DNA from: a virus | Virus record (IMG/VR): IMGVR_UViG_3300047476_001657 | Span: 1-64,000 of that record | Reading direction: 5' to 3' (one strand) | Length of the DNA: 64,000 nucleotides | In this document: in pieces, positions 1-64,000 of the stretch | Numbering within the stretch: the stretch's first letter is position 1 | Layout: each line of letters starts with the position of its first letter | Notes under the pieces: model-generated | What the model saw: only the letters and a program-made list of their open reading frames with translations | Told to the model about the DNA's origin: nothing | Databases searched by the model: none | Translations under genes and position numbers: made by a program

Positions 1-2
1 GA

Positions 3-1175
3 TTAACTGAAACAAACTTAACAAGATTAATAAAAAGAGTTATTTCTGAAGAATTAAAAAATAAAAAAATATCAATTAATAGTAAAAAAACTGTTGATGA
101 AAATATATTAAACAAACTTAAAAGTGCGGCTAGTAGTAAGATTATTAGTCCATTAGCTAAAACAGCAAAGAATAATCTAAGTAATATAACTAAATTAAAT
201 AGTACAACAGACGACTTTATTAAAAAAGTTGTTCCAAGTAATCTTGACCCAACAGGACAATTTATTAAGTCAGCATCTGGAAAGTTAATTCCTATAACTC
301 AATTAGATGATGTTTTAAAACATATAAAACAAGGTGGAAATATTGACGATGTTGCAAAATATTTACCAGGTAAATTGGCTGATGGTAAAGATTTCAGATC
401 CACTTTACAACAACAATTGTCAAAAAATGTACCTCAAAATGTTGTTAAAAATAATTTAAATAACCTATCAAAAATAGGTAGTACTACTGATAACTTTATT
501 AATGATGTGGTATCTAAAAATCTTGACCCAACTGGAAAATTTATTAAATCAGCATCTGGTAAATTAATTCCATTAACTCAACTAGATGATGTTCTTAAAT
601 ATGTAAAACAAGGTGGAAATATTGATGATGTTGCAAACTACTTACCGAGTAAATTAGCTGATGGTAAAGATTTTAGATCTACTTTGCAACAACAATTGTC
701 AAAAAAACAAGTGGGAAATGCAGTAAAGGCAACTGTTAAAAATGTAGATTTTGATTCATTAAGAAATCAATTCAGATTACCTAATTGTAAAAGTGGAAAC
801 TTTTGTGATTATGATTCAAGTTTAAAAAGAATTATGAATATCATTCCAAGTAATACTAAATTTATTCCATCTGAAGTTAAAGTTCTACAAAAAACAAGAC
901 AGAATTTTATAGGTAGAGATGGTTTACCTGCATTTAGAGATGTAATTGAAGTAGAATTGAAAAATGGTAAAAGAACATTATTTTACTCGTCTTCTGGTTC
1001 GAATTTGGAAACAACCGGAAAAAAAGCTGGTGAATGGTTTATAATACCAGGATGGGCTGATGATGGGTGGTTTTTCAAAACTCATGAAAGTGTGGCCTTG
1101 ACTAAAGGTGGAAATCAGTACCTAACTGACATGGCTAAATTTCTTGAAATGAATGGGATTGGTGCTCTAGGATAA
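3..1175 (+). CDS. Tagged tandem-repeat protein, 5' end outside the window
   Basis: The frame is open from base 3 to the stop at 1173-1175, so the gene begins before the window; a shorter reading from an internal TTG at 375 would cut through the repeat and is not credible. The first visible residues are LTETNLTRLIKRVISE, the tag-like sequence seen on several other proteins here. Two copies of a 93-residue repeat follow (DNA period 279 bases), each containing NLDPTG, SASGKLIP, QGGNIDDV and DGKDFRSTLQQQL. The unique C-terminal part of about 150 residues has a Cys pair (LPNCKSGNFCDYD) and a beta-rich stretch ending in GGNQYLTDMAKFLEMNG. I do not recognise the family or function. A shared bidirectional terminator separates it from the convergent gene. 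Its tag suggests a head-internal protein, by inference only. Confidence 0.75.
   Translation, partial: LTETNLTRLIKRVISEELKNKKISINSKKTVDENILNKLKSAASSKIISPLAKTAKNNLSNITKLNSTTDDFIKKVVPSNLDPTGQFIKSASGKLIPITQLDDVLKHIKQGGNIDDVAKYLPGKLADGKDFRSTLQQQLSKNVPQNVVKNNLNNLSKIGSTTDNFINDVVSKNLDPTGKFIKSASGKLIPLTQLDDVLKYVKQGGNIDDVANYLPSKLADGKDFRSTLQQQLSKKQVGNAVKATVKNVDFDSLRNQFRLPNCKSGNFCDYDSSLKRIMNIIPSNTKFIPSEVKVLQKTRQNFIGRDGLPAFRDVIEVELKNGKRTLFYSSSGSNLETTGKKAGEWFIIPGWADDGWFFKTHESVALTKGGNQYLTDMAKFLEMNGIGALG
171..708 (+). repeat. Two-copy coding tandem repeat, period 279 bases
   Basis: Copy 1 spans about 171-429 and copy 2 about 450-708; landmarks such as TCTTGACCC recur exactly 279 bases apart (242 and 521). 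The copies differ mostly at synonymous or conservative positions, so the duplication is under protein-level constraint and not brand new. It encodes two 93-residue units. Confidence 0.85.
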
Positions 1176-1205
1176 AAAAACCCCACTCAAAAGGTGGGGT
1201 TTTTA
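1175..1205. terminator. Bidirectional rho-independent terminator
   Basis: The inverted repeat CCCCAC (1181-1186) / GTGGGG (1194-1199) has a 7-base loop, with an A tract on the left and a T tract on the right. It therefore works as a U-tailed hairpin on both strands. It sits between the convergent genes ending at 1175 (+) and 1209 (-). Confidence 0.85.
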
Positions 1206-1208
1206 TTT

Positions 1209-1487
1209 TTAGAATTTTAAGTCCAAATAAAGTAAAGTTTGAACAACTTCATTCCAATCTTTATTTTTAATTGCTTTTTTTAATCTATTTTTAACAATAT
1301 CTATTTTTTTAGTTATTTTACCTGATAATTCTCCTGAAGAATCATCTAATTGTACATCTTCATCGTCACCTAATTGTGGATATAAATTTTCAATATCACT
1401 CGAACCATAAATTCTCTCATTTTCACTAACAACTTTTTTTACAATATTGGTCAAATCTTTTTCAGTTAATCTTACTATTTTTTTCAT
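1209..1487 (-). CDS. Small acidic protein with N-terminal LTE tag
   Basis: A 92-residue protein of unknown function. Residues 1-24 (MKKIVRLTEKDLTNIVKKVV, then SENE) are the clearest example of the tag motif in this window: a basic start, LTE, then an amphipathic helix ending in Glu. A Asp/Glu-rich stretch follows (LGDDEDVQLDDSSGEL), then a basic helical C-terminus (KNRLKKAIKNKDWNEVVQTLLYLDL). The acidic-then-helical makeup would fit a prohead core or internal protein, but nothing identifies it. The ATG at 1487 lies 15 bases after a late-type ATATTTAT motif, which supports this start. Confidence 0.65.
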   Translation of the reverse strand: MKKIVRLTEKDLTNIVKKVVSENERIYGSSDIENLYPQLGDDEDVQLDDSSGELSGKITKKIDIVKNRLKKAIKNKDWNEVVQTLLYLDLKF

Positions 1488-1502
1488 AATATACTTTTAT
1501 TT

Positions 1503-1510
1503 ATAAATAT
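1503..1510 (-). promoter_or_regulatory. ATATTTAT late-promoter-like motif
   Basis: Reads ATATTTAT on the minus strand and ends 15 bases before the ATG at 1487. One of a set of same-oriented copies in front of structural genes. Confidence 0.45.
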
Positions 1511-1514
1511 ATAG

Positions 1515-1853
1515 TTAATCAAGTTTCATACCATCAGAGGAGATAATATACCATTGACCTTCAAAATATTCTAATTCGACACAAGCACCATTATCTATTT
1601 CAATTTCTTCATATTGGTCATCAATCAAAGAATATTTTGGCAGGATGGTAGTTTTTGTTAGAACTTTTATTTTCACAGATTCAGTTGTATAACCATCTAA
1701 AGTAATAACACAACTTTCAACATCTTTAACAATTAAAAGATATTCACCATTTGTTTCATAAGTTGGTGTATTAACTATTTTTTTGATTTTTGTAGATGGA
1801 GATTGTCCATATCTCAATGTTTTTGTTACTTCGCCTACTTTTTTCTTTTCCAT
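1515..1853 (-). CDS. Small beta-rich protein, fibre-domain-like
   Basis: 112 residues with a charged N-terminus (MEKKKVGEVTKTLRYGQSP) followed by alternating hydrophobic strands. The C-terminal half (TTILPKYSLIDDQYEEIEI, then GACVELEYFEGQWYIISSDG) resembles the small beta domains found in phage fibre or decoration proteins, where an ILP strand, an I-x-I-x-N/D-G turn and a GxWyiiSS strand recur. This is a pattern resemblance, not a family assignment. It follows the metalloprotease gene with a one-base gap, so the two are probably co-transcribed. Confidence 0.6.
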   Translation of the reverse strand: MEKKKVGEVTKTLRYGQSPSTKIKKIVNTPTYETNGEYLLIVKDVESCVITLDGYTTESVKIKVLTKTTILPKYSLIDDQYEEIEIDNGACVELEYFEGQWYIISSDGMKLD

Positions 1854-1854
1854 A

Positions 1855-2454
1855 TTATCTAGGTTTTACCATATTATAGATATATTCAGCAGCTTTATCA
1901 ATATCATCAACACCACTTCTAGTTAGTTGTGTTCTAATTGAATACAACATATATTTAAATTTGGATACTGAAGGATTATTACCATAACCTTTGATTGGTG
2001 GGTATTTTGAATCTAGAAGTCCCTTTTGATTTAATTCTCTAACTTTTCTTACACCAAACTCATCGGCAACTGCTTCATATTTTGCCATTGCTTCAGCAGC
2101 GTCATCCAAAGGAACTTCGTTTAAATAAAGACCCATCATTTTTTCCGCACCATATTTTCTAAATTGATATTGATGAGCTAATTCGTGGAAGATAATAAAA
2201 AGGCCTTGTGTTGCATTATATTGAAAAATATCAGGATTGATAACCAATTTATTATGTAAAGCTAACCCCATAGCACTTGTTAATCTTTCAAACGAAACTT
2301 TTTTACAATCAGTTTTCTCAAATATTGATTTTACCTCATCAATTAGTTCGTCACTTAATTTATATTCATTTTTTAAGGTTTCAAGAAATTCATCTAAACC
2401 TTCAGTAGCTTCTAAAATAAGTTTATATTGTGATTCTGTTATTATTATTTTCAT
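1855..2454 (-). CDS. Tagged zinc metalloprotease (HExxH)
   Basis: A 199-residue protein. H90-E91-L-A-H94 in FIIFHELAHQ is a gluzincin-type zinc site, and E127 in YEAVADEFG is a plausible third ligand, as in small phage and mobile-element metallopeptidases. The first 19 residues (MKIIITESQYKLILEATEG) are a tag-like ITE sequence followed by a helix. There is no signal peptide or membrane segment. The start overlaps the stop of the upstream gene by one base (coupled translation). The substrate is unknown: it could act in head maturation, as a packaged protease delivered to the host, or against a host target. The zincin fold call is fairly sure; the role is not. Confidence 0.75.
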   Translation of the reverse strand: MKIIITESQYKLILEATEGLDEFLETLKNEYKLSDELIDEVKSIFEKTDCKKVSFERLTSAMGLALHNKLVINPDIFQYNATQGLFIIFHELAHQYQFRKYGAEKMMGLYLNEVPLDDAAEAMAKYEAVADEFGVRKVRELNQKGLLDSKYPPIKGYGNNPSVSKFKYMLYSIRTQLTRSGVDDIDKAAEYIYNMVKPR

Positions 2455-3575
2455 TATATTACGTATATTTGTCTTGGCATAGCTTGGAACTTTTTAACTT
2501 TGTTCAAGTTTTCTGCGATTAATGCTTCACGTTCCATAACTTTTTCAGGTCTTAATCTAGTTAATCTACCTTCAGCACCTATCAATTCTTCAACTAATTT
2601 GGTTTTTTCATCTTTGCCTTCAGTAGCAAGAGATTGGTAGTCCATAGTTAACTCACTGTCAGGTGTCTTGATGTTTCCACTGAATTTACCTCTTACTTTT
2701 GCTAAAGTTTCTTTTGCTGATGCGAAGAACCACTTACGTACCCATATTTGAGCTGGGTTATTTAAATCAACCCAACTTATTTTTTCAAATGGAACATCAG
2801 ATGGTAATCTAATAATGTCTGGATTGTTCTTTAAACAATCATCTCTATCTGCACCATCAACTTCATAATACCAATACCATACTTTACCTCTCATTAATGT
2901 TGAATTACCGAAATCAAACTTACCACCAGGTGTTTGCATAAGATGTACAGCTTTTTTACCATCAGGTAAGGCTGTAATACGATAAGTCATATCTCCAGCA
3001 ATAATTCTTCTTTGGATGTTGATTTCTTGCATTCTTAATAACATATCAAATGCTGGCATCATAAAATAAGAACCTGAATATCCCATTTGTGAAAAACCAG
3101 CTGGACCACCTAAACCAACACCCCCTAACGCTCCAAATGTCCAAGGGTCAAATAACAAATTGTTAAGTTCAGCTGGAGAAAACCACAATAGTTCATTTAA
3201 TTCTCTACCTGCCGGTATTTCATAAATTTGTTGTCCAGGAACTAATTGGATATAGTCCTTTTTCATTACGGAGTCACCACCAGCTTGTAGTCCAACTATT
3301 TTAGAGTAGGCGTAAGAATATCTTTCCTCAAAGTCAAAACTTTTTGTTATGAATGCTTTAGATAATGATTGTGTATCTAAATTTAGATTGTAAAGTGATG
3401 TCCATTGGGATTCAATTAACCAATCTTGAACATATTGTGAATAGTCTTCGATAGCTAATTCTAAAAGAGAGTCTAATTGTTCATCTTCCAATTCAATACT
3501 TCTAAGTGGTGCACCCAAAGTGTGTTTTAGTTTAGTATATAAATTGGTTCTGTCTGGTTCAGGAATTATTGACAT
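2454..3575 (-). CDS. Neck / head-completion-like structural protein (gp13-like N-terminus)
   Basis: 373 residues. The N-terminal region (YTKLKHTLGAPLRSIELEDE, then QLDSLLELAIEDYSQYV) has the pattern of T4-type neck proteins of marine phages: a helix, LGxPxxxIEL, then DEQLDxxxxxAxxDY. The middle is Gly/Met-rich (TFGALGGVGLGGPAGFSQMG, residues about 147-166). The C-terminus is helical (LVEELIGAEGRLTRLRPEKV). Neck proteins close the filled head and give the platform for the tail. The gene lies in a leftward block away from the sheath genes, unlike T4. A late-type motif 15 bases upstream supports ATG 3575. The structural role is likely; exact equivalence to gp13 is uncertain. Confidence 0.55.
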   Translation of the reverse strand: MSIIPEPDRTNLYTKLKHTLGAPLRSIELEDEQLDSLLELAIEDYSQYVQDWLIESQWTSLYNLNLDTQSLSKAFITKSFDFEERYSYAYSKIVGLQAGGDSVMKKDYIQLVPGQQIYEIPAGRELNELLWFSPAELNNLLFDPWTFGALGGVGLGGPAGFSQMGYSGSYFMMPAFDMLLRMQEINIQRRIIAGDMTYRITALPDGKKAVHLMQTPGGKFDFGNSTLMRGKVWYWYYEVDGADRDDCLKNNPDIIRLPSDVPFEKISWVDLNNPAQIWVRKWFFASAKETLAKVRGKFSGNIKTPDSELTMDYQSLATEGKDEKTKLVEELIGAEGRLTRLRPEKVMEREALIAENLNKVKKFQAMPRQIYVI

Positions 3576-3590
3576 AGTTATTTTTTATAT

Positions 3591-3598
3591 ATAAATAT
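3591..3598 (-). promoter_or_regulatory. ATATTTAT late-promoter-like motif
   Basis: Minus-strand ATATTTAT ending 15 bases before the ATG at 3575; it touches the stop codon region of the upstream gene. Confidence 0.45.
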
Positions 3599-6333
3599 TA
3601 CCAACAATCAATCTCTTTAAAATCACCTACTTTTATTGGTTGTGTATTTAGTTCAAGTTCACTACTTTCCGTATCATAGATATATGAGGTAACATTTTTA
3701 TCTACAATTTTGAAACGAATACTTAATCTACTTTCAGCACAAGTTTTTTGTCCTTTATTTGACCAATAAAGTTTTATGTGTTTGATTGGAACTACAACAT
3801 TATTTTCAAAGAAAATACCTGCTAAGTTGTTGGTTACATCTTCTAAAAACTTTACAGCAATTGGATGGTCAAAAAGTTCTAAATGTAAATAATCGATGAT
3901 ATCGTTATAAACATCTAAATGTGTTTCTTTAATTTTTTGAATTGTTTTACTTTGTTTGAAAATTGAGAAAAACTCAGATAAATAACTATCTACAGCAGTA
4001 TCCATCATTTTCACTTCAAACAAATCTCCATTTTCAAATATTTTTTTACCATTATAGTAAAAATCACTTGTTGCTTTCAAATCCGCTTTTATTGGATTTG
4101 TTTGTCGCATATTATTGGTAATACATCCTATTAAATCGTTAACAACTTCAGTTAGACCTTTTTGACCACTTTTGACTAATTCAACTATTTCTACAAAATT
4201 ACGTTTTTCAAACTTATCACACTTATATTTTAACTCTAATGAAGTTTGATATTTTTGCATATAAGGTCCTACTAAACTTGACTCGTAATTTGAGTACGCT
4301 TTTTCTCTAACTTTAGTCAAAAATTTGTCAAGATTTTCTGTTTTAATGTCAGATTGGTTTTTTAATCTTGCCAATCTTTTTTCAGTTTCGGTATTATCAA
4401 AAGTTGGGTTAGTGATAAACGAACCAATTGTTTTAATAAAATTACCAGGTAAGTCGTTTTTAAGTGCTAATGATATAATTTTATAAACAATACCTCTACC
4501 AAAAACCATATTTCTAGCTTGGCCTTTATCCTTTAATCTTGATGACATTTGCGGGTAATAAAAGTTAATAATAATGTCAATTGCATTAATAATCTCTTGT
4601 TTTTCATCACCACTTATATTATCAATTACCCTTTGAAGTTGACAATAAACGTTGTCCTCTTTTTTGTAACTACAAAGTTGACTAATTAAATTATCTTCTT
4701 TTTGAAAGTAGATAGCTTCTAAAATATTCTTTTGTGTTTCAGTAATCAAAATTGTTTTTTTAATTTTTGATTCTGTAACCAATTTATTTAATCTTAAAGA
4801 TGATGATTTGAACTTAACATCACTTGTTTTGAAAACATATGAATATCTATTTAATGATTGACTACCCTCATCTTTAATTTCCACCTTGTCAAAATCAAAG
4901 AATATATAGTTATCTTTGTTATCAATAAAAGCAAATATTTGAATATTTTCAGGTTTGTATTTGTTTTTACTTTTGAATATGTATGTAGTTTCACCATCTA
5001 TTTCGGTCTCAAATAAATCTCTTGTTGGTTTTACTTGAACAAACTTTGCAACTCCATTTTTGGTTACCATCATATCTTGACCATTATACTTATCTCTAGT
5101 ATCACCATCACAATATCTTGTAATATCCAAATCTTTGTATTTTGTATTTAATAGTTCTATTGCTAAGTTTTCACGATTTGAACCGCTATCTAATGTTCCT
5201 TTTTTAGTTTGGGGATTCATTATTATATCGGCTAAAGTTTTTGTAAACTTACCATCTTCACCAAATAAGAGATTTTTCATTCGGTTCATCCAAGTACCAA
5301 AATCCAAATTGTCTCTATTATATTTTTCAAAAAACTCTAATATTTTATCACTAATTCTTGTGTTAGCATCAAACCAATTCACAACTGACCATTCACCAAC
5401 ACCACCCCTTTGACTTACAGTATATTTCCCACCAATTACACCAAAGTTTGTTTTACAATCATTCGTATCAATTTTACCATAACAAGGAGATTCAATATGT
5501 TTATCAGGAGAATAATTTGTGATAATTTCTGGTGAACATTTTGGATATACCGCTTTCAACATTTTTTGAACAAATTTGTAGTTAACCCTACCATTATCTA
5601 ATAAGGGTTCAACTTGTTCAGTTATTACTTTTTTAGAAGTAACAGATTCTTTTAATTTAGATTTTAGTTTTAATTTGAATACCTCGTCAACATATTCCCA
5701 ATTTACAACATCCCAAAACTTTTTAATATATTCGTCTCTTTTGTTTTGATATTCCAAATAATAAGCATGTTCCCATAAATCTAATCCTAATAACGGAAAA
5801 CCACCACCATCAATATCATTCATTTGTGGATTATCTTGATTTGGGGTTGTCATAATTTTTAATCTATTATTTGGTGTTAGAACTAACCAAGCCCAACCTG
5901 AACCAAATCTGTCCATTGCTTTTTCGGTAAACTCTTTCTTAAAGTTGTTATACGAACCAAACTCCTTATCAATTTTGGTTAGTATTTCACCTTTAATATT
6001 TTGTTTTTCAGGTGATAACATTTTCCAAAATAATGAATGGTTGTAAGCTCCACCACCATTATTTCTTATTGTTTTTGGGAATCTTGTAATAGATTTAATT
6101 ATATCTTCCAATTCTACATTACCATAATCTTTTTTGGATAAAGCATCGTTCAACTTTTTAACATAACCCTTGTAGTGTTTGTTATAGTGAACATCCATTG
6201 TTTTTTCATCAATGAATCTGGTTAACGAATCATAACCATATGGTAATTTATCAATACCAATTTTCTTGGCTTCAGTTAATAAACTTTCACCTATTAATAT
6301 AGTTTCTTTAAGTAATTCTAGTTTCTTTTCCAT
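3598..6333 (-). CDS. Mn superoxide dismutase-nuclease polyprotein with LTE/ITE tags at domain junctions
   Basis: 911 residues in three modules. Residues 1-26 end in SLLTEAKK. Residues 27-222 are a complete Fe/Mn SOD: LPYGYDSL, metal ligands H49, H99 (YNHSLFW), D185 and H189 (LDLWEHAYY), gateway Y57. Gly in NNGGGAYNH and N165-Q166-D-N-P point to the Mn (SodA) type. After KVITEQ (236-240), residues about 380-440 look like a PD-(D/E)XK nuclease: E388, D420 in NGQDMM, Q433-V-K435. After LVTES (518-522) and LITET (529-533), the third module contains D751, D757 and FEVK (772-775), possibly a second nuclease core. Bacterial SodA is about 200 residues, so over 700 residues are extra. I infer proteolytic release of packaged enzymes. 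The SOD call is near certain, the nuclease likely, processing untested. Confidence 0.85.
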   Translation of the reverse strand: MEKKLELLKETILIGESLLTEAKKIGIDKLPYGYDSLTRFIDEKTMDVHYNKHYKGYVKKLNDALSKKDYGNVELEDIIKSITRFPKTIRNNGGGAYNHSLFWKMLSPEKQNIKGEILTKIDKEFGSYNNFKKEFTEKAMDRFGSGWAWLVLTPNNRLKIMTTPNQDNPQMNDIDGGGFPLLGLDLWEHAYYLEYQNKRDEYIKKFWDVVNWEYVDEVFKLKLKSKLKESVTSKKVITEQVEPLLDNGRVNYKFVQKMLKAVYPKCSPEIITNYSPDKHIESPCYGKIDTNDCKTNFGVIGGKYTVSQRGGVGEWSVVNWFDANTRISDKILEFFEKYNRDNLDFGTWMNRMKNLLFGEDGKFTKTLADIIMNPQTKKGTLDSGSNRENLAIELLNTKYKDLDITRYCDGDTRDKYNGQDMMVTKNGVAKFVQVKPTRDLFETEIDGETTYIFKSKNKYKPENIQIFAFIDNKDNYIFFDFDKVEIKDEGSQSLNRYSYVFKTSDVKFKSSSLRLNKLVTESKIKKTILITETQKNILEAIYFQKEDNLISQLCSYKKEDNVYCQLQRVIDNISGDEKQEIINAIDIIINFYYPQMSSRLKDKGQARNMVFGRGIVYKIISLALKNDLPGNFIKTIGSFITNPTFDNTETEKRLARLKNQSDIKTENLDKFLTKVREKAYSNYESSLVGPYMQKYQTSLELKYKCDKFEKRNFVEIVELVKSGQKGLTEVVNDLIGCITNNMRQTNPIKADLKATSDFYYNGKKIFENGDLFEVKMMDTAVDSYLSEFFSIFKQSKTIQKIKETHLDVYNDIIDYLHLELFDHPIAVKFLEDVTNNLAGIFFENNVVVPIKHIKLYWSNKGQKTCAESRLSIRFKIVDKNVTSYIYDTESSELELNTQPIKVGDFKEIDCW

Positions 6334-6349
6334 AAGATATAAATATCAT

Positions 6350-6357
6350 ATAAATAT
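6350..6357 (-). promoter_or_regulatory. ATATTTAT late-promoter-like motif (double)
   Basis: Minus-strand ATATTTAT ends 16 bases before the ATG at 6333. A second exact copy at 6339-6346 ends 5 bases before it. Both common spacings of this motif therefore occur at one gene. Confidence 0.45.
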
Positions 6358-8123
6358 TATTGGGGGGAGTTAATCCTATTCATAATTTGTTCAATAAACT
6401 CAGCTTTGTCCAAATTATCTCCCATTACAGTATCAATGATATTCTTCTTATTTATTAACATATCATAGATAACAGCTTCAATTGTGTTTTCAAATAGTGA
6501 ATAATAAACAGAAACACAATTTTTTTGTCCGTATCTATAAGCTCTGTCTTCTGCTTGTTGGTGATGAGCAGGGACAAATGATAAGTCATTAAAAACAACA
6601 GCTTCACCCGCAGTCAATGTAATACCAACACCCGCAGCTTGTAAATTACCAACGAAAACTTTTATTTTATCATTTTCTTGGAATTGGTCAACCGCATGTT
6701 GTCTATGAACTTTACTACAAGTACCATCTAAATAAACTGATTTTTTCCCAAAGTGAGAATGTATCTTATGTAAAGTGTCAGTAAAATTTGTGAATATAAT
6801 AACTTTTTTACCGAGTTCCAAAATATTTTCAACTATCTCAATAGTATTATTTATTTTCTCTTCAGCAATAACTTGTCTCACTTTCATCAACTTATTGAAT
6901 TGAACTGTCAATGATTGTGATTCATTTGGATTCTTGTTAAACCATTCATAATATTCCCCCATCAATTCTTCATATTTCTTTGATTTTAATCTCAAATAAA
7001 TTGGGGTAATAATTTTTTCAGGTAAATCCAAAACATCTTCTTTTAATCTTCTCAAAACTTGTCTTGATGTTCTATCTCTAAGTTCCTCCAAGTTAGAAGC
7101 ACCATTCACATTCCATACTTTTCTATTACCCGCTTTGAATTGGTAACCCTGACAATAACGAATGACATAAGCCATCCAATTTTGGGCAACAGGACTTTCA
7201 ATAAGATTCAATAAATTGTAATAATTTATTGGTCTTGATGTCATTGGTGTACCAGTCAACAACCAAAGGTATTCAGAATCTTTAACTAAACTATTGATTA
7301 ATTTTGTTCGTTGTGCTTGGGGATTAGATATATAATGTGCCTCGTCTATTATTATTAAATCAAAATTAGCTTTTGTAATTGGACTATTCTCTTTATCTTT
7401 TAAGTCATAAAAGTTTTTAAGAATATCATAATTTACAATTACAAAGTCGTGTGCAGTAGAAAAGTTTTTTCCCTCCGAAATATAAACACTTCTATCTGTA
7501 TAATTCCTTATTTCTCTCTCCCAATTTATCTTTAAAGAAGCTGGGCAGATAATCAATATTTTTTTAATATCAGTTTCAAGTGCTGCAATAATTGTACTCG
7601 TGGTCTTACCCAATCCCATATCGTCAGCTAATATAAATCTTTTAGAACCAACTAACTTTTCAATTGCAACCTTTTGATGATTAAGTGGAGGTCTATGGAC
7701 ATATTTACTGTAATCAATTTCAACTACCGTGGTATTGTGTGTTTTAAGTAAAGCGGCTTTAGGTAACCACATATCAGTAATAGTATCACCTGTGTTAAAC
7801 TTACCCCAAATATGATATGATTTATCTTTATCAACCAATAGTTTTTCAACCCAAACATCAGTGGGAATAGTTAACATATTTTTTTCATCAGCAATTTTCT
7901 TTGCAAAGTATGGTTCAATGTTAACCCACTTCTTTGCAACCTTGGGTTCAACATTATAATAGTTGGTAATATATTCAGCTTGGGAGCGTGTGGGATAAAA
8001 CTTTTTGTTAGTTTCTTTTAGGTATTTTAATTTTAAAATATAGTTATTACTACCCGTATATTTTTCTAAAATGTCGAGTGCTTTTATTTCTATAAGATTA
8101 GATGTATTACCTGATAAACTCAA
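6357..8123 (-). CDS. SNF2/SWI2-family DNA helicase/translocase
   Basis: 588 residues with a full SF2 motor. Q-like/motif I is LNHQKVAIEKL then DDMGLGKTT; motif II is DEAH (in LIIIDEAHYIS); motif III is LLTGTP; motif V is GVGITLTAG; and motif VI is QAEDRAYRYGQ, which is diagnostic of the SNF2 class. The compact form without large inserts is closest to the HARP/SMARCAL1-like or bacterial RapA-like small members. T4 uses a related helicase, UvsW, for branch migration and for the switch from origin- to recombination-dependent replication; a similar role is an inference. No ATATTTAT motif precedes it, fitting early or middle expression although it sits beside late genes. Confidence 0.92.
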   Translation of the reverse strand: MSLSGNTSNLIEIKALDILEKYTGSNNYILKLKYLKETNKKFYPTRSQAEYITNYYNVEPKVAKKWVNIEPYFAKKIADEKNMLTIPTDVWVEKLLVDKDKSYHIWGKFNTGDTITDMWLPKAALLKTHNTTVVEIDYSKYVHRPPLNHQKVAIEKLVGSKRFILADDMGLGKTTSTIIAALETDIKKILIICPASLKINWEREIRNYTDRSVYISEGKNFSTAHDFVIVNYDILKNFYDLKDKENSPITKANFDLIIIDEAHYISNPQAQRTKLINSLVKDSEYLWLLTGTPMTSRPINYYNLLNLIESPVAQNWMAYVIRYCQGYQFKAGNRKVWNVNGASNLEELRDRTSRQVLRRLKEDVLDLPEKIITPIYLRLKSKKYEELMGEYYEWFNKNPNESQSLTVQFNKLMKVRQVIAEEKINNTIEIVENILELGKKVIIFTNFTDTLHKIHSHFGKKSVYLDGTCSKVHRQHAVDQFQENDKIKVFVGNLQAAGVGITLTAGEAVVFNDLSFVPAHHQQAEDRAYRYGQKNCVSVYYSLFENTIEAVIYDMLINKKNIIDTVMGDNLDKAEFIEQIMNRINSPQ

Positions 8124-8158
8124 ATTAAGATTTTATAATAAAAATAGTTGAAAGTTTA

Positions 8159-8166
8159 ATATTTAT
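8159..8166 (+). promoter_or_regulatory. ATATTTAT late-promoter-like motif
   Basis: Exact copy ending 4 bases before ATG 8171 (16 before the in-frame ATG 8183). It lies in the divergent gap between the SNF2 helicase gene and the tail module. Confidence 0.45.
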
Positions 8167-8170
8167 CAAT

Positions 8171-8683
8171 ATGAATAATAGAATGCCCATATCAAGAATT
8201 GGAAAGTTCTTTGGAGTTGAAGATTACAACTTAGATATTTCTATGGGGGAGGAATGGTTATATGGTGATATGAACTTTACCGTAGTACTTTACCGAATAG
8301 ATAGAATGAAAACTAAAACTGACGATGTTTATGGTGAAGCATTAAAGGATGGAATAAAATTTTTACCTCCAATAGAACTTAAAGGTTATGTTCAAATTTC
8401 AGCACCAGAAAACAAAGCTATAGTTGGGAACAAAATAAATCAAACTGAACCTGGAAATATGAGGTTTTCAATTTATCAGAAACAATTAGATGAATTGGGA
8501 GTTGATATAAATCTTGGTGACTATTTGGGTTACTATGAAACTGAAGATAGAATTAGATATTATACAGTAAATAACGATGGAAGGGTTATTTCAGATAACA
8601 AACACAATTATGGTGGATACAAACCATATTATAGAACAATAATTGCTTCAGCAGTAGTTGATAATGAATTTAGAGGATTATAA
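8171..8683 (+). CDS. Putative neck/connector structural protein
   Basis: 170 residues, mainly beta, with no recognised catalytic motif. Readable landmarks are MPISRIGKFFGVEDYNLDIS, a strand-rich middle (FLPPIELKGYVQIS), YETEDRIRYYTV and a C-terminal YRTIIASAVVDNEF. It opens the rightward tail module and is followed after 3 bases by a gp15-like protein and then sheath and tube. In T4 the corresponding place is held by neck proteins gp13/gp14. The position and all-beta look suggest a head-closure or neck role; the family is not identified. An alternative start is the in-frame ATG at 8183, since the first four residues (MNNR) carry no conserved feature. Confidence 0.6.
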   Translation: MNNRMPISRIGKFFGVEDYNLDISMGEEWLYGDMNFTVVLYRIDRMKTKTDDVYGEALKDGIKFLPPIELKGYVQISAPENKAIVGNKINQTEPGNMRFSIYQKQLDELGVDINLGDYLGYYETEDRIRYYTVNNDGRVISDNKHNYGGYKPYYRTIIASAVVDNEFRGL

Positions 8684-8686
8684 TCT

Positions 8687-9724
8687 ATGCCACTACCAAA
8701 AAAAATTAAAAAGAATATACCATTAACAGAGTCAAAAATTCTTTTAGAAAGAAGACAAGAGTTAGTAGATAAAATTAATAAAGATGGTACTTATTTACCC
8801 AAATCAATATTACATGCAGATTTGGATGGTGGTTTTTTAGATTTTGTAAAAGATGAATTGAAATTAGTTGTTGAGGGAAAAACTGTACCAAATGTTGATA
8901 TTATATTAACAACACAAAATTGGGCTCAATTTGTTCAAACATGGGATTTCCAAAATATTGACAAAAATGTTGAACCTCCATTTATAACTGTAATTAGAAT
9001 TCCAGAAGTTAAGTATGGAACAAATCCTGCGGTTCTTTATACAATACCAAATAGAAGATTATTTTTTTATGCTCAAGTTCCAACTTGGGATGGTAATAGG
9101 GTTGGTATGGACATTTACAAAATACCACAACCAGTACCAGTAGATATTACTTTTCAAGTTAAGATTGTTTGTAATAGAATGAGAGAACTTAATGCTTTCA
9201 ACAAAATAATAATTGAAAAGTTTTCATCAAGACAAGCATATACAGTTATCAAAGGACACTATATTCCAATTGTTATGGGTAATATTAGTGACGAGTCTGT
9301 TATGGATATGGAAAAAAGAAAGTATTATATTCAAAGTTATGAATTTACAATGTTGGGATTCTTAATTGATGAAAATGAATTTGAGGTAAGTCCAGCAGTT
9401 AGTAGGGTTTTACAAGTTGTTGAGACTGAATTAAGAACTGTAAGTCGTGGTAAAAGTACAAGATTACCAAATGATAAAATAGAACTTGCAGCAACCTTCG
9501 TTGGTGGAAATACTATAGTTAATGAAAAATTTGATTATACAACAAATATAAATGTTGACTCAACAAGTAATGTCAAAAACTATGATGTTTACATAAACAA
9601 CAATTTTTTTGGTACTAATGTTAATTCAATCCAAATAAACAATGGGGATGTATTAAAATTAGAAATTGAGAAATTGGATATTCTTTCAGATAGTAGTATT
9701 ACACTAATTAGTAATATAATTTAA
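8687..9724 (+). CDS. gp15-like tail terminator / proximal sheath stabiliser
   Basis: 345 residues. The central part has the order of elements seen in T4 gp15: PVPVDITFQVKIVCNRMREL then NAFNKIIIEKF (T4: PIKMIYELSIFTRYEDDMFQ), followed by a strand with ERRKYYIQSYEFTMLGFLI-like spacing (here DMEKRKYYIQSYEFTMLGFL). It lies just ahead of the sheath and tube genes, as gp15 does in broad T4 order. Gp15 forms the hexamer that ends the tail and joins it to the neck. Residues 260-345 are an added beta region (about 70-75 residues longer than T4 gp15 overall). The N-terminus contains IPLTESKILLERR, resembling the tag seen on other proteins, although this should be a tail protein. Its stop overlaps the end of the convergent small gene. 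Confidence 0.55.
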   Translation: MPLPKKIKKNIPLTESKILLERRQELVDKINKDGTYLPKSILHADLDGGFLDFVKDELKLVVEGKTVPNVDIILTTQNWAQFVQTWDFQNIDKNVEPPFITVIRIPEVKYGTNPAVLYTIPNRRLFFYAQVPTWDGNRVGMDIYKIPQPVPVDITFQVKIVCNRMRELNAFNKIIIEKFSSRQAYTVIKGHYIPIVMGNISDESVMDMEKRKYYIQSYEFTMLGFLIDENEFEVSPAVSRVLQVVETELRTVSRGKSTRLPNDKIELAATFVGGNTIVNEKFDYTTNINVDSTSNVKNYDVYINNNFFGTNVNSIQINNGDVLKLEIEKLDILSDSSITLISNII

Positions 9725-9885
9725 TTGTCTCCGTAAATATCTTTTTTTTCTTTACACTTCTCAACAATTAACCTTTCTAAAAATCTATACATTTTTATAC
9801 CATTTTTGTCACAATAGTTTTTCAATATATCATGAACTTCTAATGATATTTTAAGATTTTTTATTTTTTTTTCTTTTTTTTCCAT
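9721..9885 (-). CDS. Small ribbon-helix-helix DNA-binding protein
   Basis: A 54-residue frame read leftward from ATG 9885 to the stop at 9721-9723. After a lysine-rich start (MEKKEKKIKN) comes LKISLEVHDILKNYCDKNGI then KMYRFLERLIVEK. This is the strand-helix-turn-helix pattern of Arc/MetJ/CopG regulators, with one strand of alternating residues and two helices of normal length. Such proteins bind DNA as dimers and repress genes. It is convergent with the gp15-like gene (4-base overlap) and divergent from the tail sheath gene, whose start lies 118 bases away, so it could act on the region 9886-10002. That target is an inference. Confidence 0.6.
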   Translation of the reverse strand: MEKKEKKIKNLKISLEVHDILKNYCDKNGIKMYRFLERLIVEKCKEKKDIYGDN

Positions 9886-9963
9886 GGTAGAAAAAAGGTA
9901 GAAAATATTCTACTCAATTTATATATACATATCATAAAGTCAAGTATTTTACTTTTTTGTTTA

Positions 9964-9971
9964 ATATTTAT
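9964..9971 (+). promoter_or_regulatory. ATATTTAT late-promoter-like motif for the sheath gene
   Basis: Exact copy ending 31 bases before ATG 10003, in a 117-base AT-rich gap shared with the divergent ribbon-helix-helix gene. Confidence 0.45.
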
Positions 9972-10002
9972 GTAATAAATAAATTATTAAACAACAAAAA
10001 AA

Positions 10003-13000
10003 ATGGCAAATACAAAAGTTTTCGTATCACCAGGTGTCTATACATCAGAGGTTGATTTAAGCTTTGTGTCACAAAGTGTTGGTGTAACAACTTTGGGTAT
10101 TGTTGGTGAAACTTTAAAAGGTCCAGCCTTCGAACCAATTTTCATCCGAAACTTTGATGAGTTCTCAGCTTTCTTCGGTGATACCTCACCAGAAAAATTC
10201 ATAAACACACAAATACCAAAATATGAGGCATCATATATTGCAAAGGCTTATTTGCAACAATCCAACCAACTATTTGTAACTAGAATATTGGGATTGTCAG
10301 GTTATGATGCGGGACCTTCTTGGTCTATCACAACAGTTGCAAATGTTGACCAATCAACCGTAGGGTTTGAATGTTCAGGATTTACAACGGGAAATTGTGT
10401 TACAGATTGTACAGGTTATACAATTGTTGGTTATACAATTGACTTTACTGGTTGTACTAACGACCCAAACACTATAACATTTACAAATCAAATTCCTAGT
10501 TTCTTATCAGGTGACTTATTAAGTACATACGAAAAATTTGATGGAACTACTTCAACAATCAATGCTGATTTGAAAACACAAATAAGTAATGTATTAGCCA
10601 CTCCAGCTTCATCAGCATATACTATAAGTTATTTTGGTACTATATCAGGTGGAACTTATGATACTTTAACTGCCTTTACATCAAGTACAAATGTTTTTGG
10701 AGTTAATAATGTAAGTTCAGATTTAGCTGATTACACTGACCCAATTAATGATACTTGGTACTATGCAACTTTTGATAATATTGGTGGTGGTGAATATACT
10801 GGTTATTCTTTTTATAACTATGTTGACTCATTAACATTAACATCATCTAAATCAAATTGTGCATCTTTTGGAAGTTATGAAGTTAGTTCATCAACTATTA
10901 GTACAGTTGTGGGTACAATAAATTATAATACAAATACAATAAGTGTTTGTCTTCCTCCCACAGCAACAACAGCTGATACAACCGCGATGACTATAGTATT
11001 TAGTGCTTGTACAACAGGTGTGACAAGTACAACTTCAACAGGTACAACAAGTGCAATTACAACCAATTTTAATTTCAGTTCAACAACACAAACTTATACA
11101 TTAACATCTGAAGATGGTACTGCAGTTTCAGCATGGACAGTAAATCTACTATTCCAAGATCCTTGTGGTTTTTGTGTTTCAGGAAATACCGGGACAATAC
11201 CTACACAAACAATAACAAATTGTTTCAGTGGTACTGTTTCAGGTACAGCTTACATTTATACTGGTACTTCTTACACTGATTATGATGATTTAGTTGTCGC
11301 AACATTACGTTCAAGAGGTATTGCAACCTATAGTACTGATAATGGTGCAGTTTACGAAGTACAAAACTTGAATGATGTTTCTATTGATTGTACTGGTACT
11401 TATTCAACAGTACTTAAAAATCCTTATGCTACTTTTGGTTTGAATGTAACAAACAACGATGGTCAATCATTTTTCTTTGAAACTTCATTCACAAATTCTA
11501 ATGTAAATTACATTGGTAAAGTTTTTGGTTACTCTAATTTCGCAAAACCTAGAACAGTTGTTCCTCTTTTCCTAGAAGAAAGATTCCAAAGTTTGTTAAA
11601 TTATGGTTATAGAAAAGGTTATATCAGAGGATTGAATTGTAACTTAACAAGTTTACCTGAAGCAAGAAACGAAAATCCAACTTCAATCGGATGGTATTTA
11701 GAACAATATCAATCACCACAATCTCCTTGGGTTGTTTCTGAATTAAGAGGTAATAAAGTTTTCAACTTGTTCAGATTTAAAACAATCTCAGATGGTGATG
11801 CAGCAAACACTGAAGTAAAAGTTTCAATTGCAAATATTTCTTTTAACAATGGTACTTTTGATGTATTAGTTAGAGATTATTTTGATAATGATTCAAATCC
11901 AGTTGTTATTGAAAAATTCACAAACTGTACAATGAATCCAAGTGAAAATAGTTTCATAGCTAAAAAAATTGGTTCAACTGATGGTGAATACCAATTGAAC
12001 TCTAAATATATTATGGTAGAATTAAACGAGGATGCACCAATAGATGCTTTACCTTGTGGATTTGAAGGGTATAATTTCAGAGAGTACGCTGGTGTTAAAT
12101 CTCCATTCCCTATTTACAAAACTAAATACGATTTTCCTGGTGAAGTTATCTATAATCCACCATTCGGCCTTGCATCGGGTTCTGATGATATTATAAGAAG
12201 TGGTGGTGATAATGTAAGAAGAACTTATTTAGGTATTTCTGATACAATTGGATATGACCCAGATTTCTTTGCTTATAAAGGTAAACAAGTTCCATTGAAT
12301 GTTTGTACAGATACAAGTGGTGATAATTGGCCTTATAAATCTAAAGGATTCCATATGGACATTAACGCTTCAGCTATCACAATTTCTAACGTATTCTCTA
12401 CAAGTGGAACTCCAGCTTTCTTTGTTGGTGCGGCAGAATTTACGTCTGATCCTGAATCTGAAGCTAATCCATACTATAGACTTTTTGCACGTAAATTTAC
12501 TTTATTAGTTGCAGGTGGTTTTGATGGCTGGGACATTTACAGAGAATCAAGAACTAATACTGATAGATTTAGATTAGGTGCTAATGGTTATCTAAGAGGT
12601 GCATGTACATCAATTACATATCCAACAGCAACTGGATGGGGTGCATTCAAGAGAATCACTGTTGGTGATAATAGAGTTGACTTTGCAAATTCTGACTACT
12701 ACGCATACTTATTAGGTCAACAAACATTTGCAAATCCTGAAGCTGTTAATATAAATGTATTTACAACTCCTGGTATTGATTATGTAAATCACTCTAATCT
12801 TGTTGAAGCTGCAATAGAAATGATTGAGTTTGATAGAGCGGATTCAATTTACATCTGTACAACACCAGACTATAATATGTTTGTACCAACAACAACAGAT
12901 AATCTTGATTTAATTTATCCTCAAGAAGCTGTTGATAACTTGGATAACACAGGTATAGATTCTAACTACACAGCAACTTATTATCCTTGGATTTTGACAA

Positions 13001-13581
13001 GAGATACAGTGAATAATACTCAAGTTTATATACCACCAACAGCAGAGGTTTGTAGAAACTTAGCATTAACTGATAACATTGCATTCCCTTGGTTTGCTGC
13101 GGCAGGTTATACGCGTGGTATTGTTAATGGTATCAAAGCTAGAAAGAAACTTACTCAAGAAGATAGAGATACTTTATACAAAGGTAGAATCAATCCTATT
13201 GCTACTTTCTCTGATGTGGGAACTGTAATTTGGGGTAATAAAACACTTCAAGTAAGAGAATCAGCATTAGATAGAATTAATGTAAGAAGATTGTTATTAC
13301 AAGCACGTAAATTAATCTCTGCAGTTTCTGTAAGATTGTTATTTGAACAAAATGATGCAAAGGTAAGACAAGATTTCTTAGATGCGGTTAATCCAATCTT
13401 AGACGCAATCAGAAGAGATAGAGGTTTATACGATTTCCGTGTAACAGTTTCTTCAGACCCAGCTGACTTAGATAGAAATCAATTAACTGGTAAAATCTAT
13501 ATCAAACCTACTAAATCATTAGAGTTTATAGATATTACTTTCTACATCACACCAACTGGTGCATCGTTCGAAAATATCTAA
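10003..13581 (+). CDS. Tail sheath protein (gp18-like) with large insertion
   Basis: 1192 residues. The N-terminus (KVFVSPGVYTSEVDLSFVSQ, TLGIVGETLKGPAFEP, FGDTSPEKF) and C-terminus (FPWFAAAGYTRGI, VRRLLLQARKLISAVSVRLL, DRNQLTGKIYIKPT) are typical of contractile sheath proteins, which polymerise around the tube and contract to drive it into the host. Usual length is about 500-660 residues. The excess is mainly a Thr/Ser/Cys/Gly-rich beta region, about residues 105-515, followed by the conserved PRTVVPLFLEERFQ. In T4 the corresponding inserted domains face outward, so this tail would carry a thick outer coat. A strong terminator follows. Confidence 0.95.
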   Translation: MANTKVFVSPGVYTSEVDLSFVSQSVGVTTLGIVGETLKGPAFEPIFIRNFDEFSAFFGDTSPEKFINTQIPKYEASYIAKAYLQQSNQLFVTRILGLSGYDAGPSWSITTVANVDQSTVGFECSGFTTGNCVTDCTGYTIVGYTIDFTGCTNDPNTITFTNQIPSFLSGDLLSTYEKFDGTTSTINADLKTQISNVLATPASSAYTISYFGTISGGTYDTLTAFTSSTNVFGVNNVSSDLADYTDPINDTWYYATFDNIGGGEYTGYSFYNYVDSLTLTSSKSNCASFGSYEVSSSTISTVVGTINYNTNTISVCLPPTATTADTTAMTIVFSACTTGVTSTTSTGTTSAITTNFNFSSTTQTYTLTSEDGTAVSAWTVNLLFQDPCGFCVSGNTGTIPTQTITNCFSGTVSGTAYIYTGTSYTDYDDLVVATLRSRGIATYSTDNGAVYEVQNLNDVSIDCTGTYSTVLKNPYATFGLNVTNNDGQSFFFETSFTNSNVNYIGKVFGYSNFAKPRTVVPLFLEERFQSLLNYGYRKGYIRGLNCNLTSLPEARNENPTSIGWYLEQYQSPQSPWVVSELRGNKVFNLFRFKTISDGDAANTEVKVSIANISFNNGTFDVLVRDYFDNDSNPVVIEKFTNCTMNPSENSFIAKKIGSTDGEYQLNSKYIMVELNEDAPIDALPCGFEGYNFREYAGVKSPFPIYKTKYDFPGEVIYNPPFGLASGSDDIIRSGGDNVRRTYLGISDTIGYDPDFFAYKGKQVPLNVCTDTSGDNWPYKSKGFHMDINASAITISNVFSTSGTPAFFVGAAEFTSDPESEANPYYRLFARKFTLLVAGGFDGWDIYRESRTNTDRFRLGANGYLRGACTSITYPTATGWGAFKRITVGDNRVDFANSDYYAYLLGQQTFANPEAVNINVFTTPGIDYVNHSNLVEAAIEMIEFDRADSIYICTTPDYNMFVPTTTDNLDLIYPQEAVDNLDNTGIDSNYTATYYPWILTRDTVNNTQVYIPPTAEVCRNLALTDNIAFPWFAAAGYTRGIVNGIKARKKLTQEDRDTLYKGRINPIATFSDVGTVIWGNKTLQVRESALDRINVRRLLLQARKLISAVSVRLLFEQNDAKVRQDFLDAVNPILDAIRRDRGLYDFRVTVSSDPADLDRNQLTGKIYIKPTKSLEFIDITFYITPTGASFENI

Positions 13582-13601
13582 ACAAAATAGATAATCAAAT
13601 T

Positions 13602-13628
13602 GGGGGAGACAAAATCTCCCCCTTTTTT
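13602..13628 (+). terminator. Rho-independent terminator after the sheath gene
   Basis: GGGGGAGA (13602-13609) pairs with TCTCCCCC (13615-13622) over a 5-base loop, followed by a T6 tract. It separates the very highly expressed sheath gene from the HAD gene. Confidence 0.9.
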
Positions 13629-13637
13629 AATTAACAC

Positions 13638-13645
13638 ATATTTAT
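13638..13645 (+). promoter_or_regulatory. ATATTTAT late-promoter-like motif
   Basis: Exact copy just after the sheath terminator, ending 4 bases before ATG 13650. Confidence 0.45.
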
Positions 13646-13649
13646 TAGT

Positions 13650-14534
13650 ATGAGAAACAGAATTATTGAACTTTTAAGAGAAATTGAAGAAAGAGAAATC
13701 CCTATGAAATATTATGCTTTTGATTGGGATGATAACTTAATGTACATGCCAACTAAGATTTATCTATTAGATGATGATGGTGAAGAAGTTGGTATGGGTA
13801 CAGAAGACTTTGCTGAACATAGAGTTGACATAGGAAAAAAACCATTTGATTATAATGGGTTTACAATTGTTGATTTTGCACCAAATCCTTTTAGAGATTT
13901 CAAAACCGATGGTGATAGTAAATTTTTAAAAGATGTTATGAGTGCTAAATTAGCTGTAGATGCTGCTTGGCCTGACTTTGTTGAAGCAATTAATAACGGT
14001 TCTTTATTTTCTATTATTACTGCCAGAGGACACCATCCAATGACACTAATGAAAGGTGTAAAAAAACTTATTGATTCAAACAGAGGTGGTATTGATTCTG
14101 ACCAATTATATGAATCACTTGTTAAAATGAGAGAACATGCTGGGGAAACACCAAGAGATAAAGAAACTGAAATAATGAAATATCTTAGAATGTGTAGATT
14201 TTATCCAGTTTCTTATGGTGAGGGTTCAGCAACAAATCCGGAAGAAGCTAAAATTAGAGCTATGAATAGTTTTAAACAATATGCTCACAATCAGGCTGAA
14301 AAACTTAATATGAGATTATCTAAGAAAATTGAAAACGAAATTGGAAATAGATTTGTACCTATGATTGGATTTTCTGACGATGACCCAAGAAATATTAAGG
14401 CAATGAGTAAGGGGGTGAAAGATGTTAAAATATTTTCAACATATGGTGGTAAGAAAAAACTATATAAACCAGATGAAGAAGAATTACAATTAGAATATAA
14501 AATAATTAATATAATTAAAAAAATATTAAAATAA
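13650..14534 (+). CDS. HAD-superfamily phosphatase-like protein
   Basis: 294 residues. HAD motif I is D25-W-D27-D-N (YYAFDWDDNL), motif II is SIITARGH (Thr near residue 123-124), and a late acidic motif is GFSDDDPRN (near residue 240). These give a nucleophile Asp, an acid/base Asp, a phosphate-binding Thr and the metal-binding acidic loop. HAD enzymes hydrolyse phosphate esters of nucleotides, sugars or nucleic-acid ends; which one is unknown here. The first 18 residues (MRNRIIELLREIEEREIP) form a helical leader before the fold, a weak variant of the tag on other proteins. It interrupts the tail module between sheath and tube and has its own late-type motif, so it may be made late and carried in the particle. 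Confidence 0.75.
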   Translation: MRNRIIELLREIEEREIPMKYYAFDWDDNLMYMPTKIYLLDDDGEEVGMGTEDFAEHRVDIGKKPFDYNGFTIVDFAPNPFRDFKTDGDSKFLKDVMSAKLAVDAAWPDFVEAINNGSLFSIITARGHHPMTLMKGVKKLIDSNRGGIDSDQLYESLVKMREHAGETPRDKETEIMKYLRMCRFYPVSYGEGSATNPEEAKIRAMNSFKQYAHNQAEKLNMRLSKKIENEIGNRFVPMIGFSDDDPRNIKAMSKGVKDVKIFSTYGGKKKLYKPDEEELQLEYKIINIIKKILK

Positions 14535-14630
14535 TATATTTATTATATATAATAGTTATATAACTATATTCTATATTGTAAGTGTAAAAATACTTTCAAA
14601 AAAAGTAAATAGAAAAAACTTATAACAAGG

Positions 14631-14638
14631 ATATTTAT
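14631..14638 (+). promoter_or_regulatory. ATATTTAT late-promoter-like motif for the tube gene
   Basis: Exact copy ending 33 bases before ATG 14672. The 137-base gap 14535-14671 also holds another copy at 14536-14543 and a small palindrome around ATAGTTATATAACTAT without a T tract; I see no gene in it. Confidence 0.4.
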
Positions 14639-14671
14639 TAAAATAAAGATAAAAATTAAAAACAATATAAA

Positions 14672-15160
14672 ATGGCTGATTTATTAATGAAAATGCCGGT
14701 ACCTTACGAACCGAAAAGACAGAATAGGTTTATTTTAAGGTTTCCATCATCATTAGGTATCAATGAGTGGTTTGTTGAATCCGCTAAAAGACCTTCAATT
14801 AAAGTTAACTCTATTCCAATTCCTTTTTTAAACACTTCAACATATGTTGCTGGTCGTTTTGAATGGAATGAAATTGGTATTAAGTTAAGAGACCCTATCG
14901 GACCTTCAGCATCTCAAGCTATTATGGAGTGGATGCGTCTTTGTGCTGAATCAGTAACTGGTCGTATGGGTTATGCTGCTGGTTATAAGAAAAACGTTGA
15001 TTTAGAAATGTTAGACCCAACTGGTGTTGTTGTAGAAAAATGGATATTAGAGGGTACTTGGATGACAAGTGCTGACTTTGGTTCTCTTGGTTATAGTACT
15101 GATGCTTTAGCTGACATCAGTGTTAACTTGAGAATGGATCGTTGTATTTTAGTATACTAA
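14672..15160 (+). CDS. Tail tube protein (gp19-like)
   Basis: 162 residues, the normal length for a T4-type tube protein. Features are KRQNRFILRFPSSLGINEWF near the start, RPSIKVNSIPIPFLN, the central FEWNEIGIKLRDPIGPSAS then QAIMEWMR, and VDLEMLDPTGVVVEKWIL then EGTWMTSADFG near the end. This is the order of strands seen in gp19/Hcp-like tube subunits, which stack as hexameric rings inside the sheath. The gene has its own upstream late-type motif and a strong downstream terminator, so it is a single-gene unit as expected for a very abundant protein. Confidence 0.93.
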   Translation: MADLLMKMPVPYEPKRQNRFILRFPSSLGINEWFVESAKRPSIKVNSIPIPFLNTSTYVAGRFEWNEIGIKLRDPIGPSASQAIMEWMRLCAESVTGRMGYAAGYKKNVDLEMLDPTGVVVEKWILEGTWMTSADFGSLGYSTDALADISVNLRMDRCILVY

Positions 15161-15180
15161 AATAAATTTTATTACATAAA

Positions 15181-15220
15181 AAATTCCTAAATGTATTATG
15201 TACATCTAGGAATTTTTTTT
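15181..15220 (+). terminator. Rho-independent terminator after the tube gene
   Basis: Long hairpin: AAATTCCTA-a-ATGT (15181-15194) pairs with ACAT-c-TAGGAATTT (15202-15215), with a T tract to 15221. Confidence 0.85.
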
Positions 15221-15242
15221 TATTTTGTAAATAAAAAATATT

Positions 15243-15995
15243 ATGAATATTGAAGAAATTGCACAATCAAATTTTAATCTTCCTCACGACTTAGTTCCAC
15301 TTCCTTCACAAGGAATTTTTTATAAATCAAAAAAGAAAGCTATTAAAGTGGGGTACTTAACTGCTAGTGATGAAAACTTTTTGGTTGGTGGTAGTCAAGT
15401 TAATGGTGGTAATATAATTCTAACGTTATTAAGAAATAAAATATACGAACCAGATATAAGACCAGAAGAATTATTAGAAGGAGATATTGAAGCGATTTTA
15501 ATATTTTTAAGAAATACTGCATTTGGTCCTGAATACCAAGTTCAACTTACTGACCCAGCAACTAACAAACTTTTCACTGTTGACCTCTTACTAGATGAAA
15601 TGAGGATTAAACAAACTGAAGTTAAACCTGATGAGAATGGATTTTTAACTACAACACTTCCTAAAACAGGTTCAGTAGTTAAATTGAAACCATTAACTTA
15701 TGGTGAAATTGTTGAATTAGATAAAATGGCTGAACAATATCCAGTTGGAAGAGTTGCACCAAAAATTACTTGGAGATTAAATAAATTAATACAAGAAATA
15801 GATGGTAATTCAGACAGAACAAATATCGCTTTGATTGTTGAAAATTTACCAATAGCGGATTCAAAACACATAAGAAATTTTGTGAAAGAAAATCAACCTT
15901 CTTTAGATTTAACCAAAACACTTCAAGCCCCTTCAGGAGAGAAAGTAACATTTGATGTTACTTTTGGGGTTGAATTTTTTCGTCCTTTCTTCTAG
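15243..15995 (+). CDS. gp26-like baseplate hub / tail assembly chaperone
   Basis: 250 residues. The start (LPSQGIFYKSKKKAIKVGYL) and TASDENFL, then ILTLLRNKIYEPDIRPEELL and GDIEAILIFLRNTAFGPEYQ, follow the pattern of T4-type gp26 proteins (LPSxGxxY, a YLTAxDE step, LLxGD, LRxxAxGxxY). It sits between tube and tape measure, the usual place of tail assembly chaperones. The C-terminus (EFFRPFF) is the kind of end at which T4-type gp26 is followed by a gp51-like part in another frame; the downstream frame here overlaps in +1. No late-type motif precedes it, so it may be made from a weaker or read-through transcript. The gp26 role is moderately sure. Confidence 0.65.
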   Translation: MNIEEIAQSNFNLPHDLVPLPSQGIFYKSKKKAIKVGYLTASDENFLVGGSQVNGGNIILTLLRNKIYEPDIRPEELLEGDIEAILIFLRNTAFGPEYQVQLTDPATNKLFTVDLLLDEMRIKQTEVKPDENGFLTTTLPKTGSVVKLKPLTYGEIVELDKMAEQYPVGRVAPKITWRLNKLIQEIDGNSDRTNIALIVENLPIADSKHIRNFVKENQPSLDLTKTLQAPSGEKVTFDVTFGVEFFRPFF

Positions 15996-16137
15996 ACATA
16001 GACAATTTTTATTGGATGATTATTACATAATGGCAAAGTTTCTAAGAACTTCTTGGAGTGACTTTTTATCAATGCCAACATATGCTAGAAAATATCTTAT
16101 AAATTTAATAATAGAACAGAACACACCTAAAGACTAA
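15952..16137 (+). CDS. gp51-like small chaperone part, probably expressed by +1 frameshift
   Basis: The frame is open from before 15952 to the stop at 16135-16137. Stand-alone translation would need ATG 15952 (inside the upstream gene) or ATG 16030, giving MAKFLRTSWSDFLSMPTYAR then KYLINLIIEQN. That segment has the SW-x-D-x-x-x-MP-x-x-x-R pattern of tail assembly chaperone C-parts. The codons before 16030 read RHRQFLLDDYY and look like protein and not spacer, so a fusion with the preceding gp26-like product is attractive. The TTT-C at 15978-15983 would permit a Phe tRNA to move +1 (UUU to UUC). The existence of a gene is likely; the frameshift is inference. Confidence 0.55.
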   Translation: MMLLLGLNFFVLSSRHRQFLLDDYYIMAKFLRTSWSDFLSMPTYARKYLINLIIEQNTPKD

Positions 16138-16156
16138 TCCCAAAATTAGTCTTTTT
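16129..16156 (+). terminator. Rho-independent terminator overlapping the stop codon
   Basis: AAAGACTAAT (16129-16138) pairs with ATTAGTCTTT (16145-16154), followed by T residues. The left arm contains the TAA stop of the gp51-like frame. Confidence 0.75.
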
Positions 16157-16158
16157 GT

Positions 16159-16166
16159 GTATTTAT
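16159..16166 (+). promoter_or_regulatory. GTATTTAT late-promoter-like motif
   Basis: One mismatch to ATATTTAT; it ends 16 bases before ATG 16183 and directly follows the terminator. Confidence 0.4.
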
Positions 16167-16182
16167 AGTAAACCTAATTTAA

Positions 16183-18060
16183 ATGGAAGAAAACAAAAAC
16201 TTTGATGATATTTTTAAGGCTTTTGGTAAGTATGCTGAAACAATTGCAACTCAGTTTGCTACTAACTTTATGGCTTCCTCTATTGACCAAACAATAAAGG
16301 AATATGAAAGGAGTGCAGTAAATGTATTAAAATCTTTTGGTACTGGTAGAGATAGAATTGTTGAGTTGAAAGCGTCTATGGCTGATGCTGTTACAAGTGT
16401 GAAACTGATGGGTGGTGAATTGAGTAATGTTGCACAAATTGCTCAAGATATTGGTTCAGCACTTAATAGAAATATGATTTTAACAAGTGAATCATACTCA
16501 AAATTATACGCAGCAACTGAAGTTACAGGAGTTGGGGTTAAAACATTGGCAAACAGTTTCAAAGATGCCGGATTTTCTGTGTATCAGATAAGTCAAAATA
16601 TGGAGAAGGTTGTTAACACCGCAAGAGCTCAAGGTATTAACGCCCAAGTTGTTTCACAACAAGTTGTCCAAAATATGGGATTGATGGACAAATATAATTT
16701 TGCTGGTGGTGTAGAAGGATTGGCTAAAATGGTGACTCAAGCAACAAGTTTGAGAATTAGTGTTAGTGATATTGCAAACACTATGCAAAAAGCTTTTGAA
16801 CCTGAAAGTGCTATAGAGATGGCTGCTGCACTCCAAAGATTGGGTATGGCTCAGGGTGATTTGTTAGACCCACTGAGATTGATGGATTTAGCTCAAAATG
16901 ACCCAGCGGAACTTCAGAACCAAATTGCTGAAATGAGTAAAACATTTGTTGAATTTAATGAACAAACAAAATCATTCCAAATTGCACCAGGTGCCAAAAG
17001 ACAACTACAAGAAGTAGCCGGAGCATTGGGTATGCAACCTGAAGCTTTTGCTAAGATGGCCAAGGCTGCTGCAGAAATGGATGACAAACTACAAAAGATT
17101 TCTTTCCCTGACGCATTTTCGGAAGACCAGAAAAAGTTTATTGCAAATATGGCTGAGATGGGTGAAGGTGGGGAATATATGTTAAGAGTTGACAATAAAG
17201 ATTTAGGTATTGATGAAGCTATGAAGTTGTTTCAAGAACAACCCGCAGTTTATGAAAAATTTATCAAAGAATCAAAGCCTAAATCAATGGAGGAGTTAGC
17301 TAAGGAACAATTAACTACAACTGAAAGAATGGCCGCAAATGTAAATTCTATTGCAAATAGAATGGGTGCTGCGGTTGCCAGTTCAGAAACTCAAGAACAA
17401 GCTAACCAAGCAAGTATCCAACTTACTGAAGCACTTCCAAAAATATTAGGTGGTGAAAATTTACAAGTAAAAGGAATGAGGGATGCTGGGGACAAGATAG
17501 CCCAAGATATAATAAAAGGAGTTCAAAGTGGTGATATTATGGGAGGATTGTCTAAAGCTGAAAAAGGTACTGAAGATTATTTCAAAGGAGCTTTCGGTCA
17601 AGCCGTTGATGGTGCTAAATTAGCTTTTGATGATTTAGGTAAATCTAGTAACCCATTGATAAATATAATGGGAACTTTAACTACCAAAGTTGGTGAACTT
17701 GTAGCCAAGAGTGAAAATCTTGGTGAAAGTTTCTTTAAGACATCTGAAACAGTAAAGAAAACATCAGGAACATTAGATGGTACTGCGGCACAAGCGAAAG
17801 CTACTACAGTCACAGCAACAGCCGCGGCTACGACAACAGCCACAACTGAAAAATCTAAAGAACTAACACCACCCAAAGGTCCCGAAACTACAACGACTGA
17901 TGTTAAATTTACAGCACCTTTAGAAATAAAATTGAGTTTTACTGGATTACCAACAAACATTACAGAAGCTGAAATAAGAAAAATGATTGATGAAGGTAAG
18001 TTTAGTCAAGAGATAGCAAAAGCAATAGCCGAAGCTGAAAAACAAAAAACAAAACAATAG
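16183..18060 (+). CDS. Tail tape measure protein
   Basis: 625 residues, almost entirely helical, rich in Ala, Gln and Met, with long hydrophilic helices (for example IDQTIKEYERSAVNVLKSFG and YSKLYAATEVTGVGVKTLAN). The C-terminal third is low-complexity Thr/Ala/Lys (AQAKATTVTATAAATTTATT) and ends in Lys/Glu helices. It follows the gp26/gp51-like chaperone pair and precedes the central baseplate genes, the standard place of the tape measure. Tape length sets tail length: at about 0.15 nm per helical residue this would give a tail near 90-95 nm (family rule of thumb). I see no strong membrane-spanning segment, unlike many tape measures; such a segment is found instead in the 1766-residue baseplate protein. 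Confidence 0.8.
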   Translation: MEENKNFDDIFKAFGKYAETIATQFATNFMASSIDQTIKEYERSAVNVLKSFGTGRDRIVELKASMADAVTSVKLMGGELSNVAQIAQDIGSALNRNMILTSESYSKLYAATEVTGVGVKTLANSFKDAGFSVYQISQNMEKVVNTARAQGINAQVVSQQVVQNMGLMDKYNFAGGVEGLAKMVTQATSLRISVSDIANTMQKAFEPESAIEMAAALQRLGMAQGDLLDPLRLMDLAQNDPAELQNQIAEMSKTFVEFNEQTKSFQIAPGAKRQLQEVAGALGMQPEAFAKMAKAAAEMDDKLQKISFPDAFSEDQKKFIANMAEMGEGGEYMLRVDNKDLGIDEAMKLFQEQPAVYEKFIKESKPKSMEELAKEQLTTTERMAANVNSIANRMGAAVASSETQEQANQASIQLTEALPKILGGENLQVKGMRDAGDKIAQDIIKGVQSGDIMGGLSKAEKGTEDYFKGAFGQAVDGAKLAFDDLGKSSNPLINIMGTLTTKVGELVAKSENLGESFFKTSETVKKTSGTLDGTAAQAKATTVTATAAATTTATTEKSKELTPPKGPETTTTDVKFTAPLEIKLSFTGLPTNITEAEIRKMIDEGKFSQEIAKAIAEAEKQKTKQ

Positions 18061-18076
18061 TAAAATTCATTAAGAC

Positions 18077-18084
18077 CTATTTAT
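18077..18084 (+). promoter_or_regulatory. CTATTTAT late-promoter-like motif
   Basis: One mismatch to ATATTTAT; it ends 14 bases before ATG 18099. Confidence 0.4.
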
Positions 18085-18098
18085 ATTAAAATAACAAA

Positions 18099-21000
18099 AT
18101 GTCAGATAGTATTTTATCATTTACTAATAGTGCTAGTTTCAGAAATAGTTTAATTGCAAGAAACTTAGCACCTTATAATATACCAGGGGCATATACACCA
18201 CCTTCAGGACAACAGAATTATGAATTTTCTGTATCTAATTTTAACGTTGTTGACTCTCCGAATGATTTAATAGCAAACAATCCATTCGTAAATGTAAATT
18301 CAACTTTGAATGAATATGGACCTAACAATGGGTTTCAACAAGCAATAGTAAGTGGACTACTACCTGTTGATGCTAATCAAGGTGAATATAACCCTAATGA
18401 TACTGTTTTAGATTTAGTTAATGAATTTTATATTGATGCTGCTTACATAGAAAATAGATATGGACCTATTGGTGGATTTAATAGTATGGTTGTTATTGAT
18501 AATATTCAAAACAATAATAAAATTTACACACCATATTGGGAACCACCAACATTTATTCCATCAACATATTCACCATACAATATTTTATTATCAAATGACC
18601 CAACTGGTTCAAATGGTCTTTTATCACAAGATTCTTTTTTAGCCAAGTTGGGGGCTATGTCTTTGAGGGACGCTTTCCAAGCAAGAGTTGATGCAGAATT
18701 ATATCAACGAAGTGTTGGGGTTGTCAATTTGGACGCTTTATCTGACCCATTTGAAGTGGCTTTATTGGCGACAGGTAAAGAACCATTGATATATAAAAGT
18801 TATAGAATTACAGTCCCTGAAAACCCTATAGTTGCTGGAGCTGAATTTGTTACAAATTTATCAGGTGCAATATTACCTTTTTCTCCAATACCTGGAAATT
18901 ACTTTAACGAAGTAGAACCAAGTGGTGGTGCATCAACACAAATTAGTGGTGCATTGAATGTTGCTAACCAATTAACTGGAGGATTCTTAGGCCCTATATT
19001 AAACAAAACTAGAAATCCATCTGAATTATTTTTAGCTAACACTGGAAATGGACAACGTTCAGTTTTATTCAGAAGTATAAGTTATAATAGATACCAACCA
19101 TCTTATGATAAAAATTTTGGTGGTATATTAGGTATTGGTCAGGCTGTGGTTAATTTAATTGCTAATGCGATAAATCCAGACAACGGAACATTAGTAGGTG
19201 GATATTATGTAGGTAGTAGAACTGCTGAACCATCAACAATAACATCCCCACCAAACCAAATACCTGTTGACCCATTTGGAAAACAAATACAAACCTCAGT
19301 TTATGGTCCTTCTGAATTGGGTATTTTATATGAAGGTAATGAAAACCAACTTAATTTTGGTTTAGCTGGTAAATCATTTTCAAATGAAGGTGGGATTGAT
19401 GGTCAATTTATATGGACATCACCTAAATATAAAGGTGCTGCAGGATTCAAAGCAACACCTGGTGGTGGTAAAGGTTCATTAGATTCTGAATTTAATCAAA
19501 TTACATCACAATACCAAAAGAATGAGTCAACGAATATAACTTTTAAAGAAAGTTCCATTTTAGACCAAACACAAAGATTAATTGACTCAGCAGATAATGT
19601 TGCTGGTATTACTAAACTAAAACATGTTGGTAATGCAATCAATCAAGTAAGTAAAGTTTTCAATGATGGGTATAAAGAAATAACTAAAGGTTCACAAGTT
19701 TTGTCTTACAAAGATAACACAACTGGTCAAGAAAGAGGTATTGAATATTGTAGGGTATTTACTAAAGATACTCCTTATTACACATATAACGATTTACAGA
19801 AAACAGATGGTATTACGACAAGTGGAAGACGATTTACCAATTCAGTCTTTGACAATACATATAATTTAAACATTGCACCAATTAAAGGTGAAGGTTCAAC
19901 AAACATCAAGTTAGATGCTAAAGGTAACTTAGTTGCAAAAAAATACATGTTCTCAATTGAGAATTTAGCTTGGAGGACATCTTCTAGACCAGGATTCACC
20001 TGGGATGATTTACCAGCTTGTGAGAAAGGACCAAATGGTGGTAGAGTGATGTGGTTTCCACCATACGACATTAAATTCAGTGATTCAAGTTCTGCTAGTT
20101 TCAACTCAACTAGTTTCTTAGGAAGACCTGAACCAATTTATACATACAAGGATACAACTAGAAAAGGTAATATTTCTTGGAAAATTATTGTTGACAATCC
20201 ATCAGTTGTTAACCTATTAGTAGATAAACAATTAAAAGGTATTGATAATCCAAAAATTAATTCAATTTTGGATTCATTTTTTGCTGGTTGTGTTAAATAT
20301 GACATTTATGAATTAGCAAAAAAATTCAACACAATACCACTTTCTGATTTATATACTTATCAAGAAGTACTTAATAACCCAAGACTTACCGGTGAGGAGT
20401 ATCAAAAAGTTGTTACCGAAATACCGAAACAAACTAGTACTGGTAAAAAAACAGACGCAGCATTAGGAAATGCTGTAACAACAGAACAAAAAACAGACCC
20501 AAGAGTTAATGAAATACAAACAACATTTGAGGGCATTGCTTTTTATTTCTTTGATAATGTACCCGGACCGAATAGTGGTGTTGTGTCTAGTCAATCTTAC
20601 CAAGATACTTACGCAGCTTATACTGCACCATCATTTATAACTCAATATCAAACTTTATCTAATAATACTTTTGCACCAACATCTCCTTTTTGTTCAAAAA
20701 GTAATAACACTGAATATTGTAGTAGAGCAACTAAAACTACAGATTTTTTCAATACTGTAATAATATCAAACTATAATAAAATTGCAATAAACGAAGGAAA
20801 TTTCATTACAAAAGTATTTCAGATATTGTCTGAAAGCCCAAATAACAGAGTAACATTAAATATGGTTGGTTCAGCCTCTGCCCCAGGTAGTGCTGATTAC
20901 AATGTTAATCTTTCTAAAAGAAGGGTTGATTCAGTATTAAAGTTTTTTGAAACTTACACTATCGGTGATGCTAATCTTAAAAAATATATTGATAACAAAC

Positions 21001-23159
21001 AATTTAGTATTAAACAATCTGCCAGTGGTGAAACAATATCAATCCCTAAAGCTGGTGAGGGAGGTGATTTTGGATTCCCTGTAAATTGTACAGAAAATAT
21101 TACAGGTGGTACTGGAACAGTTACAACAAATTCACAGATTTACTCTGTCAATGCTATGGCATGTAGAAGAGTTAAAATTGAAAGTATTAAAGTAGAAATA
21201 CCACCAAAACCTGAAGTTACAACCAACACTGGTCAAGGTAATCCAGAAGTAGAACCTACAGTTCAATTGAAACCAATACCTAGAATACAACCAAATGTTG
21301 ATGTACAGAAAAAATTAAAAGAAGGTATAGGTAAAAGAATTTTGAGAAACTTATTGACCGAATGTGATTATTTTGAATTGATTGAAGAATCTGCTCCAAT
21401 GGTCTATGCTTCATTCAAGGAAAAAATAAAATATTTTAATCCTGCTTTCCATTCAATGACCCCTGAAGGATTGAATGCTAGACTTACATTCTTAAATCAA
21501 TGTGTTCGTCCTGGTGAAACTATTCCAATAATTGGGACAGATGGTAAACCAAAATACAATGATTCATTAAACACTGCTTTTGGTGCACCACCTATATTAA
21601 TATTAAGAATAGGAGATTTTTACCATACTAAAATTGTTCCAAACTCGGTCTCATTTTCTTATGACCCAATAACTTTTGATATGAATCCTGAAGGTATTGG
21701 GATTCAACCAATGATTGTAAGTGTAAGTTTGGACTTCAATATTATTGGTGGTATGGGTCTTGCCAAACCAGTTGAAGAATTACAAAATGCTTTATCATTT
21801 AATTTTTATGCAAATACTGAAGTTTATGATGAAAGAGCTACTGCCACTGAAGATACTTCAAAATTAGATAAAGAAATTGTTGATGCTTTAATTAATAATT
21901 TACCTCCAGTTACAACAAATCAGGCAGCCGTACCACAACCAAATCCTGGGGGTAACACTATTGGAAATATTATTACAAATATACCTGTAACTGGTGGACA
22001 AACTGGTGAAACAGCATATTCAACGATAATGGATTCATTATTAACTGAGACTAAAAACTACTTTAACTTAGTAACTAACAAGTTGGAAAGTATAAATAAT
22101 AATTACAACTATGGTGTTGTACAATTATTAGATGCTAATAGAAATTATTTTAAAGGTGACATTAATTTAGGTGGTAGTAAAAAACCAATACAAATTTATG
22201 GTAAACCAGAATACCAAGAATATGTAAAAAATGCTTTCACTCAAATAATTAAGGATATTGATGATGGAACTAATTTAATTATTGCTGAATTAAAGAAAAT
22301 TTATAATGGTGCAATAACACCAATTCCATTAATTCAAGCAAACTTAAAAAAATACATCCAAGATTTACAATCAACTTTTGAAAATGGTATTGCAACAACA
22401 ATGCAAGAACTTGTTGGTGTTGAACAAAATTACGTACAAATAATCAGAAAATTAAATGTGGTATTAGATAAATTAGATGGTAAAATTTTGGAAACTGGAA
22501 AACCGAGAATGTATGGTTTAACAGGAATACCTCTAACCCCACCTTTAGTTGGTGATTCATATACTCAATTACAAACTGATTATGGGAAATTAGAAAATGT
22601 AATTATGGACAAAACAACTGGATTTAATGATATTATGTATTCAAAACAGTTAGCTTTTGGACCCAATGTTGCTGATGGAAAAACTATTGATGAAACATTA
22701 TATGGAAATGGAGACTTTAAGGTATTGTTACCTGATTTATTTAATACCTCTAGTGATAAAATATTGTTTATGGTTTTAAGTAGAATTTTGACTGATAAGA
22801 ATAAAAAAAGACAATTTGTTGATAGTATTATAAAAGGGGAGGAGTTGAAAACTTGGAAAACCCCAGTCAATTTACAAAACAAGTTTGAAAAAATTATAAA
22901 CAATTTGGATGATGATTATACTAAAGAACTTAAAAAAGAGGAAAACCTATTCAAGGATTTGAGAAAAGATAAAAACTTCAAAGTATTGATAGATGGATTA
23001 ACTACAAAAATGTATGAACCTAAAAAACCTAGAAAATTAAATTACACAACGGTTGGAAACTTCACTGCTGAAGAAAGTAAAATACAAAATTTGTACAATT
23101 CTCAAAATGGAAACCCAGCTAATAAAACTAATTTTGATGACAAAAATACTTTTAACTAA
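18099..23159 (+). CDS. Giant central baseplate protein with OmpA-like segment and gp48/gp54-like domain
   Basis: 1686 residues. The first part is Asn/Pro/Gly-rich and beta. Around residues 895-955, LNMVGSASAPGSADYNVNLS then KRRVDSVLKFF matches the core of OmpA/MotB-type peptidoglycan-binding domains (G-x-A/T-x-x-G-x-x-x-x-N-x-x-LSxxRxxSVxxxF). Around residues 1165-1225, GAPPILILRIGDFYHTKIVP followed by paired strands resembles the tube-initiation region of gp48/gp54-type proteins. The C-terminal 400 residues are helical. It lies directly after the tape measure and two bases before a LysM-like gp53 protein, so it probably caps the tube at the baseplate centre. A structural role is nearly sure; the subdomain matches are moderate. 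Confidence 0.75.
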   Translation: MSDSILSFTNSASFRNSLIARNLAPYNIPGAYTPPSGQQNYEFSVSNFNVVDSPNDLIANNPFVNVNSTLNEYGPNNGFQQAIVSGLLPVDANQGEYNPNDTVLDLVNEFYIDAAYIENRYGPIGGFNSMVVIDNIQNNNKIYTPYWEPPTFIPSTYSPYNILLSNDPTGSNGLLSQDSFLAKLGAMSLRDAFQARVDAELYQRSVGVVNLDALSDPFEVALLATGKEPLIYKSYRITVPENPIVAGAEFVTNLSGAILPFSPIPGNYFNEVEPSGGASTQISGALNVANQLTGGFLGPILNKTRNPSELFLANTGNGQRSVLFRSISYNRYQPSYDKNFGGILGIGQAVVNLIANAINPDNGTLVGGYYVGSRTAEPSTITSPPNQIPVDPFGKQIQTSVYGPSELGILYEGNENQLNFGLAGKSFSNEGGIDGQFIWTSPKYKGAAGFKATPGGGKGSLDSEFNQITSQYQKNESTNITFKESSILDQTQRLIDSADNVAGITKLKHVGNAINQVSKVFNDGYKEITKGSQVLSYKDNTTGQERGIEYCRVFTKDTPYYTYNDLQKTDGITTSGRRFTNSVFDNTYNLNIAPIKGEGSTNIKLDAKGNLVAKKYMFSIENLAWRTSSRPGFTWDDLPACEKGPNGGRVMWFPPYDIKFSDSSSASFNSTSFLGRPEPIYTYKDTTRKGNISWKIIVDNPSVVNLLVDKQLKGIDNPKINSILDSFFAGCVKYDIYELAKKFNTIPLSDLYTYQEVLNNPRLTGEEYQKVVTEIPKQTSTGKKTDAALGNAVTTEQKTDPRVNEIQTTFEGIAFYFFDNVPGPNSGVVSSQSYQDTYAAYTAPSFITQYQTLSNNTFAPTSPFCSKSNNTEYCSRATKTTDFFNTVIISNYNKIAINEGNFITKVFQILSESPNNRVTLNMVGSASAPGSADYNVNLSKRRVDSVLKFFETYTIGDANLKKYIDNKQFSIKQSASGETISIPKAGEGGDFGFPVNCTENITGGTGTVTTNSQIYSVNAMACRRVKIESIKVEIPPKPEVTTNTGQGNPEVEPTVQLKPIPRIQPNVDVQKKLKEGIGKRILRNLLTECDYFELIEESAPMVYASFKEKIKYFNPAFHSMTPEGLNARLTFLNQCVRPGETIPIIGTDGKPKYNDSLNTAFGAPPILILRIGDFYHTKIVPNSVSFSYDPITFDMNPEGIGIQPMIVSVSLDFNIIGGMGLAKPVEELQNALSFNFYANTEVYDERATATEDTSKLDKEIVDALINNLPPVTTNQAAVPQPNPGGNTIGNIITNIPVTGGQTGETAYSTIMDSLLTETKNYFNLVTNKLESINNNYNYGVVQLLDANRNYFKGDINLGGSKKPIQIYGKPEYQEYVKNAFTQIIKDIDDGTNLIIAELKKIYNGAITPIPLIQANLKKYIQDLQSTFENGIATTMQELVGVEQNYVQIIRKLNVVLDKLDGKILETGKPRMYGLTGIPLTPPLVGDSYTQLQTDYGKLENVIMDKTTGFNDIMYSKQLAFGPNVADGKTIDETLYGNGDFKVLLPDLFNTSSDKILFMVLSRILTDKNKKRQFVDSIIKGEELKTWKTPVNLQNKFEKIINNLDDDYTKELKKEENLFKDLRKDKNFKVLIDGLTTKMYEPKKPRKLNYTTVGNFTAEESKIQNLYNSQNGNPANKTNFDDKNTFN

Positions 23160-23161
23160 AA

Positions 23162-23485
23162 ATGGCTAGACAAAACTATAATAGATATAAAGACTTTGTA
23201 ATTAATGGTGAACAAACAGTTGTTCCTTATATCACCTTACCCTCTAAAAGTACGGATAAGAGATATATTTACAAAATTGGAATGTCTCGTTTAGATAAAG
23301 TTTCACAACAATATTATGGGTCACCTCTTTTTGGGTGGTTAATATTACAAGCAAATCCTCAATTTATGGGAGTTGAATGGAACATACCTGATGGTTCTAT
23401 ATTGACTATTCCATTTCCTTTAGTAGCTTCATTACAAGACTATAAAAATCAATTGGACGATCATTTATTCTATTATGGTAGATAA
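23162..23485 (+). CDS. gp53-like / LysM-like baseplate protein
   Basis: 107 residues. The core YIYKIGMSRLDKVSQQYYGS then PLFGWLILQANPQFM and WNIPDGSILTIPF has the LysM-like pattern used in T4 gp53 and in small tail proteins (gpX type): rLDkxAxxyYG, WxIxxAN, and IPxGxxLxIP. In T4, gp53 locks the wedges around the hub. It is wedged between two giant hub genes with a 2-base gap before and an 11-base overlap after, so translation is coupled. Confidence 0.75.
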   Translation: MARQNYNRYKDFVINGEQTVVPYITLPSKSTDKRYIYKIGMSRLDKVSQQYYGSPLFGWLILQANPQFMGVEWNIPDGSILTIPFPLVASLQDYKNQLDDHLFYYGR

Positions 23486-26400
23486 ACAAGAAAATATATT
23501 AGTGGAATTTGACTATAACAACATTATTGTCATTGACCCAAACAAAATTATAGATGAAAATGGTAATGCAAAACAAAGATTAGTACAACATGAAAATCTT
23601 GTAATGTATGCTAATTTGGAGTGTAAAGTTTTACCTAGAACTAAGTTAGCTGTTGGAGTTTCTCCCAACGATGTTATTGAAACTATTTCAGTTGCATCTA
23701 TTAATTTTTTGAAACCTGGAGGTAAAACTTTTTTAGATACATCTTGGACTGATGAAATTACAGGTAAAGGGACTGTAACTGGTGAAGGCGTTAATCAACC
23801 AAAACAAACATCAATTAAAAATCCTAATAGAGATAATGATTTTTACATTAGACAAACAACACAATCTGGTGGAAAACCAGGTTCTGTTGACAATGGTTTA
23901 TTGGGAATAACATCAATTAATATTAGACAAACAACTGCTTTTATGCCAACAATATCAATGGAATTGGTGGATGTAAAAGGTAGAGCTTTGTTTGAGTCTG
24001 GGGATAACTCACCCTATGCTGCATTTTTTAATTTACCATATCCTTTGTTTTATCTTACTATAAAAGGATACTATGGTAAAGCAGTAAGAATGGGATTAAT
24101 GTTACAAAAGTTTAATGCAAGGTATCAGCCTGATAGTGGAAACTTCAAAATTGATTTGTTGTTTTATACCTACAAATATACAATTTTAAGTGAGTTGAGT
24201 ATGGCTGCTTTGATAGCTGCTCCTCATATGTATAAAACTAGAATTTCAAGACAATCAAGTAGTGGTGGTCCATCAACTTTAGTAAAAGTCAATGAAACTA
24301 TTACCGAAAGAGGTTATCAAAAAATTAAAGAACTTTACAGTGAATATAAATCTAAGGGACTTATTCCTGATGATTTACCTGAACTTACTTTAGTACAACT
24401 TAAAGAAACACTTGATAACTTTATTAAAAATAAGTTAGATACTTTCACAAAACAAAATTTAGAACCAATATCAGGTTGTGATGATTATCAAAAAGCTTTG
24501 AGAGAATATCAAGGTTCTATTTACTATTATACTGCGGGTAGAATTTCATGGTTTAACAAATATATGGATAAAAATAATTTCTATATATTGAACAACAGTG
24601 CCCAAACTAAAGTTTATACTTTCAAAAAAGAATTAAATACCCCTGAATTAAGACAAGCTGCAATAACTGACTTGGATGCGATTATTCAAGAATTTAATAA
24701 AAAGTTAAATGATAACCCAACAGTTGGTCTAAAGGGTTCATATAAAATAAGTGGGCAAGAATTTTTTGTAAAAGTATCAAACCCAATAACACCTCTTATT
24801 TTCAACATAGACATTAATTCATCAAACATTAATGTTAAACAAACATATATTGAACGTAAGGGAACATCACCAACCCCACAACAAGAAGCTGAGTTAAAGA
24901 AACAAATTACACAAAGTTTTGAAATTAATAGTAGTTCTGTGACTACAAAAAATGGAACTAAATTACCTGTAACAAATTTCTATGTTTTTGAAGGTCCAAA
25001 TACTTTCATTGATTTAACCGAGAAAATGGGTAGAGACTTAAAAGTTATTAGAGAACAGATAGAACAACAATTAACTACGGCTCTCACAAATTTATTAGAA
25101 AACAAAAGTGAAGGAATTGGTTTTATACCAAACATCAGAAATATATTAGCGGTTGTTTTTGCCAGTGGTGAAGCTTTCCTGAGAATGATGGATGATGTTC
25201 ACACTAAAGCGTGGGAATTAAGTGATAACAAATTAAGAAAACAAATAATTTTAAATAATCAGACAGCTGGAGCTTCACAAGAAACATTTAACAATGGAGA
25301 TGTTTCAAATACACCAATTTATCCGTGGCCACAATACATTGAAGAAACAACTGGTGAAAATGGACATGAAAAATATGAGTTACGTTATCCAGGTGATTCT
25401 TCAGTAATATCTAAAACTAAGGGTTATCTCCTTGATGTGTGGCCGGAAATTGAATTTGTTGAAGAATTTATCAAAGGATTTACAGAAAGAAAAAGTCCTC
25501 CAGCAGAACAAAATAATAACAATGAGGTAACGGAAGTTAAACGTGTATCGTTTAATGCAATTGAGTTCCCAATAGGTAACTATGTTTTCAGTAATAAAGA
25601 GGAAGTAAAATTTTTCTATGAAATTTACGAAAGAATGATTTATTTGGCTAATTATTCTAAACTCTCAAGAGTGGAGGATGCACCAAGTTTTGTTAGTCCA
25701 ATTATCAAAATAATTTCGGAATGTGAAAAAACGAACATAAAAAATGGATTAAGTAATGGTTCACCGTTTATAGTTGATAAACTTAAAAATTACACAATTA
25801 CATCAGCTAATTTCTTACAACTATTAAGACAATTTTCTAATGGTGGTACAGGTGAAAGTTGGCAAAATTATATTAGAGGTATTTTTAATACAAAATATAT
25901 AAAAAATACAATTAATAATGCTAGTTTTGAATTTTTGAATGCTGATATACTAAATGAAAAATTCACACAACCTGTAATTACTTTAAGTGACGAAAACAAG
26001 ATTCAAGAATTTATTAGTTCATCAACTAATATTAAATTTGATTTTACTGACACCTATCCATTTACAAATAAGAATTGGATAAAAAAATATTTGGCTCAAA
26101 GTTCTACGGTAGACTCGGCTGAAATGGCTTTTAAAACACCTGAAGTTTTAAAATACAATAGTACCAATAAAATCATTTCTAATTTTCTTCCAACGACTAA
26201 TAAAACCGTTGCAAGACCTTTTACAACCTTTGCACAAGAGAATGGGAATGAACCAAATCTAAACCCAAATCAAAATAATCAAGTATCAAGTCTTCAATTT
26301 ATAGGTTTTTTTAGAAGAAAACCTGAACAACAAATAGTAACTGAAGGAGTTATTAGATATTCTAATTATAGTGGTGGTACTAGTTTTAGACAAACGACAT

Positions 26401-29400
26401 CTATATTGAACACACCATATTTTGTTAACTCAATTCAACAAGGTATTAAAAATTTTAGAAATTACGACAAAAATCCTTACACAGCTGCGGCTTATTTATT
26501 CATCAATAGTTTACCATTATCAACTCTTAAAGAAAAATATACAAAATACGAAAATGATAGTACCATTTTCATGGATTATATTTTCGCAACAATTAAGAAA
26601 TTTGGAGCGGTACATAAAGTACCATATGCTTGGATATTAAAGTTAGGTTCTGTATGGCATAGATATAAAAAATTTGTTGAGGAAAATGTTGATATTTTAG
26701 ATAGTTCTTGGAAAAGTTTTGAGTACATCACAAATTATGACCCAATTACATCTGCAACAACTAAAACTTATAATCTAACAATAAACAATTCACCAGTTGA
26801 TATTGTACTTGAAGATAATAATTTTGTGGGTACTGAAACATCAAGTTTAATCAATGTTGGATTTTACCCTAAGTTGATTAATGATTTCAATGTATTTTTA
26901 AATGGATATGAAATAATTCAATCAAACTCACAAATAAATGGTTCTTGTTTTGTTTCAGGAACAACTTTAACAATTACACAAGTAAATTCTGCCACAATAC
27001 AACCCGGTTATACATTAGCCGGTATAAATTTATTACCAAACACAACGATTATATCACAAATTGGAGGTAGTCCAGGGGGAGTTGGTACATATCAAATAAC
27101 ACCAGCACAGACAGGAACTACAGCATTGTTCTCGGTAACAAATGCAACAAGTGTTGGTTATAATAGTACTAATATTCAAAATGCTTTAGATTTTTCTGGA
27201 CTATCAATGTATTATGCAAGTAGTGCAATAATTAATGAAGTTGAAGGTTTTGACCCAAATAATCCACAAAGAGATTTGAGAATAATACCTTGGTCTTTGA
27301 GTGTGGATACTAATGATAAAAACTTCATGTATGTTCTTCCATCAAGTGGTACATTGTTTAATCAAACTAAAAATGAGTGTTTCAACAACAACAATAAATT
27401 AATTCAAGAAGTAACTGGAAATACTTCAGTACATAATGGTGCGGTAAGATTATTTTGGACAGCACCTAACTATGGTTATTTTGATAATAGTAGAATCAAG
27501 AAAGTTAAACCTGACGAATACCTTAAGAGGGTATTAACTGCGGATACTTTTCAAGATGCTTTTACGTTAACTGGTTTTGATGAAGAATATTCTAAAATAG
27601 ACGAACTATTTTCTGTTTTTGAAAAGGAAATAATGGATGGATTTGAAAAAGAATTTTTAAGATTTTCTAAATCAGTTTATGACTATGAAGACGACTTAAC
27701 AGTTAATCCATCTGAAACTATAACTCTATCCACAAGTACAAATAACCAAGACAATAGTTCTGAAATAATAAGTTTTTTAGATGGATTGAAGAAAACCGCA
27801 CAACAAATTGGGGAAACTATATTAGAAAAAAGTGCTAGAAACTTCCAACAACTAATGAGGAATCTATTGATTCTACCAAAAATTACAGGAAACACAGGGG
27901 TTGAATATGTTAAAGAAGTACAAACAGCACAATTCAGTAATATTATAACTCAATTAAAAACGTTTTTAGATTTTGATGTAACATTTAAATTTGGAAATCC
28001 ATCTAATTACGATAGAAAACTTTTTACAACATTTTCTAATCTTCCTTTAACTGACCCATACGAGTGGTCAAAATATACCGTAGCAACACCGGACGCCTTA
28101 CCAAGGAGTAATGGGTCAAGAACTTTGACTAGTTCACAAAACTCATTTCCACAAGCGTGGTCTACACTTAAAACATATGTTGGATTTTCAGAAATACCTG
28201 AATTAAAATACACAAACAATGGTTCGTATATAACTGACTTTTTCATTGATTTAAATATAGCATTCACTCCTGAAAACATTCAGTTGTTTGCCCCTATAAT
28301 AAAAATTTATGCAACACAAAAGTTAAACCAATTTCAATCAAACTATATACCACCACAACAAACGAACACAACCCAACCAACCAATAGTGTTGTTGCAACA
28401 GCATTCTTAAAAAGTGGTGGAACTGTGAATGTAGAAAAAAGTGGTTCAAAATTTAGAACAACATACTATAACTCAGATAATGTTTTATTGTTTGAGGGAG
28501 CTTTTAATTTACCACCTAATAATAATGTATATACGGTATCTGGTTCGGAAATATACTACACTACTTTAGTAAATCAAACAATTACGGGTTTATTTGGTTC
28601 TACTTCAACTAATCCAAATGATGCTCAATTTATAACTACATTTGATAGAGTTACACCATCTTCATATACCCCAGAACCTAATTCAACTAATAGTAATAAC
28701 TCATCAACATTCTATCAAGCTACGAGTGATTATTTGAATAAAGTTGATGGATTTATGAATAAGATTATAGATTCAACTATGATTGATGTCCGTAATTCCC
28801 TAGATGCAATACAACTTAATCCTGAAGAAAGAGACCAAAGTGTATTACAAGGAGAACCACAACCTAAGTTAGAAATGTGGGAAATGTTTAAAGCATTAAA
28901 TGATAAATGGATTGCTGGTGGTGATTTTAAAACCAAAACTTTATTTGAAGATGTATTACTTTTAGACAGAGCAAGTAGAAATATTGGAGATAAGGTATTA
29001 GTTGATATCTATAAATTAAAAGATAGACTACAAGGGTTAATTGAGAGGGAAGTTAACAAAACAACAATGTTGATTTTTGTCCAAAGTATTTTGGTTGAAA
29101 ACAATTTCGTTGTTATGAATATACCATCTTATGTTAATTTTTATGGTGTACAAGATGCGGTAAAAAATCCTAAACCGAAAATTGAAGGTACATTAGATTT
29201 TGCTAATACTATGTTTGGTACTTATCTAAATGTTGATTATAGAGAGTCGTCAGCCAAAATGGTTTGTTTTTATGGTGGAAAACCATCTGAACAATTAGAT
29301 TTAAAAAATAATGTTGACTACAGAAAAAGAAGTGATGCTTTTGAACTAAGACGTGCCAGTGATAATCCATTGATTGAAAATCAAATAGGAAAAACAGATT

Positions 29401-30476
29401 GGGATATGTCAAATAAAGTAGTTGGTTTCAATGTTGATATTGGTCCTCAAAATCAAGGTATTTTTATAAGTTTCAATGTTGGACAAGATGCTGGTAAAGC
29501 AACATCAGAATCTTTAGAAGCTACTAATATGTTAGCAAACCAAGGGAATAATAGAGCAGGTTCTTCTCAAAGTGTTTCATTATATAACTTATATAAAAAT
29601 AGAAGTTATAGTTGTGACGTTGATATGATGGGTAATGCTTTGATACAACCAACTATGTACTTCAATTTGAGAAATGTTCCAATGTTCAGTGGACCTTATA
29701 TGATTTTAGAGGTTAATCATAGTATAAGACCTGGTATGTTTTCAACTAGATTTACAGGTATAAGACAACCAACAGCTGCGTTACCAAAAATTGATAATTT
29801 TTTACAATCTTTAAAACAAAATTTAGTAAAAACAATCATTGAAAAAAATAAACAAGAAAAAGATGCTGCTCAGAAAAAATTAAGTACTAATAGTGTAACA
29901 ACAAGAACAACAACACCAACTAAGTTGAACGCAGTTGGTTTAGACCAAAATTGTACAGCATCAACTAAATACAGTACTTATGTAGTTGGAACAGCACCTA
30001 GTAGTTATGAAACACTACAAAATATTGTTAATCAAATTGCAAGTAAAACTGATAGTGTTCTACTAAGATATTGTATGTTTGCAAGGATTTATTTTATATC
30101 AGGTGGAGAAACTATTATTGAGTCATTTGCAAATAATTTTGCTGGTATAACCTTAAATCAAGATTGGGGGCCATCAGAAGCTTATTTTTCAAAATCTAAA
30201 AAGTTTTTCTGTACACCTCAAAAAAATCCTATGGTATTCTTTGACACCTTAAATGATCAACTTAATTTTATGTTTGAAAGATGGAGAGGATATCCTACTT
30301 CATTGAAATTACAAAATAATACTGCTGACATAACAAAATTTGTTGTAATAACTCTCAGTGCTAATTTTAACGAAGGTGAAAACAACTACAAAGCTTATGT
30401 TGGTACTGAAGAATTGAAAAATTTTGAATCAATAGTACAAAAATCAATTGATTTATATAATTCAGTGACAAGATAA
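23475..30476 (+). CDS. Giant baseplate hub protein
   Basis: 2333 residues, the largest gene here. The N-terminal 300 residues (GITSINIRQTTAFMPTISME, YPLFYLTIKGYYGKAVRMGL) and a late region (MYFNLRNVPMFSGPYMILEV, then NHSIRPGMFSTRFTGIRQP, about residues 2055-2100) look like the ring-forming hub fold (gp27/gpD type), split by about 1700 residues. Residues about 1155-1225 hold a compact module with FVSGTTLTITQVNSATIQPG, then TTIISQIGGSPGGVGTYQIT; this G-rich unit also occurs in unrelated phage tail proteins. The last 170 residues, including ESFANNFAGITLNQDWGP, faintly resemble glucosaminidase/lysozyme-like folds and could be a host-wall domain; this is weak. A hub role is likely from position and the two end regions. 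Confidence 0.75.
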   Translation: MVDKQENILVEFDYNNIIVIDPNKIIDENGNAKQRLVQHENLVMYANLECKVLPRTKLAVGVSPNDVIETISVASINFLKPGGKTFLDTSWTDEITGKGTVTGEGVNQPKQTSIKNPNRDNDFYIRQTTQSGGKPGSVDNGLLGITSINIRQTTAFMPTISMELVDVKGRALFESGDNSPYAAFFNLPYPLFYLTIKGYYGKAVRMGLMLQKFNARYQPDSGNFKIDLLFYTYKYTILSELSMAALIAAPHMYKTRISRQSSSGGPSTLVKVNETITERGYQKIKELYSEYKSKGLIPDDLPELTLVQLKETLDNFIKNKLDTFTKQNLEPISGCDDYQKALREYQGSIYYYTAGRISWFNKYMDKNNFYILNNSAQTKVYTFKKELNTPELRQAAITDLDAIIQEFNKKLNDNPTVGLKGSYKISGQEFFVKVSNPITPLIFNIDINSSNINVKQTYIERKGTSPTPQQEAELKKQITQSFEINSSSVTTKNGTKLPVTNFYVFEGPNTFIDLTEKMGRDLKVIREQIEQQLTTALTNLLENKSEGIGFIPNIRNILAVVFASGEAFLRMMDDVHTKAWELSDNKLRKQIILNNQTAGASQETFNNGDVSNTPIYPWPQYIEETTGENGHEKYELRYPGDSSVISKTKGYLLDVWPEIEFVEEFIKGFTERKSPPAEQNNNNEVTEVKRVSFNAIEFPIGNYVFSNKEEVKFFYEIYERMIYLANYSKLSRVEDAPSFVSPIIKIISECEKTNIKNGLSNGSPFIVDKLKNYTITSANFLQLLRQFSNGGTGESWQNYIRGIFNTKYIKNTINNASFEFLNADILNEKFTQPVITLSDENKIQEFISSSTNIKFDFTDTYPFTNKNWIKKYLAQSSTVDSAEMAFKTPEVLKYNSTNKIISNFLPTTNKTVARPFTTFAQENGNEPNLNPNQNNQVSSLQFIGFFRRKPEQQIVTEGVIRYSNYSGGTSFRQTTSILNTPYFVNSIQQGIKNFRNYDKNPYTAAAYLFINSLPLSTLKEKYTKYENDSTIFMDYIFATIKKFGAVHKVPYAWILKLGSVWHRYKKFVEENVDILDSSWKSFEYITNYDPITSATTKTYNLTINNSPVDIVLEDNNFVGTETSSLINVGFYPKLINDFNVFLNGYEIIQSNSQINGSCFVSGTTLTITQVNSATIQPGYTLAGINLLPNTTIISQIGGSPGGVGTYQITPAQTGTTALFSVTNATSVGYNSTNIQNALDFSGLSMYYASSAIINEVEGFDPNNPQRDLRIIPWSLSVDTNDKNFMYVLPSSGTLFNQTKNECFNNNNKLIQEVTGNTSVHNGAVRLFWTAPNYGYFDNSRIKKVKPDEYLKRVLTADTFQDAFTLTGFDEEYSKIDELFSVFEKEIMDGFEKEFLRFSKSVYDYEDDLTVNPSETITLSTSTNNQDNSSEIISFLDGLKKTAQQIGETILEKSARNFQQLMRNLLILPKITGNTGVEYVKEVQTAQFSNIITQLKTFLDFDVTFKFGNPSNYDRKLFTTFSNLPLTDPYEWSKYTVATPDALPRSNGSRTLTSSQNSFPQAWSTLKTYVGFSEIPELKYTNNGSYITDFFIDLNIAFTPENIQLFAPIIKIYATQKLNQFQSNYIPPQQTNTTQPTNSVVATAFLKSGGTVNVEKSGSKFRTTYYNSDNVLLFEGAFNLPPNNNVYTVSGSEIYYTTLVNQTITGLFGSTSTNPNDAQFITTFDRVTPSSYTPEPNSTNSNNSSTFYQATSDYLNKVDGFMNKIIDSTMIDVRNSLDAIQLNPEERDQSVLQGEPQPKLEMWEMFKALNDKWIAGGDFKTKTLFEDVLLLDRASRNIGDKVLVDIYKLKDRLQGLIEREVNKTTMLIFVQSILVENNFVVMNIPSYVNFYGVQDAVKNPKPKIEGTLDFANTMFGTYLNVDYRESSAKMVCFYGGKPSEQLDLKNNVDYRKRSDAFELRRASDNPLIENQIGKTDWDMSNKVVGFNVDIGPQNQGIFISFNVGQDAGKATSESLEATNMLANQGNNRAGSSQSVSLYNLYKNRSYSCDVDMMGNALIQPTMYFNLRNVPMFSGPYMILEVNHSIRPGMFSTRFTGIRQPTAALPKIDNFLQSLKQNLVKTIIEKNKQEKDAAQKKLSTNSVTTRTTTPTKLNAVGLDQNCTASTKYSTYVVGTAPSSYETLQNIVNQIASKTDSVLLRYCMFARIYFISGGETIIESFANNFAGITLNQDWGPSEAYFSKSKKFFCTPQKNPMVFFDTLNDQLNFMFERWRGYPTSLKLQNNTADITKFVVITLSANFNEGENNYKAYVGTEELKNFESIVQKSIDLYNSVTR

Positions 30477-30494
30477 ATTTTTAATCAAATAAAG

Positions 30495-30502
30495 ATATTT
30501 AT
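30495..30502 (+). promoter_or_regulatory. ATATTTAT late-promoter-like motif
   Basis: Exact copy ending 13 bases before ATG 30516. Confidence 0.45.
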
Positions 30503-30515
30503 AATAAAAAACAAT

Positions 30516-30740
30516 ATGAGTGTAAAAACTATTCTAGAAAATTACTTAGGAAGACCTGCTCAAACAACTGAAAAAGATTTGGGTGATGGAACTAAACAAG
30601 TATGTGATTTACAAACAGGTGAATGCTACACTGTTAGAATGAAAGATGGTCTAATTGAAAGAGTTGATAACACAATGAGAACACACAAAAAAATCCAAGT
30701 TGAAACAACAACAGGAATCAAACAATTATTAAACGGATAA
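30516..30740 (+). CDS. Small conserved-looking protein of unknown function
   Basis: 74 residues: helical start (VKTILENYLGRPAQTT), a beta hairpin with two Cys (TKQVCDLQTGECYTVRMKDG), then LIERVDNTMRTH and a C-terminal strand. No signal peptide or catalytic motif. The next gene starts 4 bases after its stop, so the two form one late-type unit. The C-x6-C pair could bind metal only together with other ligands, which I do not see. Unrecognised; a small virion or assembly protein is plausible from the upstream late-type motif. Confidence 0.6.
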   Translation: MSVKTILENYLGRPAQTTEKDLGDGTKQVCDLQTGECYTVRMKDGLIERVDNTMRTHKKIQVETTTGIKQLLNG

Positions 30741-30744
30741 AAAA

Positions 30745-31440
30745 ATGAAAATTGATATTAAAATTCTTAACGAAATTAAAAGATATAAAGATATTAATTC
30801 TTATATAACTGAACAAGATGTTCCACCACCACCTCCACCCGCTGAAGATTTGGGTGCTTTACCACCTCCACCAGCAGGGGATTTAGGGGGAACACCACCT
30901 CCTCCAGCACCAGGAATGGATGCTGCAGCCGGTGCACCTCCTACACCACCACCAGCTCCAGAACCAGTCAATGTTGAAAATGACCCTGAAGTTGAAAAGG
31001 TTGGGGATGAAACTAAAGAAAAGAAAATTAAAGTAACTGATTTAGTTAAAGGTCAAGAGAGTGTTGAGAAGAAACAAGAACAATATTTTGAAAATTTGTT
31101 CCAACATTTGGATGATTTAGAAAATAAGTTATCTAATATGGATCAAATTATTGATAAGTTAAATTCTATTGAAACTAAAATAGAAAAGTATCGTGTAAAA
31201 ACACCTGAAGAAAAATTAGAACTTAGAACATTAGATTCTGGACCATTTAACCAAAAACTATCACAGTTTTTTGATGAAAAAGAAGATGAATTTGAAGAAA
31301 CAGGGAAAGACCAATACATTCTAACCCCAGATGAAGTTGAAAATTATTCACCTAATGACATCAAAAAAAGTTTTAGAGATTTCGAAGATATTGCTGACAC
31401 TGATTCTTTCAATAACAGTGGATATCAAAAAATTTATTAA
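30745..31440 (+). CDS. Tagged proline-rich, coiled-coil protein
   Basis: 231 residues in three parts. Residues 1-24 (KILNEIKRYKDINSYITEQD) end in an ITE tag-like sequence. Residues about 27-78 are a Pro/Gly/Ala run with repeated PPPPP(P) blocks. Residues about 90-155 are a charged coiled coil (YFENLFQHLDDLENKLSNMD and so on). The C-terminal part is acidic (DEKEDEFEETGKDQYIL). This layout resembles phage scaffold, prohead core or internal proteins more than an enzyme. It lies at the border between structural genes and the replication cassette. Function unknown. Confidence 0.6.
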   Translation: MKIDIKILNEIKRYKDINSYITEQDVPPPPPPAEDLGALPPPPAGDLGGTPPPPAPGMDAAAGAPPTPPPAPEPVNVENDPEVEKVGDETKEKKIKVTDLVKGQESVEKKQEQYFENLFQHLDDLENKLSNMDQIIDKLNSIETKIEKYRVKTPEEKLELRTLDSGPFNQKLSQFFDEKEDEFEETGKDQYILTPDEVENYSPNDIKKSFRDFEDIADTDSFNNSGYQKIY

Positions 31441-31445
31441 AAGTC

Positions 31446-31492
31446 TATTTGACAAACTCACGGCTGACACTTACTATTGTGTATAATATTTT
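31446..31492 (+). promoter_or_regulatory. Possible non-late promoter ahead of gp32
   Basis: The 75-base gap before the gp32 gene lacks ATATTTAT but holds TATAAT (31482-31487), TTTGAC (31448-31453) and CTGACA (31464-31469). No TTGACA-like box is at 17-base spacing (the gaps are 28 and 12), so the -35 assignment is uncertain. It is the most GC-rich short stretch among the intergenic gaps here, which hints at regulation. Confidence 0.25.
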
Positions 31493-31515
31493 CTAATTAA
31501 AAACTTTTTACAATT

Positions 31516-32367
31516 ATGGCGACAAATGCTTTAGATGCAATCTTGGCTCAGTATGAGCAATCACAAAAATCTAGTACACCAACTAACAAAATGTCTCAAG
31601 ATGAGAGAATGAAGAAATACTTCGCAGCTCTTCTTAAAGACAATGAAAAACAAGGACAAAAGAGATTAAGAATTCTTCCAACTAGTGATGGTAGTTCCCC
31701 CTTTAAAGAGGTGTGGTTTCACGAAATCCAAGTTGATGGTAAATGGCAAAAATTTTATGACCCAGGAAAGAACGATAACGAACGTTCCCCACTTTCTGAG
31801 GTATATGAAGAACTTATGGCAACTGGTAGAGATGCTGATAAAGAACTTGCTAAACAATATAAACCCCGAAAATTTTACATCGTTAAATTAATTGACCGTG
31901 ACAACGAACAAGATGGTGTAAAGTTTTGGAGGTTCAAACACAACTACAAAAACGAAGGTATATTAGACAAACTAATTCCTATCTTCCGTGCTAAAGGTGA
32001 TGTAACTGACCCTGAAAAAGGAAGAGACATTATCCTTGAAATGACTAAGGCTAAAACCCCTAAAGGTGCCGCATACACTGTTATCCAAACAATTATGTAT
32101 GATGACCCAGCTCCTATTCACGAGAATAAAGAAACAGCAGATAGTTGGGTTAATGATGAATTAACTTGGGCTGATGTTTATTCTAAGAAACCAGTAGAGT
32201 ACTTAGAAGCTATCGCAAAAGGTGAAACACCAAGATGGGATAGTGAAAAAGGTGGTTATGTTTATGGAAACTCTGATGCTGGTGAAGTATCTTTCGGTGG
32301 TAAATCTACACCAACTTATATGGATGATTCTGATGACTTTGAAGTAAGTGGTGACCTACCTTTCTAA
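31516..32367 (+). CDS. Single-stranded DNA-binding protein (gp32-like)
   Basis: 283 residues, close to T4 gp32 (301). The pattern is MKKYFAALLKDNEKQGQKRL then RILPTSDGSSPFKEVWFHEI, an OB-fold region (KFYIVKLIDRDNEQDGVKFW), and a flexible acidic tail ending DDSDDFEVSGDLPF, the kind of tail SSBs use to recruit partner proteins. Where T4 gp32 has a Cys/His zinc site, this protein reads NDNERSPLSEVYEEL with no Cys in the whole protein, so the zinc is lost. It covers ssDNA for replication and recombination with UvsX and the DnaB-type helicase encoded downstream. A strong terminator follows, so it forms its own unit, as for a stoichiometrically needed protein. Confidence 0.85.
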   Translation: MATNALDAILAQYEQSQKSSTPTNKMSQDERMKKYFAALLKDNEKQGQKRLRILPTSDGSSPFKEVWFHEIQVDGKWQKFYDPGKNDNERSPLSEVYEELMATGRDADKELAKQYKPRKFYIVKLIDRDNEQDGVKFWRFKHNYKNEGILDKLIPIFRAKGDVTDPEKGRDIILEMTKAKTPKGAAYTVIQTIMYDDPAPIHENKETADSWVNDELTWADVYSKKPVEYLEAIAKGETPRWDSEKGGYVYGNSDAGEVSFGGKSTPTYMDDSDDFEVSGDLPF

Positions 32368-32382
32368 AATTATTATCTAACC

Positions 32383-32413
32383 TGAACCCCATCAAAAGTG
32401 GGGTTCAATTTTA
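32383..32413 (+). terminator. Rho-independent terminator after gp32
   Basis: TGAACCCCA (32383-32391) pairs perfectly with TGGGGTTCA (32399-32407) over a 7-base loop, followed by ATTTTATT. Confidence 0.85.
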
Positions 32414-32431
32414 TTCCTTAAAAATAAAAAA

Positions 32432-33436
32432 ATGGCAATTAAGAAAAACGACTTTAGTAGTATAAAGAAGAAATTCTCGACTTCTGCTAAATACAAACCC
32501 CAAAGATACTTTGACTTGGGTACTGAATTTTTGGATGCTGTTGGATTACCAGGACCTGCAATAGGACATTTGAATATGTTATTGGGACACTCTGATACTG
32601 GTAAAACTACAGCACTTATTAAAACTGCTGTTGATGCTCAAAGAAAAGGTATCTTACCTGTTTTTATCATCACAGAACAAAAATGGAGTTTTGAACACGC
32701 AAAACTTATGGGACTACAATGTGAAGAAGTTGTAGATGAAGAAACTGGTGAAATGGATTGGGATGGTTTCTATTTATTCAACAACTCGTTTGAATATATC
32801 GAACAAATTACCGATTATATCAATGACTTATTAGATGCACAAGAGAAAGGAGATTTGGAATACAGTTTATGTTTTATGTGGGATTCTGTTGGTTCAGTTC
32901 CTTGTAAAATGACATATGAAGGTAAAGGTGGTAAACAACACAATGCTTCAGTCCTTGCTGATAAGATTGGTATGGGTATCAATCAAAGAATCTCAGGTAG
33001 TAGAAAAGCTGAATCCAAGTTTGAAAATACTTTAATTATTGTAAACCAACCTTGGGTAGAATTACCTGATAATCCATTTGGACAACCAAAGATTAAAGCA
33101 AAAGGTGGTGAAGCAATTTGGTTGAACTCTTCTTTGGTATTTTTGTTTGGTAATCAAAAAGGTGCTGGTACAACTAAGATTACAGCTACCAAAGACAAAA
33201 GAACTGTTAAGTTTGCAAGTAGAACAAAAGTATCTGTATTGAAAAACCACATTAATGGTTTGGGTTATGACGATGGTAAAATTATTGTTACCCCTCATGG
33301 ATTCTTATCAGGGAAAGATGCTGCTGAAGAAAAATCTTCTATTGAAAAATATAAGAAAGAGTATGCTGAATATTGGAAAGAATTGTTAGGTTTGGAAGGA
33401 GATTTTGATTTAAAAGAAGAAAAAGAATATGAATAA
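32432..33436 (+). CDS. uvsX: UvsX/RecA-like recombinase
   Basis: 334 residues. Walker A is GHSDTGKTT (52-60); the Walker B strand is SLCFMWDSVGS (Asp about 151); the adjacent region has QHNASVLADKIGMGINQRIS; and NTLIIVNQPWVELPDNPFGQ then KAKGGEAIWLNSSLVFLFG matches the L2 and core strands of UvsX/RecA. The acidic C-terminal tail (FDLKEEKEYE) is typical. It forms filaments on ssDNA and drives strand exchange for recombination-dependent replication and repair. The next gene overlaps its last 8 bases, so UvsX and the methyltransferase are translationally coupled. Confidence 0.92.
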   Translation: MAIKKNDFSSIKKKFSTSAKYKPQRYFDLGTEFLDAVGLPGPAIGHLNMLLGHSDTGKTTALIKTAVDAQRKGILPVFIITEQKWSFEHAKLMGLQCEEVVDEETGEMDWDGFYLFNNSFEYIEQITDYINDLLDAQEKGDLEYSLCFMWDSVGSVPCKMTYEGKGGKQHNASVLADKIGMGINQRISGSRKAESKFENTLIIVNQPWVELPDNPFGQPKIKAKGGEAIWLNSSLVFLFGNQKGAGTTKITATKDKRTVKFASRTKVSVLKNHINGLGYDDGKIIVTPHGFLSGKDAAEEKSSIEKYKKEYAEYWKELLGLEGDFDLKEEKEYE

Positions 33437-34433
33437 GTTAAAAGTTATATCACTATTTTCAGGTTATGGTACACAAGAATTGGCACTAAAATATATTGGT
33501 GTTGATTTTGAGAATGTTGCAAATTGTGACATACTTAAAACTGCGAATATTGCTTATGATTCTTTACACGAAACGACAATGGGTAACTTGGGGGACATCT
33601 CTAAAGTAAATGAGAATGAGTTCCCCCAATGTGACCTACTTACATACTCATTTCCTTGTCAAGACATTTCAATATCAGGTATTCAGAAGGGTATTCAAAA
33701 AGGTACAAGAAGTGGTTTGTTATATGAGGTTGAAAGAATCTTAACGAAGAATCAACCCAAGTATCTTTTGATGGAGAATGTTAAGAACTTGGTATCTCAT
33801 AACCACATTGATAACTTCAAAGCACATATTTCATTCTTAAATGAGTTAGGATATGGTTGTTCTTGGCAAGTATTAAATGGTGCTGACTATGGATGTCCAC
33901 AAAACAGAGAAAGAGTTTTTATGATGTCTGTTTATGGGATGACAAATGAAGAAGTGGAAACTAAAATGCTCAATGTTAATAGGTACAAAAAGGATAGAGT
34001 ACCAATGAGACCATTCATAGAAAATGTTGTCATAGACGACTTATTTATTGAATGTGAGGTTACACCTAACAAACCAAAAAAAGATAGTGTGTGCAAACTT
34101 GTGGCAAGGAGAAACGATGTAAGTTACGACCAAGCAAGACGTATATATTCTATTGATGGTTGTTCACCTTGTTTAACAACCACTGGTTCACCACAAATTA
34201 TTGTTGATGGAAGAATAAGAAGTATAACAGGAAGAGAAGCTTACAGATTTATGGGTGTTAGAGAAGAAGATATTGATTTATTGTTATCAACAAACTTGAC
34301 AATAAAGAATCACGTTGCTTTGGCAGGTAACTCCATTTGTGTTCCTGTCATGGAAGCAATCTTTACAGAGTTCTTAGGTGAGTATATCACAGAAACAAAA
34401 AAATCGTTCACACAATTAAGTTTATTTAAATGA
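33429..34433 (+). CDS. DNA (cytosine-5) methyltransferase
   Basis: 334 residues with all main C5-methylase motifs in order: SAM-binding ISLFSGYGTQELAL (8-20), catalytic FPCQD with C77, ENVKNL (116-121), QNRERVF (158-164), then a target-recognition region and GREAYRFMGV and AGNSICVPVMEAIF at the end. It transfers a methyl group to cytosine in a specific sequence that cannot be read from here. No restriction partner lies beside it, so it is a solitary enzyme, most simply one that protects phage DNA against host restriction. It overlaps uvsX (8 bases) and the exonuclease gene (4 bases), which places it inside the replication operon. Confidence 0.93.
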   Translation: MNKLKVISLFSGYGTQELALKYIGVDFENVANCDILKTANIAYDSLHETTMGNLGDISKVNENEFPQCDLLTYSFPCQDISISGIQKGIQKGTRSGLLYEVERILTKNQPKYLLMENVKNLVSHNHIDNFKAHISFLNELGYGCSWQVLNGADYGCPQNRERVFMMSVYGMTNEEVETKMLNVNRYKKDRVPMRPFIENVVIDDLFIECEVTPNKPKKDSVCKLVARRNDVSYDQARRIYSIDGCSPCLTTTGSPQIIVDGRIRSITGREAYRFMGVREEDIDLLLSTNLTIKNHVALAGNSICVPVMEAIFTEFLGEYITETKKSFTQLSLFK

Positions 34434-35437
34434 TTAAAACATTATTGGTTGATGGTAACAATCTTATGAAGATAGGTTTTCATGGGGTCAAAGATTATTA
34501 TCACAATGGTAATCATATTGGGGGTATATGGCACTTCCTAAATACAATTAGAAGATTCATTGAAGAACACAACTTTGATAAAATAGTTGTTTTTTGGGAT
34601 GGCGAGGGAAACTCAAGCAAGAGAAAAATTTTATACCCCCAATATAAAGAAAACCGAATCCAAGAACAAAACGAGTTTAAAGTTCAATCTTTCACTTTCC
34701 AAAAAGAGAGGGTAAAACAATATTTGGAGGAAATGTTTGTAAGACAAGTTAATGTTGATAATAATGAAGCAGATGACTTGATTGCTTATTATTGTCAAAT
34801 TGCTGAGAATGAAAAGATTACCATTTTTTCATCTGACAAAGATTTAACCCAACTTATATCCGAGAATGTTTCAATTTATTCCCCATCGGCAAAACAAATG
34901 TATAGAAATGGGGACAAAATAAAATTGAAAGAACACGAGATTCCTCATAATAATATTTTAACTTACAAGATATTAACTGGTGATAAATCGGATAATATTG
35001 ATGGAATATATTATTTGGGTGATAAAACTTTATTTAAATTATTTCCCGAACTACTTGAACAAGAACTTACAATTACCGATATTTTATCTAAGGCGGAAAA
35101 CCTTTTAAAGGAGAATAAAGAAAACTCAGCTTTAAAAAATCTACTGACTGGAAAGACTAAATCAGGGATATATGGTGACGAATACTTTGAAATTAATAAA
35201 AAGATTGTAGATTTGTCAGAACCAATGATTGATGATGAAGGAAAAGAAGTTGTAGAACTTTATTATACTGAAACATTAGACCCAGATGGTAGGGGACATC
35301 GTAATCTGATAAAGATGATGATGGAAGATGGTTTCTTTAAATTCTTGCCGAAAGGGGATGACGCTTGGGTAAACTTTGTAAAACCATTTATGAAATTAAC
35401 AAGAAAAGAAAAAAACAATTTTAAAACAAAAAAGTAA
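34430..35437 (+). CDS. 5'-3' exonuclease / flap endonuclease (T4 RNase H-like)
   Basis: 335 residues, close to T4 RNase H (305). The FEN/PIN acidic residues are LLVDGNNLM (D8), VVFWDGEGNSSKRK, NNEADDLIAYY, FSSDKDLTQL and LTGDKSDNIDG, which supply the two metal sites and the helix-hairpin-helix DNA clamp that follows. It removes RNA primers and flaps during lagging-strand synthesis and works with the upstream gp32 and downstream helicase. The start overlaps the methyltransferase stop (ATGA). A lysine-rich C-terminus (TRKEKNNFKTKK) could add DNA contact. Confidence 0.88.
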   Translation: MIKTLLVDGNNLMKIGFHGVKDYYHNGNHIGGIWHFLNTIRRFIEEHNFDKIVVFWDGEGNSSKRKILYPQYKENRIQEQNEFKVQSFTFQKERVKQYLEEMFVRQVNVDNNEADDLIAYYCQIAENEKITIFSSDKDLTQLISENVSIYSPSAKQMYRNGDKIKLKEHEIPHNNILTYKILTGDKSDNIDGIYYLGDKTLFKLFPELLEQELTITDILSKAENLLKENKENSALKNLLTGKTKSGIYGDEYFEINKKIVDLSEPMIDDEGKEVVELYYTETLDPDGRGHRNLIKMMMEDGFFKFLPKGDDAWVNFVKPFMKLTRKEKNNFKTKK

Positions 35438-35443
35438 AACACA

Positions 35444-35899
35444 ATGAGAGAAATGAATGATGTAACCAAATTGGAATTCTTAATGATGGTCAACGACAAC
35501 ATTATTGTTCAAAGATTTTTCAATGTAAGAGATTACAATCCAGATGCAAGAAATTCAGTGGATTTCCATGATTATATGGACGATTTAGTTGGAAGATTGA
35601 ATTACCAACTAAAAATGAAAGCTGTAAGTTATCTATTGGAAAATCAATATGAAATTACAAACAACCCAAACATCCTAAACACTTCCTATGTCGATGGTCC
35701 TGAATACTTTAACATTTATTTAAAACACGGAGATAGACTACTTTGTCACAGAAGATTCGATGCAAAAATCTACCCCCCAAAGGTTAGATACACAGTTGAC
35801 ATAAGACAAACAATCAAAGGAATCTTACAAGAATTGACCGGTATTTTCTCTGACAGAGACCTTTCTTACGACTACCTTGGACTTAATACAAGAGTGTAA
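35444..35899 (+). CDS. Unknown protein in the replication operon
   Basis: 151 residues, alpha plus beta, with no recognised motif. Landmarks are LEFLMMVNDNIIVQRFFNVR, the helical DDLVGRLNYQLKMKAVSYLL, YFNIYLKHGDRLLCHRRFDA, and VRYTVDIRQTIKGILQELTG. An in-frame second ATG (MNDVTK, 9 bases on) is an alternative start. It starts 6 bases after the exonuclease and precedes the helicase, so it may be a replication accessory protein; that rests on position alone. Confidence 0.65.
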   Translation: MREMNDVTKLEFLMMVNDNIIVQRFFNVRDYNPDARNSVDFHDYMDDLVGRLNYQLKMKAVSYLLENQYEITNNPNILNTSYVDGPEYFNIYLKHGDRLLCHRRFDAKIYPPKVRYTVDIRQTIKGILQELTGIFSDRDLSYDYLGLNTRV

Positions 35900-35906
35900 T
35901 ATTTAT
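35899..35906 (+). promoter_or_regulatory. ATATTTAT copy before the helicase gene
   Basis: Exact copy overlapping the previous stop codon and ending 20 bases before ATG 35927. It is the only copy in front of a replication gene, so it may be a chance match or a second late promoter. Confidence 0.25.
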
Positions 35907-35926
35907 TCATACAGTAAACAAAAAAT

Positions 35927-37306
35927 ATGTCATCTAACAAAAATTTCGATTATTTAGGAAGTTCCTTTCAGATACAACTACTTAATCAAATTGTAGTGGA
36001 TAAAGATTTCTCAAGGTCAATTATTGATGTAATAGAACCCAATTATTTTGATAACAAATACTTCAAAATCATCATACAGATGATTAAGGAGTATAGTAAA
36101 AAATGGGATGGTATTCCTAGTTTTGATACATTGGAACAGATTACAAAATCCGAGTTCCAACAAGAAAATGTTGCCAAAGTGGTAATAGACACAATCAAAA
36201 AAATTAAGGATGCTCCCATTGAAGGTGGTGATTTTGTACAAGAAAAAGCATTGAAGTTCTGTAAACAACAAGAACTACAAAAAGCGATTACAAAAGCACA
36301 GAAAGTTATTGATGGTGGTGAATTCGAGAGTTATGACACCCTTGAGGAAATGATTCGTGAAGCCTTACAAGTTGGTATTGTTGAAGATGGTATGTTAAAC
36401 GTTTTCTCCAACTTGGATGAGGTATTAAATGAGGATTATAGACATCCGATACCAATGGGTATTCCAGGTATTGACAGGTTATTGAAAGGTGGTTTGGCTA
36501 AGGGTGAAATTGGTGTTGTATTAGCACCAACAGGTGTGGGTAAATCCACTATCCTAACCAAGATTGCTAACCACGCTTTCAACCTGGGATATAATGTTCT
36601 TCAAATATTTTTTGAGGATAATCCCAAGGTTATTCAAAGAAAACATTTTACCTTGTGGAGTAAAATCCATCCTGATGATATGTCTAATAAAAAGGAAGAA
36701 GTTTTGGCAAAAGTAAGAGAGATTGAAAGTAAAATGACTAATCACCTTATTTTGGAAAAACTTCCATCTGATACTATGTCAATGACACACATCAAAAATC
36801 TTATTAGAAAAAAGATTGCAGATGGTATAAAAATAGACATGGTTTTATTAGATTACATTGATTGTGTTGTTCCTGAGAAAAACTTGGGTGATGAATGGAA
36901 ATCAGAGGGGTCTGTAATGAGAGGATTTGAGGCAATGTGTCACGAACTTAATCTAGTAGGTTGGACTGCAACGCAGGGTAATAGAAGTTCAATATCTTCC
37001 GAAGTTGTAACAACAGACCAGATGGGTGGTTCTATTAAGAAAGCTCAAGTAGGACACGTAATCATATCGATTGCAAAAACCTTACAACAAAAAGAAATGA
37101 AGTTGGCAACAATTGCGATTACAAAATCAAGAATTGGTGATGATGGAATTATCTTTGAAAATTGTAAGTTTGATAATAGTATGTTGGAAATTGATACTGA
37201 ATCTTCGGTAACCTTCTTAGGACACGAAGAACAAAAGGAAGAAAACAACAGACAGAGAATTAAAGATTTATTAGAAAAAAGAAAACAAAGAGAACAAAAC
37301 ATTTAA
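35927..37306 (+). CDS. Replicative DNA helicase (DnaB/gp41-like)
   Basis: 459 residues, the size of T4 gp41 (475). An N-terminal helical domain (residues 1-150) contains [20 protein letters not shown]. The RecA-type motor has Walker A PTGVGKST (201-208), Walker [12 protein letters not shown] (about 302-312), the TATQGNRSS motif, and [17 protein letters not shown] then [12 protein letters not shown] near the arginine finger region. It is the hexameric 5'-3' helicase at the fork. No intein or intron interrupts it. A primase is not seen in this window. The stop is 2 bases before nrdB. Confidence 0.92.
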
Positions 37307-37308
37307 CT

Positions 37309-38259
37309 ATGACTGAAAAAATATTAATGGAGAATCCGAATCGTTTTGTGATTTTCCCCATCCAATACCACGACATTTGGGAATACTATAAACAACACCA
37401 AGCGGCATTTTGGACTGCTGAGGAAGTTGATTTAACTGGTGATATCAGAGAGTGGCAGAACTTATCAGAGAACGAACAATATTTTATTAAAAATATTTTA
37501 TCATTCTTTGCTGCATCTGATGGTATTGTAAACGAGAATCTTGCTGAGAACTTTTACAGAGAGGTTCAATACCCTGAAGCTAAGTTTTTCTATGGATTTC
37601 AATTAATGATGGAAAATATACATTCTTTAATGTATTCTTTATTAATAGATACTTATGTATCAAACCCAAAAGAAAAAGACGAATGTTTCAATGCGATTGA
37701 CAGATTACCTGCGGTTCAAAAGAAAGCTAAATGGGCTTTAGATTGGATAGAAAATGCTTCATTCCAAGAAAGATTGGTAGCTTTTGCTGCAGTGGAAGGT
37801 ATATTCTTTTCAGGTTCTTTTTGTTCAATCTTTTGGTTGAAATCAAGAGGAATTATGCAAGGACTTTGTAACGCCAACTCCTTGATTTTTAAGGATGAAA
37901 ACTTACATTGTGATTTCGCAATTCACTTGTTAAACAACCACGTTGAGAACAAACCAAGTGAAAAAAGAATCAAAGAAATCTTGTTATCAGCACTTGAAAT
38001 TGAAAAAGAATTCATCACAGAATCATTACCAGTTTCTTTAATTGGAATGAACTCAAACTTGATGAAACAATATCTAGAGTTTGTTGTTGATGGATTATTA
38101 CTTAAATTGGGATGTAGTAAACACTTTAATGTGGAACAACCATTCAAGTTTATGGAACAAATTGCAGTTGAAACAAAAGGTAATTTCTTTGAATCTAGAA
38201 CGGTTGAATACCAAAAAGCTAAATTGAACGAAACTATTTCATTCACAGACGATTTCTAA
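37309..38259 (+). CDS. nrdB: Ribonucleotide reductase class I small subunit
   Basis: 316 residues. The iron ligands sit in the usual patterns: [45 protein letters not shown] (Glu and His ligands, with the probable radical Tyr just after), [13 protein letters not shown], and [10 protein letters not shown]. It makes the tyrosyl radical used by NrdA to reduce ribonucleoside diphosphates. The C-terminus ends in FTDDF, the kind of flexible tail that docks into the large subunit. It lies 12 bases before nrdA, so the order is B then A. Confidence 0.95.
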
Positions 38260-38271
38260 AAATTAAAAAAA

Positions 38272-40689
38272 ATGTCATTAAGAATTCAAAAAAGAAATGG
38301 TGAGGTTGTGTCATTCAACCCCACCAAAATACAAACAAGGATTAAGAGAGCAAGTAAAAACTTAAATGTTAACGCAGACCAAATATTCATTAAGGTAATT
38401 ACATCAGTTCCTACTGAGGGTATAATTTCCACAAAACAACTTGATAAGTTGATTTATGAAATTGCTGCATCATATACAGGTAGCCACCACGATTATTCGA
38501 GGTTGGCTTCCTCTGTTGCTATATCTTCATACCATAAAGAAACTGACCCAAGTTTCTCAAATGTTATGCACACACTACACGTGGATGGTGTTGTAAATGA
38601 CGAAATGATGAGAATTATTGAAAGTTATGGAGTTTCTAATATTGATAGTGTTATTAATCACGAGAATGATTACAACTTTGATTACTTTGCTTGGAGGTCT
38701 TTATATGAGATGTACTTATTGAAAACCCCTCATGGTAAAACAATTGAAAGACCTCAACACATGTATATGAGGGTTGCACTATGGGTTACAAAATCATTTG
38801 AAGAAGCGGTAGAATATTACAAGTCACTGTCAACTCAACTTATCTCTCCTGCAACACCAATTATGATTAACTCTGGTACAAAGATACCACAGTTAGCCTC
38901 TTGTGTACTACATTACAATAACTCAGATTCAAGAGAAGGATTACTTAATACAATGACCGATATTTCAACTTATTCAGCTGATGCGGCAGGTATTGGACTT
39001 TGTATGTCAAACATTAGAAGTAAAGAGAGTAGATTATCAACATCAGGTGGATTCGCTGGTGGGTTATTAAAATACCTTAAGATTGTAAATGAATCCCTAA
39101 GATTCTTTAACCAACAAGGTAGAAGACCAGGTTCTGCAGCAATTTATCTTGAACCTTGGCACAAAGATATTATTGATTTGTTGGAGATTAAAAAGAATAC
39201 TGGTGCAGAAGAATTAAGAGCAAGAGATTTATTTACAGCTCTATGGATTCCAGACAACTTTATGAAAGCTGTAAGAGAAAATGGTGATTGGTATTTATTC
39301 TGTCCTAATGACATCAAAAAAGCTGGATTACCTGCTTTACAAGAAGTCTATGGTGATGAATATGAATCAGTTTACAATAACGCTGTAAGTATGGGATTGG
39401 GTAAGAAAATTAAAGCACAAGATGTTTGGACAAAAGTTATTGAATCTCAAATTGAAACTGGTGTTCCTTACCTATGTTCAAAAGACAATGCAAACAAAAA
39501 GACTAACCATCAAAATATTGGAGTTATTAAACAATCAAATCTTTGTAATGAGATTTATCAATATACTGATGAAACAACAACTGCCATTTGTACCCTATCT
39601 TCTATGGTATTAAAGAACTTTGTACACGATGGTCAATTTGATTTTGAAGAACTTTACAACGAAACCTGTAAAGTAGTAAGAGCATTGAACAAAGTTGTTG
39701 ACATCAACAATTATTCAACAAGTAAGGGTGAAAAAGGTGGTAAAGAACAAAGAGCAATCGCTATTGGTACACAAGGCTTGGCCGATGTATTCTATCTGAT
39801 GGATTATGAGTTCACATCTGATGAAGCTAAAAAGTTAAACAAAGAAATATTTGAAACAATTTATTATGCAGCAATTAGTGAAAGTAATAAATTAGCTCAC
39901 GATGGAGAATATCCAAAATATGATTTTTTTGAAGGTTCACCAATGTCAAAAGGTATATTCCAATTTGATATGTGGGGACTAAACGAATCTGACTTATCAG
40001 GAAGATGGGATTGGAATGATTTGAAAGAAAATGTGAAGAAATATGGTGTTTGTAATTCATTATTTACGGCACAAATGCCAGTTGCAAGTTCTGCTAAGAT
40101 TACTGGTTCATACGAAATGACAGAACCAGCACACTCAGCAATCTTCAATAGAAGAGTAGTTGGTGGTGAGATTATGATTGTAAACAAATATCTAATAGCT
40201 GACTTTGAGAAACTTGGTATTTGGGGAGAAGATTTGAAAAACGAGATTATATTAAATGAGGGTTCAATCCAAAACATTAACTTCAACAATTATCTAGACA
40301 CAGAAGATAAAAAATACAATCAAAAGGTTAAACGTATTGAACATTTGATGAAGAAGTATAAAACGATTTGGGAAATCTCACAAAGAGAATTGATTGATAT
40401 GGCGGCAGATAGAGGACCATTTATTGACCAATCACAATCAATGAATATCTATATGAGTAACCCAACCTTGTCAAAGATAACTTCATCACATTTCCATGCT
40501 TGGCAAAAAGGTTTAAAAACTCTTTGTTATTATGTAAGAACTAAGGCAATTTCAACTGGTGCAAAACACTTAGCGGTTGATATATCAAAAATAGACAAAC
40601 CAAAAGTAACACCAACATTACCACATGTTGATATAATAACAGACAAACCAAGTGATTCACCTTTTGAATGTTTTGGTTGTTCAGCTTAA
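38272..40689 (+). CDS. nrdA: Ribonucleotide reductase class I large subunit
   Basis: 805 residues, full length. An N-terminal ATP-cone (residues 1-90, QKRNGEVVSFNPTKIQTRIK) gives allosteric activity control. The catalytic barrel carries the redox Cys in LASCVLHYNN and AICTLSSMVL and the radical Cys in SNLCNEIYQ; the C-terminal swinging pair is ECFGCSA. With NrdB it produces deoxynucleotides for the phage, which matters for a large genome. The presence of the ATP cone means it responds to dATP, unlike some phage enzymes that lost it. A strong terminator ends the replication cassette. Confidence 0.96.
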   Translation: MSLRIQKRNGEVVSFNPTKIQTRIKRASKNLNVNADQIFIKVITSVPTEGIISTKQLDKLIYEIAASYTGSHHDYSRLASSVAISSYHKETDPSFSNVMHTLHVDGVVNDEMMRIIESYGVSNIDSVINHENDYNFDYFAWRSLYEMYLLKTPHGKTIERPQHMYMRVALWVTKSFEEAVEYYKSLSTQLISPATPIMINSGTKIPQLASCVLHYNNSDSREGLLNTMTDISTYSADAAGIGLCMSNIRSKESRLSTSGGFAGGLLKYLKIVNESLRFFNQQGRRPGSAAIYLEPWHKDIIDLLEIKKNTGAEELRARDLFTALWIPDNFMKAVRENGDWYLFCPNDIKKAGLPALQEVYGDEYESVYNNAVSMGLGKKIKAQDVWTKVIESQIETGVPYLCSKDNANKKTNHQNIGVIKQSNLCNEIYQYTDETTTAICTLSSMVLKNFVHDGQFDFEELYNETCKVVRALNKVVDINNYSTSKGEKGGKEQRAIAIGTQGLADVFYLMDYEFTSDEAKKLNKEIFETIYYAAISESNKLAHDGEYPKYDFFEGSPMSKGIFQFDMWGLNESDLSGRWDWNDLKENVKKYGVCNSLFTAQMPVASSAKITGSYEMTEPAHSAIFNRRVVGGEIMIVNKYLIADFEKLGIWGEDLKNEIILNEGSIQNINFNNYLDTEDKKYNQKVKRIEHLMKKYKTIWEISQRELIDMAADRGPFIDQSQSMNIYMSNPTLSKITSSHFHAWQKGLKTLCYYVRTKAISTGAKHLAVDISKIDKPKVTPTLPHVDIITDKPSDSPFECFGCSA

Positions 40690-40696
40690 AAAATAG

Positions 40697-40728
40697 AAAT
40701 CACGACTCAATGTCGTGATTTTTTGTTT
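40697..40728 (+). terminator. Rho-independent terminator after nrdA
   Basis: AAATCACGAC (40697-40706) pairs with GTCGTGATTT (40712-40721) over a 5-base loop, with a T tract. Confidence 0.9.
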
Positions 40729-40758
40729 TATGGTATTTATAGAAAACAAATACAATTT

Positions 40759-40766
40759 ATATTTAT
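40759..40766 (+). promoter_or_regulatory. ATATTTAT late-promoter-like motif (second copy upstream)
   Basis: Exact copy ending 4 bases before ATG 40771. A GTATTTAT copy at 40733-40740 ends 30 bases before it. Together with the preceding terminator this marks the start of the outer baseplate operon. Confidence 0.45.
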
Positions 40767-40770
40767 TGTT

Positions 40771-41229
40771 ATGGCTGAAGGTAAATCATATGGTATAAAT
40801 TTTCCATTTAGGGACTCATATCAGGGTAATTATTTGTCTTTATCACAAACTAGTGATGAGGAAATTAGAAGTAACTTAGTTCATTTGTTATTAACAAGGA
40901 AAGGTACTAGATATTATTTACCAGACTTTGGTACTAGACTTTATGAGTATTTGTTTGAACCATTAGATGGTCCTACTTTTTCAGATTTGGAAGCTGAAAT
41001 AAGAGATTCTGTTGGTGAATATTTACCAGGATTAACAATAACTAATATAACTATAACTGCGGCCTCTGATGGTGAGGAAAATAAAGGTACGTTTGTTAAT
41101 GATAGTAATGAAAGAGAATTTACTGTTACTAATATAGGGCAATTGGAACATACCGCAAAAATAAAAATTGACTACACGATTACTGATAGTGCTTTCAGTA
41201 GTAGTGATTTTGTAATTATCAACATATAA
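40771..41229 (+). CDS. Baseplate wedge protein (gp25-like)
   Basis: 152 residues from ATG 40771 (MAEGKSYGINFPF). The frame is open further left from a TTG at 40723, but that would translate the terminator tail and the promoter-like motifs, so ATG 40771 is chosen. The core EEIRSNLVHLLLTRKGTRYY then LPDFGTRLYEYLFEPLDG is the gp25/W fold: RxxLxxLLxTxxGxRxxxPxFGxxLxxxxFEP. Gp25 joins the wedge to the sheath start and triggers contraction. Its stop is 4 bases before the gp6-like gene, the order known in many contractile systems. Confidence 0.92.
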   Translation: MAEGKSYGINFPFRDSYQGNYLSLSQTSDEEIRSNLVHLLLTRKGTRYYLPDFGTRLYEYLFEPLDGPTFSDLEAEIRDSVGEYLPGLTITNITITAASDGEENKGTFVNDSNEREFTVTNIGQLEHTAKIKIDYTITDSAFSSSDFVIINI

Positions 41230-41233
41230 TTGT

Positions 41234-43072
41234 ATGGCAAACAAAAAAATATCATATACCACTAGGGATTTTCAGTCAATTAGAACTGAATTAATTAACT
41301 TTACAAGAACATATTACCCTGAATTAGTTGACAATTTCAATGACGCATCGGTATTCTCGGCACTATTGGATTTAAATGCTGCAGTTTCAGATAACCTTCA
41401 ATTTAATATTGATAGAAGTATTCAAGAAACTGTACTTCAGTATGCTCAACAAAGGTCTTCAATTTTTAACATTGCAAGAACTTATGGTTTAAAAGTACCT
41501 GGTCAAAGACCTTCTGTTGCTTTAGTTGATTTTAGTATTGTAGTCCCAGCTTTTGGAGATAAAGAAGATTTAAGATATTGTGGAATATTAAGAAGAGGTG
41601 CGCAAGTAAATGGTGCTGGACAAGTTTTTGAAACAGTTTATGATATTGATTTTGCCTCAGCGGTTGGTGGTGATGGTACACCAAATAGGTTAAAAATACC
41701 AAATTTTGATAGTAACAACAAACTATTAAATTATACAATTACTAAAAGAGAAACTGTAGTAAATGGTACTACAAAGGTATTCAAAAGAGTTATTACACCA
41801 AATGACGTAAGACCATTTTTTGAACTGTTTTTACCTGAAAGAAATGTATTAGGTATAACAAGTGTATTATTAAAAGATGGAACACAGTATGCTAGTGTTC
41901 CTTCACCTCAAGAATTTCAAGGTTTAGATAATAGATGGTACGAAGTTAAAGCATTAATTGAAGATAGAGTTTTTGTTGAAGACCCTACAAAAGTTTCAGA
42001 TAATCCAGGTATCAAAGTTGGAGCATATATACAAACTAGTAGTAAATTTATTACGGAATATACACCTGAAGGATTCTTAAAAATGACTTTTGGGGGTGGT
42101 AGTCAATCAGCTGACGAACAATTAGCTGAATTTGCAAGAAATGGATTTACATTAAACTTATACAAATACTCAGATAACTTAGCTTTAGGAAGTACACTGA
42201 AAGCTAACACAACATTGTTTGTACAATACAGAGTTGGTGGTGGTACTGGAAGTAATTTGGGTGTTAATGTTATCAATAATATAGGTACAGTAACATTTGC
42301 AGTTAATGGTCCTTCATCAAGTGTTAATACAAGTGTGGTTAATTCATTGTCATGTACAAATGTAACTGCGGCAATTGGTGGTGCGGGTTTCCCAACGACT
42401 GAAGAAGTAAGAAACTTAGTTGCATACAACTTTGCAGCACAAAATAGAGCGGTAACTATCAATGACTATGAATCAATTATTAGAACAATGCCATCACAAT
42501 TTGGTGCTCCAGCAAAAGTATCGGTGACTGAAGAAAATAACAAACTTAAAGTTAAAATGTTATCTTATGATGATAGTGGTAGATTAACTGAAATTGTTTC
42601 CAATACCCTTAAAAGTAATGTTGCTAACTATCTTTCAAACTATAGAATGATTAATGATTATATATCTGTAGAAGTTGCAAATGTAATTGATTTAGGTTTC
42701 AATATTGACGTAGTTTTGGATAATAGTCAAAATCAAGGTGCTTTTGTTACTCAAATAATTGATATCGTTTCTCAATATATGGATCCTGGAAGTAGACAAA
42801 TGGGTCAAAATGTTAATGTCTCTGAAATAAGAAGACTTATTCAATCTCAAAACGGTGTTTTATCTGTATCGGATATTCAAGTTTTCAATAAAGTGGGAGG
42901 ACAATATTCTTCATCTCAAACATCACAAAGATATTCAGATTCTACTACAAGACAAATTGAGTTAATTGATGACACTATATTTGCAGAACCAAGTCAGACA
43001 TATCAAGTAAGATTTCCAAACAAGGATATTATTGTTAGGGTTAAAAATCTTAAAACAGTTAATTTCTCCTGA
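41234..43072 (+). CDS. Baseplate wedge protein (gp6/J-like)
   Basis: 612 residues, similar to T4 gp6 (660). The N-terminus (KKISYTTRDFQSIRTELINF then SVFSALLDLNAAVSDNLQFN) and IDRSIQETVLQYAQQRSSIF are the standard gp6/J opening. The region AFAAQNRAVTINDYESIIRT-like (here YNFAAQNRAVTINDYESIIR) and the C-terminal SEIRRLIQSQNGVLSVSDIQ are also conserved. It forms the wedge ring holding the inner baseplate together. It follows gp25 as in T4-type and P2-type gene orders. Confidence 0.92.
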   Translation: MANKKISYTTRDFQSIRTELINFTRTYYPELVDNFNDASVFSALLDLNAAVSDNLQFNIDRSIQETVLQYAQQRSSIFNIARTYGLKVPGQRPSVALVDFSIVVPAFGDKEDLRYCGILRRGAQVNGAGQVFETVYDIDFASAVGGDGTPNRLKIPNFDSNNKLLNYTITKRETVVNGTTKVFKRVITPNDVRPFFELFLPERNVLGITSVLLKDGTQYASVPSPQEFQGLDNRWYEVKALIEDRVFVEDPTKVSDNPGIKVGAYIQTSSKFITEYTPEGFLKMTFGGGSQSADEQLAEFARNGFTLNLYKYSDNLALGSTLKANTTLFVQYRVGGGTGSNLGVNVINNIGTVTFAVNGPSSSVNTSVVNSLSCTNVTAAIGGAGFPTTEEVRNLVAYNFAAQNRAVTINDYESIIRTMPSQFGAPAKVSVTEENNKLKVKMLSYDDSGRLTEIVSNTLKSNVANYLSNYRMINDYISVEVANVIDLGFNIDVVLDNSQNQGAFVTQIIDIVSQYMDPGSRQMGQNVNVSEIRRLIQSQNGVLSVSDIQVFNKVGGQYSSSQTSQRYSDSTTRQIELIDDTIFAEPSQTYQVRFPNKDIIVRVKNLKTVNFS

Positions 43073-43124
43073 TAATTTATTTATTTAGGTTATAAGTTAT
43101 CTTTTATTGAAAATAGCAAATAAA

Positions 43125-43132
43125 CTATTTAT
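43125..43132 (+). promoter_or_regulatory. CTATTTAT late-promoter-like motif
   Basis: One mismatch to ATATTTAT; it ends 15 bases before ATG 43148 in a 75-base gap. Confidence 0.4.
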
Positions 43133-43147
43133 CTAAAAAGGTAATTA

Positions 43148-46100
43148 ATGTCTAACTCATATAGAATAAGAACCCAAGTTGGGGTTGACAAAGCGATTAA
43201 TGTACATCTAGACCAAGATTTTGAATCGTTAGAAATACTTTCTTTAAAGATTTTACAAAGTGAAATTTATACCAGACAATGTGCTGATTATGGAGTTGTT
43301 ATTGGTAGAATTAGTATTAATAATGGTTTTGGTCTGCCAAATTGTAAGGTATCAATTTTCGTACCTTTAGCAACTGAAGATGAAAATAATCCAATAGTTT
43401 CTGCAATATATCCATATAAATCTGTTGCGGATATAAATGATGTTGGTTATAGATATAATCTTCTACCATATGTTCCATCTTATTCAGCTCATATACCTAC
43501 CGGTTCTTTTTTTGATAAAGAAGACATTTTAATTAATCAAAGTTATATTGAGGTTTTTGACAAATATTATAAGTACACTGCGGTAACAAACGAAAGTGGT
43601 GACTTTATGATTTTTGGAGTACCAATCGGTGTACAAACAATACACGTTGATGTTGACCTTTCAGACATTGGTGAATTTTCATTAGCACCACAAGATTTAA
43701 TAAGAACCGGATTAGCTACAGAAGCTCAAGTTTCTGGAACAAGATTCAAGTCTTCAAGTAATTTAAATGAACTTCCACAAATTGTTTCAATTAATAGAGT
43801 AATAACTGTTGAACCTTTATGGGGTCAACCTGATTTATGTAATATTGGTATTAATAGAACTGACTTTGATTTGTCGGCAGAAGCAAATGTTGTTATTGAA
43901 CCTACTGCAATTTTTATGGGGTCAATGTTTTCTGATGTTGATAATTTAGCTTTAAAAAGAAATTGTAAACCCAAAGTAGCACAAGGGGAATTGTGTAGTT
44001 TAACAACAAGTCCTGGTGAAATCTTAGCTATAAGACAAACAATTTTAAATGATGACATTGGATTACCAATATTGGAACAATACGAACTTGAAAGTGGTGG
44101 ACAAGTAATTGATGAGAATGGAACTTGGTTATTAGATTTACCAATGAATTTGGATTTTGTTACAACTAATGAGTTTGGTGAAAGAGTTTTTTCTAATGAC
44201 CCTGAAATTGGAATTCCAACGAGAGCGAAATATCGTTTTAAAATTAAATGGAATCAATCTCCAAGTTTAGACGAAAATGTAAAAAGGGGGTATTTTTTAG
44301 TTCCTAATGTTAGAGAATATGGGTGGACTAGTTCAGCAAGTAATCCTAATCCGATAGAACAAAAAAAATCTTATGCGTTTAGTTTGGATTGGAATGATTA
44401 TGTTGACCCTCAAGTTGCAATAAATTGTGAAGATACATTTTACCAATTTTCATATAATAAAGTATATACAGTATCACAGTTAATTGACCAATATAGAAAT
44501 GGAGTAATTGCAAATAAAATTGTTTCTATTAAAAACATATTAGACAACACATGTGAAAGTGTTAATAACAAATTCCCAACTAATGATTCTTCATTTAGAT
44601 GGGATTTCATTTTCCTTTTATATACTTTCGCATCTTATGTTTTCAGACCAATTTTAGTTGCATTAGTACCTGTAATTCATATGTTATTCTTCCTAATAAT
44701 TTTATTGAGGGTTGCATTAATCCCTCTGTTAATAACATATTTATCTGGTTTGTTATTCGTTGCATTACCCATTAAAATAGCTGGAGCTGCTGCAGGTGTT
44801 GTTAGTGCTGGTATGGTTTTTGGTTTTATTGCAGAAGGTGTGTCATTAATAATAGCAATTGTCGCACTAGGTCTATTACTAAGAGAATTATTTAAGATGA
44901 AATTAAAAGGTATTAATTTACCTTTACTATTATATGATCAATGTGAATTTTGTTCATGTAAAGATGCTGATGGTTTAACTGAAGATGGTGTTAATTTACA
45001 AACATCATCATCATCATTAACACCACCTCCACCACCACTACCAAATGCGTCGGGAATACAAATAACTAATTTTGAGGGAGGTTCATATAATTCATCGTTA
45101 ATTGAAAACGAACCTAATTATTCGTACTATAATTTATTGTTAAGTGGATACTTTGTAAAATATCCACCTAGAAATCCAACAGCTACAAGTAAAACACCAT
45201 ACCCTATAACTAGGGCTATTTACACATATCCTGATGGTTCAATAAAAGATGCCGCTTATAGAACAAGAAGTATTACACCTGCTGAAAGAATTAATTTATT
45301 TAATGTTAAAGCGAAATATTTTGATGAGTCTATCGATAATCCAAATGGTGGTATAAATCAAGTTTATGTATCTATTGAACCAACATTAAATGGAGGAGGA
45401 TATACGTATAACGGAAACCCATCCCAACCTTATACAAATGCTAGTCAAAAATATCATACTGATAATGTCATTGTGTTATTGATGACTCCTGATAGTTTGT
45501 CAGCTTTACCAATAGGAAGTTTACTTACATTTGTAAGTCCGAATACAACTTCAGATATAAATTATTCTGGGGCAACTTTAAATGATTATGGTAATAATGC
45601 AATATCAGGTGGTAGTTATTTGAATCTAACCTACCCTAACGCGACAAGTGTACCAATTTCTATGACTTACACTTTACCTAATGGGAGTCAACGAACTACA
45701 ACTTATCAAATACCGATGCCTGATGGAAGTATTACTGGGAATACAAATTGTCATAAGTTTCCTACTGATATTGAGTATTTCCAAGTTATTACTGCAATGA
45801 CTTATACTAATTTTGAAACGAATGCTAATTTAGCACAATTCAATGCGGTAATTAACGGAAGTCAAGTTTTACCACAAAGTTTTAGAACTAGATTTTTGAA
45901 CAACGATACATTTATTAACATTGAAATAAAGGACAATCCCGACCAAGTAATATCAATACCTTCTATACAATCTCTTGATGATTATGATAAACAAGTTATT
46001 GTAATATTACAAAGAGGTGTTGATCCTTATACAACAAGAGTTAAAACAAGATTTGATTTAGGAAGAATATTTGGAGTTAATGACCCTACATTGGTTTCTG

Positions 46101-48448
46101 TTGAGGGTAATTACCATTTAAACATCCCAATTCAAGGTGGATTTCTTAATGTAAAACATGATGGTTTATCTTCTTTAGATGCTAATGGAATTGATTCTTA
46201 TAGTGGTAGTAAACTCTATTATCAAAACTACGATTATGTACCAGCACCAAATCCATCAATTCAAAGTTTTAGTGCTTTTACAAGTGCTTTGCCTCGTTAT
46301 TACTCATCATTAGATAACACAAATGTTCAAACAATAACTTGGATAAATTGTCCTACAACACAATCTCCACAACCAATTGATGGATATCCTGGAGCACTTA
46401 TCGGAAATAAAGGTGCTGCAATTACAAGTCAACCTGAAAATAACCAATTTATTATTGAATACAACATTCCCATTTCTGGTGTGTACTTAACAGATATTAC
46501 TAACTTAAATTCAAGTAACCAAAATAGAGGGTATTATGGGAATGAAATAGTTGAAGGTGGTGGTTATATGAGGAATTTCTCTACATGGTGGACTTTCGGT
46601 ACTAACTATCGTTATAACATATCATTAGTAGATTTAAACAGTCAGACTGGACAACCATTTGGTTATGAGAGTGGTGTTTATGTAGCTCCAATTTATTCAT
46701 TCTTTAATCTCAATTTCACGAATACTCAATTAAGTAATAGAGAACTAGTAATGAGATCTGATAGACTTCCTACCTCAGATAGATTATTAAATAATTGTGA
46801 AAACTCATTTGTTCTCCAACAGAATCAAAACCTAGGAATGTATTTAATCCCTGATGAAGGTGCTTTCGATGTTGCCTTTAATACTGGAGGAGCAACTTTT
46901 GGTAGCCAACCATATGAAGAGGATACTGAATTACAAAATTTTACAGCTGAATTATTAAGAAGTACAAATAGTTGTGTTGACAGTAGAAATCTAAGTTGTT
47001 ATGAATTCCAAGCGAATAGAACATTACGAGATGGTACAAATCCAGGTGGTGGTGATTATATAATTAATTCAGGTAATTGTCAAAGATATTTAGGAAAACA
47101 AATTTTTGAAAATGGTTGTTATAAATTAGTTACAACTGTTTTTGGGTCTTTAGTTTATGATATTGGTTTAGTTACTGAATGGTTATCTAGATTAAATATT
47201 ACTTTTGGTGCTTGTAGAAACGTTTTTTCACATTTATTTACACATAATTGGATAAATGGTAGTTTGTACGCTTTCGCATTCAAAAATAATAAATTTGTTG
47301 ACAACAATGGTAATCCTCAACCTAGTTTTTGTACTGATTTAGTTTATTACGATTCAGATACTAATAATTTCTATTATAGAAGTAGTCCGTATCGTTCAAC
47401 CAATAACCCTGGTTTTATAGGTAAAAGAGCACCACAACCATCTCCTAATCGTAAAAACTTGTTATTCCCAACAACAATTATAGATTTGGGACCTAGAACT
47501 GACTTTTTACAAGAAATCATTTTTTCTGATGAATATGATGGATATATTATGAATAGATTGAGTAGTACATCATATCAAGATGTTTCTGAACTATTAAATT
47601 TACTCATAATTACCAGATTAGCGAATACGAGTTTTATAGCAATACTTCTTGGTGTTAACGGTGGTAGTATATTTCAATATTTCACAAGAGTACCCTTAAT
47701 AAGTCCTAATCAAAGATTAAAGGTAGATGCCGATTACGCTCAAATGATTTCTATTAATTCAGAATTGGGTATAGTTCCATTTGAATCCTCAGCTTATCCT
47801 AATTTACCAGCACCACCAGCACCTCAAGTAGTAATAGACCCAGTTTATTTCAACACTGGTCAATATTCTGACACTGTATTTGGTATTTTTTATTCTTCTG
47901 ATACTCAAATTAGGGATTTCATAACGCCAAAAAGAACAATTATAAATAATCAAGCCTTGTTAACTGATAGTTGTGCATTTAATAATTTTTATACCTATTC
48001 ACAAGAAGTTCCATTTTATCAGTGGAAAATTGAAGATAATAGAAATACACCACCACCTGCGAATAGTATTTTTGGTTCTCAAAGAAATGATTGGTATTCA
48101 GATTCAGTTCTTCCAAACAATCGTTTCCATAGTCATAAATATCAATCTATGGATAGAGCTAATCCAACATCAAGATACTTTAGAACAAATACAAGTCAAT
48201 TTGCTGGAGATTTGAAGGGTTATATATATTCAATTGATACTAGGGATGTTCCTCCTTTTGGTTCATCACCATTTTGGAATACCCCATCACTTAATCCATT
48301 GAATAACTCTTGGGCTCGTAACACACCGAATGATAATTTAATCACTGTTGGTGCACCATTTTATTTTTATTTCGGACTAAGGAAGGGTGCTAGTGCATGG
48401 GATAGATTTGCCAAAAAATGGATAAACACTGAACCAATAACACAATAA
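43148..48448 (+). CDS. Giant baseplate wedge-type protein with membrane-like segment
   Basis: 1766 residues. The N-terminus (YRIRTQVGVDKAINVHLDQD, then YGVVIGRISINNGFGLPNCK) looks like a conserved baseplate opening; position after gp6 suggests a gp7-type wedge role. Residues about 484-583 form a nearly uninterrupted hydrophobic stretch (IFLLYTFASYVFRPILVALV, ALIPLLITYLSGLLFVALPI, VSLIIAIVALGLLL) long enough for four or more membrane passes. Basic residues follow (FKMKLKGIN), then a Cys cluster (CEFCSC) and a poly-Pro run. The rest is Asn/Tyr/Pro-rich beta. A membrane domain in a baseplate protein is very unusual. The following gene starts on the stop codon (TAATG). Confidence 0.75.
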   Translation: MSNSYRIRTQVGVDKAINVHLDQDFESLEILSLKILQSEIYTRQCADYGVVIGRISINNGFGLPNCKVSIFVPLATEDENNPIVSAIYPYKSVADINDVGYRYNLLPYVPSYSAHIPTGSFFDKEDILINQSYIEVFDKYYKYTAVTNESGDFMIFGVPIGVQTIHVDVDLSDIGEFSLAPQDLIRTGLATEAQVSGTRFKSSSNLNELPQIVSINRVITVEPLWGQPDLCNIGINRTDFDLSAEANVVIEPTAIFMGSMFSDVDNLALKRNCKPKVAQGELCSLTTSPGEILAIRQTILNDDIGLPILEQYELESGGQVIDENGTWLLDLPMNLDFVTTNEFGERVFSNDPEIGIPTRAKYRFKIKWNQSPSLDENVKRGYFLVPNVREYGWTSSASNPNPIEQKKSYAFSLDWNDYVDPQVAINCEDTFYQFSYNKVYTVSQLIDQYRNGVIANKIVSIKNILDNTCESVNNKFPTNDSSFRWDFIFLLYTFASYVFRPILVALVPVIHMLFFLIILLRVALIPLLITYLSGLLFVALPIKIAGAAAGVVSAGMVFGFIAEGVSLIIAIVALGLLLRELFKMKLKGINLPLLLYDQCEFCSCKDADGLTEDGVNLQTSSSSLTPPPPPLPNASGIQITNFEGGSYNSSLIENEPNYSYYNLLLSGYFVKYPPRNPTATSKTPYPITRAIYTYPDGSIKDAAYRTRSITPAERINLFNVKAKYFDESIDNPNGGINQVYVSIEPTLNGGGYTYNGNPSQPYTNASQKYHTDNVIVLLMTPDSLSALPIGSLLTFVSPNTTSDINYSGATLNDYGNNAISGGSYLNLTYPNATSVPISMTYTLPNGSQRTTTYQIPMPDGSITGNTNCHKFPTDIEYFQVITAMTYTNFETNANLAQFNAVINGSQVLPQSFRTRFLNNDTFINIEIKDNPDQVISIPSIQSLDDYDKQVIVILQRGVDPYTTRVKTRFDLGRIFGVNDPTLVSVEGNYHLNIPIQGGFLNVKHDGLSSLDANGIDSYSGSKLYYQNYDYVPAPNPSIQSFSAFTSALPRYYSSLDNTNVQTITWINCPTTQSPQPIDGYPGALIGNKGAAITSQPENNQFIIEYNIPISGVYLTDITNLNSSNQNRGYYGNEIVEGGGYMRNFSTWWTFGTNYRYNISLVDLNSQTGQPFGYESGVYVAPIYSFFNLNFTNTQLSNRELVMRSDRLPTSDRLLNNCENSFVLQQNQNLGMYLIPDEGAFDVAFNTGGATFGSQPYEEDTELQNFTAELLRSTNSCVDSRNLSCYEFQANRTLRDGTNPGGGDYIINSGNCQRYLGKQIFENGCYKLVTTVFGSLVYDIGLVTEWLSRLNITFGACRNVFSHLFTHNWINGSLYAFAFKNNKFVDNNGNPQPSFCTDLVYYDSDTNNFYYRSSPYRSTNNPGFIGKRAPQPSPNRKNLLFPTTIIDLGPRTDFLQEIIFSDEYDGYIMNRLSSTSYQDVSELLNLLIITRLANTSFIAILLGVNGGSIFQYFTRVPLISPNQRLKVDADYAQMISINSELGIVPFESSAYPNLPAPPAPQVVIDPVYFNTGQYSDTVFGIFYSSDTQIRDFITPKRTIINNQALLTDSCAFNNFYTYSQEVPFYQWKIEDNRNTPPPANSIFGSQRNDWYSDSVLPNNRFHSHKYQSMDRANPTSRYFRTNTSQFAGDLKGYIYSIDTRDVPPFGSSPFWNTPSLNPLNNSWARNTPNDNLITVGAPFYFYFGLRKGASAWDRFAKKWINTEPITQ

Positions 48449-50208
48449 TGGGTAATGTAGATAATTTTAGAGTTGTATTAGGTTCACTTAGGTACAAAGC
48501 AGCACCTAATACTAACCTATTTTTCCAAGTTCCATTCTTTCAAACGAGTAAGGAAATGGATGAATTTGATAGGACTGTTGATGTTGCCTTGGAACAAGTA
48601 TTTGACGATGAAAGACAAATTTCAGATTCATTTAGACCATCCTGTAAGTTCTCTTTAATTTTTAAAAATAAGTTTAGTGGGACTACTAATTATCCGCCTT
48701 TTGAAAATAACCTATACTATATTAATTCTGATGTAGCCGCAGCAGCTCAGTGTGAATTTGGTACATCAACAGTTTGGTCAGGTTATCCACAATTTGAGGA
48801 ATTTAATTTTGTGAGAAATGATTATAATGTTTCTGGTTATACTATTCCATCAGGAAATACTCTACCACATGTGAATTTTATAGCAAAAAGTGCAAACTCT
48901 TATAATTGGAATTTTTATATGAGTTACGCATTTGATAATATAGACAAACAACTTGAAGCTGTTGATTCATCAAACATCACACATCTTTGGTCGGCCTCAA
49001 CAGGAATACCATTTACAATACAAAAGAGAGTAGTCAATGGAAAACCTTTAATATCGTTTAATTGTCCTATGAAACATGGTTTATCTATTGGAGAATATGT
49101 GATGTTAAGTTTTTCATACAACAACAGAAATACATTCCAAGTTTATTCTTTGGGAAACAATATATTCAATTCAGAAGAATTTACATTTAATATAATTGAC
49201 ACTGGATTTACTGGTACTACCTTCAATAATAATACAATAGGTACATTCAAAAGAGTAATCAATCTTTCAAATACTGGTGATACAATATCTAAATATTATA
49301 TAAGAAGACACAAGATTTTAACGAATCCTAAAGATGCTAATATGGTAAAAGCAGGATTTGAACAAAATATATTTGGGTCAAAGAAAAAATATGAAAGTTC
49401 AGGATTTACTCCAAATTATGTTGCTAGAGTTTCTGTTTTGGAAGGTTCACAATCCTTTACTCTTTCTTACAACTCAGATTTGAAAATTGGTTCATTGTTA
49501 GATAATCATCAAAGACCTTTGACTGAACTATTTTTTAGTGTTATTTGGAGAGGTTATTTTGGTTGGACATTAGGAAAAGACCAACAAGGAAATTATAGAA
49601 AATTAAAACAAGGGTATCAATTTAACTTACCTAATGGTGGAACTCCAACCAATTGGTGGAGTTTTAATAACACAAAATCAAATACTAATTTTACATATGG
49701 TGAATACTCAGATAGTAGTCTTACATATACTTTTACTTATGTAAATCCTTTACAACAAGGTGATTTAATTGATGGTGCTTTTTGTGAATGGAATGATTAT
49801 GAACAAAAAGAACGTGTAATATCAAATATATACCATAAAATAACTTATAACCCAACTGTATTTAACTTAAATGATTTGTCGGTAAATACAAATCCAAAAG
49901 GTTATTACTATGAACCACACTACCCATTAACAATTAGAGTTTTTTCTGATTACATAGAAGAAGCTCCACCACAAAACAATTATGACATTCCAAATTACTC
50001 GTATTTCTCACAACTTAATAATGCTTTCAGATGGAGAGATATATATTCATATGGGTACATAGATACCACTGGTTTAGGTGTTAACTACCCATTTTTAAAT
50101 GGATTTCATTATCCATTTGCAAATTATATATTTAGAATCATTCCGGAAGGTTCTGATTTTGTAGAACAAACCATAATCGAAGACCCAACAACTGATCCTT
50201 GTGAGTAA
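48448..50208 (+). CDS. Baseplate/tail structural protein, unrecognised
   Basis: 586 residues, beta-rich and aromatic (many Tyr, Phe, Trp), with no signal peptide. It starts MGNVDNFRVVLGSLRYKAAP then LFFQVPFFQTSKEMDEFDRT and has VSVLEGSQSFTLSYNSDLKI in the middle. The ATG overlaps the stop of the 1766-residue gene (TAATG), and its own 3' end overlaps the next start, so it belongs to one coupled wedge operon. No family recognised; a wedge or fibre-attachment subunit is the simplest reading. Confidence 0.65.
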   Translation: MGNVDNFRVVLGSLRYKAAPNTNLFFQVPFFQTSKEMDEFDRTVDVALEQVFDDERQISDSFRPSCKFSLIFKNKFSGTTNYPPFENNLYYINSDVAAAAQCEFGTSTVWSGYPQFEEFNFVRNDYNVSGYTIPSGNTLPHVNFIAKSANSYNWNFYMSYAFDNIDKQLEAVDSSNITHLWSASTGIPFTIQKRVVNGKPLISFNCPMKHGLSIGEYVMLSFSYNNRNTFQVYSLGNNIFNSEEFTFNIIDTGFTGTTFNNNTIGTFKRVINLSNTGDTISKYYIRRHKILTNPKDANMVKAGFEQNIFGSKKKYESSGFTPNYVARVSVLEGSQSFTLSYNSDLKIGSLLDNHQRPLTELFFSVIWRGYFGWTLGKDQQGNYRKLKQGYQFNLPNGGTPTNWWSFNNTKSNTNFTYGEYSDSSLTYTFTYVNPLQQGDLIDGAFCEWNDYEQKERVISNIYHKITYNPTVFNLNDLSVNTNPKGYYYEPHYPLTIRVFSDYIEEAPPQNNYDIPNYSYFSQLNNAFRWRDIYSYGYIDTTGLGVNYPFLNGFHYPFANYIFRIIPEGSDFVEQTIIEDPTTDPCE

Positions 50209-51019
50209 CAAATATTATTTCAAATTACCAACAACTAATCAGACAATTCAATTGCCTATTGAAATTCAGTGGGATTTTTTGGATAGATCCGATAGTATAG
50301 AAATATATCAAAATGAAATTGTCAAAGAAGTTATTGGTTCTGCTGAAGATTTTGAAATAGCACAATTTGCACACGATGTGGTTTCACCTTTAGATTTATC
50401 AACTAGTGTCAATTATGAGTTCTATTTTTACAATACTGGTTCACCAACAAGTATTTCCGCAACTACAACATCAAATGATTGGATTAACTCATATATAACT
50501 GAGGGATTTACAAGTAAAGAGATATATTATAATAGTAACTCATTTACTAAATCTTTTTTCAAATTGGATTTTTATGATAACCCAAACCCTAAGAATCAAG
50601 TAAATTATTTTACAATTATTATACCAACTCAACAAGGTCTTACGATGACTGCATCAACCTCACCATATCTACCAACAGTTTTAATTAGAAAACCTAAATT
50701 TAAACTTGATTATGTTGGAGATAAGGAGGGATTCTTTATTTATTGGTTGAGAAATACAAATTACTTGAATATAGACACTTTTTATATGAGTGCTAAATTC
50801 TTTGATGCTAAAATAGGTGTTTTTGTTAAAATGATGAATCAACCACAATCCAATTTACCAATTGGTAATGGAAGATTTAATTTTTTAGGTTCAACATATT
50901 TTTATAATAAAGTTGTTTTGGATTACGAAAACAAGACTTACCAAGTTTTTAATAGTTCAAATCAAAGAATAGGGATTTCAAATAATCCAATAAAATGGTA
51001 TGAATATATTAGTCAATAA
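50201..51019 (+). CDS. Tail structural protein, unrecognised
   Basis: 272 residues from a GTG start at 50201 that overlaps the previous gene by 8 bases; no nearer ATG gives a comparable protein. It reads SNKYYFKLPTTNQTIQLPIE then IQWDFLDRSDSIEIYQNEIV, Asn/Tyr/Ser-rich and all beta. The stop TAA shares a base with the next ATG. The small size and tandem arrangement suggest an adaptor between baseplate and fibres. No family recognised. Confidence 0.6.
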   Translation: MSNKYYFKLPTTNQTIQLPIEIQWDFLDRSDSIEIYQNEIVKEVIGSAEDFEIAQFAHDVVSPLDLSTSVNYEFYFYNTGSPTSISATTTSNDWINSYITEGFTSKEIYYNSNSFTKSFFKLDFYDNPNPKNQVNYFTIIIPTQQGLTMTASTSPYLPTVLIRKPKFKLDYVGDKEGFFIYWLRNTNYLNIDTFYMSAKFFDAKIGVFVKMMNQPQSNLPIGNGRFNFLGSTYFYNKVVLDYENKTYQVFNSSNQRIGISNNPIKWYEYISQ

Positions 51020-52197
51020 TGCAAAGTAGAAATTTTCATATTAAAATTTCACCAGAATTTATAAATGGGGATAAATTTTTTGTAAAATACAACGCTGGTA
51101 CATCACCAACAGGTGTAACAATAGACCCTTGTTGTGAAATAACAACCCCACCTACAATTGAAAATTATATAGGATACACAATAGCATATTCTGCTATGTC
51201 TCAAGTACTTTCAGGTGGAACTAAGGGTACTTCACTATTGACTGGATTAACAGTTCCAATCTTTTTAACACAAACGGCTGTTGATTTTGGGTACTATTCA
51301 GTATTTGATGGATTTATATCTCAAAAAGACACAATGTTGAATTTTTTAGTTTCAGGTAGTACGAACCCACCATTTTATGATTGTTATTTTTATAACACAT
51401 CAGAAGTTGAACTAAAAAAATATTTAAGTTTTACTGATTACTATCTTGATTGGGGTGATGGAAGTTCGGTACAAATTATCGGACCGAATTTACCAATGCC
51501 ATATCAACATACATACCAACAACCTGGTGAATATACAATAACATTTAGAGGTCTTAGTCCTTGGGGGAATAACTTGATTAAGAAAAAAGTTTACGTACCA
51601 TTTACTGGTGTTACAATAGATAACCCAAACGGTACAGCATATTTTACACCACAAGGTGGAAGTTGGTCAGGTACTGCCTTAGAATATGATTTTCTATATA
51701 GTGGTGATACGACTTGTGAAATTTATCAAGGGGGTGTTAATCCTTATTTATCAAGTCCTTTAGTAATATCAGGATATACTAAATCATCAATTGAAGATTT
51801 ATCGGTTTATGGTCCTAAAAACAGTTTGTTTGGTGGTAAATTTAAACCTGATGTACAAGTGACAGGTACAACAGGTGTTGTTGGTACTGTATTTTCTGGT
51901 AATCCAAGTTTACCATATACTGCATATACAATAAATGGAATGGATTATTATGATTATAATGATGGTACTACATTATTTATTGTTTCTGGTGTTACACCAA
52001 TTGATGTAATCTGTTCCGCAATAACCAAACAAGAATTTTTATTAAATGTTGTTGATGAACCTGAAATACAGTCTGATGTCTATATAGAAAGAGGAAAAAA
52101 TTCAGCATTAGAACGACTTGTAAGATTGGGAGAGGTTGACAATGTTGGAGACTTAACCAAATATGGTTATGGTTTCTTTAATGTTATAAAAACATAA
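51019..52197 (+). CDS. Tail protein with PKD-like domain
   Basis: 392 residues. Residues about 143-195 contain YYLDWGDGSSVQIIG then YQHTYQQPGEYTITFRG, the pattern of a PKD/Ig-like domain (W-G-D-G-S, then H-x-Y-x-x-x-G-x-Y-x-V/I). PKD domains are common on Bacteroidota surface proteins and in fibre-type phage proteins, where they act as rigid spacers or bind glycans. The rest is Gly/Thr/Ser-rich beta. The C-terminal helix (ALERLVRLGEVDNVGDLTKY) could be a docking element. Starts on the previous stop codon. Confidence 0.65.
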   Translation: MQSRNFHIKISPEFINGDKFFVKYNAGTSPTGVTIDPCCEITTPPTIENYIGYTIAYSAMSQVLSGGTKGTSLLTGLTVPIFLTQTAVDFGYYSVFDGFISQKDTMLNFLVSGSTNPPFYDCYFYNTSEVELKKYLSFTDYYLDWGDGSSVQIIGPNLPMPYQHTYQQPGEYTITFRGLSPWGNNLIKKKVYVPFTGVTIDNPNGTAYFTPQGGSWSGTALEYDFLYSGDTTCEIYQGGVNPYLSSPLVISGYTKSSIEDLSVYGPKNSLFGGKFKPDVQVTGTTGVVGTVFSGNPSLPYTAYTINGMDYYDYNDGTTLFIVSGVTPIDVICSAITKQEFLLNVVDEPEIQSDVYIERGKNSALERLVRLGEVDNVGDLTKYGYGFFNVIKT

Positions 52198-52202
52198 AAT
52201 TG

Positions 52203-52210
52203 ATATTTAT
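52203..52210 (+). promoter_or_regulatory. ATATTTAT late-promoter-like motif
   Basis: Exact copy ending 19 bases before ATG 52230, at the only real gap inside the wedge/fibre operon. Confidence 0.45.
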
Positions 52211-52229
52211 TAAAAAAGAAGTTATATAA

Positions 52230-53138
52230 ATGGCAATAGGTAATTATGGTACGATAAGACCAGCAGATGTTTCACCAGAAGATGTTGAAATCATATTAAA
52301 TTATACTCCAACTAGAGATGAAACTCAAAACTTTTTGTTGACTAAGTTAGATGCTAAATCAATATTAAGACCATATTTCAATAACTCTGACACTGGTGGT
52401 AATGCTAATGTTGAAATATTAGGGGGGTTGTATAATCTTACACTTCCTGCTGAACAATTCAATAGAGTGGGGATATACACCCTAATGATAAGACCTGCTC
52501 AAATTAGAACAACAATATTAGATTGTGGTATTTTATCAGCATTACCGAATGTTAAAGGGTTAGTAATTGATTTAAACTCAGTACCAAATGAATTTATTAA
52601 CAAATTCGTTAATCAAGGTTTAGTTGGATTTAGAGTGGAATATCTTAATGACGATGGCTCAAAAATACCTAACTTTTTTAGGATTATTACATCATCTTTT
52701 TTCTGTGAACCAGTTGTTCAAAACTTGACAAACACGTCACAAAAATCAATCAGATATAGATATACAGATTCAAATACTAACTTGATATTTTGTACTTTAT
52801 CACCTTCTACAGCACCAACTAATAAACCTAATGCAATACCTTTTATAGGTCAACCAAATCAGAATATTATAATCACTAATACGTTCTTTAATCCAATTGT
52901 TTTGGACATTGAAATTGGTGAACATGACTTCTCAACATTGGCAATTGGATTGTTTGGAAATCAAACTAAGTCAATTGATGATGGTATTTACACACTTTAC
53001 GATAGTGAAAACAACATTTATAAACAATACAACTTATACGAAATTAGAGATCAATTCAATGACTTACTATTTGAAGTTAGACAAGATAGAGGTGATAACA
53101 TTGATTTTAGTAAAAACTTTACAAATATAACACAATAA
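52230..53138 (+). CDS. Baseplate protein, unrecognised
   Basis: 302 residues beginning MAIGNYGTIRPADVSPEDVE then IILNYTPTRDETQNFLLTKL. This is a compact domain with LPAEQFNRVGIYTLMIRPAQ and LPNVKGLVIDLNSVP, then a second beta part with TNTFFNPIVLDIEIGEHDF. The C-terminus is charged and helical (LYEIRDQFNDLLFEVRQDRG). The stop shares bases with the next ATG (TAATG), coupling it to the 1056-residue tail protein. No family recognised; the coupling and location suggest a wedge or fibre connector. Confidence 0.62.
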   Translation: MAIGNYGTIRPADVSPEDVEIILNYTPTRDETQNFLLTKLDAKSILRPYFNNSDTGGNANVEILGGLYNLTLPAEQFNRVGIYTLMIRPAQIRTTILDCGILSALPNVKGLVIDLNSVPNEFINKFVNQGLVGFRVEYLNDDGSKIPNFFRIITSSFFCEPVVQNLTNTSQKSIRYRYTDSNTNLIFCTLSPSTAPTNKPNAIPFIGQPNQNIIITNTFFNPIVLDIEIGEHDFSTLAIGLFGNQTKSIDDGIYTLYDSENNIYKQYNLYEIRDQFNDLLFEVRQDRGDNIDFSKNFTNITQ

Positions 53139-56100
53139 TGGCCAATAAATTTACTTGTCCACCTCAAGCGGTGTCTGGTTCAGATACTTTTTCAGATAAT
53201 TTAGTTGGAGTACAACTAGTTAATGGAGGTGGATTAACGTTAGGTAATTTTAACTTTACTACAACTGTAACTGAAAAGGTTAATAGAAATTTCAGTATCG
53301 GTGTATTTTCAAATCCAATGAGTTTAGACTCAATGGGTGTTTCAGACGTTAATCAGGCCAAAAGTGTTGTTCAAAATAATTTTAAGGTATTTCCTAATTA
53401 TGATTTATCACAAGTAACAAATTTTACTTTATATGGTTCGTTGACTAAAAGAATGTCAGCAGCAATCACACAAATAATTAGTTATTTCCCAGCTGGTTTA
53501 GAATCAAATAAAGTAGGTATTAATTATACTTCTGGAGTAACTGCTTCAGATATTTTTTACGATGATGTTACTAAACAAACAAAACTAAGTTTAGATGTTT
53601 CTAGATTAAGAAACCCATTTGAAGTTGATTTTACAGTAAATTCAACGAGAAATTTACAATTAAGAGAAATACAAGTATCTCCTTTGAGAGATATGACATT
53701 AGAATATGCAAAGTATTCATTATATTACTTAGGTAGTGGTTTTAATGTAACTAGAATAGAACCCACACAATCATTGAATAGTGGAACTTTAGTTCTTTAT
53801 GTTTCAGGAAATCCATTTTCTGGACAGTCTGAAGTTTATGAGGATATTATAGTAAGACCGAATGATTTAATTGTATCACAGACTTTCAATGAAGATTTAG
53901 ACGAAGTTGAGAAGTTTTTACTAAATAGAAATATAAATCCAATTTATACTTCAAGTTTTAGAGTACCAAAAGAAAACGAAGATGGTACGTTTTATATTGA
54001 AAATCAACTAGTTACTTGGCCACTTTACGGTAGATGGAATTTAGATATTATCACAGCTAATTTCCAACAATATTTAAGTAATTTAAATAGTATAAGTGAA
54101 TATTATGATAATTTAAGTACTAACTTAATATCAAGATTTTTAACACCAGAATCATTTACTGAATTTGATACAATTGACAGAAAAATTGAAAAAATATTAC
54201 AATTGTATGGTAGAAGTTTTGATGAGATTCAAAAATATGTAACACCACTATCTTTCATTAACTCAGTAAATTATAATGTTGGAAATGATATATCATCACA
54301 ACTACTTCGTAATTTGGCTTTAACATTAGGTTGGAGTACAAACATATCACCAATTTCCGATTCACAATTTTTGACTTCGGTATATGGCCAAATAAACAAC
54401 GATGTGTCAAAATATTCAGGAATTTCAACACAACCGACACCTGATGAATTAAATTATCAATTTTATAGAAATATTATTTTAAATTCAGCGTATCTTTTCA
54501 AATCAAAAGGGACAAGAAAATCAATTGAAGGTCTTTTGAGAATGATAGGTGCACCAGAGGCTTTAACTGAATTTAATGAATTTGTATATACTGCTGACCA
54601 ACCAATAAATCTTGATGAATTTAACACTTATTGGGCGAGTATTTCGGGTGGTACTTATATATCTGAAAGTCCAATCTTAGAAGAAGGTAATGTATTTTCA
54701 ATTCAAGGAATTGACTATACAGGATTTACAACAACTAATTCAATTACTAGTGTAAATTTGTCTTTATCTGATTATCCTATTGATAGTGAAGGATACCCAT
54801 CAGCTCCGGTGGACTCTGAAAGTTATTTTTTCCAAATAGGTGGTGGTTGGTTTGAACAAACACCGCAACACAGAGGTCCTGAAGTTGTCGTACCCACATT
54901 CAACACTTTCACGGGTCAAAATACAAATATACAAACAAGTTTACTCCCCCCAACATATGGTCAAATCTATTTGAATAGATTTAGAAAATTTCCATTTATG
55001 AACTTAGGGTTTGTTTTAATACCTCAAGTTGATAATAACAAAAGTTGGTATACATCTGAAACAGGTCTTAGAGTAAATCTTGATGCAAATTTAAATGCTA
55101 GATACTTTGTTGATGATGAGAAATTGGTAATGAATGTCAAAAATGTTGACATTTTTATGAATCCAGCTCAAGGTATTGCTTATGATATTTGGTCAATGTC
55201 AAGAGCATTTAATTATCCAATACCTAACGAGGGTTTAAATTATGTACAACCAACTTATTGTGACCCTAATCCATATACTATTTATCCTGATAAAGGTGGA
55301 GTGGATTGGACTGTAATTAATCCTGAACCTAAGTTAAAAACTTTTTTTGAATTTGCTCAAACATTTTGGCAAAACACAATTAATGTAAGAAATAGACAAT
55401 TTTCATCTAATGGAAAAACAGGTGGTTACCCAACATTAGAATCTATATTTTGGAGATATATTGAATCTGAAGAAATTGCCAATTTACCTAATAACAACTT
55501 TAAATATGAAAATATGATTGAGTATGTTAATGGTATGGGTGATTATTGGATTAGATTAATTGAACAAATGATACCAGCAACAACAATTTGGAATACTGGT
55601 ATCAAAATGGAAAACTCTATTTTCCACAGACAAAAATTTGTATGGAGAAGACAAGAAGGTTGTAAATTAATTCCTGGTGATAAAGGTGGTACTCAATCAA
55701 CACCACCAATACGAAATCCTAAAGGGGGAGTGTTAGTTCAAACTCCACCAGCTGGAATTTCAGTACCGACTATCCAATTTAAACCAAGTGATTCTGAGGA
55801 AGGACCTATTGGTTTCAAAGGTATGCCACCACTTTGTAGACCTTGTGCTTTAATTACAAACGTATTTGAGTATGATTGTGCTGTAGAGTCAATTGAATGT
55901 CCTATATATCCTTGGGAATCTGACCCACAAGTTACAACAATAACTGGGGTTTTAGGAAAAGTACTTAATACTTATCTTATTAATAATGGGTATGAACTCA
56001 ATGATTGTGTTTTGAATTCACTTACTAGTGAATGGTACATACAATTAAAAATTAACAATATTGTTGTTATTGAAACCCCATTTTTCAATGGTACAACTTA

Positions 56101-56308
56101 TTCTTTTGCACCATTAAATGCACCAACTGAATCACAATACTATACGGCTTTGATTTCATCTTTAAATTCATTGAAGACGATGGGTTATGATTATTACATA
56201 ACAGAAAATAACACTGTTGTTGTTTTCAACCAATTATGTCAAACAAATGAAAATGGTTTTGTATTCACTATTGACATTGGTATAAACTTTCAAATATTTT
56301 GTAGTTAA
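53138..56308 (+). CDS. Large baseplate/tail protein with gpI-like motif
   Basis: 1056 residues. A central helical part (about residues 340-475) has LLRNLALTLGWSTNISPISD and FKSKGTRKSIEGLLRMIGAP, the K-G-T-x-x-x-I-x-x-L/M-x-G pattern of tail protein I-type baseplate proteins that link wedge to fibre. N- and C-terminal parts are beta. The last 120 residues (DCVLNS, then FFNGTTYSFAPL, then YYTALISSLNSL, ending NFQIFCS) share a layout with the end of the next protein (NCILNQ, FFTGTSLNDFP, YYNVVESLLLSF), suggesting a common C-terminal docking domain. Starts on the previous stop and overlaps the next start. Confidence 0.7.
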   Translation: MANKFTCPPQAVSGSDTFSDNLVGVQLVNGGGLTLGNFNFTTTVTEKVNRNFSIGVFSNPMSLDSMGVSDVNQAKSVVQNNFKVFPNYDLSQVTNFTLYGSLTKRMSAAITQIISYFPAGLESNKVGINYTSGVTASDIFYDDVTKQTKLSLDVSRLRNPFEVDFTVNSTRNLQLREIQVSPLRDMTLEYAKYSLYYLGSGFNVTRIEPTQSLNSGTLVLYVSGNPFSGQSEVYEDIIVRPNDLIVSQTFNEDLDEVEKFLLNRNINPIYTSSFRVPKENEDGTFYIENQLVTWPLYGRWNLDIITANFQQYLSNLNSISEYYDNLSTNLISRFLTPESFTEFDTIDRKIEKILQLYGRSFDEIQKYVTPLSFINSVNYNVGNDISSQLLRNLALTLGWSTNISPISDSQFLTSVYGQINNDVSKYSGISTQPTPDELNYQFYRNIILNSAYLFKSKGTRKSIEGLLRMIGAPEALTEFNEFVYTADQPINLDEFNTYWASISGGTYISESPILEEGNVFSIQGIDYTGFTTTNSITSVNLSLSDYPIDSEGYPSAPVDSESYFFQIGGGWFEQTPQHRGPEVVVPTFNTFTGQNTNIQTSLLPPTYGQIYLNRFRKFPFMNLGFVLIPQVDNNKSWYTSETGLRVNLDANLNARYFVDDEKLVMNVKNVDIFMNPAQGIAYDIWSMSRAFNYPIPNEGLNYVQPTYCDPNPYTIYPDKGGVDWTVINPEPKLKTFFEFAQTFWQNTINVRNRQFSSNGKTGGYPTLESIFWRYIESEEIANLPNNNFKYENMIEYVNGMGDYWIRLIEQMIPATTIWNTGIKMENSIFHRQKFVWRRQEGCKLIPGDKGGTQSTPPIRNPKGGVLVQTPPAGISVPTIQFKPSDSEEGPIGFKGMPPLCRPCALITNVFEYDCAVESIECPIYPWESDPQVTTITGVLGKVLNTYLINNGYELNDCVLNSLTSEWYIQLKINNIVVIETPFFNGTTYSFAPLNAPTESQYYTALISSLNSLKTMGYDYYITENNTVVVFNQLCQTNENGFVFTIDIGINFQIFCS

Positions 56309-58479
56309 TGAGTTGTTTTTTAAATGTTACATTAACTGGGTTTACTGGAGATTGTTTTAACACAAATAGTGGTTCTTTTGGTATTACAATTGATGGTAGT
56401 GCACCTGATTATACAATCCAATGGATAAATCCTACGTATGGAACATTCCCTTTGGGAGCTGGTGTTACAGGATATTCATTAAATTCCCTTTCGGCCGGTA
56501 CTTATACATTTAATGTTATTGATAGTTGTCCATCAGGAAACACCAACAGTTTAATAAATGTTTATATATCATCAGGAACTTGTGTTTCTATATTGGATTC
56601 ATCTAATACTAGTTGTGGATTCAATAATGGGTCTATTACAGCATCAACATCTAATTTATATTTTGCTTCAACATATAACTTATATGAGTTAACAAGTGGA
56701 TTTATAACTTCAGGTACAACAGCTGCACCATATTACATTTTTACTTCACTTTCAGCTGGAACTTATTATGTAATTGCTGATGATGGAGGTGGATGTTCGG
56801 GTAAAAGTGAAAGTTGTATTATAAAAAGTTCAACAACTCTAAACTTTGGGTTATATCAAATTAACAACTCAGCTTGTGTTAATAGTTTGGGTTCACTATA
56901 TGTTACCGGATTGACAGGTACACCACCTTACACATACTCTTGGCTACCAAATGGTGAAACAACATCGTCTATAACTGGTTTAACCAATGGTTCATATTCA
57001 GTGACAGTAACTGATGGTTTGGGTTGTACAACATCACAAGGTGCAATAATTGGACAAGTTCCAGTTTTAAATACGATTTTACTTAATGATGTACAACCAA
57101 CTTGTTTTACGGCTAATGGTGAAAGTACATTATATATTTCAGGTGGTACTGCACCATATCATTTACAAGCATCAAATGGTGAAATTGTTATAACTTTTTC
57201 ACAATCATATATTTTTACTGGTTTATCATCAGGATATTTTTCAGTGACAGTAACCGATGCTGGATTATGTCAATCTACAGCGTACACAACATTACAAACA
57301 CCTAGTGCTTTGTCAGTTATATCAATTGATGTTAGTAATTCTAATTGTAATAATTCTGATGGACAGATTTCTGTTTCAGTTTTTGGTGGTGCTGCACCTT
57401 ATACTTACACTTTAACAGATTCATCAAATTTCCAACAAATAGGAATACAACCAACACAAAATGCGGGATTTATATTTACATCTTTGAGTTCTGATACATA
57501 TACTTTGACAATTACAGACTCAAGTAATTTATGTCCTTATTCTGGAAGTGTGGTCGTTAATAATAACGTCTTGTTTAGTTTATCTGCAACACCAATTAAT
57601 TCATATTGCAATCAAGCAAACGGTGAAGTGTTTTTAAGTATTTCAAGTGGAGGAACACCTCCATACAGATATCAAATAAATGGTTTTGATATTTTGAATG
57701 TGACAGGACAAACATACAATTTTACAAATTTACTACCAGGTAATTACACTGCTATAGTTACAGATGCTAATTTATGTTCTCAAACTTTACCATTTACAAT
57801 AAATAATGTAGGTTCATTAGATTTTGTATTCACAAGTGTAAATCCTACAATAGGTAATACTGGTGAAATAAGTACATTTTTAACTGAAGTTACACCCCCC
57901 TATACTTTATTTTGGAGTCCGAATGTAAATGGTCAAACAGGTCTAACAGTTACTGGTCTCACAGCTGGTACATATACCCTAACAGTAATAGATTATTGGG
58001 GTTGTACAAAAACTAGAAGTATTACTTTAACTGGATTAAATTTAGTTTCCTCTTTTGAAAGTTATACAATATGTCAAGGTTTACTTATTGATACTGGTAC
58101 ATTTATACGAAAAGGACCACAACAAATGTTGTTAGAAGGATTTACGGATTTAACATCAGGTGATACGAATTGTATTTTAAATCAAGCAGTATTTGAAGTT
58201 GTTGTAACTTTAACAGGAGTAACATCAGTAACAACTGCCACAACATTTTTCACAGGAACTAGTTTAAATGATTTCCCAAGTGATGATGATTATTATAATG
58301 TGGTAGAATCATTACTTTTGAGTTTCACTGGAATTACTGAAGTTATTGTAGAACCTATTGAAAATAAAATAACAATAGCTACTATTTGTAACCCCTCTGA
58401 TGAATATATAGATACTGATGTTTTGATAGAAATTAAAATCTATTATGATATAAGTTGTGAAAACATCGGTCCTCCATAA
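56308..58479 (+). CDS. SprB-repeat fibre / adhesin-like protein
   Basis: 723 residues. About seven SprB-type repeats of 55-75 residues each have C, then NG-S/E/Q-I/V, a GG-(T/A)-PPY-x-Y core, and G-L-x-x-G-x-Y-x-V-x-V-T-D-x-x-x-C. Clear examples are TPPYTYSWLPNGETTSSITG then LTNGSYSVTVTDGLGC, and GGAAPYTYTLTDSS. In flavobacteria such repeats form the gliding adhesin SprB and related surface proteins. No secretion signal or T9SS sorting domain is present, so it is a phage particle protein and not a secreted adhesin. The last 140 residues carry the docking-like domain shared with the previous gene. Probable receptor-facing fibre. A bidirectional terminator follows. Confidence 0.85.
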   Translation: MSCFLNVTLTGFTGDCFNTNSGSFGITIDGSAPDYTIQWINPTYGTFPLGAGVTGYSLNSLSAGTYTFNVIDSCPSGNTNSLINVYISSGTCVSILDSSNTSCGFNNGSITASTSNLYFASTYNLYELTSGFITSGTTAAPYYIFTSLSAGTYYVIADDGGGCSGKSESCIIKSSTTLNFGLYQINNSACVNSLGSLYVTGLTGTPPYTYSWLPNGETTSSITGLTNGSYSVTVTDGLGCTTSQGAIIGQVPVLNTILLNDVQPTCFTANGESTLYISGGTAPYHLQASNGEIVITFSQSYIFTGLSSGYFSVTVTDAGLCQSTAYTTLQTPSALSVISIDVSNSNCNNSDGQISVSVFGGAAPYTYTLTDSSNFQQIGIQPTQNAGFIFTSLSSDTYTLTITDSSNLCPYSGSVVVNNNVLFSLSATPINSYCNQANGEVFLSISSGGTPPYRYQINGFDILNVTGQTYNFTNLLPGNYTAIVTDANLCSQTLPFTINNVGSLDFVFTSVNPTIGNTGEISTFLTEVTPPYTLFWSPNVNGQTGLTVTGLTAGTYTLTVIDYWGCTKTRSITLTGLNLVSSFESYTICQGLLIDTGTFIRKGPQQMLLEGFTDLTSGDTNCILNQAVFEVVVTLTGVTSVTTATTFFTGTSLNDFPSDDDYYNVVESLLLSFTGITEVIVEPIENKITIATICNPSDEYIDTDVLIEIKIYYDISCENIGPP

Positions 58480-58481
58480 TA

Positions 58482-58512
58482 AAAAACCCCACCTAAAAAG
58501 TGGGGTTTAATT
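58482..58512. terminator. Bidirectional rho-independent terminator
   Basis: CCCCAC (58487-58492) pairs with GTGGGG (58500-58505) over a 7-base loop, with an A tract left and a T-rich tract right. It separates the convergent fibre gene and resolvase gene. The stem is the same as in the terminator at 1175-1205. Confidence 0.85.
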
Positions 58513-59112
58513 TTACCATAAGTTTTCTTGTTTCATATAACCTAAAACACAACAATAGGCATCACTCATATCAAAGTTCTCTTTTTTGAGTGTATTATTT
58601 TTAGTATATACCCAATTGATTTGAGGTTCACGTTTTGCAACTTGCTCCCAAATTATTTGTTTCTTATCACAATCTTTGGGGAATCCACCAAATAAAACAA
58701 ACTTACCTTTACCATTGTCTTTGACTAACCAAGGAAAAGCAAACTTTCTAGAATTATAAGTTGATATATATTCAGGAACAATCCCCAATATATCATAAAT
58801 CTCTTTGGAAATGAGAGTGTTATACCTCATCAATGTTTGAATGGTGTAAACATTATTTGAGTTTAATAATGGTTCTTCAATTACAACCTTTGTAATACCT
58901 AAATTTCTATACTCTAATAATTTTGTTTTAAATATTTCAGATTTACAAAACAATTCCTTAATTTTGTTATCCTCTTTTGGTTTAACAATTGGTGAGACAT
59001 GGGTTAACTCTAATAGTTCCTTACTATTAATGTCAAAAAGTGCCCAACCAATTGTTTTGGTGGACACATCAAGACCCAATATCTTTGGGGTAGTTTCTAT
59101 ATCTTTTGTCAT
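58513..59112 (-). CDS. RuvC-like Holliday-junction resolvase
   Basis: 199 residues with an RNase H-type fold: ILGLDVSTKTIGWALFD (D15), VVIEEPLL (E79/E80), and FDMSDAYCCVLGYM (D181, D184). These are the acidic residues that bind two metals in RuvC-type resolvases. The spacing fits the phage/bacteriophage RuvC-like group that cuts branched DNA before packaging, a job done in T4 by the unrelated endonuclease VII. No late-type motif lies in front; the upstream structural gene ends 3 bases away, so it is probably read from the upstream fibre transcript and made late. Confidence 0.82.
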   Translation of the reverse strand: MTKDIETTPKILGLDVSTKTIGWALFDINSKELLELTHVSPIVKPKEDNKIKELFCKSEIFKTKLLEYRNLGITKVVIEEPLLNSNNVYTIQTLMRYNTLISKEIYDILGIVPEYISTYNSRKFAFPWLVKDNGKGKFVLFGGFPKDCDKKQIIWEQVAKREPQINWVYTKNNTLKKENFDMSDAYCCVLGYMKQENLW

Positions 59113-59115
59113 AAA

Positions 59116-62100
59116 TTAGAAGTCAAATTTCACTACAAATTGTTGAATACCAGTTCTTGGATAAGGTGATTGTAGCTTAGAAACAATCATAAGTGTTTTA
59201 TCAGAATCGTAAAGACCTATCTCACTTATGTGAACTTTTTTAGTATTATCCCAAGTTGGATTTGAAGATGCTAAAAATTCCGATTGACCCAAATTTATTT
59301 TGTATCTCATTTCATAAATCGTTGCTTGAATATCTGTTTCAATGTTTCCATAAAAATAGTATTCATCTCCGAAATTAAGATTAGTAGTTGTACCTGATGG
59401 TAAATCTATGTAGTCTGTAAGAACATAATTATTTGCATTGTCATACAAGTCTTGAGTTATAACAAAAGTATTACCAGTTAGACCTGATGCTGTTAAAAAT
59501 CCATTAATTGTAGAACCTGTTAATTGGTCTGTAAAATCTATTATTTTCCATTCTGTAGGTTCTGGTCTTTGATTACCAAAAACCTTTTGACAAATAATTT
59601 CAAATTTATTAGCGACAAAACCAGTACCAACATTACATACTTGAGTACAAGCTGAGGTAGTAGCAGTAATTGTTGGACAAGTGCCTGTAGTTATACCAAA
59701 TTCAGTTGTACCTGATACTTCTATCACAGATGAATCTAACAGTCCATCTATTGTTATAACACACCCACTATAGGTTGATGCTGAAGTAATTGAAATTTCA
59801 CTAGAAATTATAAAATTACAATCTACTGTTTTTATTGTTGTTGAATCCCCAGTTGTTGTTGCACTAAATGGTTCACAATTGAATGTAAGACAACTTTCAT
59901 ACAATGATGTTGTTAGACCGGTTACTCCAGAAAAATCAGGAATCCATGTACCAATTGGAACATCATTATTGGTTAGACCAGTTAAAATAGCGATTCTTGT
60001 ATCTGCTGAATAAATTTCCCAATTTGAGTTAAAATAAACTAATCGTTCTGTTTGACTAAAATTACTTGGTAAATAACTATAAGTTGAAGCTGAAAGTGTT
60101 TCATAATAACCTTGAGTAACACAAGTTGAACCTGATTCACAGATGTTTACACATAATATAGGTCTATAACTACATTCAGTGAAACCTGTTATAACCTCAA
60201 CTCCAGTATCAAATGTAAAATTAGATATAAGTGAGTTATTTGTTGTTAGTAAAGGTGAATCAGGAAAAGGGGTATTTTGAGATACCATCCACTGACTTCC
60301 ATCCCAATAAATATTTAGAATCAAACCATTAATACTTAATGATTTAAATATAGGATATCCATTAACTAGTTGTTCTGTATTATAGAATGGATAAGCAACA
60401 GACAAATTGGGATATGATATTGGGTCAGGTAAAAACCAAAAAGTAAATCCTGAATACCAACAAGGTGTAATGTTTGAATTGGATAAACAAGACAATTCAT
60501 CACCAAATCTAACACTAACATTTTGAGATGGTAATGAGTTACAACTCACATTAGGACCAGTAATATTTTGATAGTAATTACAGTGTAAAGAATTAGTGAA
60601 ACCAAAATCATTTGACAATCTATATGTTACATATAAACTTTCTGAATTACCAGTCAAAATACCCTCAACTGAATTGTTGTCCAAACCACATATGTTAGGT
60701 GTAATTAAAGAAACTTTTGGTGCTGGTAAAGTCCAATTTCTATTAGATTTATATGACATAGCTGCAAGTAATTCCTCATCGTCAATTATAATAACTTTTA
60801 AGTCAGGAAATACTTTACCAACTCTATTTGGTAAATTAGGAATTATTGCATTAACATTTGGGTTATTATCCCAAAGGTGGAAATATCTAATTCCAGGTTC
60901 ATTCATATCAACATTTTTAGTTGATTTGATGTAATTTACTTGAAATAAACCTAAATCCTCAAATCCTGGAGGGTCAACCCAAAATGTTTGACCTAAACAA
61001 CAGTTAGGATTCTTATGCCACATCAACCAAGGTAAGTGTAACTTAAAGTTTCTTGCTTGACCAGTTGTATCATTTACACTATCATCAAAGGGTTGCATTG
61101 CAAATTTCTCACCATAGAATAAATCCACAGTTTGATTTGTATAATGTATAACCCCTATTGCTTTTTGTTCTTCAGGTAAAACATTCACTATTTCATCAAA
61201 AGAATTGAAATAGAATGTTGAACTCGTATCAGTTTGTCCACTACTTGAAGCGTAACCTAAATATTCCTTAGTACCCAAGTAATTAACCGAACCGAATTTA
61301 GTATAATCATTTGATGTTGATGAGTCTAATCCTGCTGGATTTTCAGACCAAGGAATATTCATATTCCAAATCTTCACATCAAATTGGTCAGTATAACAAA
61401 CCGACTCAAAATTTATAACATTATCATTCCAATGTCTAAATGGTGTTATACTATCATAAATTTCAGTAATTTTTGATGGATAGATAATTGTTCTTGCAAA
61501 ACAATCACTTCCTAAATAACTGAAGTCTGGTGTTGCTCTATCTAAAGTGATTGTATTTTGACATACATTTACTATTCTATAAGTCAATATAGGATAACAA
61601 CTACTGATACTTACAACACAATTTGGTGGTGGTGTTGCTGGACAAGCATTACTTGGAGTTGGTGTTGGACAGAACGTAGCACTCGGAGTTGGTGTTGGAG
61701 TAGGTGATGCACAAGGATCCAAAGGTGTAGAAGTCGGTGTTGGTGTTGGACTTGAACCTATAGTTGGAGATGGTGTGGGCGAACTTGTTATTGATGGTGT
61801 TGGTGTAGGTGTTGGTAAATTTGAACAATTACAATCAACTAAACCAGTTCCATCATAATATATTGTGATTATATCACCTACAGCAAAACTTCTAACAACA
61901 CTAGGGTTACAGTTATTATAAATTAAATTTACTGTATTAGTCCCCACCAATGTATTCATTTGGACAACATAGTTGGAGTTAATTGCATATAAATTGTTAG
62001 TCAAAGCACTCCAAGTATATGTTGCAGTATCACCTATTGGTGTACCTGAAAAAAATCCCCTTTCTGCAGCTGTATTAAATACAGATTCTATAAATGAATC

Positions 62101-62388
62101 CATATATGGAATACCATAAGTATTTCCACCAGCCTCATCAACATAAATTGGATACTTTATGTTTTCTTTGTTTGATTGTGGAACACCCGCAATACTTTGA
62201 GCTCCGAAACTTGGGTCAAAAACAAAGTAATTTGTTGGATTAAAATTTGGAATCACACTATAACTAACTTCACTATCACCAATTTGGAAATATGAAATAT
62301 TAAAGTTACCTTGAGATAATTTTTGTCTCCCTGCGTCAGTTAATCTTGTATTTATTAAACCAGATGTATTTTTAAGTATATAGCCCAT
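59116..62388 (-). CDS. Giant fibre/tail protein with split gpH-like ends and Pro-Thr linkers
   Basis: 1090 residues. The first 45 residues (LINTRLTDAGRQKLSQGNFN then ISYFQIGDSEV) match the start of tail-fibre N-terminal domains (lTdaGxxxlxxG...IxxfxxGD). The last 45 (VHISEIGLYDSDKTLMIVSK, ending VVKFDF) match the end of the same kind of domain (EIGLyDxxxxLxxv). About 1000 residues are inserted between. The insert includes a Thr-Pro linker (PTPTPTPS-type, residues about 186-256) rich in Cys pairs, then a Trp/Tyr-rich beta region with DLKVIIIDDEELLAA. The ATG lies 4 bases after a late-type motif. A fibre or collar-type structural role is likely. Confidence 0.75.
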   Translation of the reverse strand: MGYILKNTSGLINTRLTDAGRQKLSQGNFNISYFQIGDSEVSYSVIPNFNPTNYFVFDPSFGAQSIAGVPQSNKENIKYPIYVDEAGGNTYGIPYMDSFIESVFNTAAERGFFSGTPIGDTATYTWSALTNNLYAINSNYVVQMNTLVGTNTVNLIYNNCNPSVVRSFAVGDIITIYYDGTGLVDCNCSNLPTPTPTPSITSSPTPSPTIGSSPTPTPTSTPLDPCASPTPTPTPSATFCPTPTPSNACPATPPPNCVVSISSCYPILTYRIVNVCQNTITLDRATPDFSYLGSDCFARTIIYPSKITEIYDSITPFRHWNDNVINFESVCYTDQFDVKIWNMNIPWSENPAGLDSSTSNDYTKFGSVNYLGTKEYLGYASSSGQTDTSSTFYFNSFDEIVNVLPEEQKAIGVIHYTNQTVDLFYGEKFAMQPFDDSVNDTTGQARNFKLHLPWLMWHKNPNCCLGQTFWVDPPGFEDLGLFQVNYIKSTKNVDMNEPGIRYFHLWDNNPNVNAIIPNLPNRVGKVFPDLKVIIIDDEELLAAMSYKSNRNWTLPAPKVSLITPNICGLDNNSVEGILTGNSESLYVTYRLSNDFGFTNSLHCNYYQNITGPNVSCNSLPSQNVSVRFGDELSCLSNSNITPCWYSGFTFWFLPDPISYPNLSVAYPFYNTEQLVNGYPIFKSLSINGLILNIYWDGSQWMVSQNTPFPDSPLLTTNNSLISNFTFDTGVEVITGFTECSYRPILCVNICESGSTCVTQGYYETLSASTYSYLPSNFSQTERLVYFNSNWEIYSADTRIAILTGLTNNDVPIGTWIPDFSGVTGLTTSLYESCLTFNCEPFSATTTGDSTTIKTVDCNFIISSEISITSASTYSGCVITIDGLLDSSVIEVSGTTEFGITTGTCPTITATTSACTQVCNVGTGFVANKFEIICQKVFGNQRPEPTEWKIIDFTDQLTGSTINGFLTASGLTGNTFVITQDLYDNANNYVLTDYIDLPSGTTTNLNFGDEYYFYGNIETDIQATIYEMRYKINLGQSEFLASSNPTWDNTKKVHISEIGLYDSDKTLMIVSKLQSPYPRTGIQQFVVKFDF
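61622..61832 (-). repeat. Imperfect GTTGGT-type repeat encoding Pro-Thr linkers
   Basis: Coding repeat of short units (plus strand GGAGTTGGTGTTGG and variants) giving PTPTPTPS, SPTPSPT and PTPTPTSTP on the minus strand, interrupted by CASP and CPTPTPSNACP. A similar tract occurs at about 63915-63955 in the last gene. Confidence 0.8.
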
Positions 62389-62392
62389 ATTA

Positions 62393-62400
62393 ATAAATAT
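62393..62400 (-). promoter_or_regulatory. ATATTTAT late-promoter-like motif
   Basis: Minus-strand exact copy ending 4 bases before the ATG at 62388. Confidence 0.45.
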
Positions 62401-62414
62401 GTAAAATAGAATTT

Positions 62415-63140
62415 TTATGTGGTAATGATATTACAACAATCACAACCATTTATGGTCAAATTTGATAATGAAAAAGTATGTATCCCATCCCCAACGTAAC
62501 AATCAACGAAATCATTTTTATAAAGTGTTGTTGTAGTTATTAAACTAAATGAATCACCGAAATTGTAATTAATACTTGGCCAAGTTTCGTTGAATGTTTC
62601 TAAAAATAACGTTTGACCTTGACAACCAGGTATCGGATTATATGTTGAACCAGTTGTTATCCCACTTGTTGAAGCCGAAAGTATTGTTGAATTAATACTA
62701 AGTTGAGAAACAGATGTTGTCGTTGTTGAACTAAAATTTGGGGACGACTTAGTAAGGAAAGAATGATTTAGAGTAAAGTTTAAATTTATATTATTAACCA
62801 AACTCGGAAATACATTCAAAGTGGTTAAATATTCTGTTGTTGTTTCTGATGGTGATGAACTTATAACATTAGATGTCGTATTCAAATAGACTTGATATGT
62901 TACAGAATCTTGTGGTTGTTGTAAAGTAACAACGTTAGTTGTAGTTTCACCCGATATATCATTTACTATAACAACATAATTTCCTTCACATAAATTTGAG
63001 TAAATTGGGAAACTATTAAAAGTTAATCCATTATCTATTGAGTACGAATAAGGTGGATTCCCACCTGACGAGTAAATAGTTAAACCCCCATCACATCCAC
63101 ATATTGTTTGATTTGTTGTTATGTTTGTTACTAATGCCAT
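62415..63140 (-). CDS. Short fibre-like protein with an SprB-type repeat
   Basis: 241 residues. Residues about 10-75 form one SprB-type unit (CGCDGGLTIYSSGGNPPYSY then SIDNGLTFNSF and LCEGNYVVIVNDISG). A Ser/Thr-rich middle follows (SPSETTTEYLTTLNVFPS, TSVSQLSINSTILSAST). The C-terminal part (CQGQTLFLETFNETWPSINY, ending NLTINGCDCCNIITT) has a Cys-rich end. No signal peptide, so again a particle protein. It starts 10 bases after the neighbouring upstream gene's stop, so both are on one transcript; the 26-base gap after it holds the motif for the next gene. Confidence 0.68.
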   Translation of the reverse strand: MALVTNITTNQTICGCDGGLTIYSSGGNPPYSYSIDNGLTFNSFPIYSNLCEGNYVVIVNDISGETTTNVVTLQQPQDSVTYQVYLNTTSNVISSSPSETTTEYLTTLNVFPSLVNNINLNFTLNHSFLTKSSPNFSSTTTTSVSQLSINSTILSASTSGITTGSTYNPIPGCQGQTLFLETFNETWPSINYNFGDSFSLITTTTLYKNDFVDCYVGDGIHTFSLSNLTINGCDCCNIITT

Positions 63141-63150
63141 ATATTATTTT

Positions 63151-64000
63151 TTATACACCTGTATCACCAACAATATTCCAATTATAAGGTGGTGATGTTA
63201 ATATTGCTCTTGCTGCTCCAGCACCGATTATACTATATGTCAATCCTTGAACCCCAAGATTCACATTTGATTGTAAACTTGGTAAAACTGACCAATTCAC
63301 TAATAAATTATCGTAATTTGTTTGACTCATACTAGTGTTGTCTAACATTTTACTCATGTTTGTTACATTTGATACATCCCAACTACTTATGTCATCGTCA
63401 AAAGAAGTACAACCTAAAAAAGTGCTAAACAAACTAGTTGTTGATGACAAATCCCAACTAGAAATATTATTAATAGTCGTTAAAGAAATACAATTTTGGA
63501 ATGTATTTCTTAACCCAACAGAAATTATAGGAGTATCAATTACTGTATTTAAGGTAAGATTCCTACAACCCCAGAAACCACCAGTTGATAAAACAAAACA
63601 ACCACCCCATTGATTCACTGATAATATTTTTGTGATGTCCCCAACACCGTTAAATGCCCATTCCCCTAGATTACCATATATTTTTATAGTATATACACCA
63701 GGTATTGAATAAGTATGAATAGGATAAGATGGGAATGTTGTTATATTTTCAGTTACACCATCACCCCAATCAACAATACAATTTCTTGTTGTTGAATATG
63801 GTAAAGGTAATTTAATTTGATTAGCATTTGTTGTTATATTTGGTTTTACCTTAGTAGTATCCCATACACTTTCAAAATAAGTTGATGGGGAACAAGAAAT
63901 TGGTAAAAATGGTGTACTTGTTGGAGTCGGTGTTGGTGAAAAACTTGGTGTTGGGGTACAAGAGCCTTCACTTACTGAATTTAAAACTTGTACTGATCCA
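63151..64000 (-). CDS. BspA/DUF285-type fibre protein, 5' end outside the window
   Basis: The frame is open from the right edge (codon phase starting at 63999) to the stop at 63151, 282 codons; an ATG at 63618 lies inside a conserved domain and is not the true start. Order from the edge: a Pro-Thr linker (CTPTPSFSPTPTPTSTP), a PKD-like BspA head (TYFESVWDTTKVKP, VDWGDGVTENITTF, HTYSIPGVYTIKIYGNLGEW), then DUF285-type leucine-rich-like repeats (FQNCISLTTINNISSWDLSS, FLGCTSFDDDISSWDVSNVT, NMSKMLDNTS). These repeats occur in surface proteins of Bacteroidota, mycoplasmas and their phages. The likely role is host or surface binding. Confidence 0.82.
   Translation of the reverse strand, partial: GSVQVLNSVSEGSCTPTPSFSPTPTPTSTPFLPISCSPSTYFESVWDTTKVKPNITTNANQIKLPLPYSTTRNCIVDWGDGVTENITTFPSYPIHTYSIPGVYTIKIYGNLGEWAFNGVGDITKILSVNQWGGCFVLSTGGFWGCRNLTLNTVIDTPIISVGLRNTFQNCISLTTINNISSWDLSSTTSLFSTFLGCTSFDDDISSWDVSNVTNMSKMLDNTSMSQTNYDNLLVNWSVLPSLQSNVNLGVQGLTYSIIGAGAARAILTSPPYNWNIVGDTGV

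What the first reader, a model, noticed from the sequence alone, without database searches (positions are those of the whole stretch)
3598..6333. Superoxide dismutase fused to nuclease modules in one phage polyprotein with protease-like sites at each junction
Seen: a complete Mn-type SOD (ligands H49, H99, D185, H189) preceded by SLLTEAKK, then KVITEQ, then a PD-(D/E)XK-like core, then LVTES and LITET, then a third module. The (L/I)-T-E triplets fall only at the module borders I would draw. Known: T4 prohead protease gp21 cuts after Glu in (L/I)-x-E sites, and the major capsid protein is cut at FLTE/A. Inference: the protein is packaged in the prohead as one chain and cut into free SOD and nucleases that enter the host with the DNA. 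SOD could blunt oxidative defence or damage on entry, and the nuclease could attack host DNA. I know of no described phage system of this form.
Basis: partly seen in the sequence, partly recalled or inferred. Interest (0 to 1): 0.9.

Follow-up and report, generated by a model that had tools for sequence, protein, structure and literature searches.

The report
Phage packaged-enzyme polyprotein with capsid tags
A T4-like freshwater phage encodes one long protein that strings a superoxide dismutase and two further enzyme-like domains together behind repeated peptide tags, which look like T4's "pack me into the capsid and cut here" signals, so the phage probably ships several enzymes inside its head and releases them by cutting.

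Summary
The 911-residue ORF is real: Fe/Mn superoxide dismutase (SOD), then a PD-(D/E)XK nuclease-like domain with an Hjc-like fold, then a third domain with a weaker nuclease-like motif. Each domain follows a short tag carrying (L/I)-x-E, the T4 gp21 prohead-protease motif. "(L/I)TE only at borders" is slightly wrong: one more copy lies inside domain 3 (727-729).
In 43 distinct relatives the SOD border is invariant L/I at P3 and E at P1, while P2 takes eight residues. After the SOD, two (L/I/V)-x-E sites recur about 10 residues apart. Stand-alone versions of domains 2 and 3 exist, with the tag at their N-terminus. SODs of one clade are joined to different C-terminal domains, so the tags mark exchange points. 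The 322-kb collinear relative G006 puts similar tags on about 30 mostly unrelated small proteins and encodes a gp21-type protease and a gp23-type capsid protein. The SOD gene is followed by the gp13 neck gene in 75/75 relatives.
Best reading: a modular polyprotein of T4-type internal (ejection) proteins, packaged and cut in the prohead. Packaging, cutting and ejection are inferred; there is no proteomics. The protease itself lies outside this 93-kb fragment.

The parts
3598..6333 (-). Whole polyprotein gene, 911 aa: tag1-SOD-tag2-nuclease-tag3-domain 3
6271..6333 (-). Tag 1 (residues 1-21) MEKKLELLKETILIGESLLTE|A; predicted cut after E21
   Evidence: 43 distinct SOD borders: P4 F/L/I, P3 I22/L21, P2 8 residues, P1 E 43/43; T4 sites for comparison
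5668..6270 (-). Fe/Mn superoxide dismutase (residues 22-222), ligands H49 H99 D185 H189
   Evidence: Pfam, PDB relatives, residues
5617..5667 (-). Tag 2 (residues 223-239) LKSKLKE|SVTSKKVITE|Q; two sites 10 residues apart
   Evidence: 36 distinct post-SOD borders, 87 [LIV]xE against 42.6 in shuffles, max 60
4789..5616 (-). Domain 2 (residues about 240-515), PD-(D/E)XK nuclease-like; catalytic pattern E...GxD...QxK
   Evidence: alignment A1, AF2 pLDDT 89.9, Foldseek Hjc resolvases / I-Ssp6803I prob 0.97-1.00
4714..4788 (-). Tag 3 (residues 516-540) NKLVTE|SKIKKTILITE|TQKNILE|A; like the N-terminal tag of stand-alone genes
   Evidence: L054 stand-alone domain 3 begins MKIIITEEQYTNIIQ; window gene 1855-2454 begins MKIIITESQYKLILEA
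3601..4713 (-). Domain 3 (residues 541-911); invariant KxD...ExK suggests but does not prove a second PD-(D/E)XK domain
   Evidence: alignment A2; AF2 pLDDT 76, no fold match
6338..6356 (-). Two TATTTATA elements, 4 and 15 nt before the start codon (read on the - strand); same element precedes gp13 and several structural genes
2454..3575 (-). gp13-type head-tail adaptor (neck) gene, next downstream, same strand; conserved neighbour
   Evidence: phrog_211 3.8e-10; follows the SOD gene in 75/75 loci
1855..2454 (-). Separate tagged gene (MKIIITESQYKLILEA) with HELAH zincin-like motif
1209..1487 (-). Separate gene with type-A tag MKKIVRLTEKDLTNIVKKVVSE|N; homologue in G006 keeps tag and body

Best explanation
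The gene encodes a polyprotein of T4-type internal (ejection) proteins. Each enzyme domain keeps in front of it the short capsid-targeting tag that it carried as a separate gene. The chain is made with the virion structural proteins, is drawn into the prohead core by the tag(s), and is cut after Glu at (L/I)-x-E sites by the phage's gp21-type prohead protease. This frees an SOD that starts almost at its ancestral start residue, a PD-(D/E)XK nuclease and a third domain. These enter the next host with the DNA; there the SOD would lower superoxide at entry and the nuclease(s) would attack host DNA that lacks the phage's own methylation. Shown by sequence: domains, tags, conservation at borders, tagged stand-alone homologues, domain swapping, protease and capsid genes in close relatives, neck-gene neighbourhood. 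Inferred: packaging, cutting, ejection, role in the host.
For: SOD border in 43 distinct sequences: P3 L/I and P1 E invariant, P2 any of 8 residues, P4 F/L/I. This is the L/I-X-E rule of gp21 (PMC9026906) and includes the positions (7 targeting; 8 and 10 processing) mapped in the T4 IPIII tag (PMC9026906). T4's own sites read here: FIAE|A, TITE|A, LITE|L, FLTE|A. Border sites after the SOD: 2.42 per 45 aa against 0.41 in the SOD interior. Bacterial SODs have no such extension. The residue after the cut is M in 38/43, i.e. about the ancestral SOD start. Tagged stand-alone domain 2 (G006 118104-119060, between protease and scaffold genes; L031) and domain 3 (L054). C-terminal domains exchanged at the tag. 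Tags in G006: 36 [LI]TE in residues 3-40 against 8.6 shuffled; 22 class A/B tag genes there with mostly unrelated bodies. S77 protease with conserved H85/S140 equivalents and gp23-type capsid protein with LINE|A in G004, G006, G013. 59 of 76 genes of this record have homologues in G006, in collinear order. gp13 neighbour 75/75. Upstream element shared with structural genes; enriched before tagged genes 17/30 against 33/294.
Against: No proteomics. The record is a fragment without protease or capsid genes. Enrichment of N-terminal LTE is strong only in G006, weak in G004 and G013. 51 of 81 relatives begin with a metallopeptidase-like domain and have no N-terminal tag, so targeting of those would need an internal tag, for which T4 gives no precedent. 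Bare (L/I)xE triplets also occur inside domains. Some tagged proteins of G006 match endolysin or peptidoglycan-binding families, not obvious head cargo. A packaged nuclease must be kept off the phage genome. Start codons were chosen by rule, not by experiment.
Confidence: 0.72

Rival explanations
1. Multi-enzyme protein that works uncut in the infected cell: an auxiliary SOD fused to nucleases, with the tags as mere linkers.
For: SOD alone or fused is a well-formed enzyme; phage SODs occur in other T4-like jumbo phages; no cut has been observed.
Against: Linkers do not explain invariant L/I and E with a free residue between them, two spaced sites after the SOD, similar tags starting about 30 mostly unrelated proteins, or the fixed place in front of the neck gene.
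Confidence: 0.13
2. The tags are a localisation or assembly signal of another kind (binding to scaffold, membrane or a phage-made compartment) and are not cut.
For: Class A and B tags are longer than a bare cleavage site and have a conserved amphipathic pattern; the T4 IPIII tag also has separate targeting and processing residues (PMC9026906).
Against: Border sites obey the protease rule position by position, and the capsid protein propeptide of the same phages ends in the same kind of site LINE|A.
Confidence: 0.1
3. Packaged and cut, but the SOD serves the particle (guarding packaged DNA against photo-oxidation in sunlit water) and the nucleases act in DNA packaging or repair, not on the host. 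(A variant of the best explanation: it shares packaging and cutting and differs in the role.)
For: Domain 2 has a Holliday-resolvase-like fold; its tagged stand-alone form lies among head genes in G006.
Against: T4 internal proteins and Alt are ejected (PMC7411985). Chlorovirus PBCV-1 packages both an SOD and restriction endonucleases, and the endonucleases are thought to degrade host DNA (PMC7019647).
Confidence: 0.2
4. The metallopeptidase fused upstream in many relatives (HEW[VI]H motif), or its neighbour gene here, cuts the chain instead of the prohead protease.
For: 51 of 81 relatives carry it in cis; the window has a separate zincin-like gene at 1855-2454.
Against: Many relatives lack it in cis; the sites match the S77 protease rule, and the capsid protein of these phages has the same kind of site.
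Confidence: 0.05

Closest known systems
T4 internal proteins IPI/IPII/IPIII and Alt with capsid targeting sequence (CTS), processed by gp21
   Same: Short N-terminal tag ending in (L/I)-x-E; same P4/P3/P1 pattern (FIAE|A, TITE|A, LITE|L read); varied bodies behind shared tags; T4-like genome with S77 protease in relatives
   Different: Here the cargo is enzymes (SOD, PD-(D/E)XK), several per chain, with tags kept at internal joints; tags are longer, in at least two classes, and far more numerous; packaging not shown
Chlorovirus PBCV-1 packaged Cu/Zn SOD and restriction endonucleases (PMC7019647)
   Same: Works-like: a virus of fresh water that carries SOD and DNA-cutting enzymes in the particle
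   Different: Unrelated virus and unrelated SOD family; separate genes, no polyprotein or prohead-protease tags; SOD packaging there is reported from experiment
phiKZ / SPN3US head ejection proteins cut at S/A-x-E or A-x-E (PMC9026906, PMC5694885)
   Same: Many cargo proteins with propeptides cut after Glu by a gp21-like protease; identical N-termini on diverged proteins
   Different: Other motif (A/S at P3), longer propeptides, no SOD, no multi-enzyme chain described in the passages read
Engineered T4 CTS fusions carrying EcoRI, staphylococcal nuclease, GFP, beta-galactosidase (PMC9026906)
   Same: Foreign enzymes incl. nucleases packaged and delivered by the tag
   Different: Laboratory constructs with one cargo
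Uncultured phage protein A0A6J5L953, 'superoxide dismutase', 501 aa
   Same: Database entry whose model matches domain 2 and which is named SOD: probably the same kind of fusion
   Different: Annotated only as SOD; sequence not inspected here

Membership tests
T4-type internal/ejection protein with CTS | N-terminal propeptide of about 10-20 residues ending in (L/I)-x-E | tested here: met
   Residues 1-21 end LLTE|A; 43 distinct relatives obey P3 L/I, P1 E. Relatives that begin with the metallopeptidase lack it at the N-terminus
T4-type internal/ejection protein with CTS | Genome encodes a gp21-type (S77) prohead protease | tested here: inconclusive
   Absent from this 93-kb fragment, which has no head genes; present with conserved catalytic residues in G004, G006, G013, which carry homologous SOD fusions
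T4-type internal/ejection protein with CTS | Tag shared by several otherwise unrelated proteins of the phage | tested here: met
   Class A 10 and class B 12 genes in G006, bodies unrelated apart from one small paralogous group
T4-type internal/ejection protein with CTS | Present in virions, cut, and ejected into the host | not testable with these tools
   No proteomics held; the PA5oct SOD record bears an 'ESI-MS/MS' note, but so do other genes beside it
Fe/Mn superoxide dismutase | Sod_Fe_N + Sod_Fe_C domains with three His and one Asp ligand | tested here: met
PD-(D/E)XK nuclease (domain 2) | Core fold with catalytic D...(E/Q)xK | tested here: met
   GxD...QxK and upstream E invariant in 20 homologues; model matches Hjc and I-Ssp6803I with prob 0.97-1.00, though no E-value is below 1e-3
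PD-(D/E)XK nuclease (domain 3) | Core fold with catalytic D...(E/Q)xK | tested here: inconclusive
   KxD...ExK invariant in 8 homologues; model of modest confidence, no fold match
Viral polyprotein | One chain cut by a viral protease into separate mature proteins | not testable with these tools
   Sites conserved at the SOD joints, but cutting not observed

The most novel reading that the evidence does not exclude
A large group of T4-like freshwater phages uses a general tag-and-cut packaging system: dozens of genes carry removable capsid tags, and at one conserved locus beside the neck gene the tagged genes have fused into swappable multi-enzyme polyproteins (metallopeptidase, SOD, PD-(D/E)XK nucleases) that are matured in the head and injected together.
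Probability: 0.6. Interest if true: 0.88.

Novelty: new variant of a known kind. Interest (0 to 1): 0.78.

Why it matters
If true, prohead maturation doubles as a cargo-processing step, and a phage can deliver a preset mix of enzymes at entry. The tags would let one find packaged effectors from sequence alone in uncultured phages, most of whose proteins have no assigned role. It would be a bacterial-virus parallel to the SOD and restriction enzymes packaged by chloroviruses, and would open the question of whether host superoxide matters at phage entry to test.

Tried and rejected
A consensus class-A tag as tblastn query against 50,697 phage records found nothing; short queries may be beyond that search, so this is weak. 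Pfam, PHROGs and PDB sequence profiles do not name domains 2 or 3. The third domain gave no fold match, so I do not call it a proven nuclease. Protease and capsid gene were sought in the own record and not found; the nearest evidence comes from relatives. T4 and Flavobacterium phage immuto as yardsticks for N-terminal LTE enrichment: T4 shows none (few tagged genes), immuto a mild rise, so LTE counting is not a general detector. PA5oct SOD (MNDSIKKYISIAE|A) looks tagged and its record says ESI-MS/MS, but unrelated neighbours bear the same note, and the proteome paper is not held. Full-text searches for the tag string and for CTS with SOD found no paper. One call failed on coordinates beyond the window (59), one on a search term (93) and one on the report's format (98). 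Considered and dropped: fusion as an assembly artefact (dozens of independent contigs).

Full report
OBSERVATION. The ORF at 3598-6333 (-) is a single open frame of 911 aa. Residues 27-217 match Sod_Fe_N and Sod_Fe_C far above cut-off, and the best solved relatives are bacterial Mn or Mn/Fe SODs. [LIV]TE occurs at 19-21, 237-239, 519-521, 530-532 and also at 727-729, inside domain 3, so "only at borders" is not exact. Five in 911 is above a shuffled expectation of 0.86. The T4 rule is wider, L/I-X-E (PMC9026906), and gives 17 candidate sites, some inside domains. The count alone is therefore weak and conservation is the real test.

WHERE IT LIES. The window is the first 64 kb of a 93,303-bp linear virus record. 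It holds T4-type tail, neck and replication genes but no portal, prohead protease or capsid gene. 59 of 76 of its genes have homologues, in collinear order, in a 322-kb record, G006. G006 carries an SOD fusion at the matching place, and also an S77 prohead protease and a gp23-type capsid protein. So do G004 and G013. The proteases align with T4 gp21 (34% over 149 aa for G006) with H85 and S140 of T4 conserved (that these two are the catalytic residues is my own knowledge). The capsid proteins of these phages have a site of the expected form, LINE|A, at residue 60.

THE BORDERS BEHAVE LIKE PROTEASE SITES. In 43 distinct SOD N-borders from 81 loci, P4 is F/L/I, P3 is I (22) or L (21), P2 takes eight residues, P1 is E in all, and P1' is M (38) or A (5). 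T4's sites, read from its genome here, are FIAE|A (IPII, IPIII), TITE|A (IPI), LITE|L (Alt) and FLTE|A (gp23). In T4 IPIII, residue 7 (P4) serves targeting and residues 8 (P3) and 10 (P1) serve processing (PMC9026906). Bacterial SODs typically start 7 residues before the LPY motif, so the M after the cut is about the ancestral start. A caveat is that the residues just downstream are also conserved, so the invariant E is not isolated. After the SOD, 36 distinct borders hold 87 [LIV]xE against 42.6 in shuffles (maximum 60), mostly as two sites about 10 residues apart. The density is 2.42 per 45 aa against 0.41 inside the SOD.

THE TAGS COME FROM SEPARATE GENES. A stand-alone domain 2 begins MKITISEGQYKILSE in G006 and lies between the protease gene and the scaffold gene. 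In L031 it is a separate gene beginning MKYIFTESQLDILKNKILINE|D. A stand-alone domain 3 in L054 begins MKIIITEEQYTNIIQ. In the window's chain the sequence before domain 3, KTILITETQKNILEA, is that same kind of tag, now internal. In other relatives a metallopeptidase-like domain (HEW[VI]H) is fused upstream, and the stretch between it and the SOD resembles the N-terminal tag of the others. A tree of the SOD domain needs at least 14 changes of architecture, against a minimum of 7. The C-terminal domain alternates between types 2 and 3 among very similar SODs: L062 and L016 form a starred clade with short branches.

THE TAGS ARE GENOME-WIDE IN THE RELATIVE. In G006, [LI]TE occurs 36 times in residues 3-40 of 302 proteins, against 8.6 in shuffles; Poisson P about 3e-12. 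Class A (MKKxIRLTESDLxxIVKRxIxE) and class B (MKxLITESQ...) cover 22 genes there, whose bodies are unrelated apart from one small paralogous group. A wider pattern finds 31. The own record shows the class A gene 1209-1487 and the class B gene 1855-2454. The enrichment is weak in G004, G013 and T4, so its breadth across the group is not settled.

CONTEXT. The gp13-type neck gene follows the SOD gene on the same strand in 75 of 75 loci, within 44 nt in 72. In the other three (L031, L051, L054) there is room for a further gene; in L031 and L054 I read it and it is tagged. An element TATTTATA about 14 nt before start codons precedes the SOD, gp13, several tail genes, the scaffold gene of G006 and some tagged genes. 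The related ATATTTAT is found before 17 of 30 tagged genes against 33 of 294 others in G006 (P 3e-8), and before 1 of 15 replication-type genes in the own record. I read this as shared late expression; that is inference.

DOMAINS. Domain 2: E...GxD...QxK invariant in 20 homologues, confident model (pLDDT 89.9), Foldseek matches to Hjc resolvases and I-Ssp6803I at probability 0.97-1.00 but E about 0.005-0.02. I call it PD-(D/E)XK with good but not full certainty. Domain 3: invariant KxD...ExK, modest model, no fold match, so it stays an open call. The phage has one C5 and two N6/N4 DNA methyltransferases. Packaged nucleases that spare methylated phage DNA are therefore possible but untested.

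MECHANISM. Most likely: late synthesis, entry into the prohead core by tag, cutting by the gp21-type protease, ejection with the DNA. The first part rests on strong comparative evidence. Packaging and cutting are inferred (about 0.72). The role in the host is weaker (about 0.5). Chlorovirus PBCV-1, which packages an SOD and restriction endonucleases (PMC7019647), shows that the combination makes sense. T4 with CTS-fused EcoRI or staphylococcal nuclease shows that nucleases can be packaged and delivered (PMC9026906).

NOVELTY. Tag-targeted, gp21-cut internal proteins are known from T4. I found no description of multi-enzyme chains with internal tags, of an SOD as such cargo, or of swapping at the tags; full-text searches gave nothing, though the library is partial. 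I file it as a new variant of a known kind.

Noticed in passing
window 33429-34433; record 75100-75966 and 78575-79315: One C5 and two N6/N4 DNA methyltransferases; beside one of them, 75980-76498 (-) has an FEVKSSRF stretch that might be a restriction-type nuclease, with no family match.
   Followed up: partly
start-proximal regions, e.g. 6338-6356, and G006: TATTTATA about 13-17 nt before many start codons (11 of 71 in this record against 0.5 expected; 42 of 302 in G006 against 2.8), mainly structural and tagged genes. It is the reverse complement of the T4 late-promoter box TATAAATA.
   Followed up: partly
L007, L041, L064 and others (51 of 81 loci): A metallopeptidase-like domain (HEW[VI]H motif) is fused upstream of the SOD; no Pfam family names it.
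   Followed up: partly
G006 66050-66868, 87015-87875, 314821-315891: Tagged proteins matching endolysin, GH19 or peptidoglycan-binding families: possible wall-degrading cargo, or a sign that the tag means something else.
   Followed up: no
L082 3977-4525 (Pseudomonas phage PA5oct EST35_0261): SOD annotated as hypothetical protein, beginning MNDSIKKYISIAE|A, ligands kept, in a T4-like jumbo phage with an S77 protease.
   Followed up: partly
window 375-1175: ADGKDFRSTLQQQLSK occurs twice in one 266-aa ORF of unknown function.
   Followed up: no
Flavobacterium phage immuto, L123 1675-2139 and L124 25061-25456: Two genes share the start MKKQILSEQFxRMQxLAGIITES: another candidate packaging tag, in a cultured phage.
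   Followed up: no
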